Shown here in pieces: positions 1-64,000 of a stretch of 64,000 bases of DNA; position 1 is the stretch's first letter; every line of letters starts with the position of its first letter. The stretch comes from Stenotrophomonas sp. ISL-67 (GTDB taxonomy: Bacteria; Pseudomonadota; Gammaproteobacteria; Xanthomonadales; Xanthomonadaceae). The notes beneath the pieces were generated by a model that did not search any database, was not told the origin of the DNA, and saw only the letters and a program-made list of their open reading frames with translations. The translations under genes and the position numbers were made by a program. The DNA is taken from contig NZ_JAGGRL010000005.1 of assembly GCF_018612915.1 (NCBI RefSeq), forward strand, positions 1 to 64,000, written 5' to 3'.

Positions 1-1346
1 GGGCCGCGCTGCGCGTTGCCGGCGCGGTTGCCGCCGGTCGTGCATGCGTTCGTGGCGATATCAGCAGCATTCTGGACGATGTCGGCAGCATTGGTACCGA
101 CGCGGGTATCCAGCCCCGTGATCGAGGCGGCGTTGGCCGCGATATCGGTCGCGTTCTGGCCGATGCCGGTGGTGTTTTCTTCGATCGTGCCGAGGTTGGT
201 GGCGATATCCGCAGCGTTCTGGCCGATGTCGGCGGCGTTGGCCTGCACGGCATCGTTCACCGTGGTCAGCTGGGCCACGTTCACTGCATCGTTGTCTTCG
301 GTACCTGCAGCCACGCCGCTCAGTCGACGGTCGCCGTCGGTGCCGGCGAAGTTGACTTCGCTGCCGCCCACCGCCGCGCCGACACCAATCACGCCGGTAT
401 CAGCGTCCTGGCCGATCAGGCCGTCGCCGGTGCCACCGTCTTCCAGCGTGCCCACGCGCTCGTCCAGCTCGCCCAGGGCGTCGCCCACGTTGGTGAACGT
501 GGAACCGGTGCCGAAGACGTACGACGGCGCCTTGAACGCACCTGTGGCGGCGTCGAAGCCCGCACCGCCGCCCAGCGCCTGGGCAGCGCCCTCCAGCTGA
601 CCGAAGGTGGCGGCGTGGTGGGCCTGGGTGCCAGCAGCCACATTGGTGATTCTGCGCTTCAACGAATTGCTGCCCACCGAAACCGTCAGGTCCTCATCGG
701 CGACGGACTCGGCACCCAGCGCCACCGAACGTTCGCCGGACGCACTGCTGTAGGCACCCAGTGCCATGGCTTTGTCAGCCTTCATGTAGTGCCAGTCGGG
801 GTCATCCATGTTCATGCCGACCTTGGCACCTTCGCCGATGGCGATGCCGTGCATGCCACCCGAACCGGCGGGACCTTCCGGATCGCGCTCGACGCTGGCG
901 TCATGACCGATGGCAATGCCGCCCACGGCAGTGGAGCCTGCATTCGAGCCCAGCGCGATGGTATTGCGGGCCTCGGCATTGGCGCCGGTGCCCACGGCAA
1001 TGGCGTCCAAGCCGCCTGCAACGGCAGCCGCCCCGGTGCTGTTGACCACCATGTAATCAGCCGACGCGTCAGCGCTTGCCGAGCGCGGCGTTGCATCTTC
1101 AGCAACGTCGCAGTGTTGTTCGTTCACGGCGTCGTCTGCCACGGCGACGCACGTCGACGCAACCGAAAGCTGCTGCGGAGGCTCGACATCCGGTGCCGCA
1201 GCCGCCGTAACGGCAGTGCAGGAGAGCAGTGCGGAGGCCAGCAGCAGAGTGCGGGTCTTGCGCTTGCGGCGGCCGCTCGAGAGTTCAGAGGCAACAACCC
1301 AGGTCTTGAGCGAAGCGCTCCAGATGATTCGATAGATAACATTCAT
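1..1346 (-). CDS. Trimeric autotransporter adhesin, YadA-like (N-terminal 448 codons; 3' end outside window)
   Basis: The minus-strand frame is open from the ATG at 1346 to the window edge. Translation starts MNVIYRIIWSASLKTWVVAS, a classic extended signal peptide region of type Vc secretion, followed by an RRKRK basic stretch and a hydrophobic core to about residue 51. Residues about 100-215 contain YadA head repeats (IAVGTGAN, IALGSNAG, MALGAYSSASG, VALGAES). Neck motifs follow (NSLKRRITNVAAGT near residue 222 and RRLSGVAAGTEDNDAVNVAQL-like near 340). From about 350 there are heptad stalk repeats (ADIGQNAADIATN, TGIGQNATDIAAN). The C-terminal stalk and four-strand anchor lie beyond the edge. 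Family knowledge: such homotrimers mediate attachment and autoagglutination. Divergent from the next gene. Confidence 0.9.
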   Translation of the reverse strand, partial: MNVIYRIIWSASLKTWVVASELSSGRRKRKTRTLLLASALLSCTAVTAAAAPDVEPPQQLSVASTCVAVADDAVNEQHCDVAEDATPRSASADASADYMVVNSTGAAAVAGGLDAIAVGTGANAEARNTIALGSNAGSTAVGGIAIGHDASVERDPEGPAGSGGMHGIAIGEGAKVGMNMDDPDWHYMKADKAMALGAYSSASGERSVALGAESVADEDLTVSVGSNSLKRRITNVAAGTQAHHAATFGQLEGAAQALGGGAGFDAATGAFKAPSYVFGTGSTFTNVGDALGELDERVGTLEDGGTGDGLIGQDADTGVIGVGAAVGGSEVNFAGTDGDRRLSGVAAGTEDNDAVNVAQLTTVNDAVQANAADIGQNAADIATNLGTIEENTTGIGQNATDIAANAASITGLDTRVGTNAADIVQNAADIATNACTTGGNRAGNAQRG

Positions 1347-1575
1347 TTGATAATCCAGGAAGACGGCGATGCGATGGGGAAGCGATGTCGACGTTCTTCC
1401 CGTTGCCTTGCCAACTGCGAGGAATACCGCCACGAATGAGGGGCGCATTCTCGGTACGGGCTGTTCCTGGAAAAATCCAATTAGTTTCAATTGCTGAAAA
1501 TCCAGTCCTGCCGTTTACCCTGACTTAACAAGAATGAAGGCAGGATTCTGCCTACGGGGTAATAAGGGAGGGGCC

Positions 1576-4500
1576 ATGGCTGCTCGTATACCTGTATTCC
1601 CCGTGGGATTTGCCCTGGTGCTGATGACATTCATGTTTGTCACGGGGTGCCAGCGCCTGCGGGAAGCAGGAGTCCCCGGCGTTGGGGAAAACAACGTTGC
1701 GGACCAGGCTCCAAGCTGCGAGACCGTGCCGCCGTGGCGCAGCCCGGCGCCGGGCCGCGTCAGCGCCTATCATCCCGGCGATCGGGTGCAGAATCGCGGA
1801 CAGGTTTATGTCTGCACCGAATGGGGCGACGGCCGTTTCTGCAACCAGGATGCCTTTGAACCGGGCACCGCCACCGAGCATCTCTGGCGTGATGCCTGGA
1901 ACGCACAGGGCAGTTGCACCGTTCCCGACGCTACCTTTGCCGGCAATCGGCTTGCCCTGGTCCTGCCGGCCATCCCGCCGGACACCACGCCGGGGCCGGT
2001 CACCGGTACCGTGCGCTGTGCCGGACCGAACCCCAGCGTGCGCAGCTTTACCGGGGAATGGGGCCAGAGCATCACCGTCGATGACCTGGGCCGGTGTGAT
2101 TACCAGCTCTACATCAAAGGCGTCGGTGGCCAGCTTCCGCTCAACACGCCGGCGATATTGCCGTTCACCGAAACGGCTGGCCAGGTGATCACGTTCGAAG
2201 CCAGGTTCCGTCCTGAGGTGCCACTCAAGGACCTGGTGTTGGCACCGGGCGTCAACATCGAGGTGTTCGCCACCGGCCTGCTGCAGCCACGCCAGATGGC
2301 GATGGGCAACAATGTGCTTTACGTGGGCTCCAGCGCCATTCCGCATTTTGCCTACGACAAGCGCATTGCCGATTTCATCTACGCGCTGCCCCTGGATGGC
2401 AATGGCAATCCTACCGGCGTGCAGTTGTTGGCAACGAAACTGCAGGAACCGCACGGCGTAGCCTATCGCAACGGCGACCTTTACTTCGGCTCCACCGGCG
2501 GCTTGTACCGGATCAAGGACGTGGACACGCACCTGGATAATCCGGTCGCCGAGAAGCTGATGGTGTTCCCGGCCGACGACACGCGCATGAAGCTTCCCCC
2601 CTCCGGCGATGACGGCCCTTACCGGGTGTGGCACCAGAAGCACCCGCTGTATTTCAATCCGAACGATCCAGCCGATGACAACCTGTACACGGCCGTCGGG
2701 ATTCCCTGCAATATCTGCAAGGTGCCGCAGGACACCCGCTACGGTTCGGTGCTGAAATACAACGTTGCTACCGGCGAGTCCACGCTGCTGGCCACGGGTG
2801 TGCGCAACGCGGTGGGCCTGGCCTGGCATCCGGACACCGGGCAGATATGGTTCAGCGACAACAACCGCCAGGGCTTCCCCAACACCGACGAAATCAACCG
2901 CATCTCCCGCGCCGGCGAATTCTTCGGCGTACCGTACGTATTCGGCAAGTCCACGCTCGGGTATACGCAGGCCGAATTCGACGATCCCGAAGCCCCGAAC
3001 GACGGCAAGCTGCTGCCGGGCGCGATCATTTCCGACCTGATGCCCGACGAGATCGACATTCGCCGGCAGACTCAGCCGGTGTATCCACTGGCGTCCAGTT
3101 CGGCGCCGCTCGGCATTCACTTCTGGAACCACTATCCCGCGCCCGCAGGAGCACGGCAGCTGCTTGTGGCCCAGCATGGCGGCGGCACCGCCGAAGACCC
3201 CTCCACCGACGTCCGCATGTTGACCGTGCTCAACAACAAGGTGGTGCACGACGTACCGCTGATCACCGGCTGGAAACCGCCGAGCGGTGCCTTCACCGGC
3301 AAGCCGGTGGACTTCCTGGAATTGCCCGATGGCAGCCTGCTGATCTCGGACGACGTGGCCGGCGTCATCTACAAGGTCACGTATGAGCCCGACTCCCTGC
3401 CCCGCACCACCCTGTCGTTCCAGGTGCCGGCCACTGCACCTGTTCCTGCGCTGGCCGACGCCAAACCCAGCGGCATCCTCACCGAACCTTCCGGGAAGCA
3501 GCGCCTGGTGCAACTGGGCTGGGGCGCGCCGCCGCTGACCTTCGCGGGGCTGGCGCCGGGCGAATATGCGTTCGAGATGCGCGATGCGGGCAGTTGGGTC
3601 CCGGTGGCCCGGGAGCAGACCTTCACCCTCGCCGCAGAGAGGGTCTCTACCCTGGAGCTCGCCTATCGGGAGCCCGTCGAGGTCAAGGCAGACATCATCA
3701 TCAAGGCGCCACCGCGCCCAAGCAACGTCACTGCACCCAACTGGACCGTCCACCTGCGCACCGCTGGCAAATCCGGAAACGGCGAACCCCTCGTTGTCGA
3801 ATGGGGCCAGCAACTGCGCCACGAGGTGGGGAATGGCGAATACAACGTGGTCTATCCCTACTTCGACGCCGCCATGCCCTCGCCTACCCTGCACAAGGTG
3901 CGGGTGGACGAGAACTCCGGCGACCAGACCGTCGCACCCACGTATACCGCGGTGGAGTCACTGGGCAGGACAGTCCTGGAGGAAACGTGCTCCGGCTGCC
4001 ATCAGCCGCTGTACTGGGACAACGGCGACCTGGCGGATCGGTGGGACAGCGCGGGGGTGGACCTGCTGATCGCCAAGATCGAGACGATGGGCGTGCCCGG
4101 GCATTGCGACCGCACCTGCTCCAGCGCAACAGCCCGTTACCTGCTGGATACCGTATGGGGAGACTACCTGGACCCGCCGCCACCGGTCGGCACCCGGCAG
4201 GTGCGTCTGCTGGCCACGGACGAATACGTGAACTCCGTACAGGATGTCCTCGGGTTGGCGGTCGACAAGGCCGATGTGCCACCGGAGAACGCATACAAGT
4301 CATTCAAATATCCGGCCCCCGCAGCCTTGGGCGTGGTACGCAAGGACCCGCTCTACCAGTATTACCTTCTGGCCCGAAAAGTTGCGCAGGGCGCAGACCT
4401 GGACGCGTTGGGATATACCCCGGGAAGCGACGCCACGCCATTCGTGAGCGGCATTGGCCGGCTGATGTTCAGGCGGCCGCTGCTGTCGGCCGAGGTCACC

Positions 4501-5745
4501 CGCTACAAGGCCGTGCTCGAAACGACCGATGGCGACATGGAGGGGCCGCGTCTGATGCTGGCCAGCATGCTGATGTCGCCCAATTTCCTGTACCGGCAGG
4601 AACTGGGACAGGCCATCGACGACGGCTCGGGCGACTACCGGCTCGATCCCTACGAAACCGCAACAGCGCTTTCGTTCGCTTATCTGGGAACCACGCCTGA
4701 CGACGCGCTGCTGGCCAAGGCGGCCAATGGCGAGCTGGCCACGCAGGAGCAGATCAACGCCACCGCGTCGGACATGATGCAGTCGCCCAAGGGCCTGGAG
4801 CAGTTCGAGCGGTTTGTACGCTACTACGCGCGCACTCTGCAGGCCATCGGCGAAAAGCCTGGACTGGGCAAGCCATTGATCGACGCCATGGCGCAGGAGC
4901 AGTCGCTCAGCGTGCATTATCTGATGGGAGAAGGTTCGGGCAACGTCCGCGAACTGTTCAACCCCGCCTATACCTACCTCAACCAGGCGCTGGCCCAACA
5001 TTACGGCGTGGGCGGTGTTGCTGGCGACCAGATGCAGCGCGTATCCCTTCCGCCCGGGGGCGACCGTGGTGGCCTGCTGCACCAGGGCCAGTTCCAGATC
5101 ACGCAATCCGGCCAGGACACCAGCGGCCTGATCGCACGCGGGTTCCGTATCCGCGAGCAGTTCTTCTGCCACGTGTTCGGGACCCCCATTGCCGATCCGG
5201 GCAACCCGCAGTTCCCCGATCACGGCGTCACCATGCGCTACCGCTGGGACCTCATCAACGGCAGGTATGCGGATGAGACCTGCTGGAACTGCCACAAATT
5301 CGTCAATGACACCGGCGCTTCCATGGAAAATTACGACTGGACAGGCAAATTCCGCACCCAGGAGTTCGCCGTGAACCCCCCTTACACCGCGCAGTTGGTG
5401 GACCTGGATGCCACGCTCGATTTCCGCAATGCAAGCGATACCGGGTACTGGGGTACCAACCTGCAGAACGTTCGCGGCATTGCCGAGCTGATTCCGGACA
5501 ACCCGTCCGCAATGAGCTGCCTGGCAGATGGCTACCTGCGTTATACCCTGGGAACGGAAGTGACCCCCAATGTGGTCAGTCTGCACAGCCATCTGCGCCG
5601 CCAGCTCATGGAAAACGGCGATATGCGCAGGATGCTGCTGGATATCGCGGCATCCCCCTCCTTCACCCGGCGCAAGGACATTGCCAGGAAGGTACGCATC
5701 GACGCGCCCGCCACCGAGCATCCTGCAAGGAAACCGCCGCAATGA
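1576..5745 (+). CDS. Secreted lipoprotein: sorbosone-dehydrogenase-like beta-propeller fused to cytochrome c and DUF1592-series domains
   Basis: A 1389-residue protein starting at the ATG at 1576, 4-5 bp after a GGAGGGG ribosome site; an in-frame ATG at 1534 lacks one and would bury the signal. The lipobox VTGC places the acylated Cys at residue 25. After a short Cys/Trp-rich module (about 45-110) comes a propeller of the glucose/sorbosone dehydrogenase type (about 220-600, LAPGVNIEVFATGL onward). A CSGCH haem c motif lies near 805, followed by DUF1587/1595/1592/1588/1585-like segments. A second CxxCH (CWNCH) falls near residue 1234. Such domain sets are common in planctomycetes and myxobacteria as planctomycete cytochrome c families; function is mostly unproven. 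Likely an extracytoplasmic sugar or polyol oxidoreductase, which is inference. Its stop overlaps the DUF1552 start. Confidence 0.8.
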   Translation: MAARIPVFPVGFALVLMTFMFVTGCQRLREAGVPGVGENNVADQAPSCETVPPWRSPAPGRVSAYHPGDRVQNRGQVYVCTEWGDGRFCNQDAFEPGTATEHLWRDAWNAQGSCTVPDATFAGNRLALVLPAIPPDTTPGPVTGTVRCAGPNPSVRSFTGEWGQSITVDDLGRCDYQLYIKGVGGQLPLNTPAILPFTETAGQVITFEARFRPEVPLKDLVLAPGVNIEVFATGLLQPRQMAMGNNVLYVGSSAIPHFAYDKRIADFIYALPLDGNGNPTGVQLLATKLQEPHGVAYRNGDLYFGSTGGLYRIKDVDTHLDNPVAEKLMVFPADDTRMKLPPSGDDGPYRVWHQKHPLYFNPNDPADDNLYTAVGIPCNICKVPQDTRYGSVLKYNVATGESTLLATGVRNAVGLAWHPDTGQIWFSDNNRQGFPNTDEINRISRAGEFFGVPYVFGKSTLGYTQAEFDDPEAPNDGKLLPGAIISDLMPDEIDIRRQTQPVYPLASSSAPLGIHFWNHYPAPAGARQLLVAQHGGGTAEDPSTDVRMLTVLNNKVVHDVPLITGWKPPSGAFTGKPVDFLELPDGSLLISDDVAGVIYKVTYEPDSLPRTTLSFQVPATAPVPALADAKPSGILTEPSGKQRLVQLGWGAPPLTFAGLAPGEYAFEMRDAGSWVPVAREQTFTLAAERVSTLELAYREPVEVKADIIIKAPPRPSNVTAPNWTVHLRTAGKSGNGEPLVVEWGQQLRHEVGNGEYNVVYPYFDAAMPSPTLHKVRVDENSGDQTVAPTYTAVESLGRTVLEETCSGCHQPLYWDNGDLADRWDSAGVDLLIAKIETMGVPGHCDRTCSSATARYLLDTVWGDYLDPPPPVGTRQVRLLATDEYVNSVQDVLGLAVDKADVPPENAYKSFKYPAPAALGVVRKDPLYQYYLLARKVAQGADLDALGYTPGSDATPFVSGIGRLMFRRPLLSAEVTRYKAVLETTDGDMEGPRLMLASMLMSPNFLYRQELGQAIDDGSGDYRLDPYETATALSFAYLGTTPDDALLAKAANGELATQEQINATASDMMQSPKGLEQFERFVRYYARTLQAIGEKPGLGKPLIDAMAQEQSLSVHYLMGEGSGNVRELFNPAYTYLNQALAQHYGVGGVAGDQMQRVSLPPGGDRGGLLHQGQFQITQSGQDTSGLIARGFRIREQFFCHVFGTPIADPGNPQFPDHGVTMRYRWDLINGRYADETCWNCHKFVNDTGASMENYDWTGKFRTQEFAVNPPYTAQLVDLDATLDFRNASDTGYWGTNLQNVRGIAELIPDNPSAMSCLADGYLRYTLGTEVTPNVVSLHSHLRRQLMENGDMRRMLLDIAASPSFTRRKDIARKVRIDAPATEHPARKPPQ

Positions 5746-7160
5746 ACCCCTCTTCCGGACGTCGACGTTTCCTGATCGGCGCAACCTGCGCCGGCGTTGC
5801 CGCCGCTGCTGCCGTCCCCTTCTTCAGCCGCCCCGGGCTGGCACGACTGGCCACGGCCGGCAGCCGCGCAGGCAGCCCCAGAATGAAGGTGGTGTTTTTC
5901 GTGATACCCGATGGGCTGGGTATCAACGGCTTTGCCACCGCCGGTGCCGAGTGGAACCCGCAAGGGGCCATCTGGCATCCGGCCGTGGCAGAGGGCGTCA
6001 CCGATACCGATCAGTTCACCTTGAACCTGGCCAGCCAGGCGCTGGAGAAGCACCGCGACAAGGCCCTGTTCCTGCGCTACCTGGAGAACTCCAGCGCGTT
6101 CGGTGGCCATAATGCGTGGACCAGCATCCTGCGCGCCACGGGCGGCGGCACTGGAAGCAGCATCGACGTGCTGCTCGCCAAGGCGCTGCCGGGCAACAAC
6201 CCCGTGGTCGGGGCGGCCTTTTCCGGCCCCATGAGCAAAGTGGGCGTCGGCGGAAATTCGTGGTACGTGTCCTACGACAACGGCGTGATGCGCACCCCGC
6301 AGAAGGATCCGCGCGTGTTGTTCGAGAACCTGGTAGGCACCCCCGGCATGCTGCGCCGGGCACGCAGCGCTTCGGCCATCCTCGACCCGGCGATGGCCGA
6401 CCTGGAGGACATCCGCGGCAAGGTGCACGGCAGCGAGCGGGCAAAACTGGACACACACATGGACGCGATGGAGCAGCTGATTGAAGACATCGGCGGCACC
6501 CTGCCCCCGTCCTGCGATGACGCCGCGCCACCGGAATCGCACCCTGTCGACGATCCGAATTTCCGCAACGAAGTGCAGGCCGCGCACCACCAGGTGATCG
6601 CCACGGCGCTCTCGTGCGGCATCATGCGCGTGGCCACGATCCAGGTGGCCTATTCCTCCGAGCAATCGCCCATTCCCGGTATCGACCCGCGCAGCGCCCA
6701 CGACATTGCACATTGGGGCCAGATGGGCTCGGAAGAGTCCGCCGTGGAAGCGGACCGGCGACGCTGGCAGGACCGCGCCAAGTGGTACACGGCCAAGGTA
6801 AGCGACTTCCTGGATGCGTTGGCCCGTTACGCGGACCCTGACGTGCCCGGCGATTCGCTGCTGGACCATACCCTGGTGGTCTACACCAGCGAAATGGCCT
6901 GTGGTGCACGCGAACACATGATGGACATGCCCCTGGTTTTCCTGGGAGGGGCCAGCGGCCGCTTGATGAACGGCGCGGGCAGTGGTCGCTACTACGACGT
7001 CATGGCGCTGGGCGATGTCGACAACCAATGGCAGACCGGCCGGCCCAGGCGACTGGTTCGCATGCAGCGGGTGTGGGGCGAACTCGGCCGGGCGCTTGGG
7101 GTGGAGGTGCCCTACGCGGGAAACATGGAGTCCGTTCCAGACCTGTTCCGGCCTGCGTGA
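5742..7160 (+). CDS. DUF1552 family protein with Tat signal
   Basis: A 472-residue protein whose ATG overlaps the preceding stop (ATGA, 4 bp), so the two are almost certainly cotranslated. The N-terminus SGRRRFLIGATCAG is a twin-arginine signal followed by an Ala-rich hydrophobic stretch, predicting folded export. Mid-protein motifs fit DUF1552: the GGHNAWTS segment near residue 122, SAHDIAHWGQ, and a late EMACGAREHMMDMP segment. These are reminiscent of the sulfatase/DUF1501 superfamily. DUF1552 proteins are habitually encoded directly after DUF1592/DUF1588 cytochrome proteins, which matches this pair. The biochemical role is not established; a periplasmic partner of the upstream lipoprotein is inferred. 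Confidence 0.8.
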   Translation: MNPSSGRRRFLIGATCAGVAAAAAVPFFSRPGLARLATAGSRAGSPRMKVVFFVIPDGLGINGFATAGAEWNPQGAIWHPAVAEGVTDTDQFTLNLASQALEKHRDKALFLRYLENSSAFGGHNAWTSILRATGGGTGSSIDVLLAKALPGNNPVVGAAFSGPMSKVGVGGNSWYVSYDNGVMRTPQKDPRVLFENLVGTPGMLRRARSASAILDPAMADLEDIRGKVHGSERAKLDTHMDAMEQLIEDIGGTLPPSCDDAAPPESHPVDDPNFRNEVQAAHHQVIATALSCGIMRVATIQVAYSSEQSPIPGIDPRSAHDIAHWGQMGSEESAVEADRRRWQDRAKWYTAKVSDFLDALARYADPDVPGDSLLDHTLVVYTSEMACGAREHMMDMPLVFLGGASGRLMNGAGSGRYYDVMALGDVDNQWQTGRPRRLVRMQRVWGELGRALGVEVPYAGNMESVPDLFRPA

Positions 7161-7178
7161 TGGAACCGGGCCGGGCCC

Positions 7179-8573
7179 TCAGTTGCGCAGCTCGTCCTTG
7201 AAGATCTTCCCGTCCTTCATGATCACATTGAAGTTGGCGTCCGGGTTGGTGATGACGTTGATGTCAGACAGCGGATCACCCTCGACCAGCAGCAGATCGG
7301 CCAGGGCCCCCTCCTCCACCACGCCCACGCGGCCGGCATACGGGCTGCGCTTGCCGGACAGCGCCAGCAGCTGGGCGTTGGTGCCAGTGGCCATGACCAG
7401 GGTTTCGGCCGGGGTATACCAGCGGGTCAGGCTGGCCAGGATGTGGTTCTGCTGCGAGGCCAGCGCGCTGGAGAAGAGCACGTCGGTGCCGAACGCGGTC
7501 TTGAGCTTGTACTTGATGGCGAAGCGGTAGGTCTGGTCGGTACCGGCGAACACTTCCTGCGCTTTTTGCCACTGCTCCGAGCCCGTCGGGAAGGCGTTGG
7601 CCAGCTCCGGCGGGAACGGCTGGGTGCTGAGCCAGGTGCCGGTATCGCGGATGCGGCGGGCGGTGGCGTCGTCCATCAGGCTGCCATGCTCGATGCACTT
7701 CACCCCGGCACGGATGGCACGCTGGATCGCCTCGGGGGTGTAGGCGTGCACGGTCACGTAGGTTCCCCAGTCGGTGGCCGCTTCCACCGCTGCGCGAACC
7801 TCGGGTTCGGTGAAGGTCACCACGTCCAGCGGGCTGTGCGGCGAGGAGACGCCGCCACCGGCGGTGAGCTTGATCTGGCTGGCGCCACGCATCAGCTGCT
7901 CGCGCACGCGCACGCGCAGTTCGTCGGGCGTATCGGCGATGGCGCTGTCGCCGATCACGTCGTGGCGCGACCCAGGTTGGCCCACCGTGCGCGGCAGGTC
8001 GGAGGCCTCACGGAAATCGCCATGCCCACTGGTCACGGTAATCATTGCGCCGGAGGGCCAGATGCGCGGTCCCTCGGCATGTCCGGCATCGATGGCGGCC
8101 TTCAGCCCCCACACTGCGCCGCCGACGTCGCGTACCGTAGTGAACCCGCGCAGCAGGGTCTTGCGGGATTCGGCACCGGCCACGATGTTGATGTACCCGG
8201 TGTCGGCGGTCATCAGCGCCTGGATCGGGATGCCGGCGAACATGCTGTGCCAATGCATGTCGATCAGGCCGGGCATGAGAGTACGCCCGCGTCCATCGAT
8301 GCGGCGCGCGCCGGGGGCGTCGATGGCACCCGCGGAGATCCGCGCGATGGTATTGCCCTGCACAAGCACATTGCTGGGTGCGGACAGGCGGCCATGGGTG
8401 CCGTCGAAGATGCGCACGTTGGTGAACAGCGTAGCGGCCGGTGCGCCAGCGGTGGCGGCCTCCGGGGTGTCGCCCCCTGGCTCCTGCTGCATGACCGAAT
8501 GCGCGCCCACCGAAGACGCCATGCCAAGGGAAACCAAGACCCCCACGATCCGAACAGTCATTCGATGCGACAT
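7179..8573 (-). CDS. Secreted amidohydrolase family protein (imidazolonepropionase/prolidase-like)
   Basis: 464 residues. The ATG at 8573 is preceded by GAGGG at suitable spacing. An N-terminal signal peptide (VRIVGVLVSLGMASSVGAHS) predicts periplasmic export. The metal-dependent amidohydrolase fold is indicated by GRTLMPGLIDMHWH (HxH metal motif near residue 103), VTSGHGDF, YVTVHAYT, VKCIEHGSL and the late Asp in FGTDVLFS. A conserved C-terminal sheet follows (GALADLLLVEGDPLSDI). Relatives include Xaa-Pro dipeptidase and imidazolonepropionase-type enzymes acting on C-N bonds. Substrate cannot be assigned. It converges on the DUF1552 gene (18 bp gap) and diverges from the HdeD-like gene. Confidence 0.85.
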   Translation of the reverse strand: MSHRMTVRIVGVLVSLGMASSVGAHSVMQQEPGGDTPEAATAGAPAATLFTNVRIFDGTHGRLSAPSNVLVQGNTIARISAGAIDAPGARRIDGRGRTLMPGLIDMHWHSMFAGIPIQALMTADTGYINIVAGAESRKTLLRGFTTVRDVGGAVWGLKAAIDAGHAEGPRIWPSGAMITVTSGHGDFREASDLPRTVGQPGSRHDVIGDSAIADTPDELRVRVREQLMRGASQIKLTAGGGVSSPHSPLDVVTFTEPEVRAAVEAATDWGTYVTVHAYTPEAIQRAIRAGVKCIEHGSLMDDATARRIRDTGTWLSTQPFPPELANAFPTGSEQWQKAQEVFAGTDQTYRFAIKYKLKTAFGTDVLFSSALASQQNHILASLTRWYTPAETLVMATGTNAQLLALSGKRSPYAGRVGVVEEGALADLLLVEGDPLSDINVITNPDANFNVIMKDGKIFKDELRN

Positions 8574-8720
8574 GGTACTGCGCCCTCGTGACGAATGTTG
8601 CGCAGGTATAGGAGCGCACGCGTGAGTGTCATGTGTTTGCGGGAATTACTGGGATGGGTTTCACCGCTGCATAACGATGCCGGGCGGGTAATTGGATGGT
8701 CTTTCCAGGAGTGGTACGTC

Positions 8721-9311
8721 ATGACTGTGTTCTCCCGACTTGGCAAGGATCCGGGCTCCATCGGCGTGGCAATGAAATCCAGCTGGCAACGCCTGCTCAT
8801 CGTAGGCGTGCTGCTGTTGGTGCTGGGCGCGTTCGGCATCTATGCGTCCTCTTTCATGGTGCGCACCATGACGGTGCTGGTGGCCGGCCTGCTGGTGATC
8901 GCCGGTGCGCTGCAGCTGACCGAAGCGTTCCTGCTGCACGGCCTGCCCAGTTTTGCCATGACCATCCTGTTGGGCGCGGCGCAGATCATCGGCGGCATCG
9001 CCATCTACACCCATCCCGAATGGGCTGCCTACGCGGTGGCGACCACGGTGGCGGCGGTGCTGGTGGTGCAGGCGATCGCGCAGATCAGCCTGGCATTCCG
9101 CTTCCAGCCCGGTGGCAAGCGCTGGATTTCGCTGGTGTCCGGGTTGGTGGCACTGGTGGCGGCCGTGGTGTGCGTCAGCGGGGTGGCCTGGGCCGGACGC
9201 GCATCGGCGTCGTGGGGCGTGGGCCTGGCGTTGCTCGCGATGGGCGTGGCCTACATCGCCATCGCCCTGCTGTTCCGCCAGGATCGTGATCAGAACGCCC
9301 CTTCCAGGTAG
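8721..9311 (+). CDS. HdeD family membrane protein
   Basis: 196 residues from the ATG at 8721, chosen because AGGAG stands 9 bp before it; an in-frame upstream ATG at 8595 lacks a site and overlaps the divergent promoter region. Six hydrophobic segments are visible, beginning WQRLLIVGVLLLVLGAFGIYA and ending VGLALLAMGVAYIAIALLF, typical of the HdeD/DUF308 acid-resistance membrane family of about 190 residues. In Escherichia coli HdeD belongs to the acid fitness island; here only membrane location is safe. Its last 22 bp overlap the 3' end of the convergent MipA-like gene. Confidence 0.8.
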   Translation: MTVFSRLGKDPGSIGVAMKSSWQRLLIVGVLLLVLGAFGIYASSFMVRTMTVLVAGLLVIAGALQLTEAFLLHGLPSFAMTILLGAAQIIGGIAIYTHPEWAAYAVATTVAAVLVVQAIAQISLAFRFQPGGKRWISLVSGLVALVAAVVCVSGVAWAGRASASWGVGLALLAMGVAYIAIALLFRQDRDQNAPSR

Positions 9312-10672
9312 GTGTAGATGTAGTTGGAGCCGCCGTCGACGGTACCCAGCATCCGCGCCGAACCGAAGATGCCCGAACGGTGCGAGACGCCGAACCCGAA
9401 GTACAGCTCGTGCCAGCGTTCGCTGCCGAAAATGTCGCCCAGGCTCACGTCGATGCTGGGGTCCAGGTAGTTGAGCACCTTGGAGGTATTGCGCTCGCGG
9501 CGAGCCTGCGACTGCACTTCGGCATACGGCACGCGCTCGGCATAGGACACACCGAAGCCGAAGCCGAGCCGGGTCTTGACCCGGTGTGACCACGGGAAGC
9601 CGTAGTAGAAGGCCTTCATGTACGCATCTATCTGCCACGAATCGGGCTGGTGGCCCTTTTCGTCATGACGCAGCACGCCCACGTAGCCGACCAGGTCCAG
9701 TGGCCAGCCGTTGAGTCCTGACACGAACGGGCGGCCCACGTGCACGCCCCAGATGTCGGTGGGGTCGTCGTTGTTCAAGCTGACGCAGCTGAAGGTCATG
9801 ATCTTGACCAGGTGGCAGCCATCGTCCGAATCGCGGCCGTAGAACACCTTCACGTAGGTGGGAGTGCCTTCCTTGTCCCAGCGCACCTGGCCGTTGCCGA
9901 AATCGTAGGCGGCGCCGAGCATGGCGCCCCACTGCATGTCGCTGTCCACGAGCGGGCTGTTGCGGATGGTGCTGGCGTAGCGCTTGGCGAACACGCCGCC
10001 GACCAGGCTCCAGTTCTGCAGGATGCGGTAGCGGCCATACAGGCCAGCGGTGATGTCCACCCCGCTGCCGGCCGAGTACTCGGTGCGTTCGGGGGTTACC
10101 TCGTCGGGCTCCACGCCGAAGTAGTAGTCGTTGAGCTTGGCGCTGCGCCAACCCAGGGTGAGTACCGGCTGCAGCGCCCAGCGGTCGCCACGCCAGGTAT
10201 ACCCATAGCCGGCGCGCACTTCGGTGCCATTGGAACTGTTGGAGATGTCCTGGCGGACGGTGAAGTCCAACGCATGGTTGTTGTGCTTGAAGTAGTAACG
10301 GGCGCCGGCGTCGGCCTCGCTGTTGCGGGTTTCCATGCCTTCGAGGATGTCGGGGGTTTCATCTTCCGGGTAGCCTTCCAGCCGCCGTTCGACGAACAGC
10401 TCCAGGCCCTGGTCCTCGTGCGGGGTGAAGCGCACGCCCGCCGCGTTGGAGCGCAGGAAGAAGCGCTCGCCCTCGTACAGGTACAGCGGCATGATATCGA
10501 CGCGATCGTCGGCACCTTTGTAGGGCGACGATTCGATCCGGCCGAGGAAGCCCAGCCCCGCACTGCCGGGTTCTTCGAGGATCGTGCCGAGCATGGCGTC
10601 CTGCGCGGCCACCGGGGCGGCGGCCGCCAGTGCGCTGACCAGCAGCAGCTTTCGTAGTCTGCGCGTTGCCAT
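9290..10672 (-). CDS. MipA/OmpV family outer membrane protein with long C-terminal extension
   Basis: 460 residues with signal peptide (LLLVSALAAAAPVAAQ). Residues about 30-270 follow the MipA/OmpV pattern: GLGFLGRIESSPYKGADDR, LEGMETRNSEADAGARYYF, and a barrel of alternating strands. MipA proteins normally have about 250-270 residues. Here a further 180 residues follow, from about residue 275, with their own strand pattern and two Cys (DDGCHL, FSCVSL), ending in a terminal Phe as outer membrane barrels do. The extension is not recognised with certainty. Only 8 bp separate it from the upstream porin gene, so the two are probably cotranscribed. E. coli MipA scaffolds MltA and PBP1B; that role is not shown here. 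Confidence 0.7.
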   Translation of the reverse strand: MATRRLRKLLLVSALAAAAPVAAQDAMLGTILEEPGSAGLGFLGRIESSPYKGADDRVDIMPLYLYEGERFFLRSNAAGVRFTPHEDQGLELFVERRLEGYPEDETPDILEGMETRNSEADAGARYYFKHNNHALDFTVRQDISNSSNGTEVRAGYGYTWRGDRWALQPVLTLGWRSAKLNDYYFGVEPDEVTPERTEYSAGSGVDITAGLYGRYRILQNWSLVGGVFAKRYASTIRNSPLVDSDMQWGAMLGAAYDFGNGQVRWDKEGTPTYVKVFYGRDSDDGCHLVKIMTFSCVSLNNDDPTDIWGVHVGRPFVSGLNGWPLDLVGYVGVLRHDEKGHQPDSWQIDAYMKAFYYGFPWSHRVKTRLGFGFGVSYAERVPYAEVQSQARRERNTSKVLNYLDPSIDVSLGDIFGSERWHELYFGFGVSHRSGIFGSARMLGTVDGGSNYIYTYLEGAF

Positions 10673-10680
10673 GACGCCTC

Positions 10681-12141
10681 CTATCTCACGAAGTCGTACT
10701 TGAGCGCCGTCTGCAGGCGGAACACATCGCCACTGGCACCACTCTGCTCCTGCAGCTTGCCGTACAGCAACTCGGCGCCCCAGCTCCAGCTCGGCGCCGG
10801 CTGCCAGATGATGTTGGCGGCGGCGTAATCGCTGCGGCGGAACACCGATGGGTCAAGCAGCGGGTCGCGTTCCAGATAGAGCCGGCTGTAGGTCAGGGTG
10901 GAACGCCAGCGCTGCGTCCAGTGGTGGGTGTAGCCGAGCCAGCCGCCGTACTGCTGCAGCACCTGCAGGTCGCCCTGCGGGTCGACCACGCCATCGACAT
11001 TCACTCCGCCCAGGTCGCCGATGAAGGCGGCGATACCCTGCCCGCCCACGGCGCCGAACACCAGGTAGTTGCCGTTGTCGCCCCAGCCCCAGGTTCCGCT
11101 GAGGGCCAGGCCGCCGGCGGTGGCGCTGTCACTGCCTTCATTGCTGTCCTGCGCCGAATCGTAGGCCAGGTAGCGCAGCAGGCCCGACGCCTGCAGGCTG
11201 CCCCAACCCGCCTCGTGCCGCGCGGCCAACACCAGGTTGGGCGCGGCCGTGCGCGAGCGTTGGGTGACGCCGGAGAACTGCAGTTCCGGCGCGCGATGCT
11301 CGGCGGCCAGGATCAACTGGTTGCCGTTGCCCAGCGGGAAATACTGGCGGACGCTGGCCAGCCGCGCGAACGGCGATGCCGGCGGGCCGGCGAAGTCCAG
11401 CGTATCGGGGCCGGAGTCCAGGTCCATGAAGGCCGACCAGCCGAAGCCCACATAGGTGTTGCCGAGCTGCCCCCAGGCGTGGCGCAGGCGGTAGCCGTAG
11501 CTGCCACCCGAGCCGAAGAAATCGTTCTGGATAAGGAACCGCAGCTGGCCGGCATCGGTGTTGCGGCGCCCTTCGAAGGTGAGCCGGGTCTGCCGGGCGT
11601 GCATGTTGAAGCGCGAGCTGTCACGCCCGCCATCGACGGGAATGGACGAAGGAACGAACTCGTCGGTGACCCCGGCGTCGCCGCTGTCGAACATCGCATC
11701 CAGCTTGGCGTAACCGCCCAGCCGCAGCCAGGTTTCGGTGCCGGGAATCACGAAGAAACCTTCCAGGTCATCACCCGGTGGCACTTCGTTGTCGGCGCGG
11801 GCGGTGGCCTGGTCGTCCTCATCGAAGGTGTCACGCGCCGGCAGTGGCGAGGGCTTGACCTTCATTGCTTCGGGCGACGCCACTGCGATTGGCTGGGCAG
11901 GCCCACCTACCGCGCCCGGTACGGCCACAACGGCGGTTGCCGATTGCGCCGGGCTGGCCGGTGCGGGCTGGGCGGTGCTGGCCTGCCCGGATTCGAGTGC
12001 CTGGATGCGCGCGGTCAGCATCTCCACGGTCTGGCGCAGGCGCTGGAGTTCGGCGTCCTGGGTGGCGTCGCGGGTCTGGGCCGCGACGGCGCCTGGCAGC
12101 AGCACGGCGGCCAGGCAGAAGGATCGGGTGGGAATGCGCAT
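10681..12141 (-). CDS. DcaP-like outer membrane porin
   Basis: 486 residues from the ATG at 12141 (GAGGG 9 bp upstream), giving a clean signal peptide MRIPTRSFCLAAVLLPGAVA. Mature residues about 22-60 form a coiled coil (QDAELQRLRQTVEMLTARIQ), followed by a Pro/Ala-rich linker. The barrel begins near FFVIPGTETWLRLGGYAKLD, the DcaP/porin-O hallmark. Other barrel signatures are ARQTRLTFEGRR and a C-terminal YDFVR aromatic strand. DcaP proteins are trimeric channels for small dicarboxylates and related anions. It is cotranscribed with the MipA-like gene downstream. A 40 bp gap separates it from the upstream efflux operon, which runs in the same direction, so read-through is possible. Confidence 0.75.
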   Translation of the reverse strand: MRIPTRSFCLAAVLLPGAVAAQTRDATQDAELQRLRQTVEMLTARIQALESGQASTAQPAPASPAQSATAVVAVPGAVGGPAQPIAVASPEAMKVKPSPLPARDTFDEDDQATARADNEVPPGDDLEGFFVIPGTETWLRLGGYAKLDAMFDSGDAGVTDEFVPSSIPVDGGRDSSRFNMHARQTRLTFEGRRNTDAGQLRFLIQNDFFGSGGSYGYRLRHAWGQLGNTYVGFGWSAFMDLDSGPDTLDFAGPPASPFARLASVRQYFPLGNGNQLILAAEHRAPELQFSGVTQRSRTAAPNLVLAARHEAGWGSLQASGLLRYLAYDSAQDSNEGSDSATAGGLALSGTWGWGDNGNYLVFGAVGGQGIAAFIGDLGGVNVDGVVDPQGDLQVLQQYGGWLGYTHHWTQRWRSTLTYSRLYLERDPLLDPSVFRRSDYAAANIIWQPAPSWSWGAELLYGKLQEQSGASGDVFRLQTALKYDFVR

Positions 12142-12181
12142 GGAAGGCGGCCCTCGCAGGGAAGTCGAAAACACGAATGGA

Positions 12182-13600
12182 TCAATCGGCGGGAACCACC
12201 CGCTGGCCCTGTCCGCCGCCCAGTGCGGCGTACAGGTTCACGGCGTCCTGCAATGCCGCTGCACGCAGCTGCAGCAGGTTCTGTTCGGCGGCGAAGTGGT
12301 TGCGCTCGGCATCGAGCACTTCCAGGTACGGAGTGAGTCCCACGTCGTAGCGGTCGTGCGCGGTCACCACCAGCGCCTGCTGCACTTCCACCGCGCGAAT
12401 CTGCGCAGCGATCTGGCGGTCGTTCTGCTCGGCGGCGACCAGGCCGCTGGCGACCTCGCGGAACGCGTTCTGCACGGTGGACTGGTAGGCCACCTCGCGT
12501 TCGTCGCGGGCGGCATTGGCCGCATCCACGCGGGCGCGGCGGGCACCCCAGTCGAGCAGTGGCAGTACTGCCCCGGCGCCGAACGACCAGACCCGGTTGC
12601 TGTCCGACACCAGTCCAGACAGATCGCTGGACGCGTACCCTCCCGCACCGGTCAGCGCGATGATCGGGAAGTACAGCGCCCGCGCAGCGCCGATGTTGGC
12701 GTTGGCCGCGCGCAGCTGGTGCTCGGCCAGGCGCACGTCCGGGCGCGCTTCCAGCAGCGCCGACGGCAGGCCCGGATCGAGCTGGGTGAGCTGCGCGGCC
12801 GGGTCCAGCGGCAGCCCGGACGGCAGCGCTGGCGGCAGCGGCACGCCCACCAGGAACTGCAACAGCTGAAGTGCCTGTCCCTGGCTGCGCCGCAACTGCG
12901 CCAACTGCAGCTCGGTCTGGGTCACCAGTGCGTAGGACTGGTTGAAGTCGATGGACGAAGTCAGCCCGGCGTCCATGCGCAGCTGCGCCAGTTCGAGGGT
13001 TTCGTTACGGCTGGCCAGTGAGCGTTCGGCCAGCACGATGCCTTCATCGCTGGCGCGCACGGCGTAGTAGCTCGCCGCCACGTTCGCCACCAGCGAGAGT
13101 TCGGCGGTGTTGCGGGCCTCTTCCGTGGCCAGGTACTGGCGGCGGGCCACCTCGCTGAGGTTGGCCACGCGGCCCCAGAAATCCAGCTCGAACGAGGGGA
13201 TGCCCACCTGCAATGCATAACTGTCGACGGTGACCCGGGGTGCGCCGTCAGCCGCGCTGAGTGGGGTGCGTAGTCGCTGTCCGGAAGCGCTGGCGTCCAG
13301 CCCGGGAAGGCGCTGGCTGCGCTGGATGCGGAACTGCGCACGGGCCTGTTCGATGCGGGCGGCGGCACCGGCCAGGTCGCGGTTGTAGACCAGCGCCTGG
13401 CCGATCAGGTCACGCAGTACCGGATCATGGAAAAAGCCCTGCCAGGCAATGCCTGGTGCGAGTGCGCCCTCGGCAGTGGACGGCGGGAACGCCGCAGGCA
13501 CCGGCGCTTCCGGGCGCACGTAGTTCGGCGCCAGGTTGCAGCCGCACAGCTGGCCGACCGCCAGCAGCGCACCCACCCGCCAGAGCATGCCGTTACGCAT
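12182..13600 (-). CDS. RND efflux outer membrane lipoprotein, OprM/NodT family
   Basis: 472 residues from the ATG at 13600 (AGAGGG upstream), which places the lipobox LCGC correctly at about residue 20; longer readings into the upstream gene are rejected. It starts mature as CNLAPNYVRPEAPVP, the standard OprM/NodT entry. Two OEP repeats follow (about 60-250 and 270-455), with ARPDVRLAEHQLRAANANIGAARALYFP at the second repeat. It forms the trimeric exit duct of a tripartite pump. The start lies 8 bp inside the RND gene, so translation is coupled to it. Confidence 0.9.
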   Translation of the reverse strand: MRNGMLWRVGALLAVGQLCGCNLAPNYVRPEAPVPAAFPPSTAEGALAPGIAWQGFFHDPVLRDLIGQALVYNRDLAGAAARIEQARAQFRIQRSQRLPGLDASASGQRLRTPLSAADGAPRVTVDSYALQVGIPSFELDFWGRVANLSEVARRQYLATEEARNTAELSLVANVAASYYAVRASDEGIVLAERSLASRNETLELAQLRMDAGLTSSIDFNQSYALVTQTELQLAQLRRSQGQALQLLQFLVGVPLPPALPSGLPLDPAAQLTQLDPGLPSALLEARPDVRLAEHQLRAANANIGAARALYFPIIALTGAGGYASSDLSGLVSDSNRVWSFGAGAVLPLLDWGARRARVDAANAARDEREVAYQSTVQNAFREVASGLVAAEQNDRQIAAQIRAVEVQQALVVTAHDRYDVGLTPYLEVLDAERNHFAAEQNLLQLRAAALQDAVNLYAALGGGQGQRVVPAD

Positions 13601-16600
13601 CGGTGCCCTCTCTGCCTGCTGGTGCGGCGGGATCGGCCGTGCGCGGGCGCGCGCGGCGGCGCAGCAGGAAGTAGAACAGCGGGGTGAAGAAGATGCCGAA
13701 CAGGGTGGCGCTGAGCATGCTGCCCAGCACGCCGGTACCCACCGCCTGGCGGCTGGCCGCGCCGGCACCGGTGGCGACCACCAGCGGCACCATGCCTACG
13801 ATGAAGGTCAGGCTGGTCATCAGGATCGGGCGCAACCGCTGCTGCGCGGCCTGCAGGATCGCATCGCGCACTGGCACGCCGCGCGCTTCCTCGTCCAGCC
13901 CGAACTGCACGATCAGAATGGCGTTCTTGGCGGCCAGGCCGATGATGGTGACCAGGCCCACGGTGAAGTACACATCGGCGGACATCCCGCGCGCGGCGGT
14001 GAACACCACGGCGCCGAGGATGCCCAGCGGTACCACCAGCAGCACGATCACCGGTGTGACCCAGCTTTCGTACAGCGCCGCCAGCAGCAGGAACGCCACG
14101 ATGAAGGCCAGCCCGAGCAGCATGCCCACCTGCCCTGACGCTTCGCGTTCTTCACGTGCCGTGCCGGTCCACTCATGCCGCATGCCCGGCGGCAGCACCT
14201 GGTCGGCGATGTGTTCCATCTCCACCAGTGCGGCACCGCTGGACACGCCGGGGGCGCCCTGCCCCGATACCGTGGCCGACAGGAAACCGTTGTAACGCTC
14301 CACCTGCTGTTCGCCCACTGTCCAGCGGGTGGTGGCGAACGCCGAGAACGGCACCGACTGGCCATTGCTGCCGACCACCCGCAGGTCTGAGACGTCCTCG
14401 GCACGCATGCGCTGTTCCGCGTCGCCCTGGATGAACACGCGCAGCACATTGCCCTGGCGCACGAAATCGTTGACGTAGGCCGAGCCGAACATGATGCCCA
14501 GCGCCTGGTTGACCTGCGACAGCTGCACGCCCAGTGCGCGCGCCTGGGTACGGTCGATATCCACGAACAGCTGCGGGGCGCGTGGCATGCCTTCCGGGCG
14601 CACGCCGGTGAGCCGGTCGCTGGCGGCGGCACGTGCGGTAATGCCCATCGCCGCCGCATTCAAGCCGGGTCCACCCACACCGCTGCGGTCTTCGATCTTC
14701 ATGCTGAAGCCCGATGCATTGCCCAGCGACTGGATAGCAGGCGGATTGAGTGCGAACACCTGCGCCTGTGGAATGCGGGTAAAGGCGGCGCTCATGCGCG
14801 CGGCCAACGACATGGCGCTGCGCTCGCTGCCGCTGCGCTCGGCCCACGGGTGCAGGTCCACGAACGACATGCCCACCGCCTGGCCCTGGCCGAAGAAGCT
14901 GAAACCGATCACGGTGGCCACGTTGCGCACTTCCGGCTGCTGGCGCAGGATCGCCTCGGCCTGCTCGGCCGCGGCGCGGGTGCGTTCCATGGTGGCTCCG
15001 GGGGCGGCGTTGTAGGCCACGAAGATGTAACCCTGGTCCTCGGTGGGCAGGAAGCCGCCGGGCAGGCGTGCGTACAACAGGCCGGTGATCAGCGTGACCA
15101 CCACGAATACCCCGATCCAGAGCCACGGCCGCACCAGCATGCCGCCCACCCAGCCGGCATAGCTGCGGCTGCTCTTATCCAGCCCGGTGTTGATGGCGCT
15201 GAACAACCGGCGCCCGGGGCCGCCCTTCCCCATCTGCTCCTTGGCCGGGCGCAACATCGCGCCGCAGATGGCCGGGGCCAGGGTCAGCGACAGGATGGTG
15301 GAGACCACCAGCGACACGCTGAGCGTGACTGCGAACTGCCGGTAGATGCCGCCGGCCGAGCCGGGGAAGAAGCCCATGGGAATGAATACCGCCAGCAGCA
15401 CCAGCGTGGTGGCGATGATGGCGCCGGAAAGCTGGCCCATCGCCTTGGCGGTGGCCTCGCGGGGCGGCAACTCCTCCTCGCGCATGATCCGTTCGACGCT
15501 CTCGACGATCACGATGGCGTCGTCGTTGAGGATGCCGATCGCCACCACCATCGCAAACAGCGACAGCAGGTTGATCGAAACCCCGAACGCCAGCAGCCCC
15601 AGGCAGGCGCCGAGCAGCGACACCGGCACCACGATGGTGGGCAGGAACACGGCGCGCCAGCTCTGCAGGAACAGCAGGACGACAATCGAGACCAGCACCA
15701 GCGACTGCACCATGGTCACGGCAACGCCGTTGACCGATTCGGTGATGAACGGCGTGGTGTCGAACGGGGTCGTCCACTGCATGCCGTCCGGGAAGCTGGC
15801 TTCCAGGTCAAGCATGCGCTGGCGCACGGCGGTGGCGGTGGACAGCGCGTTTGCGCCCGTGGCCAGCGATACGGCCAGGCCGGCGGTCTCCTGGCCGTTC
15901 AAGCGCAGGTTGAACGCGTAGTTGTCGTTGCCCAGTTCCACCCGGGCCACATCGCCCAGGCGTACCGTGGCGGCACCGGGGGTGGCGCGGATGATCACCT
16001 GGCGGAACTGTTCCGGGGTGCTGAAGCGCCCACGCATGACGATCTGCGCGGTGGTTTCGGTTGACGGCGTGGTCGGCTGCAGGCCCAGGCCACCGCCGGC
16101 GGTCTGCGCGTTCTGCTCACGCACGGCGGCCATGACTTCGCCGGGCGAGATGCCGAAGCTGACCAGCTTCTCGCGGTCCAGCCAGATCCGCATCGCGTAG
16201 CTGGAGCCGAACAGGGTGACATCACCCACCCCATGCACGCGGCGCAGTTCGTCGGCGATGTTGCTGTTGGCGTAGTCGCCCAGTTCCAGCGCCGAGTAAC
16301 GGCCCTTGTCCGACTGCAGCGAGATCAGCATCAGGAAGCCGTTGCTGGCCTGGGTTACCCGCACCCCCATCTGCCGCACTTCTTCGGGCAGGCGGGGTTC
16401 AACCCGGGCCAGGCGGTCCTGCACCTGCGAGCGGGCGATGTCCAGGTCGGTACCGCTGCGGAAGGTGACGCGGATCTGCGCGGTACCGTTGGCGCGGCTG
16501 GTGGAGGTCATGAACAGGAAATCGTCCACGCCGCTCAATTCGTTCTCGATCACCGAGGTCACGGTGCGGTCCAGCGTCTGTGCGTCCGCGCCGACGAAGG

Positions 16601-16742
16601 TGGCCGAGATGCTCAGCGAGGGCGGCGCCACGTCGGGGTACTGCTCTACCGGAAGACTGCTGAGGGCGATGCCGCCGAACAGGATGGCGAACAGCGCGAT
16701 CACCCACGCCAACACCGGGCGGTAGACGAAATAGCCACTCAT
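13593..16742 (-). CDS. RND multidrug efflux transporter, HAE1 (AcrB/MexB) family
   Basis: 1049 residues, full family length. It shows the AcrB-type start (SGYFVYRPVLAWVIALFAI), the porter motif EQYPDVAPPSLSISATFVGA, and in TM4 the proton-relay Asp pair in AIGILNDDAIVIVE. The essential TM10 Lys is in GLAAKNAILIVQF. The protein drives drug/proton antiport from the inner membrane. It overlaps the MFP gene by ATGA upstream and the outer membrane gene downstream, giving the classical MFP-RND-OMF order. No TetR, LysR or two-component gene adjoins. I do not assign it to a named Sme pump. Confidence 0.93.
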   Translation of the reverse strand: MSGYFVYRPVLAWVIALFAILFGGIALSSLPVEQYPDVAPPSLSISATFVGADAQTLDRTVTSVIENELSGVDDFLFMTSTSRANGTAQIRVTFRSGTDLDIARSQVQDRLARVEPRLPEEVRQMGVRVTQASNGFLMLISLQSDKGRYSALELGDYANSNIADELRRVHGVGDVTLFGSSYAMRIWLDREKLVSFGISPGEVMAAVREQNAQTAGGGLGLQPTTPSTETTAQIVMRGRFSTPEQFRQVIIRATPGAATVRLGDVARVELGNDNYAFNLRLNGQETAGLAVSLATGANALSTATAVRQRMLDLEASFPDGMQWTTPFDTTPFITESVNGVAVTMVQSLVLVSIVVLLFLQSWRAVFLPTIVVPVSLLGACLGLLAFGVSINLLSLFAMVVAIGILNDDAIVIVESVERIMREEELPPREATAKAMGQLSGAIIATTLVLLAVFIPMGFFPGSAGGIYRQFAVTLSVSLVVSTILSLTLAPAICGAMLRPAKEQMGKGGPGRRLFSAINTGLDKSSRSYAGWVGGMLVRPWLWIGVFVVVTLITGLLYARLPGGFLPTEDQGYIFVAYNAAPGATMERTRAAAEQAEAILRQQPEVRNVATVIGFSFFGQGQAVGMSFVDLHPWAERSGSERSAMSLAARMSAAFTRIPQAQVFALNPPAIQSLGNASGFSMKIEDRSGVGGPGLNAAAMGITARAAASDRLTGVRPEGMPRAPQLFVDIDRTQARALGVQLSQVNQALGIMFGSAYVNDFVRQGNVLRVFIQGDAEQRMRAEDVSDLRVVGSNGQSVPFSAFATTRWTVGEQQVERYNGFLSATVSGQGAPGVSSGAALVEMEHIADQVLPPGMRHEWTGTAREEREASGQVGMLLGLAFIVAFLLLAALYESWVTPVIVLLVVPLGILGAVVFTAARGMSADVYFTVGLVTIIGLAAKNAILIVQFGLDEEARGVPVRDAILQAAQQRLRPILMTSLTFIVGMVPLVVATGAGAASRQAVGTGVLGSMLSATLFGIFFTPLFYFLLRRRARPRTADPAAPAGREGTDA

Positions 16743-17896
16743 GGCGCTTTGGCCTTGGCCTTGGCAATGGGCTCGGACTGGATGGACACCGGTTGCCCGG
16801 GCTGGATCTTGTGCCAGCCATCGACGATCACCCGGTCACCGGGCGTCAGCCCGGATTGCACTACCCAGCGCCCTCCGGCCTGTCCGGCCAGGGTGACCGC
16901 ACGACGCTCGGCGATGTTCTCGTCGTTGACCAGCATGACGGTGGCCTCGTCCTCGCCGATCTGGATGGCACGCTCGGGCAGGCTGGTGCCGTTGCGGACG
17001 CTCCCCACCGCCAGGATGCCGCGCACGAACTGGCCGGGCAGCAGGCGGCCGTCAGGGTTGGCGAAGCGCGCCCGCAGCGTGCGGCTGCCAGTGGCGGGAT
17101 CGATCGCGGTTTCGCTGAAGTCGACCACGCCGGGAGCAGGAAGGCGCTGGCCGCCATCGAGCAGGATGGTGACCTGCACCTTGTGGTCATCGCCCATGTC
17201 GATGCGGCCTTCGGCGATGCCGCGCTCCAGCTCGTTCATCGCGATGTTGGAAGGGTTGAAGATGACGAACGCTGGATCGACCTGGTCGATCCGGGTCAAC
17301 AGGGTGGCCGCTGCCGCACTGACCAGGGCACCTTCGCTGACCTGGGCGCGGCCGGTGCGGCCCTTGATCGGTGCGCGCACGGTAGCGTGGTCCAGTTGCA
17401 GCGTGGCGCGGTCCACCGCCGCCTGCGCCTCCATCAGCGCGGCATCGGCCTGGCGGAACGAGGCCTGCGCCGATTCGTATTCCTGCACGCTGACCGCCTT
17501 GCGCTGTACCAGCGTGGACAACCGTGCCCGCAGGGAAGCGGTCTGCGCCCGCGCCGCCCTCGCCGAGGCCAGCGATGCGCGGGCCTGCTGCAGCCTCGCC
17601 TGCAGGTCACGTGGGTCGATCTGGAACAACGGCGCATTGGCCTCTACTTCCGTGCCGTCGACATACAACTGTCGCTCGACGATCCCATCGGCACGTGCAC
17701 GCACGTCCGCAGAGCGGCTGGCTTCCACGCGCCCCGGCAGTTCCACCAGGTTGGGCACGGTCTGTGCCTTGACCACCTCCACCGCCACCAGTGTGGGCGG
17801 CCGTTGCGCATCATCTCCACCACCACGTCCACAACCGGTCGCCAGCGCAACCGCCATCAACAGACATGCACGCGCCATCCACCCAGGGGATTGCAT
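16739..17896 (-). CDS. RND efflux periplasmic adaptor lipoprotein (MFP)
   Basis: 385 residues from the ATG at 17896 with GGAGG 8 bp upstream; an in-frame GTG 8 codons earlier has poorer context. The lipobox is LATGC. After it come the barrel-sandwich half-motifs: VELPGRVEASRSADVRARADG and, after the helical hairpin, LDHATVRAPIKGRTGRAQVSEG. The hairpin holds long coiled-coil helices rich in Ala, Arg and Gln (about 100-165). Beta-barrel and membrane-proximal domains follow to the Lys/Ala-rich end. It bridges the RND pump and the outer membrane duct. First gene of the operon; the promoter must lie in the 73 bp after arcA or further upstream. Confidence 0.92.
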   Translation of the reverse strand: MQSPGWMARACLLMAVALATGCGRGGGDDAQRPPTLVAVEVVKAQTVPNLVELPGRVEASRSADVRARADGIVERQLYVDGTEVEANAPLFQIDPRDLQARLQQARASLASARAARAQTASLRARLSTLVQRKAVSVQEYESAQASFRQADAALMEAQAAVDRATLQLDHATVRAPIKGRTGRAQVSEGALVSAAAATLLTRIDQVDPAFVIFNPSNIAMNELERGIAEGRIDMGDDHKVQVTILLDGGQRLPAPGVVDFSETAIDPATGSRTLRARFANPDGRLLPGQFVRGILAVGSVRNGTSLPERAIQIGEDEATVMLVNDENIAERRAVTLAGQAGGRWVVQSGLTPGDRVIVDGWHKIQPGQPVSIQSEPIAKAKAKAP

Positions 17897-17922
17897 CCTT
17901 CCGGCCTCCGCGGTTCGCACGG

Positions 17923-17945
17923 CGGCGGCACCCGGCCGGCCGCCG
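17923..17945 (-). terminator. GC-rich hairpin downstream of arcA
   Basis: A 7 bp perfect GC stem (17923-17929 with 17939-17945) and a 9-base loop lie 25 bp past the arcA stop on the minus strand. There is no T-run, so termination is only suggested; it also sits just upstream of the MFP ribosome site. Confidence 0.3.
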
Positions 17946-17969
17946 TGACGGGAAATGTCAGCGCAGCGC

Positions 17970-19220
17970 CTAGAAGGCCACCGCGTCGCGGATCAACGGA
18001 CAGGTCATGCAGTGGCCACCACCCCGGCCCCGCCCCAGCTCGGCCCCGACAATGCTGATCACTTCAATGCCCTGCTTGCGCAGGTCGGTATTGGTCTGGG
18101 TGCTGCGGTCGTAGGCGACCACCACACCTGGCGCCATGGCCACCAGGTTGTTGCCGCTGTCCCACTGCGAGCGCTCGGCCGCATAGCGATCGCCGCCGGA
18201 TTCGACGATGCGCAGCTGCTTGAAGCCGAGCGCCTCGGCCACCACGTCATTGAAGTGCTTCTTCTCGAACACGATCTCGAAGCCCGGCGCCTTGTCGCTG
18301 GGGTGCAGCGACACCGTATGGATCTGGTCGACGATGCCCGGGAACACGGTCACCACGTCGCGGTCGGCGAAGGTGAACACGGTATCCAGGTGCATGGCCG
18401 AGCGCAGCTTGGGCATGACCGCCACGATCACCCGCTTGGCCGCGCCGTTCTTGAACAGCGACTGTGCCAGCTGGGTGATGGCGGTACGCGAAGTGCGCTC
18501 GCTCATGCCGATCAGCACGATGCCGTTGCCGGGAATCAGCACGTCGCCGCCTTCCAGGGTGGCATTGCCGTGGTCGACGGTGGGGTCGCCGAACCAGATC
18601 GGGAATTTGGCCGTGGCGAAATCCGGGTGGAACTTGTAGATGGCGGTGGTGAGGATGGTTTCCTCGTGACGCGCCGGCCAGTACAGCGGATTGAGGGTCA
18701 CGCCCTGGTAGATCCAGCAGGTGGTGTCGCGGGTGTACAGCGTATTGGGCAGGGGCGGCAACAGGTAGCCGACAATGTCGGGCTGTGCGCGTGCGGCCTG
18801 CAGCGTAGGCCCGGCGAAGTCGTCCGGCAGGTCGAACACGCTCAGGCCGCCGATCAGCGTTTCGGCCAGCTGGCGCGCCGGCAGCGCCTGCAGGTAGGCG
18901 CGCACTTCGGACATGAACTCCACGCCAACTTCATTGGCGTTGATCTGGTGATCCAGGATCCAGTTGCGCGCCTCGTCCAACTCCAGGGTCTCGGTCAACA
19001 GGTCGTGCATCTCCACCACGTCCACGCCACGGGCGCGCATCTTGGACATGAAGTCGAAATGATCGCGCTTGGCGTTGTCGACCCAGATCACGTCATCGAA
19101 CAGCAGGTCGTCCTTGTTGCGCGGGGTCAGCCGGCTGTGCGCCATGCCGGGCGCGCAGACCATCACCTTCTTGAGGACGCCGACTTCGGAATGAACGCCG
19201 TAGACAGTTGCACTGGACAT
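17970..19220 (-). CDS. arcA: Arginine deiminase
   Basis: 416 residues from the ATG at 19220, with GGAG 10 bp upstream; family members begin similarly ([19 protein letters not shown]). It hydrolyses arginine to citrulline and ammonia, the first step of the arginine deiminase route. Signature segments are present: [40 protein letters not shown]-like (broken here by me for length), [12 protein letters not shown], and the catalytic Cys near the C-terminus in [13 protein letters not shown]. No arcB or arcC adjoins, but two arginine/ornithine-type antiporters lie 3-6 kb away. Cytoplasmic. Confidence 0.93.
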
Positions 19221-19533
19221 TGGGGGGCTACTCCATTTCACGAAAGCAAACGGGGAGATCAAAGCCGCCGCATATCGTCGCCGCGGCCACGGAATACATC
19301 ATCGATGCGTGCAGAACTAGTCCGAAAAAGGTCATGGCCATGTGAATGTCGGAATGTGGATAACGGACGCAGGCCCCGGGGAATGCTGAACCTGTTGCGC
19401 TGGTTGGCGATGCAGCTTCTTTCACGTCGTCGTTACCGGTCGCGTAGTTAATCGCTGCTTCATGGAACAGATTTCAGGGCCAGGAAGGCAGCCAGTCCGG
19501 TAGTTCCGCGCATTCATTCGATGGAGAGACACG
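19221..19533. other. Divergent intergenic region between arcA and the SlyB-like gene
   Basis: 313 bp without a supported gene. It must hold the two divergent promoters. I see only a half FNR site (TTTGATCTCC reading toward arcA, near 19253-19263) and no convincing operator, repeat or RNA. Confidence 0.5.
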
Positions 19534-19995
19534 ATGAGACTTTCACATGCAGGTGCCGCGACGGCGCTGCTGGCTTCTGCCCTGTTCATGGCGGGCTGCG
19601 CCACCCACACCACGCCCAGCACTTTCAACCGCTCCGAGGTGGGGCGCGCGCAGGATGTGCAGATGGGCACGGTCCAGTCGATCCGGGCCGTGCAGATCCA
19701 GAATGATTCGCGCGGCGTAGCCACGCTTGTCGGCGCCGGTATCGGTGGCGTTGCCGGCAGCTCCATTGGCGGCGGCAGCCGTGCCAACACCATCGGCGCG
19801 ATCGCAGGTGCCGCAGCAGGCGGTGCCGCAGGCAACGCCTTGGCACGCGGCGCGCGCAACGGGGTGGAGATCACCGTCCAGCTCGAGAACGGCCGCACGG
19901 TCGCCGTGGTCCAGGACGGCAGCGCCAATGACTACCGCGTTGGCGACCGCGTGCGCGTGTCCAGCGACGGCAGCACTACCCGCGTTACCCGCTGA
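19534..19995 (+). CDS. Glycine-zipper outer membrane lipoprotein, SlyB/Pcp-like
   Basis: 153 residues, preceded by GGAGA. The signal peptide ends in the lipobox MAGC (Cys about 21). A glycine-zipper segment (residues about 65-110: GVATLVGAGIGGVAGSSIGG and AGAAAGGAAGNALARG) is typical of Rick_17kDa/SlyB proteins. A small beta domain follows (VEITVQLENGRTVAVVQDG, YRVGDRVRV). SlyB-type lipoproteins stabilise outer membrane proteins under envelope stress in enterics; here the role is inferred by family. Confidence 0.88.
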   Translation: MRLSHAGAATALLASALFMAGCATHTTPSTFNRSEVGRAQDVQMGTVQSIRAVQIQNDSRGVATLVGAGIGGVAGSSIGGGSRANTIGAIAGAAAGGAAGNALARGARNGVEITVQLENGRTVAVVQDGSANDYRVGDRVRVSSDGSTTRVTR

Positions 19996-20072
19996 GCCGG
20001 GAAACGCGCACCCGCAACGCCCGTCGCATAACGACGGGCGTGTCCCTGCGTAGCTCTGTCGAAGGAACCGCC

Positions 20073-20567
20073 ATGCGACCGCTGCTGCTGACACTGCTTG
20101 CCGTGGCCACCCTCAGCGGGTGCGCCACCACGCCTACCATGACCACCCAGGAACGCTTCAATCTGTATGTGCAGCACGCCGGTCCGCCGGTGTCTTCATT
20201 CCAGCTGGCGCGCTTCGTCCGTCATACCCAGTGGACGCCGCTGGGCGACCGGGCGCTGGCGGTGTGGACCAGCCAGAGCCGTGGACACCTGATTGAGCTG
20301 CGTGGCCGTTGTACCGGCCTGTCGATCGCGCACACGGTAGAAATCACCAACTCGTTCGGCACGGTCAATGCCCGCTGGGACAGCGTGATTCCCCGCACCA
20401 TGAGCGTGGCCATGCCGCAGTCCTGCCGCATCATCCGGATCCGCCCGCTGGATGGCACCGCGATCCGCGATGCGCGCCGCGAGATGCGCAACACGATCTA
20501 CGGCGAACGCCCGGCCGACCTGGTGGAAGATACCGGCCCGGATGTGACCGACAGCTTTGAAGAATGA
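20073..20567 (+). CDS. Small lipoprotein, DUF6491-like
   Basis: 164 residues from the ATG at 20073 (GAAGGA upstream); an ATG 11 codons earlier would break the signal. Lipobox LSGC. The mature part contains FVRHTQWTPLGDRALAVWTS and two Cys (GRCTGL, PQSCRIIRI), a pattern I associate with DUF6491 proteins of Xanthomonadales. Acidic C-terminus. No activity is known to me. Same strand as its neighbours, with a 77 bp gap before and 19 bp after. Confidence 0.7.
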   Translation: MRPLLLTLLAVATLSGCATTPTMTTQERFNLYVQHAGPPVSSFQLARFVRHTQWTPLGDRALAVWTSQSRGHLIELRGRCTGLSIAHTVEITNSFGTVNARWDSVIPRTMSVAMPQSCRIIRIRPLDGTAIRDARREMRNTIYGERPADLVEDTGPDVTDSFEE

Positions 20568-20586
20568 GTGCTGACCAGGGCCCGTG

Positions 20587-21141
20587 ATGGAACGACTGCG
20601 CAACATGATCCGCCGCAACGTGTCGCGCAGTCTGTTCGATGCGCGCTGGATCATGGCACCGTTCTACTTCGGGCTGGTGGTGGCGCTGTTGCTGTTGCTG
20701 TTCGTGTTCCTGCGCGAACTGCTCAATGCCGTGCTGCGCGTCGCCGAGCTGGGCCCGGCCGATGCGGTGCTGCTGTCGCTGTCGCTGATCGACCTGTCAC
20801 TGGTGGCCAACCTGCTGCTGATCGTCACCCTGGCCGGGTACGAGAACTTCGTGACGCGGATCGACTCCGGCCAGGAAAAGCGCCCATCGTGGATGGGTAC
20901 GGTCGATTTCTCCGGCATGAAGAGCAAGCTGATGGGCTCCATCATCGCCATCTCGGCGATTGCCCTGCTGCGGATCTTCATGAAGCTGGAGGAAGGCAAG
21001 GTGATCGACCCGGACGTTCTGCGCTGGATGGCGGGCATCCACGGCATGCTGTTGCTGTCAGCGCTGATCCTGGCCATCACCGAGCGGCTGGCCCGCCCAA
21101 CGCTCCGGCCGCCGGTCGAGCCACCACCGCCGCCTTCCTGA
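20587..21141 (+). CDS. yqhA: YqhA/UPF0114 family membrane protein
   Basis: 184 residues (a GTG one codon earlier is an alternative start). Four hydrophobic segments are seen, starting MAPFYFGLVVALLLLLFVFL. The family signature is clear: SLIDLSLVANLLLIV, then GYENFVTRID, then MGTVDFSGMKSKLMGSIIAIS. The C-terminus is Pro-rich (PPVEPPPPPS), unlike the short tail of the E. coli protein. Function unknown. The stop is 1 bp from the stop of the convergent hydrolase gene. Confidence 0.85.
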   Translation: MERLRNMIRRNVSRSLFDARWIMAPFYFGLVVALLLLLFVFLRELLNAVLRVAELGPADAVLLSLSLIDLSLVANLLLIVTLAGYENFVTRIDSGQEKRPSWMGTVDFSGMKSKLMGSIIAISAIALLRIFMKLEEGKVIDPDVLRWMAGIHGMLLLSALILAITERLARPTLRPPVEPPPPPS

Positions 21142-21142
21142 C

Positions 21143-22864
21143 TCAACCGCCACTGCTGCTGCGCCGCCGCTCGATCTCGCGGCGGCGCAGCGGGTCCAGC
21201 AGGTCCCTCAAGCGCTGCGTGTCGAGATCACTCCACTCAGGGGTTCCGAGTACTTCCTGCCACCCCGCAATGTAGTGCGCAGGCGCGAACACGTGGCCAT
21301 AGCCCATCGGCGTTCGATCGGCCAGCAGCATGTCCAGCGCCAGCTGCAGCATGCTCACCAGCGGGTACCAGCGCACGGCAGGCGACACATCCGGAGCACG
21401 CGGCTCGGCCATCCAGTCCGGCTGCCGCCACGCGTCGTAAGGGGTGAAGAAGGTGATCGGGTCGCTGGCGTACTGCAGGTACACCACGCGCATCCTTCCC
21501 CATGGCGCCGCAGCGGGAACCGGGGTGCCTGCCTGGTTCATGAAGCGCACCGCGCGGCTGTCCCGGAACACCGGCAGCCATTCGGGGGAGCCGGCGTTGC
21601 GCTGATTGGTGGTCTGCCGCCAGGTCCGGGTGGCAAACGGCGGACCGCTCCACAGCGCGCCATCGATGGGCGCATCGATCATGTCGAACAGGTTCACCGA
21701 GCGCTCGGAGTTCATCGCCCCCAGGCTCAACCCGTGCACATACAACCGCGGGCGCGTTTCCACCGGCAACGTACGCCAGTACGCATACACCTCGGCAAAC
21801 AACAGCCGCGAGGTTTCCTCGCCATACTCGGGTTCGACCAGCAGCGACAGCGGGCTGGACAGGTAGGAATACTGCACCGCCACGCTGGCCACGTTACCGT
21901 GGAGCAGGTACTCCAGGCTGTCCACCGCTGCCGGGTCGACCCAGCCGGTGCCGGTGGGTGTGATCACCACCAGGTTGGCACGCTCGAAGCCGCCCTGGCG
22001 TTGCAGTTCGCGTAGCGCCAGCTGCGCACGTGCGCGGGCATCCTCCGCCGCAGGCAGCCCGGCGTAGACCCGGATCGGCTGCAGCGCCGGTTTACCGGTG
22101 AACGCGGCAATGTCCGCCGCGTCCGGTCCGGCGGTCACGTAATCGCGCCCTGCCCTGCCCATCTGCTCCCAGACCACCAGCGAGCCGGGGCCGCCGGTTG
22201 CGCCAGGTCGCGCCGGTGCGATGGCGTCGGGCGGAATCAACGCATCGGCTTTGCGGAACGACGCATCGGCCGCGTGCAGTGCACCGCGCAGCAGCACGCC
22301 GTTGGCGAGGTTGAAGAACACCACCGCGGCCACCACGATGCCCAGCAGCCGCGCCACCGGGGCGGGCATGATCCGCTGCGACAGCCCCCCGACCCGGCGC
22401 GCCACCCAGGCAAACGCCCGGCCCAGTACCAGCAGCACGGCGAACACCGCCAGCGCAATGGCCAGCAGCCGCAGCGAGAAGCTCTCGTCCATCGGCGGCA
22501 GGCCCATCACCACGCGCACCGAATCCTGCCAGGGTCGAACCCACCACACGGTCAGTGCGCAGGCCAGCAGGCTCGCCCACGGCAGCCAGCGCAGCACCCG
22601 CTGCAGCCGCCCACGGCCCAGCTCGGGCAGCATCAGGCGCCGCCACAGGGCGGCCAGCGCCACACCGATGAGGTAGCCCACGGCGAAGCACACCCCCGAC
22701 AATAGTCCCTGGGCCAGGTATCCACGCGGGACCAGGCTGGGGGTCAACGAGGCGATGAAGCACAGCGAACCCAGCACCTGCCCGGTGCGGCACAGCGGAC
22801 CCCGATACGGCGCGGACAAGCGCGCCAGCAGGGAACGAAACGGTGTGGCGGGTGGCCCGGTCAC
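21143..22864 (-). CDS. Membrane-anchored alpha/beta hydrolase (Abhydrolase_9 type)
   Basis: 573 residues from a GTG at 22864 that overlaps the upstream transporter's stop (GTGA). The N-terminal 200 residues hold about five membrane segments (QVLGSLCFIASLTPSLVPRGY, LLAIALAVFAVLLVLGRAFA and others). The C-terminal catalytic half has the nucleophile motif YVHGLSLGAMNS and the later segments ALWSGPPF and VVYLQYASDPITFF. This matches the alpha/beta-hydrolase family with an N-terminal membrane domain. Substrate unknown; coupling to two basic amino acid antiporters is intriguing but unexplained. An in-frame continuation far upstream exists but runs antisense to transporter coding and is not the gene. 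Confidence 0.82.
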   Translation of the reverse strand: MTGPPATPFRSLLARLSAPYRGPLCRTGQVLGSLCFIASLTPSLVPRGYLAQGLLSGVCFAVGYLIGVALAALWRRLMLPELGRGRLQRVLRWLPWASLLACALTVWWVRPWQDSVRVVMGLPPMDESFSLRLLAIALAVFAVLLVLGRAFAWVARRVGGLSQRIMPAPVARLLGIVVAAVVFFNLANGVLLRGALHAADASFRKADALIPPDAIAPARPGATGGPGSLVVWEQMGRAGRDYVTAGPDAADIAAFTGKPALQPIRVYAGLPAAEDARARAQLALRELQRQGGFERANLVVITPTGTGWVDPAAVDSLEYLLHGNVASVAVQYSYLSSPLSLLVEPEYGEETSRLLFAEVYAYWRTLPVETRPRLYVHGLSLGAMNSERSVNLFDMIDAPIDGALWSGPPFATRTWRQTTNQRNAGSPEWLPVFRDSRAVRFMNQAGTPVPAAAPWGRMRVVYLQYASDPITFFTPYDAWRQPDWMAEPRAPDVSPAVRWYPLVSMLQLALDMLLADRTPMGYGHVFAPAHYIAGWQEVLGTPEWSDLDTQRLRDLLDPLRRREIERRRSSSGG

Positions 22865-24288
22865 AGGCGCAGCCAGCCACTGGCCAACCCGACAACAGCC
22901 GCTGCCGCCATCACGCACAGCAACAACAACACCGCCGTCTCCGCCGGTCGGAACGCGAGGCCCCGATGGCGCTGCCACGCCCAGAACAGGATCGATCCGG
23001 GCACGTACAGCAGGCTGGACAGCATCAGGTAGCGACTCCCACCGGCCAGCAGCATGGACGCCGCATAGACCGTGGCGATGCCGGCGATCCAGCGCATCCG
23101 CGCGTGCGCGGCACCCTCCACCCCGCCCTCGCCCCCCAACGACAGTTTGAGCTGGTACGCGGCCACCAGCAGGTACGGCACCAGCGTCATCGCGCTGGTC
23201 ATCTTCAATGCCAAGGTAAACGCGTAGTCGGCGAACCAGCTCACCAGCAGGAAGGCCTGGATCACGCCGTTGGTCAGCCACAGCGCCGCGTCCGGCACGC
23301 CGGCGCGGTTCTCGCGCGCCAGTGCACGCGGCATGGCGTCGTTGAGCGCTGCCGAATGCAGCACTTCGGCGGCCAGCAGCGACCAGGACAGGTAATTGCC
23401 CAGCACCGAAATCAGCAGGCCGATGCTGATGAACAGCGCCCCCCAGCGCCCGGCGATCGCCTCCATCACCCCTGCCATCGAGGGGGTACGCAGCGCGGCC
23501 AGGTCCGGGCGCAGCATCACCCCGTAGGACAGGATCGTGACCATCACCAGCAGGCACAGCACCCCAAGGAACCCGGCCACGGTGGCGATGCCGACGTCCT
23601 CGCGGCGGCGCGCATGGCGGGAATACACGCTGGCCCCTTCGATACCCACGAACACGAACACTGTCAGCAGCAGGGTGCCCCGGGTCTGTTGCCACAACGT
23701 GCCGGCACCCGGCGGCTCGCCGCCCCACAGGTTCAAGGCGAACACATCGGCGCGGAAGCCCAGGAACAGGAACACGATGAACACCGCCAGCGGCACCAGC
23801 TTGGCCACGGTGGCGATGGTGTTGATCAGCGCCGCCTCCTTGATTCCGCGCAGGATAAGGAAGTGGAAGCCCCACAGCAGCAGCGATGCCGAAAGGATCG
23901 CCACCACGGTGGTGCCATCGCCGAATGCCGGGAAGAACTGGCCCAGCGTGGCCTTGATCAGGATCAGGCAGGCCACATCGGCCAGGCAGCAACCCAGCCA
24001 GTAACCGACCGCGGAAAGCAGGCCTGCATAATCGCCGAAACCGGCTTTCGCATACGCGTAGATGCCGGTGTCCAGCTCCGGTTTCAGCCGCGACAGCGAC
24101 TGGAACACGAACGCCAGCATCAGCATGCCGGTGCCGGCAATGGCCCAGGCCAACAGCGCGCCGTGCACCCCCGTGTTGGCCGCGAACGCGGCCGGCAGCG
24201 CGAAGATGCCCGAACCGATCATCGAGCCGACCACCAGCGCGGTCAGCTCCAGCAGCGACAACTTGCGGCTACCCGCGGCAGGGCTCAT
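22861..24288 (-). CDS. APC-superfamily basic amino acid antiporter (arginine/ornithine type), copy 2
   Basis: 475 residues with about 12-13 membrane segments. The amino-terminal APC signature is LTALVVGSMIGSGIFALPAA, and TM6 has FVFVGIEGASVYSRHARRRE, close to ArcD/antiporter relatives in the basic amino acid/polyamine antiporter family. It is about half identical by eye to the upstream copy along its length. It overlaps the hydrolase start downstream (GTGA) and follows copy 1 after 47 bp. Likely exchanges arginine with ornithine or a polyamine; substrate not proven. Confidence 0.8.
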   Translation of the reverse strand: MSPAAGSRKLSLLELTALVVGSMIGSGIFALPAAFAANTGVHGALLAWAIAGTGMLMLAFVFQSLSRLKPELDTGIYAYAKAGFGDYAGLLSAVGYWLGCCLADVACLILIKATLGQFFPAFGDGTTVVAILSASLLLWGFHFLILRGIKEAALINTIATVAKLVPLAVFIVFLFLGFRADVFALNLWGGEPPGAGTLWQQTRGTLLLTVFVFVGIEGASVYSRHARRREDVGIATVAGFLGVLCLLVMVTILSYGVMLRPDLAALRTPSMAGVMEAIAGRWGALFISIGLLISVLGNYLSWSLLAAEVLHSAALNDAMPRALARENRAGVPDAALWLTNGVIQAFLLVSWFADYAFTLALKMTSAMTLVPYLLVAAYQLKLSLGGEGGVEGAAHARMRWIAGIATVYAASMLLAGGSRYLMLSSLLYVPGSILFWAWQRHRGLAFRPAETAVLLLLCVMAAAAVVGLASGWLRL

Positions 24289-24335
24289 GGCAACTCAATC
24301 CTTGTCGGGTAGGCAGACCCGCGCACATGCGCGGA

Positions 24336-25760
24336 TCAGATCTGGATGTAGCCCGTGGCGATCCAGTACACGCCGACCAGTGCCGCGACCACGGCCAGGG
24401 CAAGAATGATGAAATCCGAGGCCTTGGTGAAGATCTTTTCGCCCTGTTCGCGCCGCGCCCACAAGTACAGCAGGCTGCCCGGCGCGTAGAGCACCGCCGA
24501 CAACACGATGAATTTGATGCCGCCGGCATACAGCAGGAAGGCGGTGTAGAGGGTGGCCAGGATCGCAAGGGTGAGGTCGCGCCCGCGCTCGTTGGGCCGT
24601 TCGTGGTACGTTTCGCCGCGTTTGGTGATCTGCAGCCCGTAGGCGGCCACCAGCAGGAACGGAATCAGCGACATCGCGCTGGTCAGGTTGAGCATCAGCG
24701 AGAACGCATCGCGCGACCAGTAGGTGGTGATCACGATCAGCTGCACGATGATGTTGGTCGCCCATAGCGCTGCCGCCGGAACGCCGTTGGCGTTCTCCCG
24801 CGCGAAGATCGCCGGCATGTCCTTGGTGCGGGCCGCCGCCGACAGTACCTCGGCACAGATCAACGACCAGGCCAGGTAAGCACCCAGCACGGAAACCAGC
24901 AGGCCGACACTGACGAAGACGGCGCCCCAATGGCCCACCACGGCTTCAAGCACGGCGGCCATCGAAGGCTGGCGCATGCCGGCGATGTCGGCCCGTTCCA
25001 GTACGGCGAATGGCAGCAGGGTCACCAGCACCATCAGGGTGGTAACCACCAGGAAGCCGGTGATGGTGGCCGCACCCACGTCCTTGCGTTCCTTGGCGTA
25101 GCGCGAGTAAACGCTGGCGCCTTCGATGCCAAGGAACACAAACACGGTGACCAGCATGGTCGCGCGGACCTGTTCGAAGATGTTGCCTTCCAGGCCGCCG
25201 CCATAGAAGTTGAACGTGAACACCTCCATCTTCATGGCAAAGGCCATGATGACCAGGAACACCAGGATCGGGATCACCTTGGCGATGGTGACGATCTTGT
25301 TGATCGCCGCGGCCTGCTGCACGCCACGGAGGATCATGAAGTGGAACAGCCAGATGCCGGCCGAGGCCACCAGAATCGCCACCACGGTGTTGCCGTCGCC
25401 GAAGATCGGAAAGAACGCGCCCAGGGTGGACTTGATCAGCACCCAGTACGACACGTTGCCGATGCAGCTGCCGATCCAGTAACCGAACGCGGAAAGGAAG
25501 CCGGGGTAATTGCCGAAGCCCTCCTTCGCATAGGCGAACACACCCGCGTCGAGGTCGGGTTTGCGCTCGGCCAACAGTTGGAACACGCGTGCCAGGGTGT
25601 ACATGCCCAGGCCGGCAATCAGCCAGGCCACCACCGCGCCCAGCGGGCCGGTCGCGCCGGCGAAGGTTCGGGGAAGGGAAAAAATACCCGCGCCGATCAT
25701 GCCGCCGACCACCATGGCGGTAAGTTGCGTGCGCGTCATCTTCACAACGTTCGAGGACAT
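24336..25760 (-). CDS. APC-superfamily basic amino acid antiporter (arginine/ornithine type), copy 1
   Basis: 474 residues from the ATG at 25760 (MSSNVVKMTRTQLTAMVVGG), which aligns with the start of copy 2; an ATG at 25775 is equally possible because neither has a strong ribosome site. Signatures: GGMIGAGIFSLPRTFAG, then in TM6 FVFLGIEGASVYSRYAKERK. It ends in a hydrophobic segment. First gene of a three-gene unit. Arginine/ornithine exchange fits the nearby arcA, but arcA is a separate transcription unit. Confidence 0.8.
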   Translation of the reverse strand: MSSNVVKMTRTQLTAMVVGGMIGAGIFSLPRTFAGATGPLGAVVAWLIAGLGMYTLARVFQLLAERKPDLDAGVFAYAKEGFGNYPGFLSAFGYWIGSCIGNVSYWVLIKSTLGAFFPIFGDGNTVVAILVASAGIWLFHFMILRGVQQAAAINKIVTIAKVIPILVFLVIMAFAMKMEVFTFNFYGGGLEGNIFEQVRATMLVTVFVFLGIEGASVYSRYAKERKDVGAATITGFLVVTTLMVLVTLLPFAVLERADIAGMRQPSMAAVLEAVVGHWGAVFVSVGLLVSVLGAYLAWSLICAEVLSAAARTKDMPAIFARENANGVPAAALWATNIIVQLIVITTYWSRDAFSLMLNLTSAMSLIPFLLVAAYGLQITKRGETYHERPNERGRDLTLAILATLYTAFLLYAGGIKFIVLSAVLYAPGSLLYLWARREQGEKIFTKASDFIILALAVVAALVGVYWIATGYIQI

Positions 25761-25950
25761 GGCGGGCGTCCGCATGCAGGTTGGAGCGTTCAGGATGGAG
25801 AGGAAATCGTCAATTCGACGTGAGATCCAGCTCAGTATTTGCTGCACATTCCCCACTGCGCGGGCGAACTATCCGCGATCCGACGTGCCTGCCTGTTCAT
25901 GCAGGCCACGTGCCCTGCGACGCCCGGTCGCACCGGTCCAGATCGTCGGC

Positions 25951-25964
25951 TTGACCAATGTCAG
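25951..25964. promoter_or_regulatory. Candidate FNR/DNR-type box
   Basis: TTGACCAATGTCAG is a near-palindrome of the FNR/DNR form (TTGAC-N4-GTCAA, one mismatch), centred about 77 bp before the ATG of the PAS gene and about 197 bp before antiporter copy 1. Weaker than the two boxes of the nar and moa operons. Confidence 0.4.
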
Positions 25965-26034
25965 GGCATCGAGGGGGGGTGCGGTCGATGCTGTCCACGA
26001 ACCGACACACCCACCCATTCAACCGGAACCTGCC

Positions 26035-26463
26035 ATGTCCTACCGCCCCGTCACCACCCAGCTGTTGAACGCCCTCGAGAACGTCATGGTCATCTCCACC
26101 ACCGACCTGCAGGGCAACATCACCTATGCAAATGACCTGTTCTGCACCCTTACCGGCTTCCAGCGCGAGGAGCTGATCGGCCAACCGCACAGCATCGTGC
26201 GCCACCCGGACGTGCCCAAGGCCGTCTACAAGGACATGTGGGACACCATCAAGGCCGGCAGGATCTGGACCGGCATCGTGCCCAACCTTGGCAAGGGCGG
26301 CGCGTTGTACGTCGTGGATACCACCGTGCAGCCGCTGTGGGACGAGGCCGGCCAGATCACCTCGTACATCAGCATCCGGCGCGTGGTGAACGACCTCATG
26401 GGCAACTTCGACGCGGTGGAGTTCAGCAAGGAAACGTTCGACGCGTTCTACGAGGCCGCGTGA
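26035..26463 (+). CDS. Stand-alone Aer-type PAS domain protein
   Basis: 142 residues. Nearly the whole protein is one PAS domain resembling the sensory domain of the aerotaxis receptor Aer: VISTTDLQGNITYANDLF, GQPHSIVRHPDVPKAVYKDM followed by W, and YISIRRVV. The conserved Trp in KDMWDT and the RHPD motif fit FAD-binding Aer PAS domains. There is no membrane, HAMP or signalling domain. The downstream flavoprotein gene overlaps the stop (GTGA), suggesting that the PAS protein senses or relays flavin redox state with it (inference). Confidence 0.82.
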   Translation: MSYRPVTTQLLNALENVMVISTTDLQGNITYANDLFCTLTGFQREELIGQPHSIVRHPDVPKAVYKDMWDTIKAGRIWTGIVPNLGKGGALYVVDTTVQPLWDEAGQITSYISIRRVVNDLMGNFDAVEFSKETFDAFYEAA

Positions 26464-27998
26464 GCGCCCCGGCCCCCATCCAACGCGTGCTGGTGGGCTA
26501 CGGCTCCGAATCCGGCACCGCCCGCGCCCTGGCCCACCGCCTGGGCGCGTTCCCGGCCCTGCAGGCGTACGCGCCGCAGGTGCTGCCGTTCAACGACATC
26601 GATGTGGCCGGGCTCGGTGCCGGCGATGTGCTGCTGGCCCTGTCCAGCTCGTTTGGCGATGGCGAGCCGCCGGCCAACGGCGAGCGCTTCGCCCAGGCGC
26701 TGCGCCAGGCCCCCGCCCTGCCCGGCCTGCGCTATGCGGTGTTTGGGCTGGGCGACACCGGCTACCCGCGCTTCTGTGGCTTCACCAAGGAAATGGACGC
26801 GTTGCTGGGCGAGCGTCAGGCGCAGCCGATCATGAACCGGGTGGACGCCGATGCCTGCCATGAGCAGTTCTTCCAGCGCTGGGCACCGGTACTGGGCGAC
26901 GTGCTGGGCGGACAGCCCGACGCCGGACGCGACCTGCACCTGCAGGTAACCGCCTACGGCGAGGACAATGCCTTCCACGCGCCGGTGATCGAACGGCGGC
27001 GGCTGAGCCGCAGCGAGCCGGCCGCCTGGCACGTGGAGCTGGACCTGCGCGGCAGCGGTATCGTCTACCGCGCGGGCGACACGCTGCACGTGATCGCCCC
27101 CAATGACCCGCAACTGCTCGATGCATTTGCCGCATGGTATGACGACCCTGCGGCTGCCGAACTGCTGCGCCACAAAGAGCTGCGGCAGCTGGGCAAGGCC
27201 CTGCTGAGGGAACTGGCCCGGCTGGGCGGCAGCGACGCGTTGAAGGGGCTGCTGAAAGTCAGCCAACGCCAGGCACTGGAAACCCATCTCCACGGCAGCG
27301 ATCTGCTGGATGTGCTGATGGACCATGCCACGCCCGACAGCGTGCCACTCGCACGCCTGGTCGGGCTGGTGTCGCCATGCCTGCCACGTGCCTACTCCAT
27401 CGCTTCGGCAGCGGGTGAGACCGTGGCGTTGTGTATCCGTGAGGTGAGTTACACCCATCGCGGGCGCACCCGTCGTGGTACCGCCACCGGAGGGCTGCTG
27501 CACGGTGCCGACCGTGTCCGCGTGTACTGCCGTACGAACCCCGGATTCCATCTGCCCGACGATGCGCAGGCACCCCTGTTGCTGGTTGGCACCGGCACCG
27601 GCATCGCCCCGCTGATGGGGCTGGTGCACGAGCTGCGGGCCAGCGGCAGCCGCCGCGAGGTGCACCTGCTGTTCGGTGAGAAGCACCGGGCGCATGACTA
27701 CCTGTACGAAGATGTGCTGCAGCAGTGGCACGCCGACGGCTGGCTGGCCACGCTGCGCACCGCGTTCTCGCGCGATGGTGCGGACAAGTACTACGTCCAG
27801 CATGCGCTCGCCGAGCACGCCGGGGACGTCGCTGACCTGTTCGCGCGCGGCGCCCACCTGTACCTGTGCGGCAACAAGCGGCACCTGGAAAGCGCGGTAC
27901 AGCAGGCGGTCAATGCGATCCATCCGGACATGGACCCTGCAACGACTCGGTGGGCCAGCCTGCACCAGCAACAGCGCCTGCACTGCGAGCTGTACTGA
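26460..27998 (+). CDS. Diflavin reductase (flavodoxin - FAD - NAD(P)H), CysJ/CPR-like
   Basis: 512 residues from a GTG at 26460 overlapping the PAS stop. Domain order: flavodoxin-like FMN domain (about 8-150; VLVGYGSESGTARALA, SSSFGDGEPPANG, VFGLGDTGYPRFC), an FAD-binding domain with PRAYSIAS near residue 310, and an NAD(P)H domain (LLVGTGTGIAPLMGL, then HLYLCGNKRHLESAV). It ends in an aromatic Tyr as reductases of this fold do. Such enzymes pass electrons from NADPH to haem or sirohaem partners. No CysI or other obvious acceptor is adjacent, so the partner is unknown. Regulation by the candidate FNR box at 25951 is possible. Confidence 0.85.
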   Translation: MSAPAPIQRVLVGYGSESGTARALAHRLGAFPALQAYAPQVLPFNDIDVAGLGAGDVLLALSSSFGDGEPPANGERFAQALRQAPALPGLRYAVFGLGDTGYPRFCGFTKEMDALLGERQAQPIMNRVDADACHEQFFQRWAPVLGDVLGGQPDAGRDLHLQVTAYGEDNAFHAPVIERRRLSRSEPAAWHVELDLRGSGIVYRAGDTLHVIAPNDPQLLDAFAAWYDDPAAAELLRHKELRQLGKALLRELARLGGSDALKGLLKVSQRQALETHLHGSDLLDVLMDHATPDSVPLARLVGLVSPCLPRAYSIASAAGETVALCIREVSYTHRGRTRRGTATGGLLHGADRVRVYCRTNPGFHLPDDAQAPLLLVGTGTGIAPLMGLVHELRASGSRREVHLLFGEKHRAHDYLYEDVLQQWHADGWLATLRTAFSRDGADKYYVQHALAEHAGDVADLFARGAHLYLCGNKRHLESAVQQAVNAIHPDMDPATTRWASLHQQQRLHCELY

Positions 27999-28020
27999 AC
28001 CACCCGACACCGCGCCCCGC

Positions 28021-28689
28021 TCAGGGGCGCTTGACCCGTCCGTCGGCCAGCTCCACCACCTGGTGCCCGAACATCGCCACGTCCACCGGATCGTGGCTGA
28101 TCAGCAACAAGGGAATGTCGGTGGCTTCCAGCACGCTCAACAGCTCCTGGCGCAGGTGGTTACGCAGCGCGTGATCCAGCGCGGCGAACGGCTCGTCCAG
28201 CAGCAGGGCCTGCGGCCGGGTCACCAACGCCCGCGCCAACGCCGTGCGCTGGCGCTGCCCACCGGACAGCTGCGCCGGCAGCATCTGCGCCAGGTGCTCG
28301 ATGCGCAGCGCGGCCATCCAGCGCTCCACCTCCGGGTCCGTTGCGCGGCGCCCTGGATTCAACCAGCTGCGATGCAGGCCGAACGCGATGTTCTGGCGCA
28401 CCGTCAGGTGGGGAAACAGCGCGTAGTCCTGGAACACGTAGCCAAGGCGGCGTTGTTGCGGCGGCAGGTGGACGCCCTGCGCGGCGTCGAACAGGGTCGC
28501 CCCCCCCAGTCGCACGTGGCCACCGTGGGGCCGCAGCAGCCCGGCAATGGCCTTCAGGGTCAGGCTCTTGCCGGCGCCGGACGGGCCGAACAGCACGACC
28601 TGCCGTTGACTGCACTGCAGCTGCACATCCAGCGTGAACTGCTGGCCGGGCGCATCCATCTGGCGGTGGATGTCCAGCTCAAGCCACAT
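28021..28689 (-). CDS. modC: Molybdate ABC transporter ATPase, short form lacking the TOBE domain
   Basis: 222 residues. Walker [10 protein letters not shown]-loop FQDYALF, signature LSGGQRQR, Walker [12 protein letters not shown] and the switch His in LLISHDP are all present. It energises molybdate import with ModB. Typical ModC has about 350 residues with a C-terminal molybdate-binding TOBE/Mop domain; this protein stops directly after the nucleotide-binding domain. It overlaps modB by 11 bp. Last gene of the nar-fnr-mod operon. Confidence 0.85.
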
Positions 28690-29362
28690 CGCGCGCCTCC
28701 CGGCGTCGCCCGCCGACCAGCCGGGCCGCAGCCAGCAGGATGATGATGCAGACCACCGACGTGAGGATCACCAGCCCATTGGCCTTGTCGTCATGCCCGG
28801 CCTGCACCGCTTCGTAGATCGCAATGGACAGGGTCTGGGTGCGCCCGGGAATGCTGCCGGCCACCATCAAGGTGGCGCCAAATTCGCCCATGGAACGTGC
28901 GAACGCCAGCAGCAGGCCCGCAAGGATGCCGCGCCAGGCCAGCGGTAGGCTGACCCGCAGGAACAGCGCGAACTCGGATACGCCAAGCGTGCGCGCGGCC
29001 TGCTCCAGCTGCCCGTCCACCGCCTCGAACGCGGCCCGCGCCGGCTTGAACACCAGCGGCAGCGAGGCCACCGCAGCTGCAATGACGGCCGCCTGCCAGG
29101 TAAACACCAGGTTGATGCCGAAGGTGGACTGCAGCCACGAACCGAGCGGTCCGTTGCGGCCGATCACCACCAGCAGGTAGTAGCCCAGCACCGTGGGGGG
29201 CAACACCATCGGCAGGGTCAGCAGCGTGTCCAGCAGCTCGCGCCCGGGGAAACGCCGGCGCGCCAGCAGCGCGCCCAACGCCACCCCCAGTACCAGGTTG
29301 ATCGCCGTGGCCCAGCCGGCCACTTTCAGCGACAACCACAACGCGGACCAGTCCAACGCCAT
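28679..29362 (-). CDS. modB: Molybdate ABC transporter permease
   Basis: 227 residues with about five to six membrane segments. It carries the permease EAA motif variant ([20 protein letters not shown]) and the ModB entry segment ([18 protein letters not shown], then IGRNGPLG). Inner membrane channel for molybdate. The start is 3 bp after modA's stop. Confidence 0.92.
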
Positions 29363-29365
29363 CGG

Positions 29366-30106
29366 TCAGGGCGCGCCGAAGCCGTGGCGGCGCAGGATCG
29401 CCTGGCCCTGCGGTGATATCACGAACGCCACGAAGCGGCGTGCTTCAGCGGCACGGGCGCTGTCCTTGACCACCGACAGCGGATAGCGGATCGGGGCCTT
29501 CAGCGGCACGTCGAAGGCACGCACCACGCGCCCGGGCATCGCCTGGTAATCGCTGGCGTAGACAAAGCCCGCATCCACTTCGCCGCGCGCCACGTAATCC
29601 AGCGACTGGCGCACGTTCTGGGTGGTGATGGCCCTGGCCGTGATCGCATCCCACAACCCGGCCTCCTGCAACGCGGTGCGCGCATAGCGGCCTACCGGCA
29701 CGCTGTCCGGATTGCCGATCGCCACCCGCTGCACGCCCTTCCCCGCCAGCGCGGACAGCGCGCCGGGGGCGTTCTTGCGGCCCGGCGGTACCACCACCAC
29801 CAACTGGTTGCTGGCGAAGGTCTGGCGCGAATCGGTTTCCAGCAGACCGCTTTTCGCCGCCTGTTCCATCGTGGCGGTGTCGGCGGTGGCCAGCACGTCC
29901 ACCGGCGCACCCCGCGAGATCTGCTGCAGCAGTACGCCCGACGCGGCGAAGTTCAGGTCCACCTTCGTTCCCGGATGCACCGCTTCGTAGGCGCTGGCGA
30001 TGTCACGGAAACTTTCGGTCAGGCTGGACGCCGCCGACACGGTCAACCCGGCGGCGGGAGCCGGCAGCGCGAACACCATCAGCAACAGGAAGAGCAGGCG
30101 GTTCAT
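29366..30106 (-). CDS. modA: Molybdate-binding periplasmic protein
   Basis: 246 residues with a signal peptide (LLFLLLMVFALPAPAAG). ModA family motifs: LTVSAASSLTESFRDI, LNFAASGVLLQQISRGAPVDVLATADT, GNPDSVPVGRYARTAL, and GEVDAGFVYASD. It captures molybdate for ModBC, supplying the cofactor of NarG. The ATG overlaps the fnr stop (ATGA), coupling it to the oxygen regulator. Confidence 0.93.
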   Translation of the reverse strand: MNRLLFLLLMVFALPAPAAGLTVSAASSLTESFRDIASAYEAVHPGTKVDLNFAASGVLLQQISRGAPVDVLATADTATMEQAAKSGLLETDSRQTFASNQLVVVVPPGRKNAPGALSALAGKGVQRVAIGNPDSVPVGRYARTALQEAGLWDAITARAITTQNVRQSLDYVARGEVDAGFVYASDYQAMPGRVVRAFDVPLKAPIRYPLSVVKDSARAAEARRFVAFVISPQGQAILRRHGFGAP

Positions 30107-30912
30107 CGGTCGGTACCTTGCGGGGAAGCGGGATCCTGCGTTTCGCTGGCGCCTGCAACGGCCATCGCGGCCAGGCGCTCCGGCTGCAGCAGCAGGATCT
30201 CGCGCTGGTTCACCGCGATCACGCCGTCATCGGCCAGGCGCCGCAACACCCGGCTGGCGGTTTCCGGGGCCATGCGCAGGTAATTGGCGATCTCGGTGCG
30301 GGCCATCATCAGGTTGAAGCGCACCGCCGAAAAACCACGGCGGGCATAGCGTTCGGACATGTCCACCAGGAACGCGGCCATGCGCTCTTCGGTGCGGTGG
30401 TTGGCCGCCAGCAGCGCCACCTTGCCGATCTCCGCGCTGAGCAGGCTGAACAATTTGGCCTGCAGGCCGGGCATGCGACTGGCCAGCTGGCTCATCTTCG
30501 GGAACGAAATGCGGCACAGGTGCACCGTATCCAGCGCCATCGCGTTGCAGGGGTAGCGCGCGCCGTGGATGGCGTTGAGTCCGATCACCTCGCCCGGCAG
30601 GCTGAAACCGAGCACCTGTTCGTTGCCCTGGCTGTCATCCACGAAGGTCTTGACCATGCCTGCGCGCACGGCGGCGATCGCATCGAACGGCTCGCCCGCG
30701 CGGAAGATGTACTCGCCGGCATGGAACGGGCCCACATGGTCGACCAGCACATGCAGTTCGGACAACGCGGACTTGTCATAGCCCTGCGACATGCAGGCAT
30801 CGGAAAACGCACAGGTGCTGCAGAAGTGCAGCGCATCGCCGTCATCGGCCGCGGCAGGGTTGGGGGTGGCGCGGCCGGGACGGCCGTGGGTCAGCATGGG
30901 AGACGTCATCAT
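30103..30912 (-). CDS. fnr: FNR-type oxygen-sensing transcriptional regulator (CRP/FNR family)
   Basis: 269 residues from the tandem ATGs at 30912/30909 (a third at 30897 is possible). The N-terminal cluster CSTCAFSDAC has the FNR spacing C-x2-C-x5-C, and the fourth ligand is the Cys in TVHLCRISF, so an oxygen-labile [4Fe-4S] cluster is predicted. Then come the cyclic-nucleotide-like jelly roll, a dimer helix and an HTH whose recognition helix APETASRVLRRL keeps the Glu and Ser-Arg residues that read TTGAT-N4-ATCAA. It likely activates the operon that contains it (box at 42568) and the moa operon (47607). The start overlaps the HemN-like stop and the stop overlaps modA. Confidence 0.92.
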   Translation of the reverse strand: MMTSPMLTHGRPGRATPNPAAADDGDALHFCSTCAFSDACMSQGYDKSALSELHVLVDHVGPFHAGEYIFRAGEPFDAIAAVRAGMVKTFVDDSQGNEQVLGFSLPGEVIGLNAIHGARYPCNAMALDTVHLCRISFPKMSQLASRMPGLQAKLFSLLSAEIGKVALLAANHRTEERMAAFLVDMSERYARRGFSAVRFNLMMARTEIANYLRMAPETASRVLRRLADDGVIAVNQREILLLQPERLAAMAVAGASETQDPASPQGTDR

Positions 30913-32129
30913 TCCTGGATCGGGGCCGGTGCCTGCGCGGGTCGGAAGCACGCGGCGATGATACGCCACAGCAGGATGCCCTCCGTGCGAAGCCGCAGCA
31001 CCTGGCCGTCCCAGTACGCCCAGCCCTGCGCCAGGCACGGCCCCAGCCGCACCCGCGCATCCTCGAACACCTCCGCGAACGGGCGTGCATTGCACCACTC
31101 GAAGTCGGCCACATCCAGCGCGTGGTCGCAGGCGATACGCTGCACGGCGTCGTTGGCCAGCGCTTCTGCTTCGGACAGGATCAGGCCGGCCACCACACCC
31201 GTGTGCCCGCCGCCCATGCGCGCCTGCCAGCGCGCTGGATCGTCATCCAGCCGACACAGCACCTCCCCCGCCTGGCTGCAGGCACCGGCGCCGATGCCGA
31301 TGAAATCAGTGCGCTCGCGCCGCGGCACGCCGACCACGTCGCAGTAGCGGTAGGCGTCGCGGGCGGTAGCCGGCGGCGCGCGATCCGGGTGCTGGTAGTG
31401 GTCCCCGCCGATGGGAACGTAACCGGCGTCCACCAGCTGTTGCCACGCACCGAACCATGTCGCCGCGCAGGGTTGGGTGGGCGCCAGGCACGGTGCGGGC
31501 AGCAGGATCCGCGCCGGACCGAGCTCGATCACACGCTGCAGCCGCTGCAGGTAGTCCGGGTCCGCGCGCGAGGGCACACGCAGCTGGTAGTAGCAGGCGG
31601 TGAAACCGACCGGTTGTGCCCGCGCCAGCAGCCCCGGGCCATTCGTACCTGGCCGGTCGATCACGGTCAGGCGCGTGCAGCCCACCGCGCGCAGCTGCTC
31701 CGGCTCACGCAGGCTGCCTGCATCCAGCCGGACCTCCACCTGCGGCCGCGCCACCGTGCGCAGGTGCTGCGGCACCGCCTCCAGCAGCTGTTCCAGCAGC
31801 GCCGGGGCGAGGCATTCGGCCAACCCCAGCTGCAGCACCAGCGCCACCACCTCGCGGTCGCCGGCCAGCAGCCCGGCATGCACGCGCAGCCCACACAGCA
31901 GCGACCGAAGGTAGGCCTCACCACCCACCTCCGCGCGCGCGGCCTGGAACCCCAACGTCAGCGAGCGCGGGATCAGGTGCTCGTTGCTGGCCAACAGTGC
32001 GCTGCGCCAGCCGGCCTCGCCGAACCCGCTGCTGAACTGCAGGGCGGATGGAAACAGCACGTGTGACGGCTGCTGCAACAGGCGGTCGGGAAGATCAAGC
32101 ACGCGCACGCTCGTCCGCTGCCGCGGCAT
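30909..32129 (-). CDS. HemN-like protein lacking the radical-SAM [4Fe-4S] cysteine motif
   Basis: 406 residues from the ATG at 32129 (GAGG 6 bp upstream); GTGs at 32108 and 32102 are alternatives. The N-terminus (FPSALQFSSGFGEAGWRSAL) and C-terminal half (GGDHYQHPD, DFIGIGAGACS, a HemN C-terminal domain with GILLWRIIAACF) follow oxygen-independent coproporphyrinogen III oxidase. The segment that should read YxHIPFCxxxCxxC is missing: the sequence passes from RSLTLGF straight to QAARAEVGGEAYLRSLL. Radical SAM chemistry is therefore not expected. It may be a regulatory, haem-handling or vestigial paralogue. The frame is intact over 1.2 kb and coupled on both sides (35 bp overlap with narK, ATGA with fnr), arguing that it is expressed. 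Confidence 0.75.
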   Translation of the reverse strand: MPRQRTSVRVLDLPDRLLQQPSHVLFPSALQFSSGFGEAGWRSALLASNEHLIPRSLTLGFQAARAEVGGEAYLRSLLCGLRVHAGLLAGDREVVALVLQLGLAECLAPALLEQLLEAVPQHLRTVARPQVEVRLDAGSLREPEQLRAVGCTRLTVIDRPGTNGPGLLARAQPVGFTACYYQLRVPSRADPDYLQRLQRVIELGPARILLPAPCLAPTQPCAATWFGAWQQLVDAGYVPIGGDHYQHPDRAPPATARDAYRYCDVVGVPRRERTDFIGIGAGACSQAGEVLCRLDDDPARWQARMGGGHTGVVAGLILSEAEALANDAVQRIACDHALDVADFEWCNARPFAEVFEDARVRLGPCLAQGWAYWDGQVLRLRTEGILLWRIIAACFRPAQAPAPIQE

Positions 32130-33429
32130 CGATGGCCTCGGGCAGATCGGTCTCACGGTCGATCTGCGGGAAGTGCCGGCGCTCCATGCGACGGATGGCG
32201 AAATGCATCCAGCCCAGCGCTGCGGCCACCACCAGGAACAACAGCATGAAACAGCTGCTCCAGATGCCGATCAGATCATTCAGCGCACCGAACACGATCG
32301 GCAGGATGAAGCCGCCCAGGCCGCCGATCATGCCGACCACGCCGCCCACCGCACCCACGTGCCGCGGGTAGTACACCGGAATGTGCTTGTATACGGCCGC
32401 CTTGCCCAGTGACATGAAGAAACCAAGCACGAACACCAGCACCGTGAACAGGGTGACGCCGATGGCCAGGTGGAAGCGGATCTCACCCTGGATACCCTGC
32501 ACCACGTACACCGTGTCCGGGTACGCGAGCAGGAAGGTACAGATCGCCGAAACGCTGAAGGTCCAGTACATGACCCGGCGCGCGCCGATGCGGTCCGACA
32601 ACCAGCCGCCGACCACCCGGAACAGGCTGGCCGGGATCGAGTAGCACGCCGCGAGCATGCCGGCGGTGGCCACGTCCATGCCGTAGGCGCCCACCAGGTA
32701 GTGCGGCAGCCACAACGCCAGTGCGACGAACCCACCGAACACGAAGAAGTAGTACAGCGAGAACCGCCACACCTGCAGGTTGCGCAGCGGCGCCATCTGC
32801 TCGGAAAACGGCATCGGCCGGGTGCCACTTCGGCGGCGCTCCTCCAGCGAAGGGTCTTCCCTGCTGAACAGGAAAAACAGCACCGCAGTGACCGCCAGCG
32901 CCACCGCCCAGACCTTGGCGACCATGGTCCAGCCCGCCGCCACCATCACCAGCGGCGCCAGCAGCTTGGTCACCGCCGCGCCGATATTGCCGGCCCCGAA
33001 GATGCCCAGTGCGGTGCCCTGCCGGCTGGCCGGGAACCATTTGGACACGTAGGCCACCCCCACCGAGAAGTTGCCGCCGGCAACGCCGACCAGCAAGGCC
33101 GCGATGAGAAACTGCGGGTAGGTGGTGGCATAGGTGAGCATCCACGTCGCCGCCGCGCCGCACAGCATCACCAGGGCCATCACCTTGCGCCCGCCGAACT
33201 GGTCGGACCAGATGCCCAGGAAGACCCGGATCACCGAGCCGGTCAGCACCGGGGTGGCGATCAACAGCCCGAACTGGGTGTCGTTGAGGCCGAGCTGCTC
33301 GCTGATCTGGATGCCGATGATGGAGAAAATCATCCACACCGCGAAGCACACGGTGAAGGCGAAGGTACTCAGCCACAGGGCGCGCTGCTGCTCGCCGGGG
33401 CTGGCGGGGGAGTTGATCTGGTTCATCAT
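32095..33429 (-). CDS. narK: Nitrate/nitrite transporter NarK, second copy (MFS)
   Basis: 444 residues, 12 membrane segments. The nitrate signature in TM5 reads GVAGGNFSVGVAYVSKWFP and continues GTALGIFGAGNIGAAV, as in NarK/NRT-type porters. A cytosolic loop with basic residues follows TM6. The ATG overlaps the isomerase stop (ATGATGA). Differs clearly from the first NarK (41058-42476). By analogy with paired NarK1/NarK2 porters, one copy may import nitrate with protons and the other exchange nitrate for nitrite; which is which cannot be told here. Confidence 0.9.
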   Translation of the reverse strand: MMNQINSPASPGEQQRALWLSTFAFTVCFAVWMIFSIIGIQISEQLGLNDTQFGLLIATPVLTGSVIRVFLGIWSDQFGGRKVMALVMLCGAAATWMLTYATTYPQFLIAALLVGVAGGNFSVGVAYVSKWFPASRQGTALGIFGAGNIGAAVTKLLAPLVMVAAGWTMVAKVWAVALAVTAVLFFLFSREDPSLEERRRSGTRPMPFSEQMAPLRNLQVWRFSLYYFFVFGGFVALALWLPHYLVGAYGMDVATAGMLAACYSIPASLFRVVGGWLSDRIGARRVMYWTFSVSAICTFLLAYPDTVYVVQGIQGEIRFHLAIGVTLFTVLVFVLGFFMSLGKAAVYKHIPVYYPRHVGAVGGVVGMIGGLGGFILPIVFGALNDLIGIWSSCFMLLFLVVAAALGWMHFAIRRMERRHFPQIDRETDLPEAIDAAAADERARA

Positions 33430-34319
33430 TCCGCCTGGGCCTCGATCTCTTCGAGCCCGCGCACCGGGTAGCGTTCGCGCAGCGACAGCAGGTAGGCCTG
33501 CAGGTCGCGCTGGCGCACCTGCAGTTCCAGGTAATCGCGGATCTGCTCGTGGACCTCCTCGAAGGTGCGTGGCTGCCCGCTTTCCAGCGCATCGATGCTC
33601 ACCACATGGTGGCCCCAGCGTGATTCCACCGGGAACCCGGCCAGGCCCTCGCGCAGGCGGAACACCTGGCGGTCGAACTCGGGCGTGGTCTGGCCACGCT
33701 GCAGCCAGCCCAGCTCCCCACCTTGGTCGCGCGACGGGCACTGCGAATGGCGCAACGCGAAATCGGCGAACAGGTGCGGCTGTTGCCGAAGGTCGGTGAT
33801 CAGAGCCTCACCCTGCGTGCGTGCCTTCAGCCGCCCGGCCACGTCATCGGCCGGTGCGGCCAGCAGGATGTGGCGGATGCGGATGCGGTCCGGCGAACGG
33901 AAGCGCTCCGGATTCTGGTCGTAGTAGCGGCGGCAGGCGTCTTCATCCGGGCTGCGGCTGTCGATCTGCCCGACGATCAGCGCTTCGATCAGCGCCTCCT
34001 CGTCGATGATCGCGCTGTCGGCCGGCGCATCTGCGGCGAGGCCCAGACGCACCGCCTCCAGCCGCAGCAGCTCGCGCACCACCAGCGCCCGCGCCGCGTC
34101 GGCGCGCGACTGTTCCGGGCGGATGGCCCGGTGGAACAGCATCTCGCGGGCGATATCGGCTTCGCTGATGGGGGTGTCGGCCACATGCAGCCGGCAGGGT
34201 GCCGGCTGGCCGAGCGAACGCGGCCCTTCGCCCTGCGCATGGTGGTGGCCCGCTTCGGCGGGCACCGGCTGGGCCGAATCGATCACGGTGATCGGCAGGA
34301 TGCGTGGCAGTGTGCTCAT
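33426..34319 (-). CDS. PpiC/parvulin-type peptidyl-prolyl isomerase of the nar operon
   Basis: 297 residues, no signal peptide. A SurA/NifM-like N-terminal helical region (residues about 45-135) precedes a parvulin domain (about 140-240) with IRIRHILLAAPADD, GGELGWLQRGQTTPEF and ESRWGHHVV. Similar isomerases follow narGHJI in pseudomonads and are thought to aid maturation of the cytoplasmic NarGHI complex. It lies 3 bp after narI and overlaps narK downstream. Confidence 0.88.
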   Translation of the reverse strand: MSTLPRILPITVIDSAQPVPAEAGHHHAQGEGPRSLGQPAPCRLHVADTPISEADIAREMLFHRAIRPEQSRADAARALVVRELLRLEAVRLGLAADAPADSAIIDEEALIEALIVGQIDSRSPDEDACRRYYDQNPERFRSPDRIRIRHILLAAPADDVAGRLKARTQGEALITDLRQQPHLFADFALRHSQCPSRDQGGELGWLQRGQTTPEFDRQVFRLREGLAGFPVESRWGHHVVSIDALESGQPRTFEEVHEQIRDYLELQVRQRDLQAYLLSLRERYPVRGLEEIEAQAE

Positions 34320-34322
34320 CGG

Positions 34323-35027
34323 TTACTCCCGCGGACCGTAGCGCAGCGTGGCCTGGCGCCGGCGTACCACCTGGTAGGGCCGCCACAGGTAGCTGAGCGG
34401 AATGCTCCACACATGCACCAGCCGGGTGAACGGTGCGATCAGGAACAGGGTAAGGCCCAGGAAGATATGCGCCTTGTAGACCCAGCTGACCCCGACGATG
34501 AAGTCGGCAGCACCGGGCCGGAAGGTGACGATGTGCTGGGCCCAATCGGCCAGCTGCACCATCACCGTGCCGTCCAGGTGGTCGGCCGAGACCCGGATGC
34601 TGACCAGGCCCAGGCACAGCTGGGCGAACAGCAGCACCAGCACCAGCACATCGCCGAAGCTGCCGGTGGCCCGCACGCGCGGGTTGAACAGGCGCCGCAC
34701 CAGCAGGATGGTGATGCCCACGAAACACAGCGCACCGAAGAAGCCACCGACGATCATTGCCAGCAGCTGCTTCTGGTGCGAGCTGATGAAGTGCTCGTAG
34801 AGCCAGTGCGGCGTCAGCAGCCCGACCAGGTGCCCACCGAGGATCGCCAGGATGCCGATGTGGAAGCAGTTGCTGCCGATCCGCATGCCACGGTCGGACA
34901 GCAGTTGGCTCGACCCGGTGCGCCAGGTGTACATGGACTTGTCGAAGCGCGCCCAGCTGCCGACCAGGAACACCGCCACGGCGATGTAGGGATAGAACTG
35001 GAAGGCGAATTGATGCAGGTAGTTCAT
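34323..35027 (-). CDS. narI: Respiratory nitrate reductase gamma subunit (cytochrome b)
   Basis: 234 residues from the ATG at 35027 (GAGAGG upstream), overlapping narJ by ATGA. Five membrane segments. Haem b ligand candidates are the His pair in CFHIGILAILGGHLVG and the pair in YKAHIFLG and RLVHVWS. It oxidises quinol at the periplasmic side and passes electrons to NarH. Length matches the family. Confidence 0.95.
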   Translation of the reverse strand: MNYLHQFAFQFYPYIAVAVFLVGSWARFDKSMYTWRTGSSQLLSDRGMRIGSNCFHIGILAILGGHLVGLLTPHWLYEHFISSHQKQLLAMIVGGFFGALCFVGITILLVRRLFNPRVRATGSFGDVLVLVLLFAQLCLGLVSIRVSADHLDGTVMVQLADWAQHIVTFRPGAADFIVGVSWVYKAHIFLGLTLFLIAPFTRLVHVWSIPLSYLWRPYQVVRRRQATLRYGPRE

Positions 35028-35704
35028 GGCTGTGCCTCTCGATTCACGGCGCGTGCCGGTGAGCGATGGGGTGGATCGCATTCCTGGGACGGAGCTTCGG
35101 CACCGAAGCGCACCGCTTCTTCTTCCCACAACCGGTCCATGGCGGCGTCGGTGTCGTCACGCACTTCTTCGCTGGCGCGTTGGCGCAGCAGGTCCAGGTT
35201 GACCTTGCCCTGCCCCGCTTCGACCAGTATTTCGAACAGCACCGCCTGCGGCAGCTCGCGTTCGGCCGAGCGCGCTGCCAGCATCCCGGCGATATGGCCG
35301 ATGTGCAGCAGCCAGTCGCGGGCCTCATGCTGCGGGCGGTGCGAAAGGTATTCCAGCAGCAGCGGCAGGTAATCCGGCAGCTCGCGGGCGTCCAGCTCAA
35401 AGCCGTTGCGGCGGTAGGCGTCGATCAGGTCGACCATGGCCTGGCCGCGGTCGCGCGATTCGCCGTGGATGTGCTCGAACACCAGCAGGCTCATCGAGCG
35501 TCCACGGTCGAACGTGGACAGCCAGCGGTCCTGCGCATCCAGCGGATCCATCGCCAGCAGGCCTTGCACCAAGGCGCGCAGCTGGGTGCGGCGGCCACGC
35601 GACAGCGCCGGGTCATCAGTGGCGGCCAGCAGTTCCTCGCCGTGCTGCCACAGCTCGTCTCGCGGGTAATCCAGCAGCACGCCGATCAGTTTGAGCAGGC
35701 TCAT
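35024..35704 (-). CDS. narJ: Nitrate reductase molybdenum cofactor assembly chaperone
   Basis: 226 residues. The TorD/NarJ-type helical chaperone is recognisable by LLKLIGVLLDYPRDELWQH, SMSLLVFEHIHGESRDRGQAMVDL and LPDYLPLLLEYL. It binds apo-NarG for cofactor insertion and is not part of the final enzyme. Start overlaps narH stop (ATGA) and stop overlaps narI start. Confidence 0.95.
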   Translation of the reverse strand: MSLLKLIGVLLDYPRDELWQHGEELLAATDDPALSRGRRTQLRALVQGLLAMDPLDAQDRWLSTFDRGRSMSLLVFEHIHGESRDRGQAMVDLIDAYRRNGFELDARELPDYLPLLLEYLSHRPQHEARDWLLHIGHIAGMLAARSAERELPQAVLFEILVEAGQGKVNLDLLRQRASEEVRDDTDAAMDRLWEEEAVRFGAEAPSQECDPPHRSPARAVNREAQP

Positions 35705-37245
35705 TCGACCACCTCGTGCCGGTGCTGGCGGTTGGGGTGGACGGTGAAGCCGGTGCTGCTGCGCTGGCCGAACAGATCGGCCGGGCTGTCGCCGTTGCAG
35801 CCGCTGCCGAAGGTGAAACCGCAACCGCCGCGCTCGCCGAACGCATCGTCGGCATATTCACGGTGTCCGGTGGGAATCACGAAACGGTCCTCGTAGTTGG
35901 CGATGGCCAGGTAGCGGTACATGTCCTCGGCCTGGGCCACGGTCAAGCCGGTCTGTTCGAGCACCCGGGTGTCCTCCACGCCATCCACGTTCATGGCACG
36001 CCGCCAGGCCCGCATCGCCATGAGCCGTTCCAGCGCCCGTACCACCGGCGCCTCATCACCGGCCGAGAGCAGGTTGGCCAGGTAACGCACCGGAATGCGC
36101 AGCGAGGCCACATCCGGCAGCTCGCCGCTCATGCCGATGTGGCCGCGTTCGGCCGCCGATTGGATCGGCGACAACGGCGGCACGTACCAGACCATGGGCA
36201 GCGTGCGGTACTCCGGGTGCAGCGGCAGCGCCAGCTTCCAGTCGATGGCCAGCTTGTACACCGGCGAGCGCCTGGCGGCGTCCAGCCAGCTGTCCGGGAT
36301 GCCTTCGGCGCGCGCGGCGGCGATCACCGCCGGGTCTTCCGGGTCCAGGAAAATGTCCAGGTGGGCCTGGTACAGATCCTTCTCGGCCGGTACCGATGCG
36401 GCTTCGGCGATGCGGTCGGCGTCGTACAGCATCACGCCCAGGTAACGGATACGGCCGACACAGGTTTCCGAACACACCGTGGGCTCGCCCATTTCGATGC
36501 GCGGATAGCAGAAGATGCACTTCTCCGACTTGCCGCTCTTCCAGTTGTAGTAGATCTTCTTGTACGGGCACGCGGACACGCACATGCGCCAGCCGCGGCA
36601 CTTGTCCTGGTCGATCAGCACGATGCCGTCTTCCTCGCGCTTGTAGATCGCGCCCGATGGGCACGCTGACACGCAGGCGGGGTTGAGGCAGTGCTCGCAC
36701 AGGCGCGGCAGGTACATCATGAAGGTCTTTTCGAAACTGCCGTAGATCTCCTTCTGCACCTGGTCGAAGTTGTAGTCGCGCGAGCGCTTGCTGAATTCCG
36801 ACCCCAGGATCTCTTCCCAGTTCGGGCCCCAGTGGATCTTCTCCATGCGCTGGCCGGTGATCAGCGAGCGCGGCCGTGCCGTGGGCTGGTGCTTGCTGTC
36901 GCCGGCGTCATGCAGGTGCTGGTAGTCGAAGTCGAACGGTTCGTAGTAGTCATCGATCTGCGGCAGGTCCGGGTTGGCGAATATCTTGGCCAGCATCCGC
37001 CAGCGCCCACCGGCGCGTGGCACCAGCTTGCCGGCACGGTTGCGCACCCAGCCGCCGTTCCACTTCTCCTGGTTCTCCCATTCCTTGGGGTAGCCGATGC
37101 CGGGCTTGGTCTCCACGTTGTTGAACCACGCGTATTCCACGCCTTCGCGGGAGGTCCACACGTTCTTGCAGGTGATCGAGCAGGTGTGGCAGCCGATGCA
37201 CTTGTCCAGGTTCAGGACCATCGCAATCTGTGCACGAACTTTCAT
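35701..37245 (-). CDS. narH: Respiratory nitrate reductase beta subunit (FeS)
   Basis: 514 residues from the ATG at 37245, with a strong AAAGGAGG site; its ATG shares a base with the narG stop (TGATG). Four cluster-binding groups are visible: CIGCHTCSITCKN, CEHCLNPACVSACPSGAI, CRGWRMCVSACPYKKI (a Trp in place of one Cys, as for the [3Fe-4S] centre) and CIFCYPRI with CSETCVGRIRY. It wires NarI to NarG on the cytoplasmic side. Confidence 0.97.
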   Translation of the reverse strand: MKVRAQIAMVLNLDKCIGCHTCSITCKNVWTSREGVEYAWFNNVETKPGIGYPKEWENQEKWNGGWVRNRAGKLVPRAGGRWRMLAKIFANPDLPQIDDYYEPFDFDYQHLHDAGDSKHQPTARPRSLITGQRMEKIHWGPNWEEILGSEFSKRSRDYNFDQVQKEIYGSFEKTFMMYLPRLCEHCLNPACVSACPSGAIYKREEDGIVLIDQDKCRGWRMCVSACPYKKIYYNWKSGKSEKCIFCYPRIEMGEPTVCSETCVGRIRYLGVMLYDADRIAEAASVPAEKDLYQAHLDIFLDPEDPAVIAAARAEGIPDSWLDAARRSPVYKLAIDWKLALPLHPEYRTLPMVWYVPPLSPIQSAAERGHIGMSGELPDVASLRIPVRYLANLLSAGDEAPVVRALERLMAMRAWRRAMNVDGVEDTRVLEQTGLTVAQAEDMYRYLAIANYEDRFVIPTGHREYADDAFGERGGCGFTFGSGCNGDSPADLFGQRSSTGFTVHPNRQHRHEVVE

Positions 37246-40200
37246 CACGCCACCTCCTTTTCGTTGCTGGCAGAGGCGCTTTCTCCATCCAGCCAATCGA
37301 TCCTGTCCATCTTGCGCACGATCACGAATTCATCGCGGTTGGTACCGCAGGTTCCGTAGTAGTTGAAGCCGTAGGACAGCTGCGCATAACCACCGATCAT
37401 GTGGGTGGGCTTGAGCACGATGCGGGTCACCGAGTTGTGGATACCCCCACGGGTGCCGGTGATCTCGGAACCGGGCACGTTGATGATGCGTTCCTGTGCG
37501 TGGTACATCATCGCCATGCCGTTCATCACCCGCTGGCTGACCACTGCGCGGGCGGCAATGGCGCCATTGACGTTGAACAGCTCGATCCAGTCGTTGTCCT
37601 CGATCCCGGCGCTACGCGCGTCATCTTCGCTGAGCCACACGATCGGCCCGCCGCGCGACAATGTCTGCATGATCAGGTTGTCGCTGTAGGTGCTGTGGAT
37701 GCCCCACTTCTGGTGCGGGGTGATCCAGTTCAGCACGATCTCCTTGTTGCCATTGCCGCGCTTGCCCAGCAGCGGTTCCACCGTGCGCGTGTTGATCGGC
37801 GGGCGGTAGCCCATGAAGGCCTCACCGAAGTCCACCATCCATTCGTGGTCCTGGTAGAACTGCTGGCGGCCGGTGATGGTGCGCCACGGAATCAGCTCGT
37901 GCACGTTGGTGTAGCCGGCGTTGTAGCTCACATGGTCGTCTTCCAGCCCGGACCAGATCGGCGAAGAGATGATCTTGCGCGGCTGCGCCTGGATGTCACG
38001 GAAGCGGATTGCCTCGTGTTCCTTGCCCACCGCCAGGTGGGTGTGCTCGCGACCGGTGAACGTGCCCAGCGACTCCCACGCCTTGACCGCCACATGTCCA
38101 TTGGTTTCCGGGGCCAGGTGCAGGATCACTTCGCAGGCGTCGATGGCCGTGTCGATGGCCGGGCGTCCCTGGCTGATGCCCTCCTCGCGCACGGTGTGGT
38201 TGAGCTTGCCGAGGAAGTCGACCTCGTCCTGCGTGTTCCAATTCATGCCCTTGCCGCCATTGCCCAGCTTGTCCAGCAATGGGCCCAGCGAGGTGAACTT
38301 GCGGTACAGGTTCGGGTAGTCGCGCTCGACCACCGTCATCGACGGCATGGTCTGTCCGGGAATCGCCTCGCACTCGCCCTTCTTCCAGTCGGCCACGCCG
38401 AACGGCATGCCCAGCTCGTTGGGGGTGTCGTGCAGGGTCGGCACCAGCACCAGGTCCTTCTCCACCCCCAGCACGCCGGGCGCCATCGCGCTCAGGGTGC
38501 TGGCCACGCCCTTGAAGATCTCCCAGTCGCTGCGCGATTCCCAGGCCGGGTCCACCGCCTTGGACAGCGGGTGGATGAAGGGGTGCATGTCGGAGGTGTT
38601 GAGGTCGTCCTTCTCATACCAGGTGGCGGTAGGCAGCAAGATGTCGGAATACAGCGCGGTGGTGCACATGCGGAAATCCAGCGTCACCAGCAGGTCGAGC
38701 TTGCCTTCGGGCGCTTCGTCGTGCCACTTCACCTCTTCGGGCTTGATCGCACCGGCCTCGCCCAGGTCCTTGCCCTGCAGGCCATGCCGGGTACCCAGCA
38801 GGTGCCGCAGCATGTACTCGTGGCCCTTGCCCGACGAACCCAGCAGGTTGGAGCGCCAGATGAACATCATGCGCGGGTGGTTCTGCTTCGCGTCCGGATC
38901 GGCGAAGGCGAAGTCCAGCGAACCGTCCTTGAACTTGCCCAGTGCATAGTCGGCCACCGGCACCCCGGCTTCATCCGCTTCGCGCGCCAGCTGCAGCGGG
39001 TTGCGGTCCAGTTGCGGGGTACACGGCAACCAGCCCATGCGTACCGCGCGCAGGTTGAGGTCGGCCAGGCTGCCGCTGTACTTGGACGCATCGGCCAGCG
39101 GCGACAGCAGTTCGTTCACCTGCAGCTTTTCGTAACGCCACTGCCCACTGTTGAAGTAGAAGAATGACGTGCCGTTCATGTGGCGCGGTGGGCGGCTCCA
39201 GTCCAGCCCGAACGCCAGCGGCTGCCAGCCGGTCTGCGGGCGCAGCTTTTCCTGTCCCACGTAATGCGCCCAGCCGCCGCCGGTCTGGCCCACGCAGCCG
39301 CACATGACCAGCATGTTGATCAGGCCACGGTAGTTCATGTCGTTGTGGAACCAGTGGTTCATGCCAGCGCCGACGATGATCATGCTGCGGCCACGGGTCT
39401 TGTCGGCGGTACGCGCAAACTCGCGGGCGATTTCGATCACCTCCGCGCGCGGCACCCCGGTGATGCGCTCCTGCCAGGCGGGCGTGCCCGGCACATCCTG
39501 GTCGAAGCTGGCGGCCACGTTGTCGCCGCCGAAGCCGCGATCCACCCCGTACTGGGCCAACAGCAGGTCGTACACCGTGGCGACCAGCGCCGCACCCTCA
39601 TCGACCAGGGCCACCCGCTTGACCGGAATGTTGCGCTCCAGCACCTCATCCACCGGTGCGTTGGTCCAGCGCTCGTTCTCCACCCCGCCGAAGTACGGGA
39701 AGCTCACCGCTTCTATGCCGTCATGGGTGTTGGCCAGGCTCAGCTGCAGCCGCGTCGGGCTGCCGTCGCTGGCCTTCTCTTCGATGTTCCACTTACCCTG
39801 CTCGCCCCAGCGGAAGCCGACCGAGCCGTTGGGTACCGTGATGGCAGCGCTGGTTTCGTCAAGGGCAAGCGTCTTCCATTCCGGGTTGTTGGCCTCGCCC
39901 AGCCCGCCCAGGTCGCTGGCGCGCAGGAACCGCCCGGGCACGAGCCGGCCGTCATCGCGACGCTCCAGCCGGACCAGCATCGGCATGTCCGAGTACTGGC
40001 GACAATAGTCCTGGAAGTACTGCGAGGGGCTGTCGACATGGAACTCGCGCAGGATCACATGGCCGAATGCAAACGCCAGCGCCGCGTCGGTGCCCTGCTT
40101 GGGGTGCAGCCAATGGTCGGTGAGCTTGGCCAGTTCGGAGTAGTCCGGGCAGATCGCCACGGTCTTGGTACCGTTGTAGCGCGCCTCGGTGAAGAAGTGC

Positions 40201-40991
40201 GCGTCGGGCGTGCGCGTCTGCGGCACGTTCGAGCCCCAGGCGATGATGTAGCGGCTGTTGTACCAGTCGGCCGATTCGGGCACGTCGGTCTGTTCGCCCC
40301 ACACCTGCGGGGAGGCCGGCGGCAGGTCGCAGTACCAGTCGTAGAACGACAGACAGGCCCCGCCCAACAACGAGAGATAACGTGCGCCGGCCGCGTAGGA
40401 CACCATCGACATCGCCGGAATCGGCGAGAAGCCGACCACGCGGTCGGGGCCGTACTGCTTCACCGTGTACAGGTTGGACGCGGCGATGATCTCGTTGGCT
40501 TCATCCCAGGTAACCCGTACGAAGCCCCCCATGCCACGCCGGGTCTTGTACTCGCGCGCCTTGGCCGGATCCTCGACGATGCTGGCCCAGGCGTCTACCG
40601 GTGCCATCGAGGTGCGCGCGTTGCGCCACATGCGCACCAGCGCGCCACGGATCAGCGGGTATTTCAGCCGGTTGGCACTGTACAGGTACCACGAGTAGCT
40701 GGCGCCACGCGGGCAGCCACGCGGCTCGTGGTTGGGCAGGTCCGGGCGGGTGCGCGGGTAATCGGTCTGCTGGGTTTCCCAGGTGACCAGCCCGTTCTTG
40801 ACGTAGATCTTCCAGCTGCACGAGCCGGTGCAGTTCACCCCGTGGGTGGAGCGCACGATCTTGTCGTACTGCCAGCGCGCACGGTAACTGTTCTCCCATT
40901 CGCGGCTTTCGGTCTTGGTGAAACCGTGTCCGTCGGCGAAGGGTTGCGGGTCGCGCTTGAAGAACTGCAAGCGGTCAAGGAAATAGCTCAT
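37245..40991 (-). CDS. narG: Respiratory nitrate reductase alpha subunit (Mo-bisMGD)
   Basis: 1248 residues, full length. The FS0 cluster ligands are the His and Cys of STHGVNCTGSCSWKIY and the later Cys in HEPRGCPRG. The active-site region FYDWYCDLPPASPQVWGEQT contains the Asp expected to ligate molybdenum. It reduces nitrate to nitrite with two bis-MGD ligands, supplied by the moa/mobA operon just upstream. It follows narK after 66 bp. Confidence 0.97.
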   Translation of the reverse strand: MSYFLDRLQFFKRDPQPFADGHGFTKTESREWENSYRARWQYDKIVRSTHGVNCTGSCSWKIYVKNGLVTWETQQTDYPRTRPDLPNHEPRGCPRGASYSWYLYSANRLKYPLIRGALVRMWRNARTSMAPVDAWASIVEDPAKAREYKTRRGMGGFVRVTWDEANEIIAASNLYTVKQYGPDRVVGFSPIPAMSMVSYAAGARYLSLLGGACLSFYDWYCDLPPASPQVWGEQTDVPESADWYNSRYIIAWGSNVPQTRTPDAHFFTEARYNGTKTVAICPDYSELAKLTDHWLHPKQGTDAALAFAFGHVILREFHVDSPSQYFQDYCRQYSDMPMLVRLERRDDGRLVPGRFLRASDLGGLGEANNPEWKTLALDETSAAITVPNGSVGFRWGEQGKWNIEEKASDGSPTRLQLSLANTHDGIEAVSFPYFGGVENERWTNAPVDEVLERNIPVKRVALVDEGAALVATVYDLLLAQYGVDRGFGGDNVAASFDQDVPGTPAWQERITGVPRAEVIEIAREFARTADKTRGRSMIIVGAGMNHWFHNDMNYRGLINMLVMCGCVGQTGGGWAHYVGQEKLRPQTGWQPLAFGLDWSRPPRHMNGTSFFYFNSGQWRYEKLQVNELLSPLADASKYSGSLADLNLRAVRMGWLPCTPQLDRNPLQLAREADEAGVPVADYALGKFKDGSLDFAFADPDAKQNHPRMMFIWRSNLLGSSGKGHEYMLRHLLGTRHGLQGKDLGEAGAIKPEEVKWHDEAPEGKLDLLVTLDFRMCTTALYSDILLPTATWYEKDDLNTSDMHPFIHPLSKAVDPAWESRSDWEIFKGVASTLSAMAPGVLGVEKDLVLVPTLHDTPNELGMPFGVADWKKGECEAIPGQTMPSMTVVERDYPNLYRKFTSLGPLLDKLGNGGKGMNWNTQDEVDFLGKLNHTVREEGISQGRPAIDTAIDACEVILHLAPETNGHVAVKAWESLGTFTGREHTHLAVGKEHEAIRFRDIQAQPRKIISSPIWSGLEDDHVSYNAGYTNVHELIPWRTITGRQQFYQDHEWMVDFGEAFMGYRPPINTRTVEPLLGKRGNGNKEIVLNWITPHQKWGIHSTYSDNLIMQTLSRGGPIVWLSEDDARSAGIEDNDWIELFNVNGAIAARAVVSQRVMNGMAMMYHAQERIINVPGSEITGTRGGIHNSVTRIVLKPTHMIGGYAQLSYGFNYYGTCGTNRDEFVIVRKMDRIDWLDGESASASNEKEVA

Positions 40992-41057
40992 CGTGGATCT
41001 CCCTCGGCAATCGTTGGCATCGTGGCGGGTGGAGCAGTGGCTGCGGTGCGCGGGTTG

Positions 41058-42476
41058 TCAGCAGGGAGCTTCGGCTCCGCGCCGGTAGTACCACCACCAG
41101 GTCACGGCCAGGCAGGTAACGTAGAAAGCAATGAAGCCGTACAGGGCCAGGCTGGGGCCGCCGGTCAGGCTGATGGACGAGCCGTAGCTCTTGGGAATGA
41201 AGAAACCGCCATAGGCACCGATCGCGCCGGAGAAGCCGACCACCGCGGCCGATTCAATGCTGGCCTGGTGCGCGGACGCGGCCTTGCCGGCGGCGTCGGC
41301 ACCGGCCGACAGACGCTCATGCAAGGTGCGGAAGATCACCGGAATCATCCGGAAGGTGGTGCCATTGCCGATGCCGCTCAGCACGAACAGCGCCATGAAC
41401 GACGCCAGGAACCCGTAGAAGCTGCCGCCCTGCCCATGCTGCGGCAGGAAATGCAGCACGCCCAGCACCGCCACGATCATCAGCGCGAACACCCAGAAGG
41501 TCAGCCGCGCGCCGCCCCAGCGGTCGGCCAGGCTGCCGCCCACCGAACGCATCAGCGCGCCCAGCAATGGCCCGATGAACGCATAGGTCATCGGGTTCAC
41601 CTCGGGGAACTGGCTTTTGACCAGCATCGGGAAGCCGGCCGAGAAGCCGATGTAGGATCCGAAGGTGCCGATGTACAGCCAGCACATCAACCAGTTGTGC
41701 TTGCGCCGGAAGATCACCGCCTGTTCGGCGAACGACGAACGCGCGGTGGTCAGGTCGTTCATGCCGAACCACGCCGCCACGGCGACCACGGCAATCGCGG
41801 GCACCCAGATGAAACCGGCGTTCTGCAGGAACAACGGCGCGCCACCGTCCACGTTCGGCTGCGGTCCCCCGCCCAGCGCACCGAACACGCCAACGCTGAT
41901 CACCAGCGGAATCACCAGCTGCGCCACCGACACGCCAACGTTGCCCAGCCCCGCGTTCATGCCCAGCGCGAAGCCCTGGCGCTGCTTGGGGTAGAAGAAC
42001 GAAATATTCGACATCGACGAGGAGAAGTTGGCGCCGCCGAACCCGCACAGGATCGCGATGGCCACGAACACCCAGTATGGGGTGGACGGATCACGCACCG
42101 CGAACCCCAGCCACAGCGTGGGCAGCAGCAGCGAGGCGGTAGACAACGCGGTCCAGCGCCGGCCGCCGACCAGCGGAATCACGAACGAATAGAAGATGCG
42201 CAGCGTGGCACCGGACAGGCTGGGCAGCGCGACCAGCCAGAACAGCTGGTCGGTACTGAAGGCGAAACCGATCCTGGGCAGGCTGATCGATACGGCCGAG
42301 AACAGCATCCAGACCGAAAAGGCCAGCAGCAGCGCCGGCACCGAGATCAGCAGGTTGCGCGTGGCCACGCGGTGGCCGCTGCGCGCCCAGTACGCGGGAT
42401 CTTCAGGCTGCCAGTCGCTGATGACGCGGCCGGGCCCATCCTTTCTGTTGTGAACGACATCGCTACCGGCGGTCAT
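41058..42476 (-). CDS. narK: Nitrate/nitrite transporter NarK, first copy (MFS)
   Basis: 472 residues from the ATG at 42476, with AGGAG 6 bp upstream. An N-terminal cytosolic tail of about 40 residues (WQPEDPAYWARSGHRVATRN) is typical of this NarK type. The signature CGFGGANFSSSMSNISFFYP and the companion GFALGMNAGLGNVGVSVAQL identify a nitrate/nitrite porter. First gene of the nar operon, about 92 bp downstream of a perfect FNR box. Confidence 0.93.
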   Translation of the reverse strand: MTAGSDVVHNRKDGPGRVISDWQPEDPAYWARSGHRVATRNLLISVPALLLAFSVWMLFSAVSISLPRIGFAFSTDQLFWLVALPSLSGATLRIFYSFVIPLVGGRRWTALSTASLLLPTLWLGFAVRDPSTPYWVFVAIAILCGFGGANFSSSMSNISFFYPKQRQGFALGMNAGLGNVGVSVAQLVIPLVISVGVFGALGGGPQPNVDGGAPLFLQNAGFIWVPAIAVVAVAAWFGMNDLTTARSSFAEQAVIFRRKHNWLMCWLYIGTFGSYIGFSAGFPMLVKSQFPEVNPMTYAFIGPLLGALMRSVGGSLADRWGGARLTFWVFALMIVAVLGVLHFLPQHGQGGSFYGFLASFMALFVLSGIGNGTTFRMIPVIFRTLHERLSAGADAAGKAASAHQASIESAAVVGFSGAIGAYGGFFIPKSYGSSISLTGGPSLALYGFIAFYVTCLAVTWWWYYRRGAEAPC

Positions 42477-42567
42477 GCATGGCTCCTGGCTGTGGAGTGA
42501 CGACGGGCGTTGCGTGTACAGCTGCCGGGTCACCGGACCATTGGAACGGTCGGCGCCGGCTTCCGGG

Positions 42568-42581
42568 TTGATCTCGATCAA
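42568..42581 (-). promoter_or_regulatory. FNR box of the narK-narGHJI operon
   Basis: TTGATCTCGATCAA is a perfect match to TTGAT-N4-ATCAA. The centre is 98.5 bp before the narK ATG, so a class II FNR promoter (box at -41.5) would give a leader of about 57 nt. Confidence 0.88.
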
Positions 42582-42606
42582 TCGCCCCGGCGGGATCGAA
42601 CCTCAC

Positions 42607-42620
42607 CTGACAAAAATCAA
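42607..42620 (-). promoter_or_regulatory. Possible second, degenerate FNR site
   Basis: Minus-strand TTGATTTTTGTCAG matches eight of ten FNR positions and lies 39 bp centre-to-centre upstream of the perfect box, overlapping the stop codon of the preceding gene. Confidence 0.35.
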
Positions 42621-42985
42621 CTGACCGGCACGTCCACGGTTCCGCGACGGGTGGCGCCGCGTTGGCGGATGCTGTCGCGCACGTCGACGTCGAACTGCAC
42701 CTGCAGCGCTTCATGCCCCTGCTCGAGACGGAACGACAGACCATCGCGGCACGGAAGCCGCCCGCTGTATGCGGTGATCAGCCCGGCAGGCAGCACGATG
42801 CGGGGTGCGTGCCCCTCGTACTCGAGGCTGGCGGCGTCCTGCGTGCCGAGCACGATCAACAGGGCCCACGGCGGAGCGGTCCCCAGCCGGGTGAGGTTGC
42901 TGAGGGTCTGGCCGGCAAGCAGCCGTGCCAGCTCATCCTCGTCGACCCGCACCCGCACCGATTGGTGCTGCAGCTGAACCTTCAT
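42617..42985 (-). CDS. Small protein of the molybdenum cofactor operon (DUF7009-like)
   Basis: 122 residues from the ATG at 42985, overlapping mobA's stop (ATGA). The sequence begins MKVQLQHQSVRVRVDEDELAR and contains VLPAGLITAY and LQVQFDVDVRDS; no signal, membrane span or Cys-rich motif. I associate it with small uncharacterised proteins (DUF7009) seen with molybdenum cofactor genes. Its place at the end of a seven-gene cofactor operon suggests a role in cofactor or nitrate reductase biogenesis; function unknown. Confidence 0.7.
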   Translation of the reverse strand: MKVQLQHQSVRVRVDEDELARLLAGQTLSNLTRLGTAPPWALLIVLGTQDAASLEYEGHAPRIVLPAGLITAYSGRLPCRDGLSFRLEQGHEALQVQFDVDVRDSIRQRGATRRGTVDVPVS

Positions 42986-43557
42986 GACACCAGTTCCTTC
43001 CACTGTTCAGGGGTATTGCAGTTGGTCAGGCGTGCGCTGGCGTGTTCATCGGGATCCAATGCCAGCACGCCGAGCGATTCCTGCAGCGCATGCAGCGAAC
43101 GGGGGCCGTGCGCGCCAGCCAACATCTGATCGAGCTGGGCCCGTGTGGCCGCATCCACCCGCAGCCGCATCGGCAATGGCTGTCCGGCGAAGATCACACA
43201 CGCCGCCGGCGGCGCCTCCCGCAGCTGGTGCAGCAGCGACACATCAAGGCGCGGCATGTCCACCGGCACCACCCAGGCGATGCCGTCGGGCAGCGTGCGC
43301 AGTACGCTGTGCAGGCCGCCCAGCGGCCCCTGCCCGGCCAACATGTCCTCAACGCCGCCGAAGGCAGGGTATGCACCACTCACCCGCACCGGCTCGGCCC
43401 CAGCCTGCAGCAACAGTGCCCGCATGTGCGCAAGCAGGCTGGCGTCATTCCATGGCAGCATGGCCTTGTCCCGACCCATGCGGCGCGACTGGCCACCGGC
43501 CAGCACGATGCCGGCAATGGCGCGGTCAGTGCGCGGCGTGCCCATGGGCGTGCTCAT
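42982..43557 (-). CDS. mobA: Molybdenum cofactor guanylyltransferase
   Basis: 191 residues from the ATG at 43557 (an ATG at 43545 is possible; neither has a strong ribosome site, and both overlap moaE). The nucleotidyltransferase motif GIVLAGGQSRRMGRDKAML is intact, followed by VPVDMPRLD (GTP/Mg region). It attaches GMP to molybdopterin to form the bis-MGD cofactor needed by NarG. Confidence 0.92.
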   Translation of the reverse strand: MSTPMGTPRTDRAIAGIVLAGGQSRRMGRDKAMLPWNDASLLAHMRALLLQAGAEPVRVSGAYPAFGGVEDMLAGQGPLGGLHSVLRTLPDGIAWVVPVDMPRLDVSLLHQLREAPPAACVIFAGQPLPMRLRVDAATRAQLDQMLAGAHGPRSLHALQESLGVLALDPDEHASARLTNCNTPEQWKELVS

Positions 43558-44020
43558 CGTGCACCGAAGAACAGAGTGAGCAGCCTTCGCTCCAGACGCT
43601 GTCACCATCCACATAGTGTTCCTGCTTCCAGATCGGCGAGCGGTGCTTCACCGCCTCGATCAATGCCCGGCAGGCGCGGAATGCCTCGTCACGATGCGGG
43701 CTGCCTGCCGCCACCACCACCGCCACCTCACCCACCGCCAGCCGGCCCTTGGCATGGGCGACATACAGCTTGAGCCGTGGCCCGAACTCCGCCTCGACCT
43801 CGGCAGCCAGCTGCTGGAACCCGTTCAGCACCAACGGCACGAACAGGTCGTAGCTGATGCCCTGCACCGCGCGCCCCTGGTTGAGGTCGCGCACCTTGCC
43901 AATGAACACATCGATGCCGCCGAAGCCGGGATCGGAGACAAAGGCAATTGCGTCGGCCGGGTCGATCGCCGCGTCGGTACGTTCCACCACCTTCAACTGC
44001 TGGCGCGTGTGCATGCTCAT
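43526..44020 (-). CDS. moaE: Molybdopterin synthase catalytic subunit
   Basis: 164 residues; the ATG overlaps moaD's stop. Motifs GGIDVFIGKVRDLNQGRAV, YVAHAKGRLAVGEVAVVV, HRDEAFRACR and the Lys-rich AVKHRSPIWKQEHY segment match MoaE. It transfers sulfur from MoaD to precursor Z (cPMP). The C-terminus carries a His-rich tail (HDEHAHGHAAH), unusual for the family and possibly metal-binding. Confidence 0.95.
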   Translation of the reverse strand: MSMHTRQQLKVVERTDAAIDPADAIAFVSDPGFGGIDVFIGKVRDLNQGRAVQGISYDLFVPLVLNGFQQLAAEVEAEFGPRLKLYVAHAKGRLAVGEVAVVVAAGSPHRDEAFRACRALIEAVKHRSPIWKQEHYVDGDSVWSEGCSLCSSVHDEHAHGHAAH

Positions 44021-44277
44021 CCTCCGCTCACCGGTGGCAGGATCGCCACCCGGCCATCCACCGGCAGCCTCTCGTGGTCGCGCAGCACGCGCTGCTCATC
44101 GGCGAACGCCGAATACTCCAGCAGGCCGGCGCGGAACGCGGGCCAGCGCCGGGGCAGCAGCTCGCGCAGCGCATGGCGCAGGTCGGCGATGGAGTCGCCG
44201 GCCACCTCGATGTCGATCAACCGCTCCGGCACCAGCTCCGAGAACGCACCAAACAGCTGCACCTGTACTGTGTTCAT
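44017..44277 (-). CDS. moaD: Molybdopterin synthase sulfur carrier subunit
   Basis: 86 residues of beta-grasp fold ending in the obligatory Gly-Gly (PPVSGG) that becomes the thiocarboxylate. Overlaps moeA upstream and moaE downstream by 4 bp each. Confidence 0.95.
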   Translation of the reverse strand: MNTVQVQLFGAFSELVPERLIDIEVAGDSIADLRHALRELLPRRWPAFRAGLLEYSAFADEQRVLRDHERLPVDGRVAILPPVSGG

Positions 44278-45530
44278 GAGACCTCCAGCCGGGCCAGCCG
44301 CACCGGATCACGGTGCCCCCAGCCCTGTACCTGCACCGGCGTGCCCGCCCGTGCGACATCCTCATCACCGTCCAGCACGACCCAGGCATTGGCCTGCAGC
44401 ATCGACATCAGCCGGAACGATTCCTGGCCCGCCAGCACCCGCGCCGACAGCTGTCCGCCGGCATCCAGTTCAACCCGGGCCCGCGCATGGAAGCGCCACC
44501 CCGGCGGCTTGCGTACATCGGCCTGCAGCGGCACCTGCAGCACCGCCTCCGGCGCCAGCCCCAACAGGCCCCGCAGCACCGGTTCCACGAAGAAGCGCTG
44601 GCCTACTGCTGCCGAAACCGGGTTTCCCGGCAGGCCGAAATACAGTGCGCCGCCTGCCAGCCGCGCAAACAGCAGCGGCTTGCCAGGGCGGATGGCCACC
44701 TTGTGGAACACGATGGTGGCGCCCCTTGCCCGCAGTGCATCGGGAATGAAGTCGTAACGGCCCTGCGATACCGCACCGGTGCTGATGACGATCTGCGCGC
44801 CGGCCGCCAATGCCGCGTCCAGCGCCGCGCCAAACGCAGCGTCGTCGTCTCCCACCGCGCCCTGCCATACCACCTCCGCGCCCGCGGCCTGCAGCCGCCC
44901 GACCAGGTACGGCCGGTTGCTGTCACGGATCTCACCGGAGTGCAGTGCCTGCTCGGCATCACCTACCAGCTCCTTGCCCGTGGTGATCACCGCCACCCGC
45001 GGCTGCATGCGCACGTCGACCCGGGCCACCCCGGCCGCGTGCAGCAGCGTGCGCGCATTGAGCGCAAGCGTGCTGCCGGCGGCCACCAGCATTTCGCCGG
45101 TGCGTACGTCCTGCCCCCGAAGCCGCACATGCTGCCCGGGCTGGACCGCCTGCAGCAGCTCGATCCGTGTCGGTCGCCCACCGACCGTCGCGGCTACGCG
45201 CACGTGTTCGACCGGAATCACGCTGTCCAGTCCGTCAGGCATGCGCGCGCCCGTCATGATTTCCATGGCGCCCTCTCCCCCATCGCGCGCAGGATCGCCT
45301 GCGGCCTGCCAGCCCTGGACGTCCAGTGCGGTGCCTGCCGCCATCGGTTGACCGGCACAGCGCAACGCGAAGCCATCCATCGCCGCATTGTCGAAGGACG
45401 GCAGGCACTGCGGGCTGGGCACATCATGCGCCAGTACGCGCCCACCGGCCTGCGCCACCGCCACCCTCTCAGCCGGCAGCGCTTCGGTGAAGGCCAGCAT
45501 CCGCTGCAGTGCGTCGTCGTAGCCGATCAT
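44274..45530 (-). CDS. moeA: Molybdopterin molybdenumtransferase
   Basis: 418 residues, all four MoeA domains: an N-terminal LPSFDNAAMDGFALR motif, GARMPDGLDSVIPVE, the MogA-like domain with VAVITTGKELVGD, STGAVSQGRYDFIPDAL and GLPGNPVSA, and a C-terminal beta domain. It inserts molybdate into adenylylated molybdopterin. Overlaps moaCB and moaD by 4 bp. Confidence 0.95.
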   Translation of the reverse strand: MIGYDDALQRMLAFTEALPAERVAVAQAGGRVLAHDVPSPQCLPSFDNAAMDGFALRCAGQPMAAGTALDVQGWQAAGDPARDGGEGAMEIMTGARMPDGLDSVIPVEHVRVAATVGGRPTRIELLQAVQPGQHVRLRGQDVRTGEMLVAAGSTLALNARTLLHAAGVARVDVRMQPRVAVITTGKELVGDAEQALHSGEIRDSNRPYLVGRLQAAGAEVVWQGAVGDDDAAFGAALDAALAAGAQIVISTGAVSQGRYDFIPDALRARGATIVFHKVAIRPGKPLLFARLAGGALYFGLPGNPVSAAVGQRFFVEPVLRGLLGLAPEAVLQVPLQADVRKPPGWRFHARARVELDAGGQLSARVLAGQESFRLMSMLQANAWVVLDGDEDVARAGTPVQVQGWGHRDPVRLARLEVS

Positions 45531-46525
45531 GGGTGGTCACCGCCTTCGACCATCGCCAGCGCGTGGCCCAGCACGGGTACCAGGATGTCAAGGCACTGCA
45601 CCGCTGCGCGCGGGCTGCCCGGCAGCGCGAACACCAACATCTGCCCCACCTGCACCACGTCGGCGCGGCTCAGCCACGCCAGCGGGGTGTGCTGTGCGCT
45701 CAGGCTGCGCACCATCTGCGCCAGGCCTTCAACCCGTCGCCCGCCCACCGACAACAGGGCCTCCGGGGTGAGGTCGCGTGGGCCCAGGCCGGTGCCGCCG
45801 GTGCACAGGCACAGCCGGACACCCTCGGCAGCCAACTGCTGCAGGCGCCTGGCCAGGGGCTGTACGCCATCGGGCAGGATCTCGGCAGCGGTGATCCGGC
45901 CGCCCAGTGCCTGCAACCCTTCCACCAGGCGGGGGCCGGAGCGGTCTTCGTAGCGCCCGTCACTGGCGCGGTCGCTGAGCGTCAGCACGGCACAGGGCGC
46001 ACCCTGCAACTGGCGCGGCGGGCGTGGCTGGAAACGTTCACGCTCCTCGTCATTCATGCCCTGCGGATGCAGCCACAGGCCGCGCTTGCCGCCTTCCTTG
46101 AACAACAGGCGCACCGCGCCGATCTCCAGCGCGGGCTCGACCGGCTTGCTCAGGTCGTACAGGGTCAGCAGCGCCGCGGTGACCCCCGCCAACGCTTCCA
46201 TCTCGACACCGGTACGCGCTTCGCTTGCACATTCACACCACACCCGGATCGCATGCCGCTCAGGCACCGGCGCGCAGTGCACGCGCACCAGCTCCAGCGG
46301 CAGCGGGTGGCACAGCGGCATCAGCGCGGACGCCATCTTCGCGCCCTGCAGCCCGGCCACTTCCGCCATGACCAGCGCGTCGCCCTTGGGCAACCGGCGC
46401 TGCACGATCAGCGGCCAGGCCACCGGCCCAGCCAGCAGTTCGCCCACGGCGACCGCGCGCCGACGGGTCACGCGCTTGTCGCGCACATCGGCCATGTGGA
46501 AGGCTGCGGATATCTCGCCAGTCAT
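45527..46525 (-). CDS. moaCB: Fused cyclic pyranopterin phosphate synthase / molybdopterin adenylyltransferase (MoaC-MoaB)
   Basis: 332 residues from the ATG at 46525 (GGAGG 11 bp upstream). Residues about 5-155 are MoaC (FHMADVRDKRVTRRRAVAVG, LQGAKMASALMPLCHPLPLE, GVEMEALAGVTAALLTLYDL). After a short linker, residues about 165-330 are MoaB/MogA (AVLTLSDRASDGRYEDRSGP, CTGGTGLGPRDLTPEAL, FALPGSPRAA). The fusion joins the second step (cPMP formation) with adenylylation of molybdopterin. It starts 8 bp after moaA. Confidence 0.93.
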   Translation of the reverse strand: MTGEISAAFHMADVRDKRVTRRRAVAVGELLAGPVAWPLIVQRRLPKGDALVMAEVAGLQGAKMASALMPLCHPLPLELVRVHCAPVPERHAIRVWCECASEARTGVEMEALAGVTAALLTLYDLSKPVEPALEIGAVRLLFKEGGKRGLWLHPQGMNDEERERFQPRPPRQLQGAPCAVLTLSDRASDGRYEDRSGPRLVEGLQALGGRITAAEILPDGVQPLARRLQQLAAEGVRLCLCTGGTGLGPRDLTPEALLSVGGRRVEGLAQMVRSLSAQHTPLAWLSRADVVQVGQMLVFALPGSPRAAVQCLDILVPVLGHALAMVEGGDHP

Positions 46526-46532
46526 TGCGTAC

Positions 46533-47513
46533 TCATCCTCCAATGGATGCCAGGTTCGGGGTCAGGCCGGTCTGGCCCTGGTGCAGCCCATGCCCGGCCG
46601 CCTTGAGGCCAAGCTGGGTGGTGATCCGCGCAAGCAGTGCGTCGCGGTCGTCTTCGTGTTGCAGCAACGGCCGCAGTGGCACGCCGAACTCGCCGAACAG
46701 GCACAACCGCAGGTCACCGCGTGCGGTCACCCGCAACCGGTTGCAGCCCTGGCAGAAATCACGCGCATACGGCGCGATCACCCCAATGCTGCCGCGATGG
46801 TCGGGATGGGTGTATTCGCGTGCGGGGCCAGCATCGGCGGCCCGTGGGCGCAGCCGCCAACCGGCGGCCAGCAGCTGGTCCACCACCACGTCCGCGCGCA
46901 GGTGATGGCGCTCGAAGTACGCCGCGTTGTCACCGGTACGCATCAGCTCGATGAAGCGCACGCTCACCGGCCGGTCGCGCAGGAACGCCATCCAGGCGGG
47001 CAGCTCGTTGTCGTTGAGGCCACGCAGCAGCACCGCATTGAGCTTGATCGATTCCATCCCGAGCTCCTGTGCCAGCGCGATGCCCTGCAGGATTTCCGGC
47101 TGGCGGTCGTGCCCGGTAATGGCGTGGAAACGGTCGCGCTGCAGGCTGTCCATGCTGACGTTCAGCGCCGTCAGGCCCGCCCGGTGCCAGCCCGGCAGGC
47201 GGCGCGGCAGCAGCGTGCCATTGGTGGTGATGGCGATCTTGCGGATACCGGGCACGCCGGCCACGCGTGCGATGATCTGCTCAAGGTCCTTGCGCAGGCT
47301 GGGTTCACCGCCGGTCAGCCGGATCTTGTGCATGCCCAGCGTGGCGAAGGCGCGGACCAGCCGCACGATTTCGTCGACGTCCAGGAACGTGGGGCGACCG
47401 TCGGCCTGGTAACCATCAGGCAGGCAGTAACTGCAGCGGAAATTGCAGGCTTCGGTCAATGAGAGGCGCAGATACGGGAAGCGGCGACCGAAGCCGTCGG
47501 TGAGCTGGGTCAT
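46533..47513 (-). CDS. moaA: GTP 3',8-cyclase (radical SAM)
   Basis: 326 residues, AGGAGG 6 bp before the ATG. N-terminal cluster CNFRCSYC and C-terminal cluster CQGCNRLR with the later Cys in LRLCLFG are both intact. The protein ends in Gly-Gly, needed for activity in MoaA enzymes. It makes the cyclic GTP intermediate, the first step of molybdopterin synthesis. First gene of the moa operon, downstream of an FNR box. Confidence 0.96.
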   Translation of the reverse strand: MTQLTDGFGRRFPYLRLSLTEACNFRCSYCLPDGYQADGRPTFLDVDEIVRLVRAFATLGMHKIRLTGGEPSLRKDLEQIIARVAGVPGIRKIAITTNGTLLPRRLPGWHRAGLTALNVSMDSLQRDRFHAITGHDRQPEILQGIALAQELGMESIKLNAVLLRGLNDNELPAWMAFLRDRPVSVRFIELMRTGDNAAYFERHHLRADVVVDQLLAAGWRLRPRAADAGPAREYTHPDHRGSIGVIAPYARDFCQGCNRLRVTARGDLRLCLFGEFGVPLRPLLQHEDDRDALLARITTQLGLKAAGHGLHQGQTGLTPNLASIGG

Positions 47514-47606
47514 GGCATCCTCCTGTATTCAGGTACGTGCAATGGCGTACGTTGGCCTCGGTGCTTTCGATGGCGACCAGCCTACGAGCTGCCCTCCCAC
47601 GCCGGT

Positions 47607-47620
47607 ATGATTTAAATCAA
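47607..47620. promoter_or_regulatory. FNR box between moaA and the divergent gene
   Basis: ATGATTTAAATCAA (minus: TTGATTTAAATCAT) matches nine of ten FNR positions. The centre is 100.5 bp before moaA's ATG, almost the same geometry as at narK, and about 81 bp before the ATG of the plus-strand gene at 47695. Confidence 0.8.
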
Positions 47621-47694
47621 TGCGGCGCCATCCAACAGCCGGCTGCGTTGTGGCAGCATGCGGTTTCACTTGCTGCACGCGGATGACACTGCCC

Positions 47695-48099
47695 ATGGCG
47701 TTGACCGACTTCGATGGCCTGCTGCAGGCCGCAGGCACCCAGCCCGAACCGCAACGGTTGCTGTTCGTCTTCGTACGTGCCGAACTGCCCGAGTCGCCCA
47801 CCGCAGACCAGCACGCCCGCCACGCGCGGCGCGAAGGGGGCACGCTGGGTCCGGTGCTGTGCGTGGACAAGCTGCCGACCGAAGTCGCTTCGTTCCACGC
47901 GCTACAGGTTGAATCGGCAGATACGGGCATGGAGTGGGACCTGGTCTTCGTTGCCGCTTTGGACGGGCGTGCCGGGGTGGCCCCGTCCAGCGACGAAGCC
48001 GCGCAACCATTGCGTTTGATGGTCAACGCCATCAACGATGGGCAGGTAACCCGATTCGCCGCGTTCGACCGCGACGGGGAACCGGTCCAGTTCTACTGA
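47695..48099 (+). CDS. Small conserved protein commonly named 'ribonucleotide reductase subunit alpha'
   Basis: 134 residues. The ATG at 47695 is chosen because relatives begin with an M-x-x-T-x-F-D-x-LL pattern, as here (MALTDFDGLLQAAG); an ATG at 47683 is possible. Typical segments: PQRLLFVFVRAELPES, LCVDKLPTEVASF, MEWDLVFVAAL, and a C-terminal FDRDGEPVQFY. Database names such as ribonucleotide reductase alpha for this family are almost certainly erroneous: there is no catalytic domain. Divergent from moaA with the FNR box between them; its tail overlaps the convergent membrane gene by 7 bp. Confidence 0.75.
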   Translation: MALTDFDGLLQAAGTQPEPQRLLFVFVRAELPESPTADQHARHARREGGTLGPVLCVDKLPTEVASFHALQVESADTGMEWDLVFVAALDGRAGVAPSSDEAAQPLRLMVNAINDGQVTRFAAFDRDGEPVQFY

Positions 48100-48425
48100 T
48101 TTACCAGCTCCAGCGTGAGGAAGAAGATCACCAGCACCGTGTTCAGGCCCCAGCCCACGGTCAGCCCGCGCGCCGCAACACCCAGGCCGGGCGTGCGTGC
48201 GGTCGGCGCCGCGCGCCAGACCGCCGGAATGATCCAGCCGGTGTAGAGCAGCAGCACCGCGAACAGGCCCAACACCAGCGCAACCTGCTGGCGTGCCAGC
48301 GCCCACAGTGCAACGGCCCAGAGCACGTTGCTCGGAATCACGCCCAGCAGCCAGAACACGCGCCACAGGCGGGTATGTCCGCCGGGATTGGCTCCCAATG
48401 AAGAGGTCGACGTTGCAGCGGTCAT
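48093..48425 (-). CDS. Small membrane protein
   Basis: 110 residues, GGGAGA 5 bp before the ATG. Three hydrophobic segments (VFWLLGVIPSNVLWAVALWAL, VALVLGLFAVLLLYTGWIIP and LTVGWGLNTVLVIFFLTLEL-like). No family recognised. The 3' end overlaps the convergent small protein gene by 7 bp. Confidence 0.7.
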   Translation of the reverse strand: MTAATSTSSLGANPGGHTRLWRVFWLLGVIPSNVLWAVALWALARQQVALVLGLFAVLLLYTGWIIPAVWRAAPTARTPGLGVAARGLTVGWGLNTVLVIFFLTLELVNQ

Positions 48426-48551
48426 GATTCTCCCTGTGGTTCAGGTCACGCGATCAAAGTCGGGTGGAAACATGCGCTGCCAGAGTGCCCCCACGTGTGG
48501 GGCGCGTCAACCGTTGCCGAGGCGCGGGCCGCGGTAAAGCTGCCAGTAAAA

Positions 48552-49481
48552 CTACTGGTTGCCGGTCGCTGCAAGGGCGAAGTCCAGCCCGGCGCGTATC
48601 GCCGCCACCTGTGCATCGTTGCACTGCACCGGTGTAGTGCGCGGGCTGTCCGGATACACTTCGGTGGTGGTGGCGAAGCGCGCGTTGGTGAAGCCGGCGC
48701 AGGCACCGATCGAACGCGATTCGCCCCAGACCACGCCCGGCGCCTGCAATGGCAGCCCAGCCAGGTTGCCGTGCGCATCGGCGGGTGCGATGTGGGTGAT
48801 CGGTGCCACGGCGGTGATCAGGGCACGCTGGAAGGCCGGTTCGGGATTCTCGCTGTTGCCGATCACATAGAAGCCGTCTGGAATGGTTTCCGGGATCCAT
48901 GGCCTGCCATCGCGCGACGCCAGCGCCGGATCGAATTCATGCGCGTCGCTGTCGGTGGTTTCGTGCAGGTCCAGGTGCACCAGCAGGCTGTCGTTGCGCG
49001 CGGCGATCCAGTTCATCAGCGAGGCCGATTCGACAATCCGGCCACCGTCACGGAAGCTGCGGTTGGGATCGATGGCATCGCGGTTCCAGCGCTGGATGCG
49101 TTCGTAGCCCCAAGGGCAGACGCAGGGTGCGACGATGAGGTTGATGCGGCCGGCGTACGCAGGGGCGTGGTCGTGCAGGAACTGCAGTGCCCCGTGCACG
49201 CCGCTGGTTTCGTAGCCGTGCACGCCGCCGGTGACCAGCGCGGTGGGAAGTGCCGGATTCCAATCGCGGGTCATGGCGAGCAACAGCGGGTAGGTGCCGG
49301 TGATGGATTCGAGCTGGCCGTATTGCACCACCTCCAGTGCATCGGGAAGCGCGTTCAGTGCGGCGACCACGTCGTCCGCATGGTTGCGTTGCACGATCTG
49401 GCGCGCGCGCCATGCCGCGCGTTCGGTATCGCCCCAGGGTTGGCCGGGGGTGCCGATGGGATGGAAATGGGGGGTGGTCAT
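48552..49481 (-). CDS. M14/AstE-like zinc carboxypeptidase family protein
   Basis: 309 residues from the ATG at 49481, with AGGAG 7 bp upstream. Zinc motif HxxE in TGGVHGYETSGVHGA (about residue 93) with the third ligand in VHLDLHETTD. RWNRDAIDPNRSF supplies the substrate-binding Asn-Arg pair typical of M14 enzymes. No signal peptide. Probably a cytoplasmic carboxypeptidase or succinylglutamate desuccinylase-like deacylase; substrate unknown. Confidence 0.82.
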   Translation of the reverse strand: MTTPHFHPIGTPGQPWGDTERAAWRARQIVQRNHADDVVAALNALPDALEVVQYGQLESITGTYPLLLAMTRDWNPALPTALVTGGVHGYETSGVHGALQFLHDHAPAYAGRINLIVAPCVCPWGYERIQRWNRDAIDPNRSFRDGGRIVESASLMNWIAARNDSLLVHLDLHETTDSDAHEFDPALASRDGRPWIPETIPDGFYVIGNSENPEPAFQRALITAVAPITHIAPADAHGNLAGLPLQAPGVVWGESRSIGACAGFTNARFATTTEVYPDSPRTTPVQCNDAQVAAIRAGLDFALAATGNQ

Positions 49482-49520
49482 GGTGGGGCTCCTGAAGCGG
49501 ATGCGGCCATTGTAAATCAC

Positions 49521-49637
49521 ACGTGCGCAGGGTCATGGCGGTGACACGCATGGCGATCTACGTGCGCAGGATCATGGCGTTGACACGCATGGCGACCTAC
49601 GTGCGCAGGATCATGGCGTTGACACGCATGGCGTGTC
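49521..49637. repeat. Three tandem copies of a 39 bp repeat
   Basis: Units start at 49521, 49560 and 49599, each opening ACGTGCGCAG and containing GACACGCATGGCG. The first two units contain a CTAC (GTAG in reverse) just before the next unit; the third is extended into a full GTAG palindrome at 49621-49642. The period of 13 codons keeps short frames open on both strands, but no coding signal is seen. Confidence 0.85.
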
Positions 49638-49642
49638 ACTAC
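49621..49642 (-). repeat. SMAG-like GTAG palindromic element
   Basis: Read on the minus strand it is GTAG followed by TGACACGC-CAT-GCGTGTC, the GTAG-headed stem-loop form described for Stenotrophomonas maltophilia. Confidence 0.75.
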
Positions 49643-49696
49643 GATCTTTGGTCGCTCGGGGTGGGGGTCGAACGTGGATGTTGGGCTGCAGGGGGT

Positions 49697-49719
49697 GTAG
49701 GGACACGCCATGCGTGTCC
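49697..49719 (+). repeat. SMAG-like GTAG palindromic element
   Basis: GTAG followed by the perfect 8 bp stem GGACACGC / GCGTGTCC. In inverted orientation to the element at 49621, GTAG heads facing each other. Confidence 0.8.
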
Positions 49720-49721
49720 GC

Positions 49722-49742
49722 GGGGCCGGCATTGCCGGCCCC
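49722..49742. terminator. Strong hairpin downstream of the EF-G paralogue
   Basis: A perfect 9 bp stem GGGGCCGGC / GCCGGCCCC with a 3-base loop lies 25 bp beyond the EF-G-like stop. No T-run, so either a Rho-type 3' end stabiliser or part of the repeat cluster. Confidence 0.5.
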
Positions 49743-49766
49743 GTTCCCATTCCTGACGGCATCGCG

Positions 49767-51803
49767 TCAAGCGGCCTGCACTTCCTCATACCCGTTGAAG
49801 CGCATGTCGCTCGATGCGCGCCCCTGGGTCAGCGAGCGCAGCGAGGTGGTGTAGCCGGACAACTGCGCCAACGGCGCGTAGCCCACCACTTCCGCACGGC
49901 CGCCCTGGTCCTCGATGGAGGCGATGCGGCCGCTGCGGCGGTTGAGGTCGCCCACCACGTCGCCGACATTCACCGACGGCACGTGGATGGCCACTTCCAT
50001 CACCGGCTCAAGCAGCCGGGTGCCGGCCTGCAGCAGCGCGGCCTTCACCGCTTCGGCACCGGCCCGATGGAAGGCCAGATCGGACGAATCCTTGGCATGG
50101 GTCTGCCCGTCGACCAGCACCACCTCGATGCCCACCACCGGATGGCCACGCGGACCCTCCGACAGCGCGCCACGCACGCCTTTCTCCACCGCGGCCACGA
50201 ACCCGCGCGGGATCACGCCGCCGACGGTGCGGTCGACGAAATGCACCTCGCCGTCCTCGCGTGGGCTGACCTCCAGCACCACCCGTGCGTACTGGCCCTG
50301 GCCGCCGGTCTGCTTGACCACCTTGCCTTCCACGCCCCGTACCGCCTGCTTCAGCGTTTCCTGGTAGGCCACCCGTGGCGCACCGGTTCGAACATTGACG
50401 TTCCATTCGGTGCGCAGCCGTTCGACCATCACCTCCAGGTGCAGCTCGCCCATGCCCCAGACCAGGGTTTCCCCGCTGTCCGCTTCGGTTTCGACGCGGA
50501 ACGACGGATCTTCCTGGGCCAGGCTGGACAGGCCCTGCGCGATGCGGATCAGGTCAGCCGCCTTCTCCGCGGTCAACCGCCACGCCAGCACCGCGTGCTG
50601 CGCCTGGATCGCATCCAGCAGCAGCGGGCGCGAAGGCGCACTCAGCGTTTCACCGCTCACCGCATCCTTCCAGCCCAGTACCGCCACGATGTCACCGGCC
50701 ACGGCCTGCTTGATGTCGTGGGTCTGGTCTGCCTGCACCCGCACCAGGCGGCTGACCCGGCGTCCCTGCGCATGCTGCGAACTGGCCAACGCATCGCCCA
50801 CTTTGAGCGTGCCGGAGTACACCCGCACGAAGCTCAACGCACCGTGGTGCTGGTGCGTGATCTTGAACAGCAGCGCCGCCAGCGGACCGTCCGGGTCCGG
50901 CGGCAGGCTGACCTCGCCATTCTCCTCCGTGGCCACCACGGCCGGCCGATCTTCCGGCGCAGGAAGGTAATCCACGATGGCGTCGAGCAGGGTTTCAATG
51001 CCCTTGCTCTTGAAGGCCGCGCCCGCCAGCACCGGTACACCGGCACCCGCCAGCGTAGCCCGGCGCAACGCCGCGCGCAGCGCGTCTGCCTCCACGGCAC
51101 TGCCGTCCAGCCAGACTTCGGCAAGCAGCTCGTCGTGGTCGGCAACCGATTCGACCAGCGCCGCGCGCCGCGGCTCCCACTCGCCGTGTTCGACGGTGGT
51201 CCATGCGGTGCGGGTCGGCGTGCCGGCCTCGTCCCACTGCACGGTGCTGCGTTCGACCAGGTCGATCCAGCCGTGGAACGTGCTTTCCGCGCCCAATGGC
51301 CAGCCGATCGCCCACGGCCGCGCCTGCAGCTTGTCCTGCAGCTGCGCCAGCACGCGTTCGAACGAGGCGCCGATGCGGTCCATCTTGTTGACGAACGCGA
51401 TCAGCGGCACCCCATGACGACGGGCCTGGTGCCATACGGTTTCCGATTGTGGCTGCACGCCGTCCACGGCAGAGAACACCGCCACCGCGCCATCGAGCAC
51501 GCGCAGCGAACGTTCGACTTCAATGGCGAAGTCGATATGCCCGGGCGTGTCGATCAGGGTCAGATGGTGGGTGGGCTCGCCACGCGGCGCCCAATGCGCC
51601 TGCACGGCGGCCGCGCCGATGGTGATGCCGCGCTCGCGCTCGATCGCCGAGAAGTCGGTGGTGGCCGCGCCATCGTGGACTTCGCCGACGCGATGGATCT
51701 CGCCGGTTTTCCACAGCAGGCGTTCGGTAAGCGTGGTCTTGCCGGCGTCGATGTGGGCAATGATGCCGAGGTTGCGCCGGAGGTGCGGGGTGTGGGTGTT
51801 CAT
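49767..51803 (-). CDS. EF-G paralogue (ribosomal translocase-like GTPase)
   Basis: 678 residues from the ATG at 51803; an upstream in-frame GTG at 51842 is an alternative. GTPase motifs are intact: G1 AHIDAGKTTLTERLLW, G2 ERERGITI, G3 DTPGHIDF, G4 NKMD. Domains II-V follow (VRVYSGTLKVGDAL, GMGELHLEVMVERL, ARVVLEVSPR, MEVAIHVPSVNVGDVVGDLNRR). Somewhat shorter than housekeeping EF-G (about 700) and outside a str operon, so likely the second EF-G or a ribosome-rescue/protection relative. The 300 nt leader has an apparent attenuator. Confidence 0.88.
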   Translation of the reverse strand: MNTHTPHLRRNLGIIAHIDAGKTTLTERLLWKTGEIHRVGEVHDGAATTDFSAIERERGITIGAAAVQAHWAPRGEPTHHLTLIDTPGHIDFAIEVERSLRVLDGAVAVFSAVDGVQPQSETVWHQARRHGVPLIAFVNKMDRIGASFERVLAQLQDKLQARPWAIGWPLGAESTFHGWIDLVERSTVQWDEAGTPTRTAWTTVEHGEWEPRRAALVESVADHDELLAEVWLDGSAVEADALRAALRRATLAGAGVPVLAGAAFKSKGIETLLDAIVDYLPAPEDRPAVVATEENGEVSLPPDPDGPLAALLFKITHQHHGALSFVRVYSGTLKVGDALASSQHAQGRRVSRLVRVQADQTHDIKQAVAGDIVAVLGWKDAVSGETLSAPSRPLLLDAIQAQHAVLAWRLTAEKAADLIRIAQGLSSLAQEDPSFRVETEADSGETLVWGMGELHLEVMVERLRTEWNVNVRTGAPRVAYQETLKQAVRGVEGKVVKQTGGQGQYARVVLEVSPREDGEVHFVDRTVGGVIPRGFVAAVEKGVRGALSEGPRGHPVVGIEVVLVDGQTHAKDSSDLAFHRAGAEAVKAALLQAGTRLLEPVMEVAIHVPSVNVGDVVGDLNRRSGRIASIEDQGGRAEVVGYAPLAQLSGYTTSLRSLTQGRASSDMRFNGYEEVQAA

Positions 51804-51853
51804 GGTCTGGGTCTCGCTGCTGCCATCATCAGGAAGCCGCACGCCGCCGTTGG

Positions 51854-51898
51854 CTAACGGGCGTGCGGCCAGGTTTGGGGCTCGGCGATCTGGTGCAT
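51854..51898 (-). CDS. Candidate micro-ORF in the EF-G paralogue leader, after the terminator
   Basis: A 14-codon frame (MHQIAEPQTWPHAR) whose ATG has an excellent AAGGAG 8 bp upstream. It lies between the leader terminator and the EF-G-like start (51 nt gap). No homologue known to me; expression is inferred only from the ribosome site. Confidence 0.5.
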   Translation of the reverse strand: MHQIAEPQTWPHAR

Positions 51899-51933
51899 GG
51901 CACGTTCTCCTTCATGCGGTTGTAGAAACGAAA

Positions 51934-51954
51934 AGAGCGCCCGATGGGCGCTCT
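51934..51954 (-). terminator. Intrinsic terminator inside the EF-G paralogue leader
   Basis: Perfect 9 bp stem AGAGCGCCC-ATC-GGGCGCTCT followed on the minus strand by TTTTCGTTTC. No supported minus-strand protein gene lies immediately upstream, so it would stop transcripts before the EF-G-like gene. The upstream GGGCGCGTCTG (about 52010-52020) can pair with CAGAGCGCCC, an antiterminator candidate. Confidence 0.72.
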
Positions 51955-51984
51955 GTCTGGGGTCCTGCGGTGATCAGCAATCGA

Positions 51985-52074
51985 TCACCCGCCAGAGGAT
52001 CCGCGAGGCAGACGCGCCCGTCCCGCGAAAGCGCGGGTGCGAGTAAAAAACGTCAGGAGCGGCATCGGGTTCAT
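51985..52074 (-). CDS. Candidate leader peptide of the attenuator
   Basis: A 29-codon frame from the ATG at 52074 (MNPMPLLTFFTRTRAFAGRA onward) ending just before the terminator region. A CCCGCG-CTTT-CGCGGG hairpin and the antiterminator arm lie inside it, so ribosome position could decide the structure. Its ribosome site is weak, and expression is unproven. Confidence 0.4.
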   Translation of the reverse strand: MNPMPLLTFFTRTRAFAGRARLPRGSSGG

Positions 52075-52101
52075 GGCGGTGGTTGAAAGGATCTGGGGCG
52101 A

Positions 52102-52129
52102 ATTCTAGACCTCTGATTCTGGCGTGCAA
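52102..52129 (-). promoter_or_regulatory. Candidate sigma-70 promoter for the EF-G paralogue leader
   Basis: TTGCAC and TAGAAT separated by 16 bp on the minus strand; predicted start near 52095, about 20 nt before the leader peptide ATG. Confidence 0.4.
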
Positions 52130-52218
52130 GCGGTTTTCAGCATCACCGGTGGAACACTGACGGCCATGGCCGCTGCATGACTGCATCACAGACAACAAAC
52201 ACCCCCCGATCCCGTCTT

Positions 52219-52243
52219 GTATATGCGAATAGGTCGCAATTGC
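52219..52243. promoter_or_regulatory. Fur-like box upstream of the TonB receptor
   Basis: The segment ATGCGAATAGGT...CAATTGC shares 8 consecutive bases (ATGCGAAT), GGT, CA and TTGC at the same spacing with the site at 60090-60114. It lies 69-93 bp before the receptor ATG. Confidence 0.5.
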
Positions 52244-52311
52244 ATCCTTCGTGAAAGTCCCTAGAATACGCAGGCAACGTCGCATCGCGACATCCTCGAC
52301 GCTGGCAGTAC

Positions 52312-54510
52312 ATGACCCCCTCCCCCGTTTCGTTCCGCCGGTTGCGTCCCAACCTGCTTGCCCTCGCCTGCTGCATCGCCAGCGCTGCCTCACCTGCCGC
52401 CTTCGCGCAGACCGCCACTGCCCTCGATGCGGTGCAGGTCAACGCCTACCGTGCCGCCAACAGCACCAGCGGCGCCACCAAGACCAACACCAGCATTGCC
52501 GAAACGCCGCAATCCATCGCCGTGGTGGAACGCGCCGAACTGGATGCGCGTGGCGTGCAGTCACTCAACGACGCCATGCGCTACGTGGCGGGCGTGAGCC
52601 TGGAGAGCAGCGGCATCGACAACCGCGTGGACGACTTCCGCATCCGCGGTTTCGACGCCGGCAGCTGGGCCAACAACGTAACCCTGGACGGCATGCGCGC
52701 ACCGCAGGGCAGCCAGTGGAACCGCAGCATGTTCGACAGCTGGAACCTGGAACGGGTGGAGGTGCTCAAGGGCCCCTCCGCAGTGATGTACGGCCAGGTC
52801 GCGCCCGGCGGCATGGTCAACCAGGTCAGCAAGACCCCCACCCCGGACCAGCAGCCGCTGCTGCGCCTGGGCGTGGATGCCAACGGCCAGTACAGCGCGG
52901 CCTTCGATGTCGGCACCGGCACCGCCGACGACGCCCATCTGCTGCGCCTGGTCGGCCTGTACCGCGACGGCGACACCCAGATCAAGCACACCGCGCAGGA
53001 GCACTGGTTCCTCGCGCCGAGCTACACCTGGCAGATCGCCGAGCGCACCCGCCTCACCCTGCTGGGCATGTACCAGAAGGACGACGGCGGCTCGACCTAC
53101 CAGTTCCTGCCCATGGCCGGCACGCTCAACGCCACGCCCTACGGCCACATGAAGAACAGCACCTTCATCGGCCAACCGGATTGGAACACCTTCGACCGCA
53201 CGTTGTGGACGGCCGGCTGGATGTTCGAACACCAGTTCAACGACCACCTCACCCTGACCCAGAACGCCCGCCGTACGCACGTCGATTCGCTGTACCGCGG
53301 CGTGGTCACCTTTGGTGCACTCAATGCAGACGGCCGCACCCAGAACCGCCGCGGCGTGCAGGGCACCGGCGATTCCGATGGCGACACCTTCGACACCCGC
53401 CTGCAGGCGCGTTTCAGCACGGGCACGGTTGACCACACCGTCCTGCTGGGCTGGGACTGGCAGCGCGCAGACTGGGAAGGCGTACGCAGCGCGATGACCA
53501 ACCCGCGCGCGATCGACATCTTCGACCCGGTCTATTACCCCTACCAGCCCACCGTCACCACCGAAACGCCCACCGCCGGCATCAACCGCCAGAGCGGTGC
53601 GTACCTGCAGGACCAGCTGGCCGCCGGCAACTGGCGCCTGACCCTGGGCGGCCGCTACGACTGGACCAAGGACGACACCCTGAGCGCCGCCCGGAACATC
53701 GCCACCGGCATCTCCCAGCCCGGCGCGCACAACGTGATCAAGAACGAAGCCTTCACCGGCCGTGCCGGCCTGCTGTACGTGTTCGAGAACGGACTGACCC
53801 CGTACGTGAGCTATGCCGAATCCTTCCAGCCCTCGACAAAATCCCCGCTCGACAGCTACGCCCGGACCGCGTTCGATCCGGTCACCGGTTCGCAGTGGGA
53901 AGCCGGCCTGAAGTACCAGCCCGCCAGCGTCGACGGGCTGGTTACCCTGGCCGTGTACGACCTGCGCCAGCGGGACATGATCGTCGACGATCCGGTGGCA
54001 ACCCACCGCAACTGCGGCGCCACCGGCACCGCCACCTGCTCCATCCAGGGCGACGAAGGTCGCGTGCGCGGCATCGAACTGGAAGGCCGGATCACCCCCA
54101 TCGGCGGCTTGAGCCTGATCGGCGCTGCCTCAAGGATGGACTCGGAAATGCTGACCTCGTCCGCCTACCGGGGCAGGCAGCTGGCCATGGTGCCGGACTA
54201 CAGCGCCTCGTTCTGGGCCGACTACACCTTCCAGGACGGCGCCCTGCGCGGCGTGAGCCTGGCCGCCGGCGCGCGCTACAACGGGGTCAGCTACGGCGAC
54301 AGCGCCAACCTGTACCGCATTCCGTCCTACACCCTGTTCGACGCGGCACTGCGCTACGACCTGGGCCGGTTCGGCAGCACCGACGTCAAGCTGGCGCTCA
54401 ACGCCAGCAACCTGGCCGACAAGCGCTACGTCTCCACCTGCACCGGTGTCTCGTCCTGCTATTACGGCAGCGGCCGCACCGTCACGGCCACGGCAACCTT
54501 CGGCTGGTAG
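52312..54510 (+). CDS. TonB-dependent siderophore receptor
   Basis: 732 residues with a signal peptide (LLALACCIASAASPAAFAQ). The plug (about 45-190) contains IAETPQSIAVVERAELD, VDDFRIRGFDAGSWANNVTL and VEVLKGPSAVMYGQVAPGGM, standard for siderophore receptors of the FhuA/FoxA class. A 22-strand barrel follows and ends in Phe-Gly-Trp (aromatic C-terminus). It imports a ferric chelate in a TonB-dependent way. It converges on an ABC importer operon; a Fur-like site precedes it. Confidence 0.92.
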   Translation: MTPSPVSFRRLRPNLLALACCIASAASPAAFAQTATALDAVQVNAYRAANSTSGATKTNTSIAETPQSIAVVERAELDARGVQSLNDAMRYVAGVSLESSGIDNRVDDFRIRGFDAGSWANNVTLDGMRAPQGSQWNRSMFDSWNLERVEVLKGPSAVMYGQVAPGGMVNQVSKTPTPDQQPLLRLGVDANGQYSAAFDVGTGTADDAHLLRLVGLYRDGDTQIKHTAQEHWFLAPSYTWQIAERTRLTLLGMYQKDDGGSTYQFLPMAGTLNATPYGHMKNSTFIGQPDWNTFDRTLWTAGWMFEHQFNDHLTLTQNARRTHVDSLYRGVVTFGALNADGRTQNRRGVQGTGDSDGDTFDTRLQARFSTGTVDHTVLLGWDWQRADWEGVRSAMTNPRAIDIFDPVYYPYQPTVTTETPTAGINRQSGAYLQDQLAAGNWRLTLGGRYDWTKDDTLSAARNIATGISQPGAHNVIKNEAFTGRAGLLYVFENGLTPYVSYAESFQPSTKSPLDSYARTAFDPVTGSQWEAGLKYQPASVDGLVTLAVYDLRQRDMIVDDPVATHRNCGATGTATCSIQGDEGRVRGIELEGRITPIGGLSLIGAASRMDSEMLTSSAYRGRQLAMVPDYSASFWADYTFQDGALRGVSLAAGARYNGVSYGDSANLYRIPSYTLFDAALRYDLGRFGSTDVKLALNASNLADKRYVSTCTGVSSCYYGSGRTVTATATFGW

Positions 54511-54516
54511 GGATGG

Positions 54517-54539
54517 GTAGCGTCGGTTCCCAAACGACG
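54517..54539 (+). repeat. GTAG-headed hairpin after the receptor gene (SMAG-like)
   Basis: GTAG followed by CGTCGGTT-CCCA-AACGACG, a stem with one bulged G, between the convergent receptor and ABC operon ends; it may also help terminate both. Confidence 0.5.
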
Positions 54540-54597
54540 GCCGTAACGCACATCGGTGCGGTAACGCATGACCCAGGCCGAAGAGGGCCTTACCGCA

Positions 54598-55374
54598 TCA
54601 CCCGTTGGAGTCCGCCACCACCACCAGCGGCACATCGCGCTGCGGGTGCCGCAACACCAGCACCGGTTGCTGGTACACGCGTTCGATGTGATCGCGGGTC
54701 AACACCTGGTCGGGCGTGCCATCGGCGGCCACCCTGCCCTGCTCCAGCAGCACGATACGGTCGGCATAGCCTGCAGCCAGGTTCAGATCGTGCAGTACCA
54801 CGATCACGCACGCGCCTGCGTCGGCCAACCCGCGCACCGCGCGCAGCGTGCGCTCCTGGTGGCGAAGGTCCAGCGCCGCGGTCGGCTCATCGAGCAGCAG
54901 CAACGGTGTGGCCTGGGTCAGTACCCGCGCGAAGGTAGATCGCGCCGCTTCGCCGCCGGACAGTGTCTGCACCTCGCGCGCGCGCAGGCCAGTCATTTCT
55001 GACTGGCCCAGCGCCTGCTCCACCAGCGCGGCATCGCACAGCGCATCGGCCGGGTGTGGCAGCCGCCCCATCGCCACGACTTCTTCCACCGTGAAGGCGA
55101 ACCGCACCGCGTGGTCCTGCGGCATCACCGCGCGCTCGCGCGCCAGCGCCATCGCCTTCCACTGCGCGATGGGCTGGTCGTGCAGCACCACCTGCCCCGC
55201 GTCGGCCGCCAGGTCGCCACTGGCCACCGCCAGCAGGGTCGACTTTCCCGCCCCGTTCGGGCCGACCAGCGCGGTCAGCGTACCTGGGACGAAGCCCAGG
55301 TGGATGTCGTGCAGGATGGTGCGCTCCCCGAAGCGCACCGCCACCCCGTCCAGCTGAAGGAACGGCGCCGTCAT
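54598..55374 (-). CDS. hmuV: Iron-complex/haem ABC transporter ATPase, HmuV-like
   Basis: 258 residues from the ATG at 55374, which overlaps the permease stop (ATGA). Walker A GPNGAGKSTLLAVASGDL, the family segment RERAVMPQDHAVRFAFTVEE, signature TLSGGE, Walker B LLLLDEPTAALD and switch His VVLHDLNLAAGYADR match HmuV/FecE-type ATPases. Powers import of the iron complex across the inner membrane. Confidence 0.88.
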   Translation of the reverse strand: MTAPFLQLDGVAVRFGERTILHDIHLGFVPGTLTALVGPNGAGKSTLLAVASGDLAADAGQVVLHDQPIAQWKAMALARERAVMPQDHAVRFAFTVEEVVAMGRLPHPADALCDAALVEQALGQSEMTGLRAREVQTLSGGEAARSTFARVLTQATPLLLLDEPTAALDLRHQERTLRAVRGLADAGACVIVVLHDLNLAAGYADRIVLLEQGRVAADGTPDQVLTRDHIERVYQQPVLVLRHPQRDVPLVVVADSNG

Positions 55375-56411
55375 ACCGTGCCACTCCGGCGCTGGTGCAG
55401 CACCAGCCACAGGAAGAACGGTGCGCCCAATGCGGCCGAGAACAACCCCAGCGGAATCTCCGCCGGTGGATCCAGCGTGCGTGCGGCCGTATCGGCCACC
55501 ACGATCAGCAGCGCGCCGGTCACCGCCGACACCGGCAGCAACCAGCGGTGCCCCGGGCCCACCAGCATGCGCACCACGTGCGGCACCACCAGCCCGACGA
55601 AGCCGATCGAGCCGGCAAACGCCACCGCCGCACCGACCAGCAGGGCACTGAAGGCGATCAGCTTCAACCGCGTGCGCTTCACGTCCAGCCCCAGGTGTTG
55701 CGCCTGGCGCTCCCCCAGCGCCAGCATGTCCAGCGGTATGGACATGCGCAGCAACGCCAACGTGCCCAGCACGAACACCGGCAGCGCCGCCGCCACATCG
55801 GCCCAGTCCGCCTGGGCCAGCGAGCCCATCTGCCAGAACACCAGCGACTGCAGTTCGCTTTCGCTGGCGATGTAGGTCAGGAAACCGATGGCCGCCGAGC
55901 AGAACGCCGCCATCGCAATACCCACCAGCAGCAACGTGGCCGTGCCGCTGTTGCGCCCCGGCCGCGCCAGCGCGTAGGTCAGGCTGATCGCCGCCGCACC
56001 GCCGGCGAACGCCGCCAGCGGCAGTGTCCAGCCGCCCACGCTGCCGGCGCCCAGTACGATGGCCGCCACCGCGCCGAGTGATGCGCCCTGGGTCACCCCC
56101 ACGATGCCCGGGTCGGCCAGCGGATTACCGAACAGCCCCTGCAGGCTGGCACCGGCCATGGCCAGCGACGCGCCCACCAGCGCGCCCAGCAGCGCACGTG
56201 GAATGCGCAGGTTCCAGACCACCGCCATGTCGCGCTGGCTCACCTGCGAGGGGTCGAGCATACCCAGCTTGACCGCCACCGCCTGCACTACCTCCAGCGG
56301 TGGCAGGCGCAGTGGCCCGACCGCGAACGAAGCCAGGATCGCGCCCAGCAGTGCCAGCGCCATCATCGCCAGCACCCATCCGCCCGCACGTCGGCGCGTA
56401 GTGCGTTCCAT
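55371..56411 (-). CDS. hmuU: Iron-complex/haem ABC transporter permease, FecCD family
   Basis: 346 residues (GTG one codon earlier possible). About ten membrane segments. FecCD hallmarks: RIPRALLGALVGASLAMAGA, LQGLFGNPLADPGIVGVTQG, the coupling segment RTRLKLIAFSALLVG and SIGFVGLVVPHVVRML. Works as a dimer with the HmuV-like ATPase. Follows the binding protein gene after 13 bp. Confidence 0.9.
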   Translation of the reverse strand: MERTTRRRAGGWVLAMMALALLGAILASFAVGPLRLPPLEVVQAVAVKLGMLDPSQVSQRDMAVVWNLRIPRALLGALVGASLAMAGASLQGLFGNPLADPGIVGVTQGASLGAVAAIVLGAGSVGGWTLPLAAFAGGAAAISLTYALARPGRNSGTATLLLVGIAMAAFCSAAIGFLTYIASESELQSLVFWQMGSLAQADWADVAAALPVFVLGTLALLRMSIPLDMLALGERQAQHLGLDVKRTRLKLIAFSALLVGAAVAFAGSIGFVGLVVPHVVRMLVGPGHRWLLPVSAVTGALLIVVADTAARTLDPPAEIPLGLFSAALGAPFFLWLVLHQRRSGTV

Positions 56412-56424
56412 CACGGCGTCATGC

Positions 56425-57480
56425 TCACGGTGAGGGCACCGCCGCCAACGCCTTGGCCAACGCCACCGCGCCGCTGCCCGAACCGATGCTGGCCGCCTTC
56501 AACTGCACGTCCGGCATCACCCACACGCGGTTGGCCGCCCCCGCCGGGGTCTGCTTCAAGGTCGGGTAAGCCTTCCACAGTCCTGTCTCGCCCCCGAACA
56601 GCTGCAGATCGTTTTCGGTCACCAGAATGACCTCCGGTGCCGCCGCCACCACGCCTTCATTGCTGAGCGCGGAGTAATTGGCTACGCCGGCTTCGGTGCC
56701 GATGTTGACGCCGCCGGCCAACCCGATCAGCGTGCCGGACGCACTGTCGGCACCCGCCACGGTAGGCGCGCCGCCGGCGCCGGTAGCCGAAAGATGGATC
56801 ACCCGCGGATGCACCCTGCTGGCCGCCGCAATCGCCGCTGCCTCATCCAGCTGCGCCTGCACCTGTGCGGCCAGCGCATTGCCCGCCTCCGCCACGCCCA
56901 GCGCGGCCGCCACCTTGCGCACCTTGTCCGGCGCCGGCTGCAGGTCGTCGATCACCACGGCGGCCTCGCCCGCACCACGCAGCTTCTTCGCCAGTTCGGC
57001 ATGCCGGCGCAGGCTGTTGCCCAGGAACAGCGTACCTTCCAGGCTGAGCACGCCTTCCACGCCGGTGGTGCGGTTGAACAGGAACTGCTTGGGCGCCTTG
57101 CGCCCGGCTTCCGTCGCCGAACGCAGCGGTGCTGCATACACCTGGCCGCCCATGCCGAACGCTTCGATCACCGCGATCACATCGTCGCCGCCGGCCACGA
57201 TGCGCGAGGCGTCGTTCACCGTTACCTGTTCGCCGTCATCGGAGGCCACCGTCACCGGCAACACCGGGGTCAGGTTGCCGCTGGACGGCACGTCGGTGCC
57301 CGCGAGGTGCAGCCAGCCGGCCGGCAGCGCGGCAGGCGAAGACGCACCCGCTGCGTCGGCGGCCTGCGCCGCGACAGCGCCAGCTGCCGCCGTATCTGCA
57401 GGCTTGCCGCCGCAACCCGCAAGCGCGGCCGCCAGGGCCAGCACCAGCACGCCACGGGGCGCAGTCAGTGAACTCGACAT
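56425..57480 (-). CDS. hmuT: Iron-complex/haem ABC substrate-binding lipoprotein, HmuT-like
   Basis: 351 residues, GGAG 8 bp upstream. The lipobox LAGC gives an acylated Cys near residue 23, followed by an Ala-rich linker. The clamshell fold is suggested by VNDASRIVAGGDDVIAVIEA, LRRHAELAKKLRGAGEAAVV, GLAGGVNIGTEAG, and APEVILVTENDLQLFGGETG. Closest in pattern to HmuT. Whether it binds haem or a ferric siderophore is open, and the adjoining siderophore esterase favours the latter. Confidence 0.8.
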   Translation of the reverse strand: MSSSLTAPRGVLVLALAAALAGCGGKPADTAAAGAVAAQAADAAGASSPAALPAGWLHLAGTDVPSSGNLTPVLPVTVASDDGEQVTVNDASRIVAGGDDVIAVIEAFGMGGQVYAAPLRSATEAGRKAPKQFLFNRTTGVEGVLSLEGTLFLGNSLRRHAELAKKLRGAGEAAVVIDDLQPAPDKVRKVAAALGVAEAGNALAAQVQAQLDEAAAIAAASRVHPRVIHLSATGAGGAPTVAGADSASGTLIGLAGGVNIGTEAGVANYSALSNEGVVAAAPEVILVTENDLQLFGGETGLWKAYPTLKQTPAGAANRVWVMPDVQLKAASIGSGSGAVALAKALAAVPSP

Positions 57481-57532
57481 GTACTACTCCAGTGAGGTGC
57501 GCGCGGGGCCGGTGCCCGGCGCGCAAGGTGCA

Positions 57533-58915
57533 TCAGCGGCGGGTCGGGGTGATGCGGGTGATGCGGTCACCCTTCGGATCTTCCGCGCCGCGCGACTTGT
57601 TGACCGCGAACACGTTGCCCTTGCCGTCCTCGCGGACGTGGTTCGGGAAGGTGCCACCGTCCATGTTGCCAACCACCGCGCCGTCGCCATCCACCACGGT
57701 CACCGTACCGGCGCCCCGATTGGTCACGTACGCCAGCCCGGACACCGGTTCGAACGCCACGTTCAGTGCGCCCGCACCCACCGGCACGTCGTGCAGCACC
57801 TTGCCACTGGCCACGTCGACGATGAGCAGGTTGTCGGTACCCTGCGAGGCGACATACAGGCGGTTCCGTTTCGCATCGAATGCCACGCCCGAGGCGCTGA
57901 TCGCGTTGCCCAGGTCGATGACCTTGTCCACCTTGCCGCTGGCCACGTCGATCACGGCCGCTTCGGGCGTGCCGATGCTCACCGTGAACAGCTTGCCACT
58001 GGCTTCATCCAGCACCAGGCTCATCGGCACGAACTTTTCATCGTCCACGCCCGATGCCAGGGTGATCGGCTCCAGTGCCGTGAAGGTCTTCGCATCGAAC
58101 ACCGACAGGTGGTCCTCACCGGCGGCCGAAGCAAACACCTTGCCGCGCTGCGCATCCACCACCACATCGCGTGCGTGCGGCACCGCGCCGACCGGGAACT
58201 GATGCACCAGCGACAGGTCCGACTGGCGATACACCGCCACCGTGTCCTGGCGGGTGTTGCTCACCCAGACGTTGCCGTTGGCATCGTCCACGCCAACGCC
58301 ATACACCGCGAACACGCTGCCGCCCTTCGCATCGGGTACCTGTGCCGGGGTGATCGCCTTGACCACCTTCAGCGTCTTCGGGTCGACCTTGAGCAGCTGC
58401 GACTGGGTTACCGGCGGGCGGCCGACAGCCGACGTCACGTACAGCGCGTTGCTGCCTGCGCTGTAGGCGCTCTGGTACAAACCCTGGACCAGCTTGCCGG
58501 AGGTCTGCTGGAACGCCTGCTGCCCACTCAGCGGTAGGTACGGCGATACCCGCAGGGCCACGACAGTGGCGGCGGCCGGCTGGCTGGCACGCACCACGAC
58601 CGGATGCTGGCCGGGCACGGCGTCGGCGGGCACCTGCACGCTGGCCTTGAAAGTGCCCTGCGCGTCGACCACCACCGGGGTGGCGTTGAGCACGGTCTCG
58701 CCGCGCAGCAGGGTCACCTGCTGGCCCGGTACGAACGCACGGCCGGTGACTTCAGCGGTACTGCCCGGAATCACGTTTTCGTTACGGGCACTGACCTTGC
58801 CACGGAAGCCGTTGGCCGGCGCATCGAACACCGGCTGCGCGGACACCGCACCGATGACCAGCGACAGGGCCAGGGCCAATGCGGCAACGCGCGGGAGGGA
58901 CATCATTCGGGACAT
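57533..58915 (-). CDS. YncE-like secreted beta-propeller protein
   Basis: 460 residues from the ATG at 58915 (AAGGAG 6-7 bp upstream). Signal peptide RVAALALALSLVIGAVSAQ. An Ig-like N-terminal domain (about 40-125) precedes a seven-bladed YVTN/YncE propeller (about 145-455) with repeats such as DVVVDAQRGKVFASAAGEDH, ASGVAFDAKRNRLYVASQGT and GLAYVTNRGAGTVTVVDG. YncE in E. coli is iron-regulated; the placement in an iron uptake operon agrees. Exact role unknown. Confidence 0.82.
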   Translation of the reverse strand: MSRMMSLPRVAALALALSLVIGAVSAQPVFDAPANGFRGKVSARNENVIPGSTAEVTGRAFVPGQQVTLLRGETVLNATPVVVDAQGTFKASVQVPADAVPGQHPVVVRASQPAAATVVALRVSPYLPLSGQQAFQQTSGKLVQGLYQSAYSAGSNALYVTSAVGRPPVTQSQLLKVDPKTLKVVKAITPAQVPDAKGGSVFAVYGVGVDDANGNVWVSNTRQDTVAVYRQSDLSLVHQFPVGAVPHARDVVVDAQRGKVFASAAGEDHLSVFDAKTFTALEPITLASGVDDEKFVPMSLVLDEASGKLFTVSIGTPEAAVIDVASGKVDKVIDLGNAISASGVAFDAKRNRLYVASQGTDNLLIVDVASGKVLHDVPVGAGALNVAFEPVSGLAYVTNRGAGTVTVVDGDGAVVGNMDGGTFPNHVREDGKGNVFAVNKSRGAEDPKGDRITRITPTRR

Positions 58916-58929
58916 AGCAGACTCCTTCT

Positions 58930-58955
58930 GTAGGGGCGCGCCAATGGCGCGTGTC
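58930..58955 (+). repeat. GTAG-headed palindrome between the esterase and propeller genes (SMAG-like)
   Basis: GTAG, then stem GCGCGCC-AAT-GGCGCGT (one G-U pair). Located just upstream of the propeller gene's ribosome site, so it might shape operon mRNA. Confidence 0.5.
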
Positions 58956-59034
58956 ACAAGGGTTGCCTTGGCGTGGACGCATCGCTGCGACGGTGGCATG
59001 GCGCCACACACTGCCTGGGTAAGGGAAAAACGGT

Positions 59035-60057
59035 TCAATCGGCGCTCGCGTCGGTCGCTGGCGTCCCGCTGGCGGCGTTGCGGTCGGTCACACCGTACAA
59101 GGCAGCCAGCGTGGCCTTGAGCGATGCGGGCAACATCGGGCCATGGCCAAGACCGGGAAATTCACGGTAGGTCACGTTCAGGCCCGGCACATCTGCCAGG
59201 CGCCCGCTCAGCGCATGCGACGCATCCGGCGTGGCGCCTGCGATGCGACGCAGGTGTGCGACCACGCGCGGGTTGCTCATGTCACGCGCACCGCGATTGC
59301 CGGTGCGTTCATCGCCCCCGAGCATCAGCCATACCTTCGCCGGTGCCGGATGGGCGATGAAGCCCTGCTCCATCGTGCCTTGCGGCGCGCCCTGGCTCCA
59401 CCACAGCGAGGGGCTGGCGCTGACGTACTGCTGAAAGGCAGTCGGCTGGGTGTACAGGGTGCTGAGCACGAACAGGCCGCCCAGCGAATGGCCCCAGAGC
59501 GATTGCTGCTGCGTATCCACGCGGGCGCGGCGTTCCACCTCGGGCTTGATGCGCTGCTGGATGACATCCAGGAACGCCTTGGCGCCACCGCCACTGGACC
59601 GCGACGTGCCGTTCTCATCATCGGCGGTGTCCACCCAGGCGGTGTAGTCCAGCGTACGCGCAGGCGAATCAATGCGCAGGTCGTTGTCGTAGCCAATGAA
59701 CACCAATACCGGCGCGGCATGCGCGGCCAGGTCGCTCAGCAGCGCCTGGTCGAACACCATCGCCGCTGCATTGCCGTCCAGCATGTACAGCACCGGCGCC
59801 GGCGTGGCCGCGTTGCGGGTAGGCACACCGACGTTGATGCGCCAGCGGCGTGCCGGCTCGCCGCTTTCAATCACGAAACGCTCGAAGCGATAGCGCTGCG
59901 CCGGTTGGTCCAGGACGGTCTCGCCGACCTTCTGCAACGGGTTGCGTTGCTGCGCCCCAGCCGTCGACATCGCAACCACACCCAAGGCCGCTGCGGCACC
60001 GACGGTGCGCAACCACGGGGAGAAAACAGGAATCAGGCTGGAAAGCACGGCGGGCAC
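59035..60057 (-). CDS. Secreted alpha/beta-hydrolase esterase, IroE/BesA/Fes-like
   Basis: 340 residues from a GTG at 60057 (another GTG at 60048 possible; no clear ribosome site). Hydrophobic N-terminus WLRTVGAAAALGVVAMSTAGA predicts export. The fold shows APVLYMLDGNAAAMVF, the nucleophile SLWGHSLGGLFVLSTLY, SASPSLWWSQ and FPGLGHGPMLP, with Ser, Asp and His in the order of the putative siderophore-esterase (esterase_phd) family. Expected to cleave triester siderophores such as enterobactin-type compounds after uptake. First gene of the iron operon behind a Fur-like box. Confidence 0.82.
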   Translation of the reverse strand: MPAVLSSLIPVFSPWLRTVGAAAALGVVAMSTAGAQQRNPLQKVGETVLDQPAQRYRFERFVIESGEPARRWRINVGVPTRNAATPAPVLYMLDGNAAAMVFDQALLSDLAAHAAPVLVFIGYDNDLRIDSPARTLDYTAWVDTADDENGTSRSSGGGAKAFLDVIQQRIKPEVERRARVDTQQQSLWGHSLGGLFVLSTLYTQPTAFQQYVSASPSLWWSQGAPQGTMEQGFIAHPAPAKVWLMLGGDERTGNRGARDMSNPRVVAHLRRIAGATPDASHALSGRLADVPGLNVTYREFPGLGHGPMLPASLKATLAALYGVTDRNAASGTPATDASAD

Positions 60058-60089
60058 GACTCAACGCAAGGCGATCGCCCCAGTGTACC

Positions 60090-60114
60090 GCAAATGCGAA
60101 TGGGTATCACTTGC
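60090..60114. promoter_or_regulatory. Fur-like box upstream of the esterase-propeller-hmuTUV operon
   Basis: GCAAATGCGAATGGGTATCA resembles the classic gammaproteobacterial Fur box (GCAAATGAGAATNNTTATCA) and the site at 52219-52243. It lies 33-57 bp before the GTG start. Confidence 0.65.
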
Positions 60115-60137
60115 CTCGTGAATGGCGCGCATACGAA

Positions 60138-60161
60138 GAGTCCGGCCATGTGGCCGGACTC
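60138..60161 (-). terminator. Hairpin after the Gln-rich protein gene
   Basis: Perfect 10 bp stem GAGTCCGGCC / GGCCGGACTC with a 4-base loop, 24 bp beyond the stop at 60186. On the minus strand only TCTTCG follows, so T-rich support is weak. Confidence 0.55.
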
Positions 60162-60185
60162 CGGTTATTCCGTTGGTGCAGGCGC

Positions 60186-60362
60186 TTATTCTTCTTCGTC
60201 CTGCTGGCCACCCTGCTGGTTGCGCTCGTTCTTCTGGTTCGGGTCCTGCTGTTGCTGCTGGCCCTGGCGCTGCTTGTCCTGCTGGTCTTTCTGGTTCTGC
60301 TGGTTCTGTTGGCCCTGTTGCGGGTTCTGTTGACCCTGCTGCGGATTCTGCTGGTTACCCAT
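60186..60362 (-). CDS. 58-residue glutamine/asparagine-rich protein
   Basis: ATG at 60362 preceded by GGAG 7 bp upstream; stop TAA. The protein starts MGNQQNPQQGQQNPQQGQQN and ends GGQQDEEE. About 26 of 58 residues are Gln, with Asn, Lys and Asp making up most of the rest. A QQNPQQG unit is repeated. No Cys, no Trp, no hydrophobic stretch: intrinsically disordered, highly soluble. It has its own hairpin downstream and lies between the iron operon and the fimbrial genes, sharing no operon with either. Function unknown; hydrophilic stress proteins are one possibility. Confidence 0.75.
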   Translation of the reverse strand: MGNQQNPQQGQQNPQQGQQNQQNQKDQQDKQRQGQQQQQDPNQKNERNQQGGQQDEEE

Positions 60363-60544
60363 CACGTATCTCCGGTAGTCGGCGTCGAAAGCGATGCCGG
60401 TGATTCCACCCTAGGGGTCGGTCCGTTATCACCGCGTACGTGGATGCAAGCCCACGTACACGTATCACGCATCTGGGTAAACAGTTCACAACGCCGCTGG
60501 CGGCAGTCACACTGCTGTAGCAAAGCGATGCGGACCGCGCAGCC

Positions 60545-61783
60545 TTACGGATCAGCGTCGAATATCACGGTGACGTCACCCCGGTAATGACTGCCGGGAT
60601 GGTCCAACATCTCCTTGACCGCATCGCCTTTGACCGCGAAATGCAGCTGCGAAGGACGGCGGATAACTAATACATCCGTAGTGAACACCGGTGGCGCCAT
60701 GGTCGTGGTCAAGGGCAACCCCACTGCGTCCGCGCCGGTTGCTGCCACCCGGAATCCCGGCAGCGACAAGGCAATATCCAGCGGAGCATCCTCCGCCGCT
60801 TCGGTCATGTTGCGGATCGCACAGCGGCCATCCGGCAACGGGTACTGGCATTGCAGCGACACGCTGAACTGGCCCGAGCTGCTCACGGTGAACGGCAATT
60901 CGCGCTCCAGCATCTTGGGCACGATGCCGTGGTCGCTCCATTGCGTCCAACCGCCTCGGGGTGCCAGCACCGCACGGTCGCTGCCCGGCGGCAGTTCAAG
61001 CTCGAAAGGATGATGGACATCCAACTCGAAATGTATGTTCACCACGTTGTCGTCCAGCGTGACGCCGTTGCCCAGGTCGAAGTCCGCCCCCTCGTCCGTG
61101 CCGCCAACGCGGAACGCAGTCACACCACGATACACGCCACTGGGCATCCCCAGCGGAGCTGGCGTGGTCAGCTTGTAGGTGAAATCGAACTCGGTCATGA
61201 GGTAGTTGTTGGTATTCAGCCAATGCAGAGCACAGGCGACCACGCCCTCTCCACCGTCGCGGCGCAGGAACATCCGCATGACCGTGCGATTCAAGGCGTT
61301 GGTATTCTTCAAACCCAGGTTGCAGTTGTTGGGGTTCCCTACCGAGGCCGGCTCCCGCGGTCCGTCGCGGTCCTCATCCACCAGACGCATCGCCGCACCG
61401 ATGATGTTGAAGCCAAGGTCGAAACTGTGTTTACCATCATCGGAAGTGACATTTACGGTACGGGCCGGTGGCATGCCAATATAGAATCCGTTCGGACCGT
61501 AGTTGGTTTCACGGATGCCATCCTTGGTACCACGGATCTTGGTGTCGATGCTCCACCAGTTGTTGTTGATGCAGGCCTGCTGGTGCGTACCCACGCACAC
61601 GCCCGACCATGGCGTGGTATTGACGAATTCACGCTTGTTGGGATCAAGGGTGCTCGGCTTGAACTCGGCGGTGATATGAATGTCGGCCGCATGGACACCA
61701 CCGACAGCGGCGGCCAGCGCCAGCGCACACAGCACCTGGCGCAGGCGAACCGGCGCAGCGGTGGAAAGGAGGTTGCGGATCAT
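60545..61783 (-). CDS. Fimbrial tip-adhesin-like protein, copy B
   Basis: 412 residues from the ATG at 61783 with GGAG upstream. Signal peptide VLCALALAAAVGGVHAA. The mature part begins DIHITAEFKPSTLDPNKREF and holds paired Cys (SGVCVGTHQQACIN, NPNNCNLGL, VVACALHW, SLQCQYPLPDGRCAIRNM). It is nearly collinear with copy A and matches it for long stretches at the 3' end. Position directly after an usher fits the minor tip adhesin of CS1/alpha-type fimbriae (inference). No pilin or chaperone is inside the window. Confidence 0.7.
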   Translation of the reverse strand: MIRNLLSTAAPVRLRQVLCALALAAAVGGVHAADIHITAEFKPSTLDPNKREFVNTTPWSGVCVGTHQQACINNNWWSIDTKIRGTKDGIRETNYGPNGFYIGMPPARTVNVTSDDGKHSFDLGFNIIGAAMRLVDEDRDGPREPASVGNPNNCNLGLKNTNALNRTVMRMFLRRDGGEGVVACALHWLNTNNYLMTEFDFTYKLTTPAPLGMPSGVYRGVTAFRVGGTDEGADFDLGNGVTLDDNVVNIHFELDVHHPFELELPPGSDRAVLAPRGGWTQWSDHGIVPKMLERELPFTVSSSGQFSVSLQCQYPLPDGRCAIRNMTEAAEDAPLDIALSLPGFRVAATGADAVGLPLTTTMAPPVFTTDVLVIRRPSQLHFAVKGDAVKEMLDHPGSHYRGDVTVIFDADP

Positions 61784-61878
61784 GGCATTGCTCCAGCAGG
61801 CGCAGCCAACGAAGACTGCGCGGTCAGGCCGGTCGGCGGGCACTGCAGAATGCCGGCCAGCCAGGGGTCGCCCTGTGG
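61780..61878 (-). pseudogene. Remnant of the usher 3' end between the two adhesin genes
   Basis: The 33 codons read PQGDPWLAGILQCPPTGLTA onward to AGAMP-stop, matching the usher C-terminus PQGDTWLAGILQCPPAV...AGAMP-stop. As in the real usher, the stop overlaps the adhesin ATG. It shows that the duplicated unit was about 1374 bp and included the usher tail. Confidence 0.85.
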
Positions 61879-61918
61879 GCATGTGGGGGTGCTGCACGGT
61901 GGTGCACGCTTCGCTGCC

Positions 61919-63157
61919 TCAAGGATCCGCGTCGAATATCACGGTGACGTCACCCCGGTAATGACTGCCAGGGTGGTCCAGCATCTCCTTGACCGCATCG
62001 CCTTTGACCGCGAAATGCAGCTGCGAAGGTTGGCGGATGAACAGCACATCCGCGGTGAACACCGGTGGCTCCATGGTCGTGGTCAAAGGCAGCCCGACCG
62101 CGTTTGCGCCCTTTGCCTCCACCTGGAATCCCGGTAGTGACAAGGCAATGTCCAATGGCGCATCGTCCGCCGCTTCGGTCATGTTGCGGATCGCGCAGCG
62201 TCCATCGGGGAGCGGATACTGGCATTGCAGCGACACGCTGAACTGGCCCGAACTGCTCACGGTGAACGGCAGCTCGCGCTCCAGCATCTTCGGCACGATG
62301 CCGTGGTCGCTCCACTGGGTCCAGCCGCCGCGGGGTGCCAGCACCGCACGGTCGCTGCCCGGCGGCAGTTCAAGCTCGAAAGGATGGTGGACATCCAGCT
62401 CGAAGTGCACGTTGACAATGTTGTCATCCAGCGTGACGCCGTTGCCCAGGTCGAAGTCGGCACCCTCACCCGTACCGCCCACCCGGAAGGTGGTCATGCC
62501 GCGATACACCCCGGAAGGCATTCCCAGTGGCTGGGGCGTGGTGAGCTTGTAGGTGAAGTCGAACTCGGTCATCAGGTAGTTGTTGGTGGTAATCCAGTGC
62601 AGCGCGCAGGCGACCACGCCCTCACCGCCGTCGCGACGCAGGAACATGCGCATGGCGCTGCGGTTATTGGCGCCGACATTCTTCAATCCAAGATTGCAGT
62701 TGTTCGGATTACCGTTCGATGCTGGCTCGAAGGGGCCGTCGCGATCCTCATCGACCAATCGCATCGCGGCGCCGATGATATTGAAGCCCAGGTCGAAGGT
62801 ATTCCTGCCATCATCGGACACGACGGTCACGGTGCGCGGCGCCGGCATGCCGATGTAGAACCCGTTCGGCGTCCAGCCGGCCTCGCGAATTGCATCCTTT
62901 TTGCCACGGATCTTGGTATCGATACTCCACCAGTTGTTGTGGATGCAGGCCGCCTGATGCGTTCCGTAGCACACGCCGGACCACGGCGTGGTGTTCACGA
63001 ACTCGCGCTTGTTGGGATCGAGGGTGCTCGGCTTGAACTCGGCGGTAATAAGAATGTCGGCGGCGTTGGCAGCGCCGGCACCGGCGACAAGCGCCAGCGC
63101 GCACAGCGCCTGGCGCAGGCGAACCGGCACGGCGATGGAAAGGAGATCACGGATCAT
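61919..63157 (-). CDS. Fimbrial tip-adhesin-like protein, copy A
   Basis: 412 residues, the same length as copy B. The ATG overlaps the usher stop (ATGA), so it is coupled to the usher. Signal peptide ALCALALVAGAGAANAA, then DILITAEFKPSTLDPNKREF. Cys pattern conserved with copy B. Differences from B are scattered substitutions (for example FVNTTPWSGVCYGTHQAACI against SGVCVGTHQQACIN), and the last 60 residues are almost identical. Probably the original copy. Confidence 0.72.
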   Translation of the reverse strand: MIRDLLSIAVPVRLRQALCALALVAGAGAANAADILITAEFKPSTLDPNKREFVNTTPWSGVCYGTHQAACIHNNWWSIDTKIRGKKDAIREAGWTPNGFYIGMPAPRTVTVVSDDGRNTFDLGFNIIGAAMRLVDEDRDGPFEPASNGNPNNCNLGLKNVGANNRSAMRMFLRRDGGEGVVACALHWITTNNYLMTEFDFTYKLTTPQPLGMPSGVYRGMTTFRVGGTGEGADFDLGNGVTLDDNIVNVHFELDVHHPFELELPPGSDRAVLAPRGGWTQWSDHGIVPKMLERELPFTVSSSGQFSVSLQCQYPLPDGRCAIRNMTEAADDAPLDIALSLPGFQVEAKGANAVGLPLTTTMEPPVFTADVLFIRQPSQLHFAVKGDAVKEMLDHPGSHYRGDVTVIFDADP

Positions 63158-64000
63158 GGCATTGCTCCAGCAGCGGACGCAGTAGAGGTCGATTGCGCAG
63201 TGGCCAGGACGGCCGGCGGGCATTGCAGAATGCCGGCCAGCCAGGTGTCGCCCTGCGGGCGCGTGGTGGTGCCGTCGAGCTGGAAGCTGCAGCCGGCTAC
63301 CTTGGGGTGGCGCACTTCCAGCGTGGGTGTGCGCGCACTCATTTCCAGCGTGAAGAAGCCATCGGCTTCGGCAACGCTGCGGCCTGCGTGGTTGATCACA
63401 TGCGCGCCGGCCAGTGGCTGGCCAGCGGCGTCCTTCAGATGGCCCATCACGGTGAAGGTGCTGAGCACCTCAACCTTGCCGTAGGCCACCCCGCCCTTGT
63501 TGAGGTGGTAATCCAGGGTGGCCGGCTGGATCGTCGCCGCCGGCGCTGCACGCCCATGGAAATCGATCTGCAGCGCGCCGTTGCGGTAGGCAGTGACCGG
63601 CAGGAAGTTGCGGCCCGGCTGCAGCACGTACGAACCGCCACGGCTGTCGTGCGCGCGCAGCTCGACATCGCCCAGCTCGGAACTCACGTCCACGATCATG
63701 CCGGTATCGGTGCTGCTCACCTGCCCGGCGCCGGCAATGGCCAGCTTGCCGCCGCCCACCGCCATGGTGCTTTCCAGGTTCAGACCGCCACTGAGCTGCC
63801 CGCCCAGCGAGGAGCGCTGGGCATGCATGTCGCCCCGCAGCGCCGGGTGCTCGAACTGCGCATTCGCGCTCAGGCCGAGCCCATCGCTATCCAGCGTGGC
63901 CTGGCCCGCCACCCCACGCAGCAGCCCCTCGTCGAAGTTCTGCTGTGCACCGGCACTGGCGTACAGGCTGCGCCCGCCGTCGGTGGCGGTACGGCTGCCG
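63154..64000 (-). CDS. Fimbrial outer membrane usher, C-terminal part (CS1/TcfC-like; start outside window)
   Basis: 282 codons are visible, open to the window edge. Alternating beta strands (YASAGAQQNFDEGLLRGVAG, ANAQFEHPALRGDMHAQRSS) are followed by a periplasmic C-terminal domain (VEVLSTFTVMGHLKDAAGQP, LAGAHVINHAGRSVAEADGFFT, EVRHPKVAGCSFQLDG). The C-terminal conserved-domain pattern fits ushers of the CS1/TcfC type rather than FimD. Chaperone and major pilin genes are expected beyond the right edge. Confidence 0.7.
   Translation of the reverse strand, partial: GSRTATDGGRSLYASAGAQQNFDEGLLRGVAGQATLDSDGLGLSANAQFEHPALRGDMHAQRSSLGGQLSGGLNLESTMAVGGGKLAIAGAGQVSSTDTGMIVDVSSELGDVELRAHDSRGGSYVLQPGRNFLPVTAYRNGALQIDFHGRAAPAATIQPATLDYHLNKGGVAYGKVEVLSTFTVMGHLKDAAGQPLAGAHVINHAGRSVAEADGFFTLEMSARTPTLEVRHPKVAGCSFQLDGTTTRPQGDTWLAGILQCPPAVLATAQSTSTASAAGAMP

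Follow-up and report, generated by a model that had tools for sequence, protein, structure and literature searches.

A probable ribosome-mediated transcription attenuator and a conserved micro-ORF/pseudoknot module in the leader of a second elongation factor G gene of Stenotrophomonas

Organization of the EF-G2 locus

The window, i.e. the whole stretch of 64,000 nucleotides of Stenotrophomonas sp. ISL-67 that was analyzed (contig NZ_JAGGRL010000005.1), contains on its minus strand a gene for a paralogue of elongation factor G (EF-G2), preceded by a leader composed of several elements (Table 1). A candidate promoter, a leader frame, a terminator, a micro-ORF and the gene itself had been named in an initial annotation, and all of them are present at the positions listed. 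The proposed complementarity of GGGCGC-g-TCTG to the terminator was confirmed (52019-52009 with 51955-51946). Two features were new compared to this annotation, a hairpin masking the antiterminator strand and a pseudoknot module.

Table 1. Features of the EF-G2 leader and gene in the window
Feature	Positions	Strand	Description and basis
EF-G2 leader	51804-52129	-	326 nt upstream of the EF-G2 start
Promoter-like site	52102-52129	-	TTGCAC-16-TAGAAT; sequence reading
Leader peptide frame	51985-52074	-	MNPMPLLTFFTRTRAFAGRARLPRGSSGG; ATG, 29 codons plus stop; P-L-L at codons 5-7
P1 hairpin	52022-52037	-	CCCGCG-CTTT-CGCGGG; just upstream of the antiterminator strand; sequence reading
P2 hairpin masking the antiterminator strand	52008-52026	-	52026-52019 pairs with 52014-52008; RNAalifold
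Antiterminator 5' strand (R2)	52009-52019	-	GGGCGC-g-TCTG; complement of R3 CAGAGCGCCC
Small hairpin	51969-51989	-	GGTGATC...GATCACC; encloses the leader stop codon; sequence reading
Intrinsic terminator (R3:R4)	51931-51955	-	AGAGCGCCC-ATC-GGGCGCTCT plus T-run; sequence reading
R3	51946-51955	-	Terminator 5' arm and also antiterminator 3' strand
Micro-ORF Shine-Dalgarno sequence	51906-51912	-	AAGGAGA; followed by the strongly conserved spacer ACGTGCC
Micro-ORF	51854-51898	-	MHQIAEPQTWPHAR; ATG, 14 codons plus stop in the window
Pseudoknot stem 1	51837-51868	-	51868-51860 pairs with 51845-51837
Pseudoknot stem 2	51822-51854	-	Loop GCCAAC (51854-51849) with 51827-51822; GATGGC here, one mismatch
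EF-G paralogue EF-G2	49767-51803	-	678 aa; ATG at 51803; presumed controlled gene

The TCTAGAAT/TCTACAAT portion of the promoter-like site is, as judged by eye, kept in most Stenotrophomonas leaders, and the sequence is not preserved in the leaders L010 and L166-L168 and in other genera. Just 20 nt lie in the window between the T-run of the terminator and the GGAG of the micro-ORF Shine-Dalgarno (SD) sequence, which leaves little space for a promoter downstream of the terminator. The leader ATG of S. maltophilia-type leaders such as L026 begins approximately 8 nt past the -10 hexamer TAGAAT. Due to this short distance, the leader mRNA of the S. maltophilia-type may be leaderless, starting at its own AUG. 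By eye, a hairpin comparable to GGTGATC...GATCACC also exists in rhizophila-like relatives, and the P1 hairpin seems to be re-formed in a different register in some other genera.

The surroundings of the gene were inspected as well. A plus-strand frame (52312-54510) resembling by eye a TonB-dependent siderophore receptor is arranged back-to-back with the EF-G2 promoter and is followed by a minus-strand frame (54598-55410) similar by eye to the ATPase of an ABC-type importer. Just 3' of the EF-G2 stop codon, a tandem array (49521-49633) comprises 2.9 copies of a 39-bp unit with 95% match.

The EF-G2 protein

EF-G2 passes the cut-off of the EF-G model TIGR00484 (731.5 bits vs 659.4) and possesses the EF-G domains in Pfam. 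A tetracycline ribosome-protection protein was considered and rejected (NF012153, 359.2 bits vs a cut-off of 775). Of the likeness to ribosome-protection genes that the initial annotation had drawn, the leader attenuation is supported, while the gene itself scores as an EF-G. The protein is 47% identical to FusA of the same genome (45-47% across comparisons) and its nearest named relative is an 84% identical protein of S. rhizophila. A midpoint-rooted tree of 79 EF-Gs unites the 23 EF-G2 proteins in a single clade (support 1.0) with a long stem (0.87, compared to a mean branch of 0.13). The other 56 members were the genome's FusA and the best matches by similarity, and the tree is silent on the deeper origin of the clade. 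All eight Stenotrophomonas genomes with an S. maltophilia-type leader encode exactly two EF-Gs (E up to 1e-60), FusA and EF-G2. Jones et al. (2017) reportedly observed in S. maltophilia an additional fusA-like gene that was strongly upregulated upon loss of fusA1. Since just two EF-Gs occur in the 8/8 S. maltophilia-type genomes, EF-G2 is very probably the FusA2 of these authors, an assignment made by gene counting and not by locus tag.

Mutations conferring argyrin resistance are P414S, S417L, S459F, P486S, L663Q, T671A and Y683C (excerpt of PMC3438169). When these residue numbers were transferred by hand count through an alignment with E. coli EF-G, EF-G2 revealed changes from P to Q at 412 (23/23), from P to A at 414 (19/23), from S/A to W at 459 (23/23) and from Y/F to S/A at 683 (23/23); positions 486, 663 and 671 are unchanged, and the residue at 417 is A in 12 proteins and S in the other 11. 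Position 412, which we take to be a fusidic-acid hot spot, is also one of 25 columns, several of them in switch I, at which EF-G2 deviates from a residue that is near-invariant in the 56 other EF-Gs. By eye, the P-loop, the DTPGH motif and the motifs of domain IV seem intact. With its rebuilt domain III/V pocket, EF-G2 should resist argyrin-type EF-G inhibitors. On the other hand, the argyrin region may have changed through general divergence instead of being driven by a drug, because the 25 near-invariant columns also differ in EF-G2. Two papers list wild-type S. maltophilia among the argyrin-susceptible bacteria (excerpts of PMC13392398 and PMC6902895), hence EF-G2 is no effective shield against argyrin while FusA1 is present. 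In susceptible S. maltophilia, argyrin resistance arose by inactivation of fusA1 together with overexpression of FusA2 (PMC6902895, excerpt). An unspecified 'elongation factor G' is also named in a biofilm table (PMC7688217, excerpt).

Distribution of the leader and the gene

Altogether 107 leaders from two families were examined, 103 of which are distinct. Of the latter, 84 were obtained via the protein alone and 19 via matches of R1, a covariance model built on the downstream half of the leader; in these 19 leaders, the presence of the micro-ORF follows by construction. The terminator and a micro-ORF with SD sequence are present in 103/103. Among 395 family genomes, 73 contain a strong match of R1 (E of 2.5e-17 or lower), and the EF-G2 protein was likewise detected in 73 of the 395 (E up to 1e-190). 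The two sets of genomes are the same according to a comparison of the lists by eye, and the coordinates abut in the rows compared. Leaders were read for 14 of the 33 EF-G2 genomes newly found in this set, leaving out those of 19 among the 73. Nine family genomes lacking EF-G2 yielded weak R1 matches only (E 6e-4 to 0.01), which were treated as chance, as was a weak second match in genome G387. Judged by these 395 genomes, leader and EF-G2 gene are shown to travel together in a one-to-one association.

Of 91 Stenotrophomonas genomes, 69 encode EF-G2 (E up to 1e-200), as do 19 of 149 genomes sampled from the family. At a threshold of 1e-4, R1 matched 27 of 299 genomes of the order, two of them from another family. 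Five of 117 genomes sampled from this second family have a match and in all five, the leader peptide, terminator, micro-ORF and pseudoknot were recognized by eye before EF-G2. Their leader peptides contain P-L-L in four cases and R-L-L in one. A genome-wide regulon of the R1 element was rejected since there is one strong match only (E 3e-26), the next best having an E of 0.35. The 14-nt micro-ORF SD motif has one exact and one single-mismatch occurrence in the window's genome (76% complete). No Rfam family matched the window at gathering score, and the leader gave only two sub-threshold Rfam matches, both on the opposite strand. Together, the micro-ORF and the pseudoknot represent a conserved RNA element without a match in Rfam.

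Terminator, antiterminator and leader peptide

In 40 aligned leaders, the terminator stem is paired in 320/320 cells and two of its pairs are changed on both sides. The six core pairs R2:R3 of the antiterminator are paired in 239/240 cells, while the outer TCTG/CAGA pairs are disrupted in 8-14 of the 40 leaders. The antiterminator pair 74-155 is changed from C-G to U-A in 14/40 leaders, together with the terminator partner. As these 14 are all the non-Stenotrophomonas leaders among the 40, the change may be a single event that was counted many times. Shuffles reached the covariation score and the percentage of paired cells of the terminator and the antiterminator in 0/500 each, the count of both-side changes in 199/500 (terminator) and 457/500 (antiterminator), and the pair types in 500/500 for both.

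The complementarity of R2 was also assessed leader by leader. Among 101 located leaders, 98 contain at nt 50-78 a 6/6 complement (G-U allowed) of their own terminator 5' arm, two (L206, L216) of the 103 being unlocated and the start of L105 mis-assigned by the script. The complement lies at offset 55 in 89 of the 101. L161 and L224 contain a 5/6 complement, and L122 and L168 attain 6/6 only two bases further on. At fixed offsets more than 12 nt away from 55 (range -10 to 109), the fraction of leaders with a 6/6 match was 0.00, in a test that used an internal Met as start in approximately 18 of 102 leaders and thus put their R2 site at offset 46. A free consensus fold of the 40 leaders by RNAalifold predicted the P2 hairpin, in which the 3' part of R2 is paired with the sequence just upstream; its pair 68-78 is A-U in 18, G-C in 14, G-U in 5 and broken in 3 leaders. 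Since the 5' arm of P2 overlaps the P1 hairpin, the leader contains a four-step chain of P1, P2, antiterminator and terminator.

A pattern search retrieved ATG, three codons and Pro-Leu-Leu in 84/84 distinct Xanthomonadaceae leaders, each with an intact frame of 28-36 codons. The only length changes ahead of R2 among the 84 are +3 nt (L021, L022) and +12 nt (L018). P5-L6-L7 is invariant in 45/45 distinct nucleotide sequences even though L6 uses four synonymous codons, which argues for selection on the peptide at P-L-L. Codons 14-22 are also conserved, which cannot be credited to the peptide because the nucleotides there form hairpins. The coding signature of codons 2-17 is only weak (mean entropy of 0.52, 0.80 and 0.86 bits for the first, second and third codon position), and the anti-SD energy of the leader peptide is non-uniform (mean -3.6, sd 2.8, n=83). 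From the conservation of the frame we infer that the leader peptide is translated, an assumption in view of the non-uniform SD sequence. Macrolide-type arrest leaders contain R-x-R at early stall codons; here, the early conserved residues are P-L-L, and R-x-R sits at codons 19-21, inside R2, with none at early codons. In 18 of the 45 distinct sequences (S. maltophilia group and L016), codons 19-21 read R-A-C or R-A-Y. Many Stenotrophomonas leaders have F-F at codons 9-10, where Phe is not kept in other genera.

The initial annotation had suggested looking for conserved leader codons and covariation of both stems in an alignment of Stenotrophomonas leaders. The codons are borne out by P-L-L in 84/84 leaders and the frame of 28-36 codons. 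The stems are borne out as far as pairing is concerned (320/320 and 239/240), with the reservation that the change in the antiterminator possibly stems from one event.

Folding with a ribosome at defined codons

The native leaders (101 of the 103 distinct ones) were folded to the end of R3 with a ribosome footprint of 28 nt placed at chosen codons. The mean probability of the antiterminator was 0.93, 0.60, 0.91 and 0.90 with the ribosome at codons 3, 5, 7 and 9, and 0.79, 0.82 and 0.85 at codons 11, 13 and 15. It was 0.02 at codon 17, 0.01 at codon 19, 0.00 at codons 21-25, 0.08 at codon 27 and 0.17 at codon 29. With the ribosome at codon 5, just 57/101 leaders exceeded a probability of 0.5. 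A smaller footprint gave the same switch with more recovery at codons 25-29 (0.24-0.31). Without any ribosome, the mean probability was already 0.55, so that untranslated leaders would leak. When R4 was included at equilibrium (24 leaders, R2 being mis-placed in one, L168), the mean probability of the terminator was 0.55-0.78 with the ribosome at codons 3-15. As the terminator is thus favoured on average, the switch must be kinetic and decided while R3 emerges. The folding supports a switch by ribosome position in the model, and given the assumptions on footprint, coupling and equilibrium, it is a consistency test and not a proof.

The micro-ORF and the pseudoknot

The start region of the micro-ORF (GGAGAACGTGCC-ATG/GTG or a close variant) was found in 103/103 distinct leaders, with ATG in 89 and GTG in 14. 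Its anti-SD duplex is strong and uniform (mean -8.6 kcal/mol, sd 0.3, n=103), compared to -3.8 for the EF-G2 start. The strong ribosome site described in the initial annotation thereby recurs throughout, but the 14 codons also given there are atypical. The usual micro-ORF has nine codons and ends just ahead of the pseudoknot, the stop codon being located before stem 1 in 78 leaders, within stem 1 or its loop in 23 and beyond it in 2. The 14-codon version, in which TAG is replaced by TGG, belongs mainly to the rhizophila-like clade. The stop codon before stem 1 is also lost in scattered relatives (L027, L134, L135, L109), where the stop moves into or past the pseudoknot while the start and SD sequence of the micro-ORF remain intact. 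A programmed frameshift or a stop read-through from the micro-ORF into EF-G2 was rejected since the micro-ORF occurs in all three frames relative to the gene (41, 45 and 17 of 103).

Between the micro-ORF and the EF-G2 start, the RNA can form an H-type pseudoknot with a 10-bp stem 1, whose loop GCCAAC pairs with a downstream GTTGGC. In stem 1, 6/10 pairs are changed on both sides and 94.2% of the cells are paired (40 leaders); shuffles reached the both-side count in 1/500, the pair types in 73/500 and the covariation score in 0/500. Other genera vary even the outer pairs of this stem, as judged by eye. Stem 2 pairs fully in 102/103 distinct leaders (3 via one G-U) and is near-invariant in sequence (40 leaders), which leaves covariation nothing to measure. 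The window is the single exception, since its strand 51827-51822 reads GATGGC and not GTTGGC as in the other 102. This is either a true mutation or an assembly error in the 76%-complete genome. Alternatively, GTTGGC can form four pairs with GCCA at the start of the micro-ORF, which are kept in 40/40 leaders.

Depending on the leader, 20 to 239 nt separate the T-run from the SD sequence of the micro-ORF. Because no fixed spacing is required, the attenuator module and the micro-ORF/pseudoknot module may act separately. The 239 nt of L163 include unread bases, and the spacers of L142, L161, L164 and L159 have roughly 100 nt or more, that of L161 being apparently repetitive by eye. These leaders with a long spacer are of the S. 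maltophilia-type, and both modules tolerate it.

Discussion

To account for the arrangement upstream of EF-G2, it is probable that the leader is a ribosome-mediated transcription attenuator which responds to ribosome speed or EF-G activity and controls a back-up EF-G. A ribosome-controlled attenuator had already been put forward in the initial annotation, and it is the reading best supported by the conserved frame, the in-frame length changes, P-L-L, the strands changing together and the folding. Transcription would begin at the 52.1-kb promoter and a ribosome would follow on the leader peptide. At normal translocation, the ribosome would cover R2 (codons 19-22) during the synthesis of R3 and R4 by RNA polymerase; R3 could then pair with R4 and transcription would stop. 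A slow ribosome, or one stalled early near Pro-Leu-Leu (codons 5-9), would allow P1 to stand and leave R2 free to pair with the nascent R3, whereupon the terminator would fail and EF-G2 would be transcribed. The complementarity of R2 and R3 and its conservation are direct results of the comparison, while the order of these events is a proposal that the folding supports. In nature, the leader would most likely respond to low EF-G activity brought about by loss, depletion or inhibition of FusA1. Fewer working EF-Gs would result in slower ribosomes on the leader and thus in read-through into EF-G2. Impaired translocation as a signal, suggested from the start, fits the overexpression of FusA2 in S. 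maltophilia upon inactivation of fusA1 (PMC6902895, excerpt).

On the mRNA that passes the terminator, the strongly initiated micro-ORF, which ends at the pseudoknot in front of the weak EF-G2 start, would set the level of translation. The structure of this module is supported by comparison, with covariation in stem 1, and its function is a proposal. Our leading guess is that ribosomes finishing the micro-ORF control the initiation of EF-G2. It is conceivable, albeit rather doubtful, that the leader senses both slow translocation, by the leader peptide and antiterminator, and poor ribosome recycling after termination, by the micro-ORF and pseudoknot, where unrecycled ribosomes would restart at EF-G2. 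If both jobs of EF-G were sensed, the cell would rebuild exactly the missing activity in a closed loop on EF-G.

Other explanations were weighed against a sensor of ribosome speed. M-x3-P-L-L might be a drug-specific arrest peptide that stalls the ribosome only with a drug bound to the tunnel or the centre, EF-G2 being a resistance factor like HflXr of Listeria. P-L-L is indeed conserved as amino acids and stands at about the chain length at which drugs binding the tunnel commonly act. Moreover, HflXr, a translational GTPase with a housekeeping copy, is under the control of a leader peptide and attenuation (PMC6310831, excerpt). However, the early codons are devoid of R-x-R, and the R-x-R at codons 19-21 lies in R2 and is absent in 18/45 sequences. 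Furthermore, the reported overexpression accompanies the loss of FusA1, albeit in argyrin-selected mutants (PMC6902895, excerpt), and we regard a drug-specific arrest as unlikely. Another explanation concerns the downstream module, whose pseudoknot might be an autogenous translational operator that blocks the EF-G2 start when bound by EF-G2 itself, by a ribosomal protein or by a small molecule, with a plain leaky terminator upstream. Stem 2 is near-invariant, as a binding site should be. This would not account for the terminator, R2 and the conservation of the leader frame, and a bare binding site does not need the micro-ORF SD sequence and start that are kept in 103/103 leaders. Ribosomal-protein operators may be pseudoknots; for the EF-G2 leader, such an operator is nevertheless quite improbable. 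Similarly little credit can be given to a terminator without ribosome control, which would lower the basal transcript next to a leader frame conserved for another reason, e.g. a small functional peptide. Full-length folding favours the terminator and the number of pairs that change together does not by itself exceed what shuffles yield, but R2 is complementary (6/6) to the leader's own R3 in 98/101 leaders and tracks the G-to-A change in R3, and no equivalent match exists at fixed offsets elsewhere in the leader. Finally, an attenuator of the trp/leu type that reads charged tRNA at Leu, Pro or Phe codons is highly implausible despite P-L-L (and F-F in many Stenotrophomonas) ahead of a trp-like chain of alternative hairpins, since only two adjacent Leu codons are conserved, Phe 9-10 is not kept in other genera and an obvious connection of an EF-G with the supply of amino acids is lacking.

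The attenuator responding to ribosome speed would provide a concrete cis mechanism for the reported switch of S. maltophilia to a second EF-G on loss of the main one; a description of the mechanism of this takeover was not found in the literature searched. If true, an attenuator guards a core elongation factor and constitutes a ready biosensor of translocation speed. It would also matter for argyrin and other inhibitors of EF-G, the drug site being rebuilt in the spare enzyme.

Attenuators of the trp type consist of a chain of mutually exclusive hairpins that is read by the position of the ribosome. The EF-G2 leader has such a chain, but lacks a run of codons for one amino acid, its likely signal being translocation or ribosome speed. 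In the repY-repZ leader of IncI-type plasmids, a translated micro-ORF and a pseudoknot are located just before a weakly initiated gene. The EF-G2 leader is similar in having a micro-ORF and a pseudoknot before a weak start, while repY-repZ is an unrelated control of plasmid replication; titles on this pseudoknot leader are cited in PMC10724649 (excerpt). A second EF-G is also known from P. aeruginosa, where EF-G1A and EF-G1B have separate roles in vitro (PMC3832671, excerpt), and from Bacteroides, which possesses another second EF-G gene, FusA2 (PMC6989115). Unlike the P. aeruginosa copies, which are reported to be 80% identical, EF-G2 shares 45-47% identity with FusA and stands in a separate clade. 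FusA2 of S. maltophilia (Jones et al. 2017, doi 10.1128/aac.02400-16, cited in PMC6902895) is very probably the same gene as EF-G2, and the citing passage names no leader, induction mechanism or conservation. A survey of premature terminators mentions, in the excerpt consulted, leaders of rpsL/fusA operons and not the EF-G2 leader (PMC2965389). In the literature searched on EF-G attenuation, on leaders of Stenotrophomonas and Xanthomonas, on induction of EF-G paralogues and on argyrin and FusA2, subscription papers being mostly outside this scope, no description of the EF-G2 leader was found.

As far as the excerpt of PMC6310831 goes, the closest precedent is hflXr/rli80 of Listeria monocytogenes, which likewise combines a second copy of a housekeeping translational GTPase with leader-peptide attenuation and a terminator/antiterminator pair. 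There, the GTPase is HflX, the leader has 14 aa with RLR, lincomycin and erythromycin are the signal and the host is Gram-positive. By contrast, the system described here comprises an EF-G, a P-L-L leader of 28-36 codons without RLR at the presumed stall, and an additional micro-ORF/pseudoknot.
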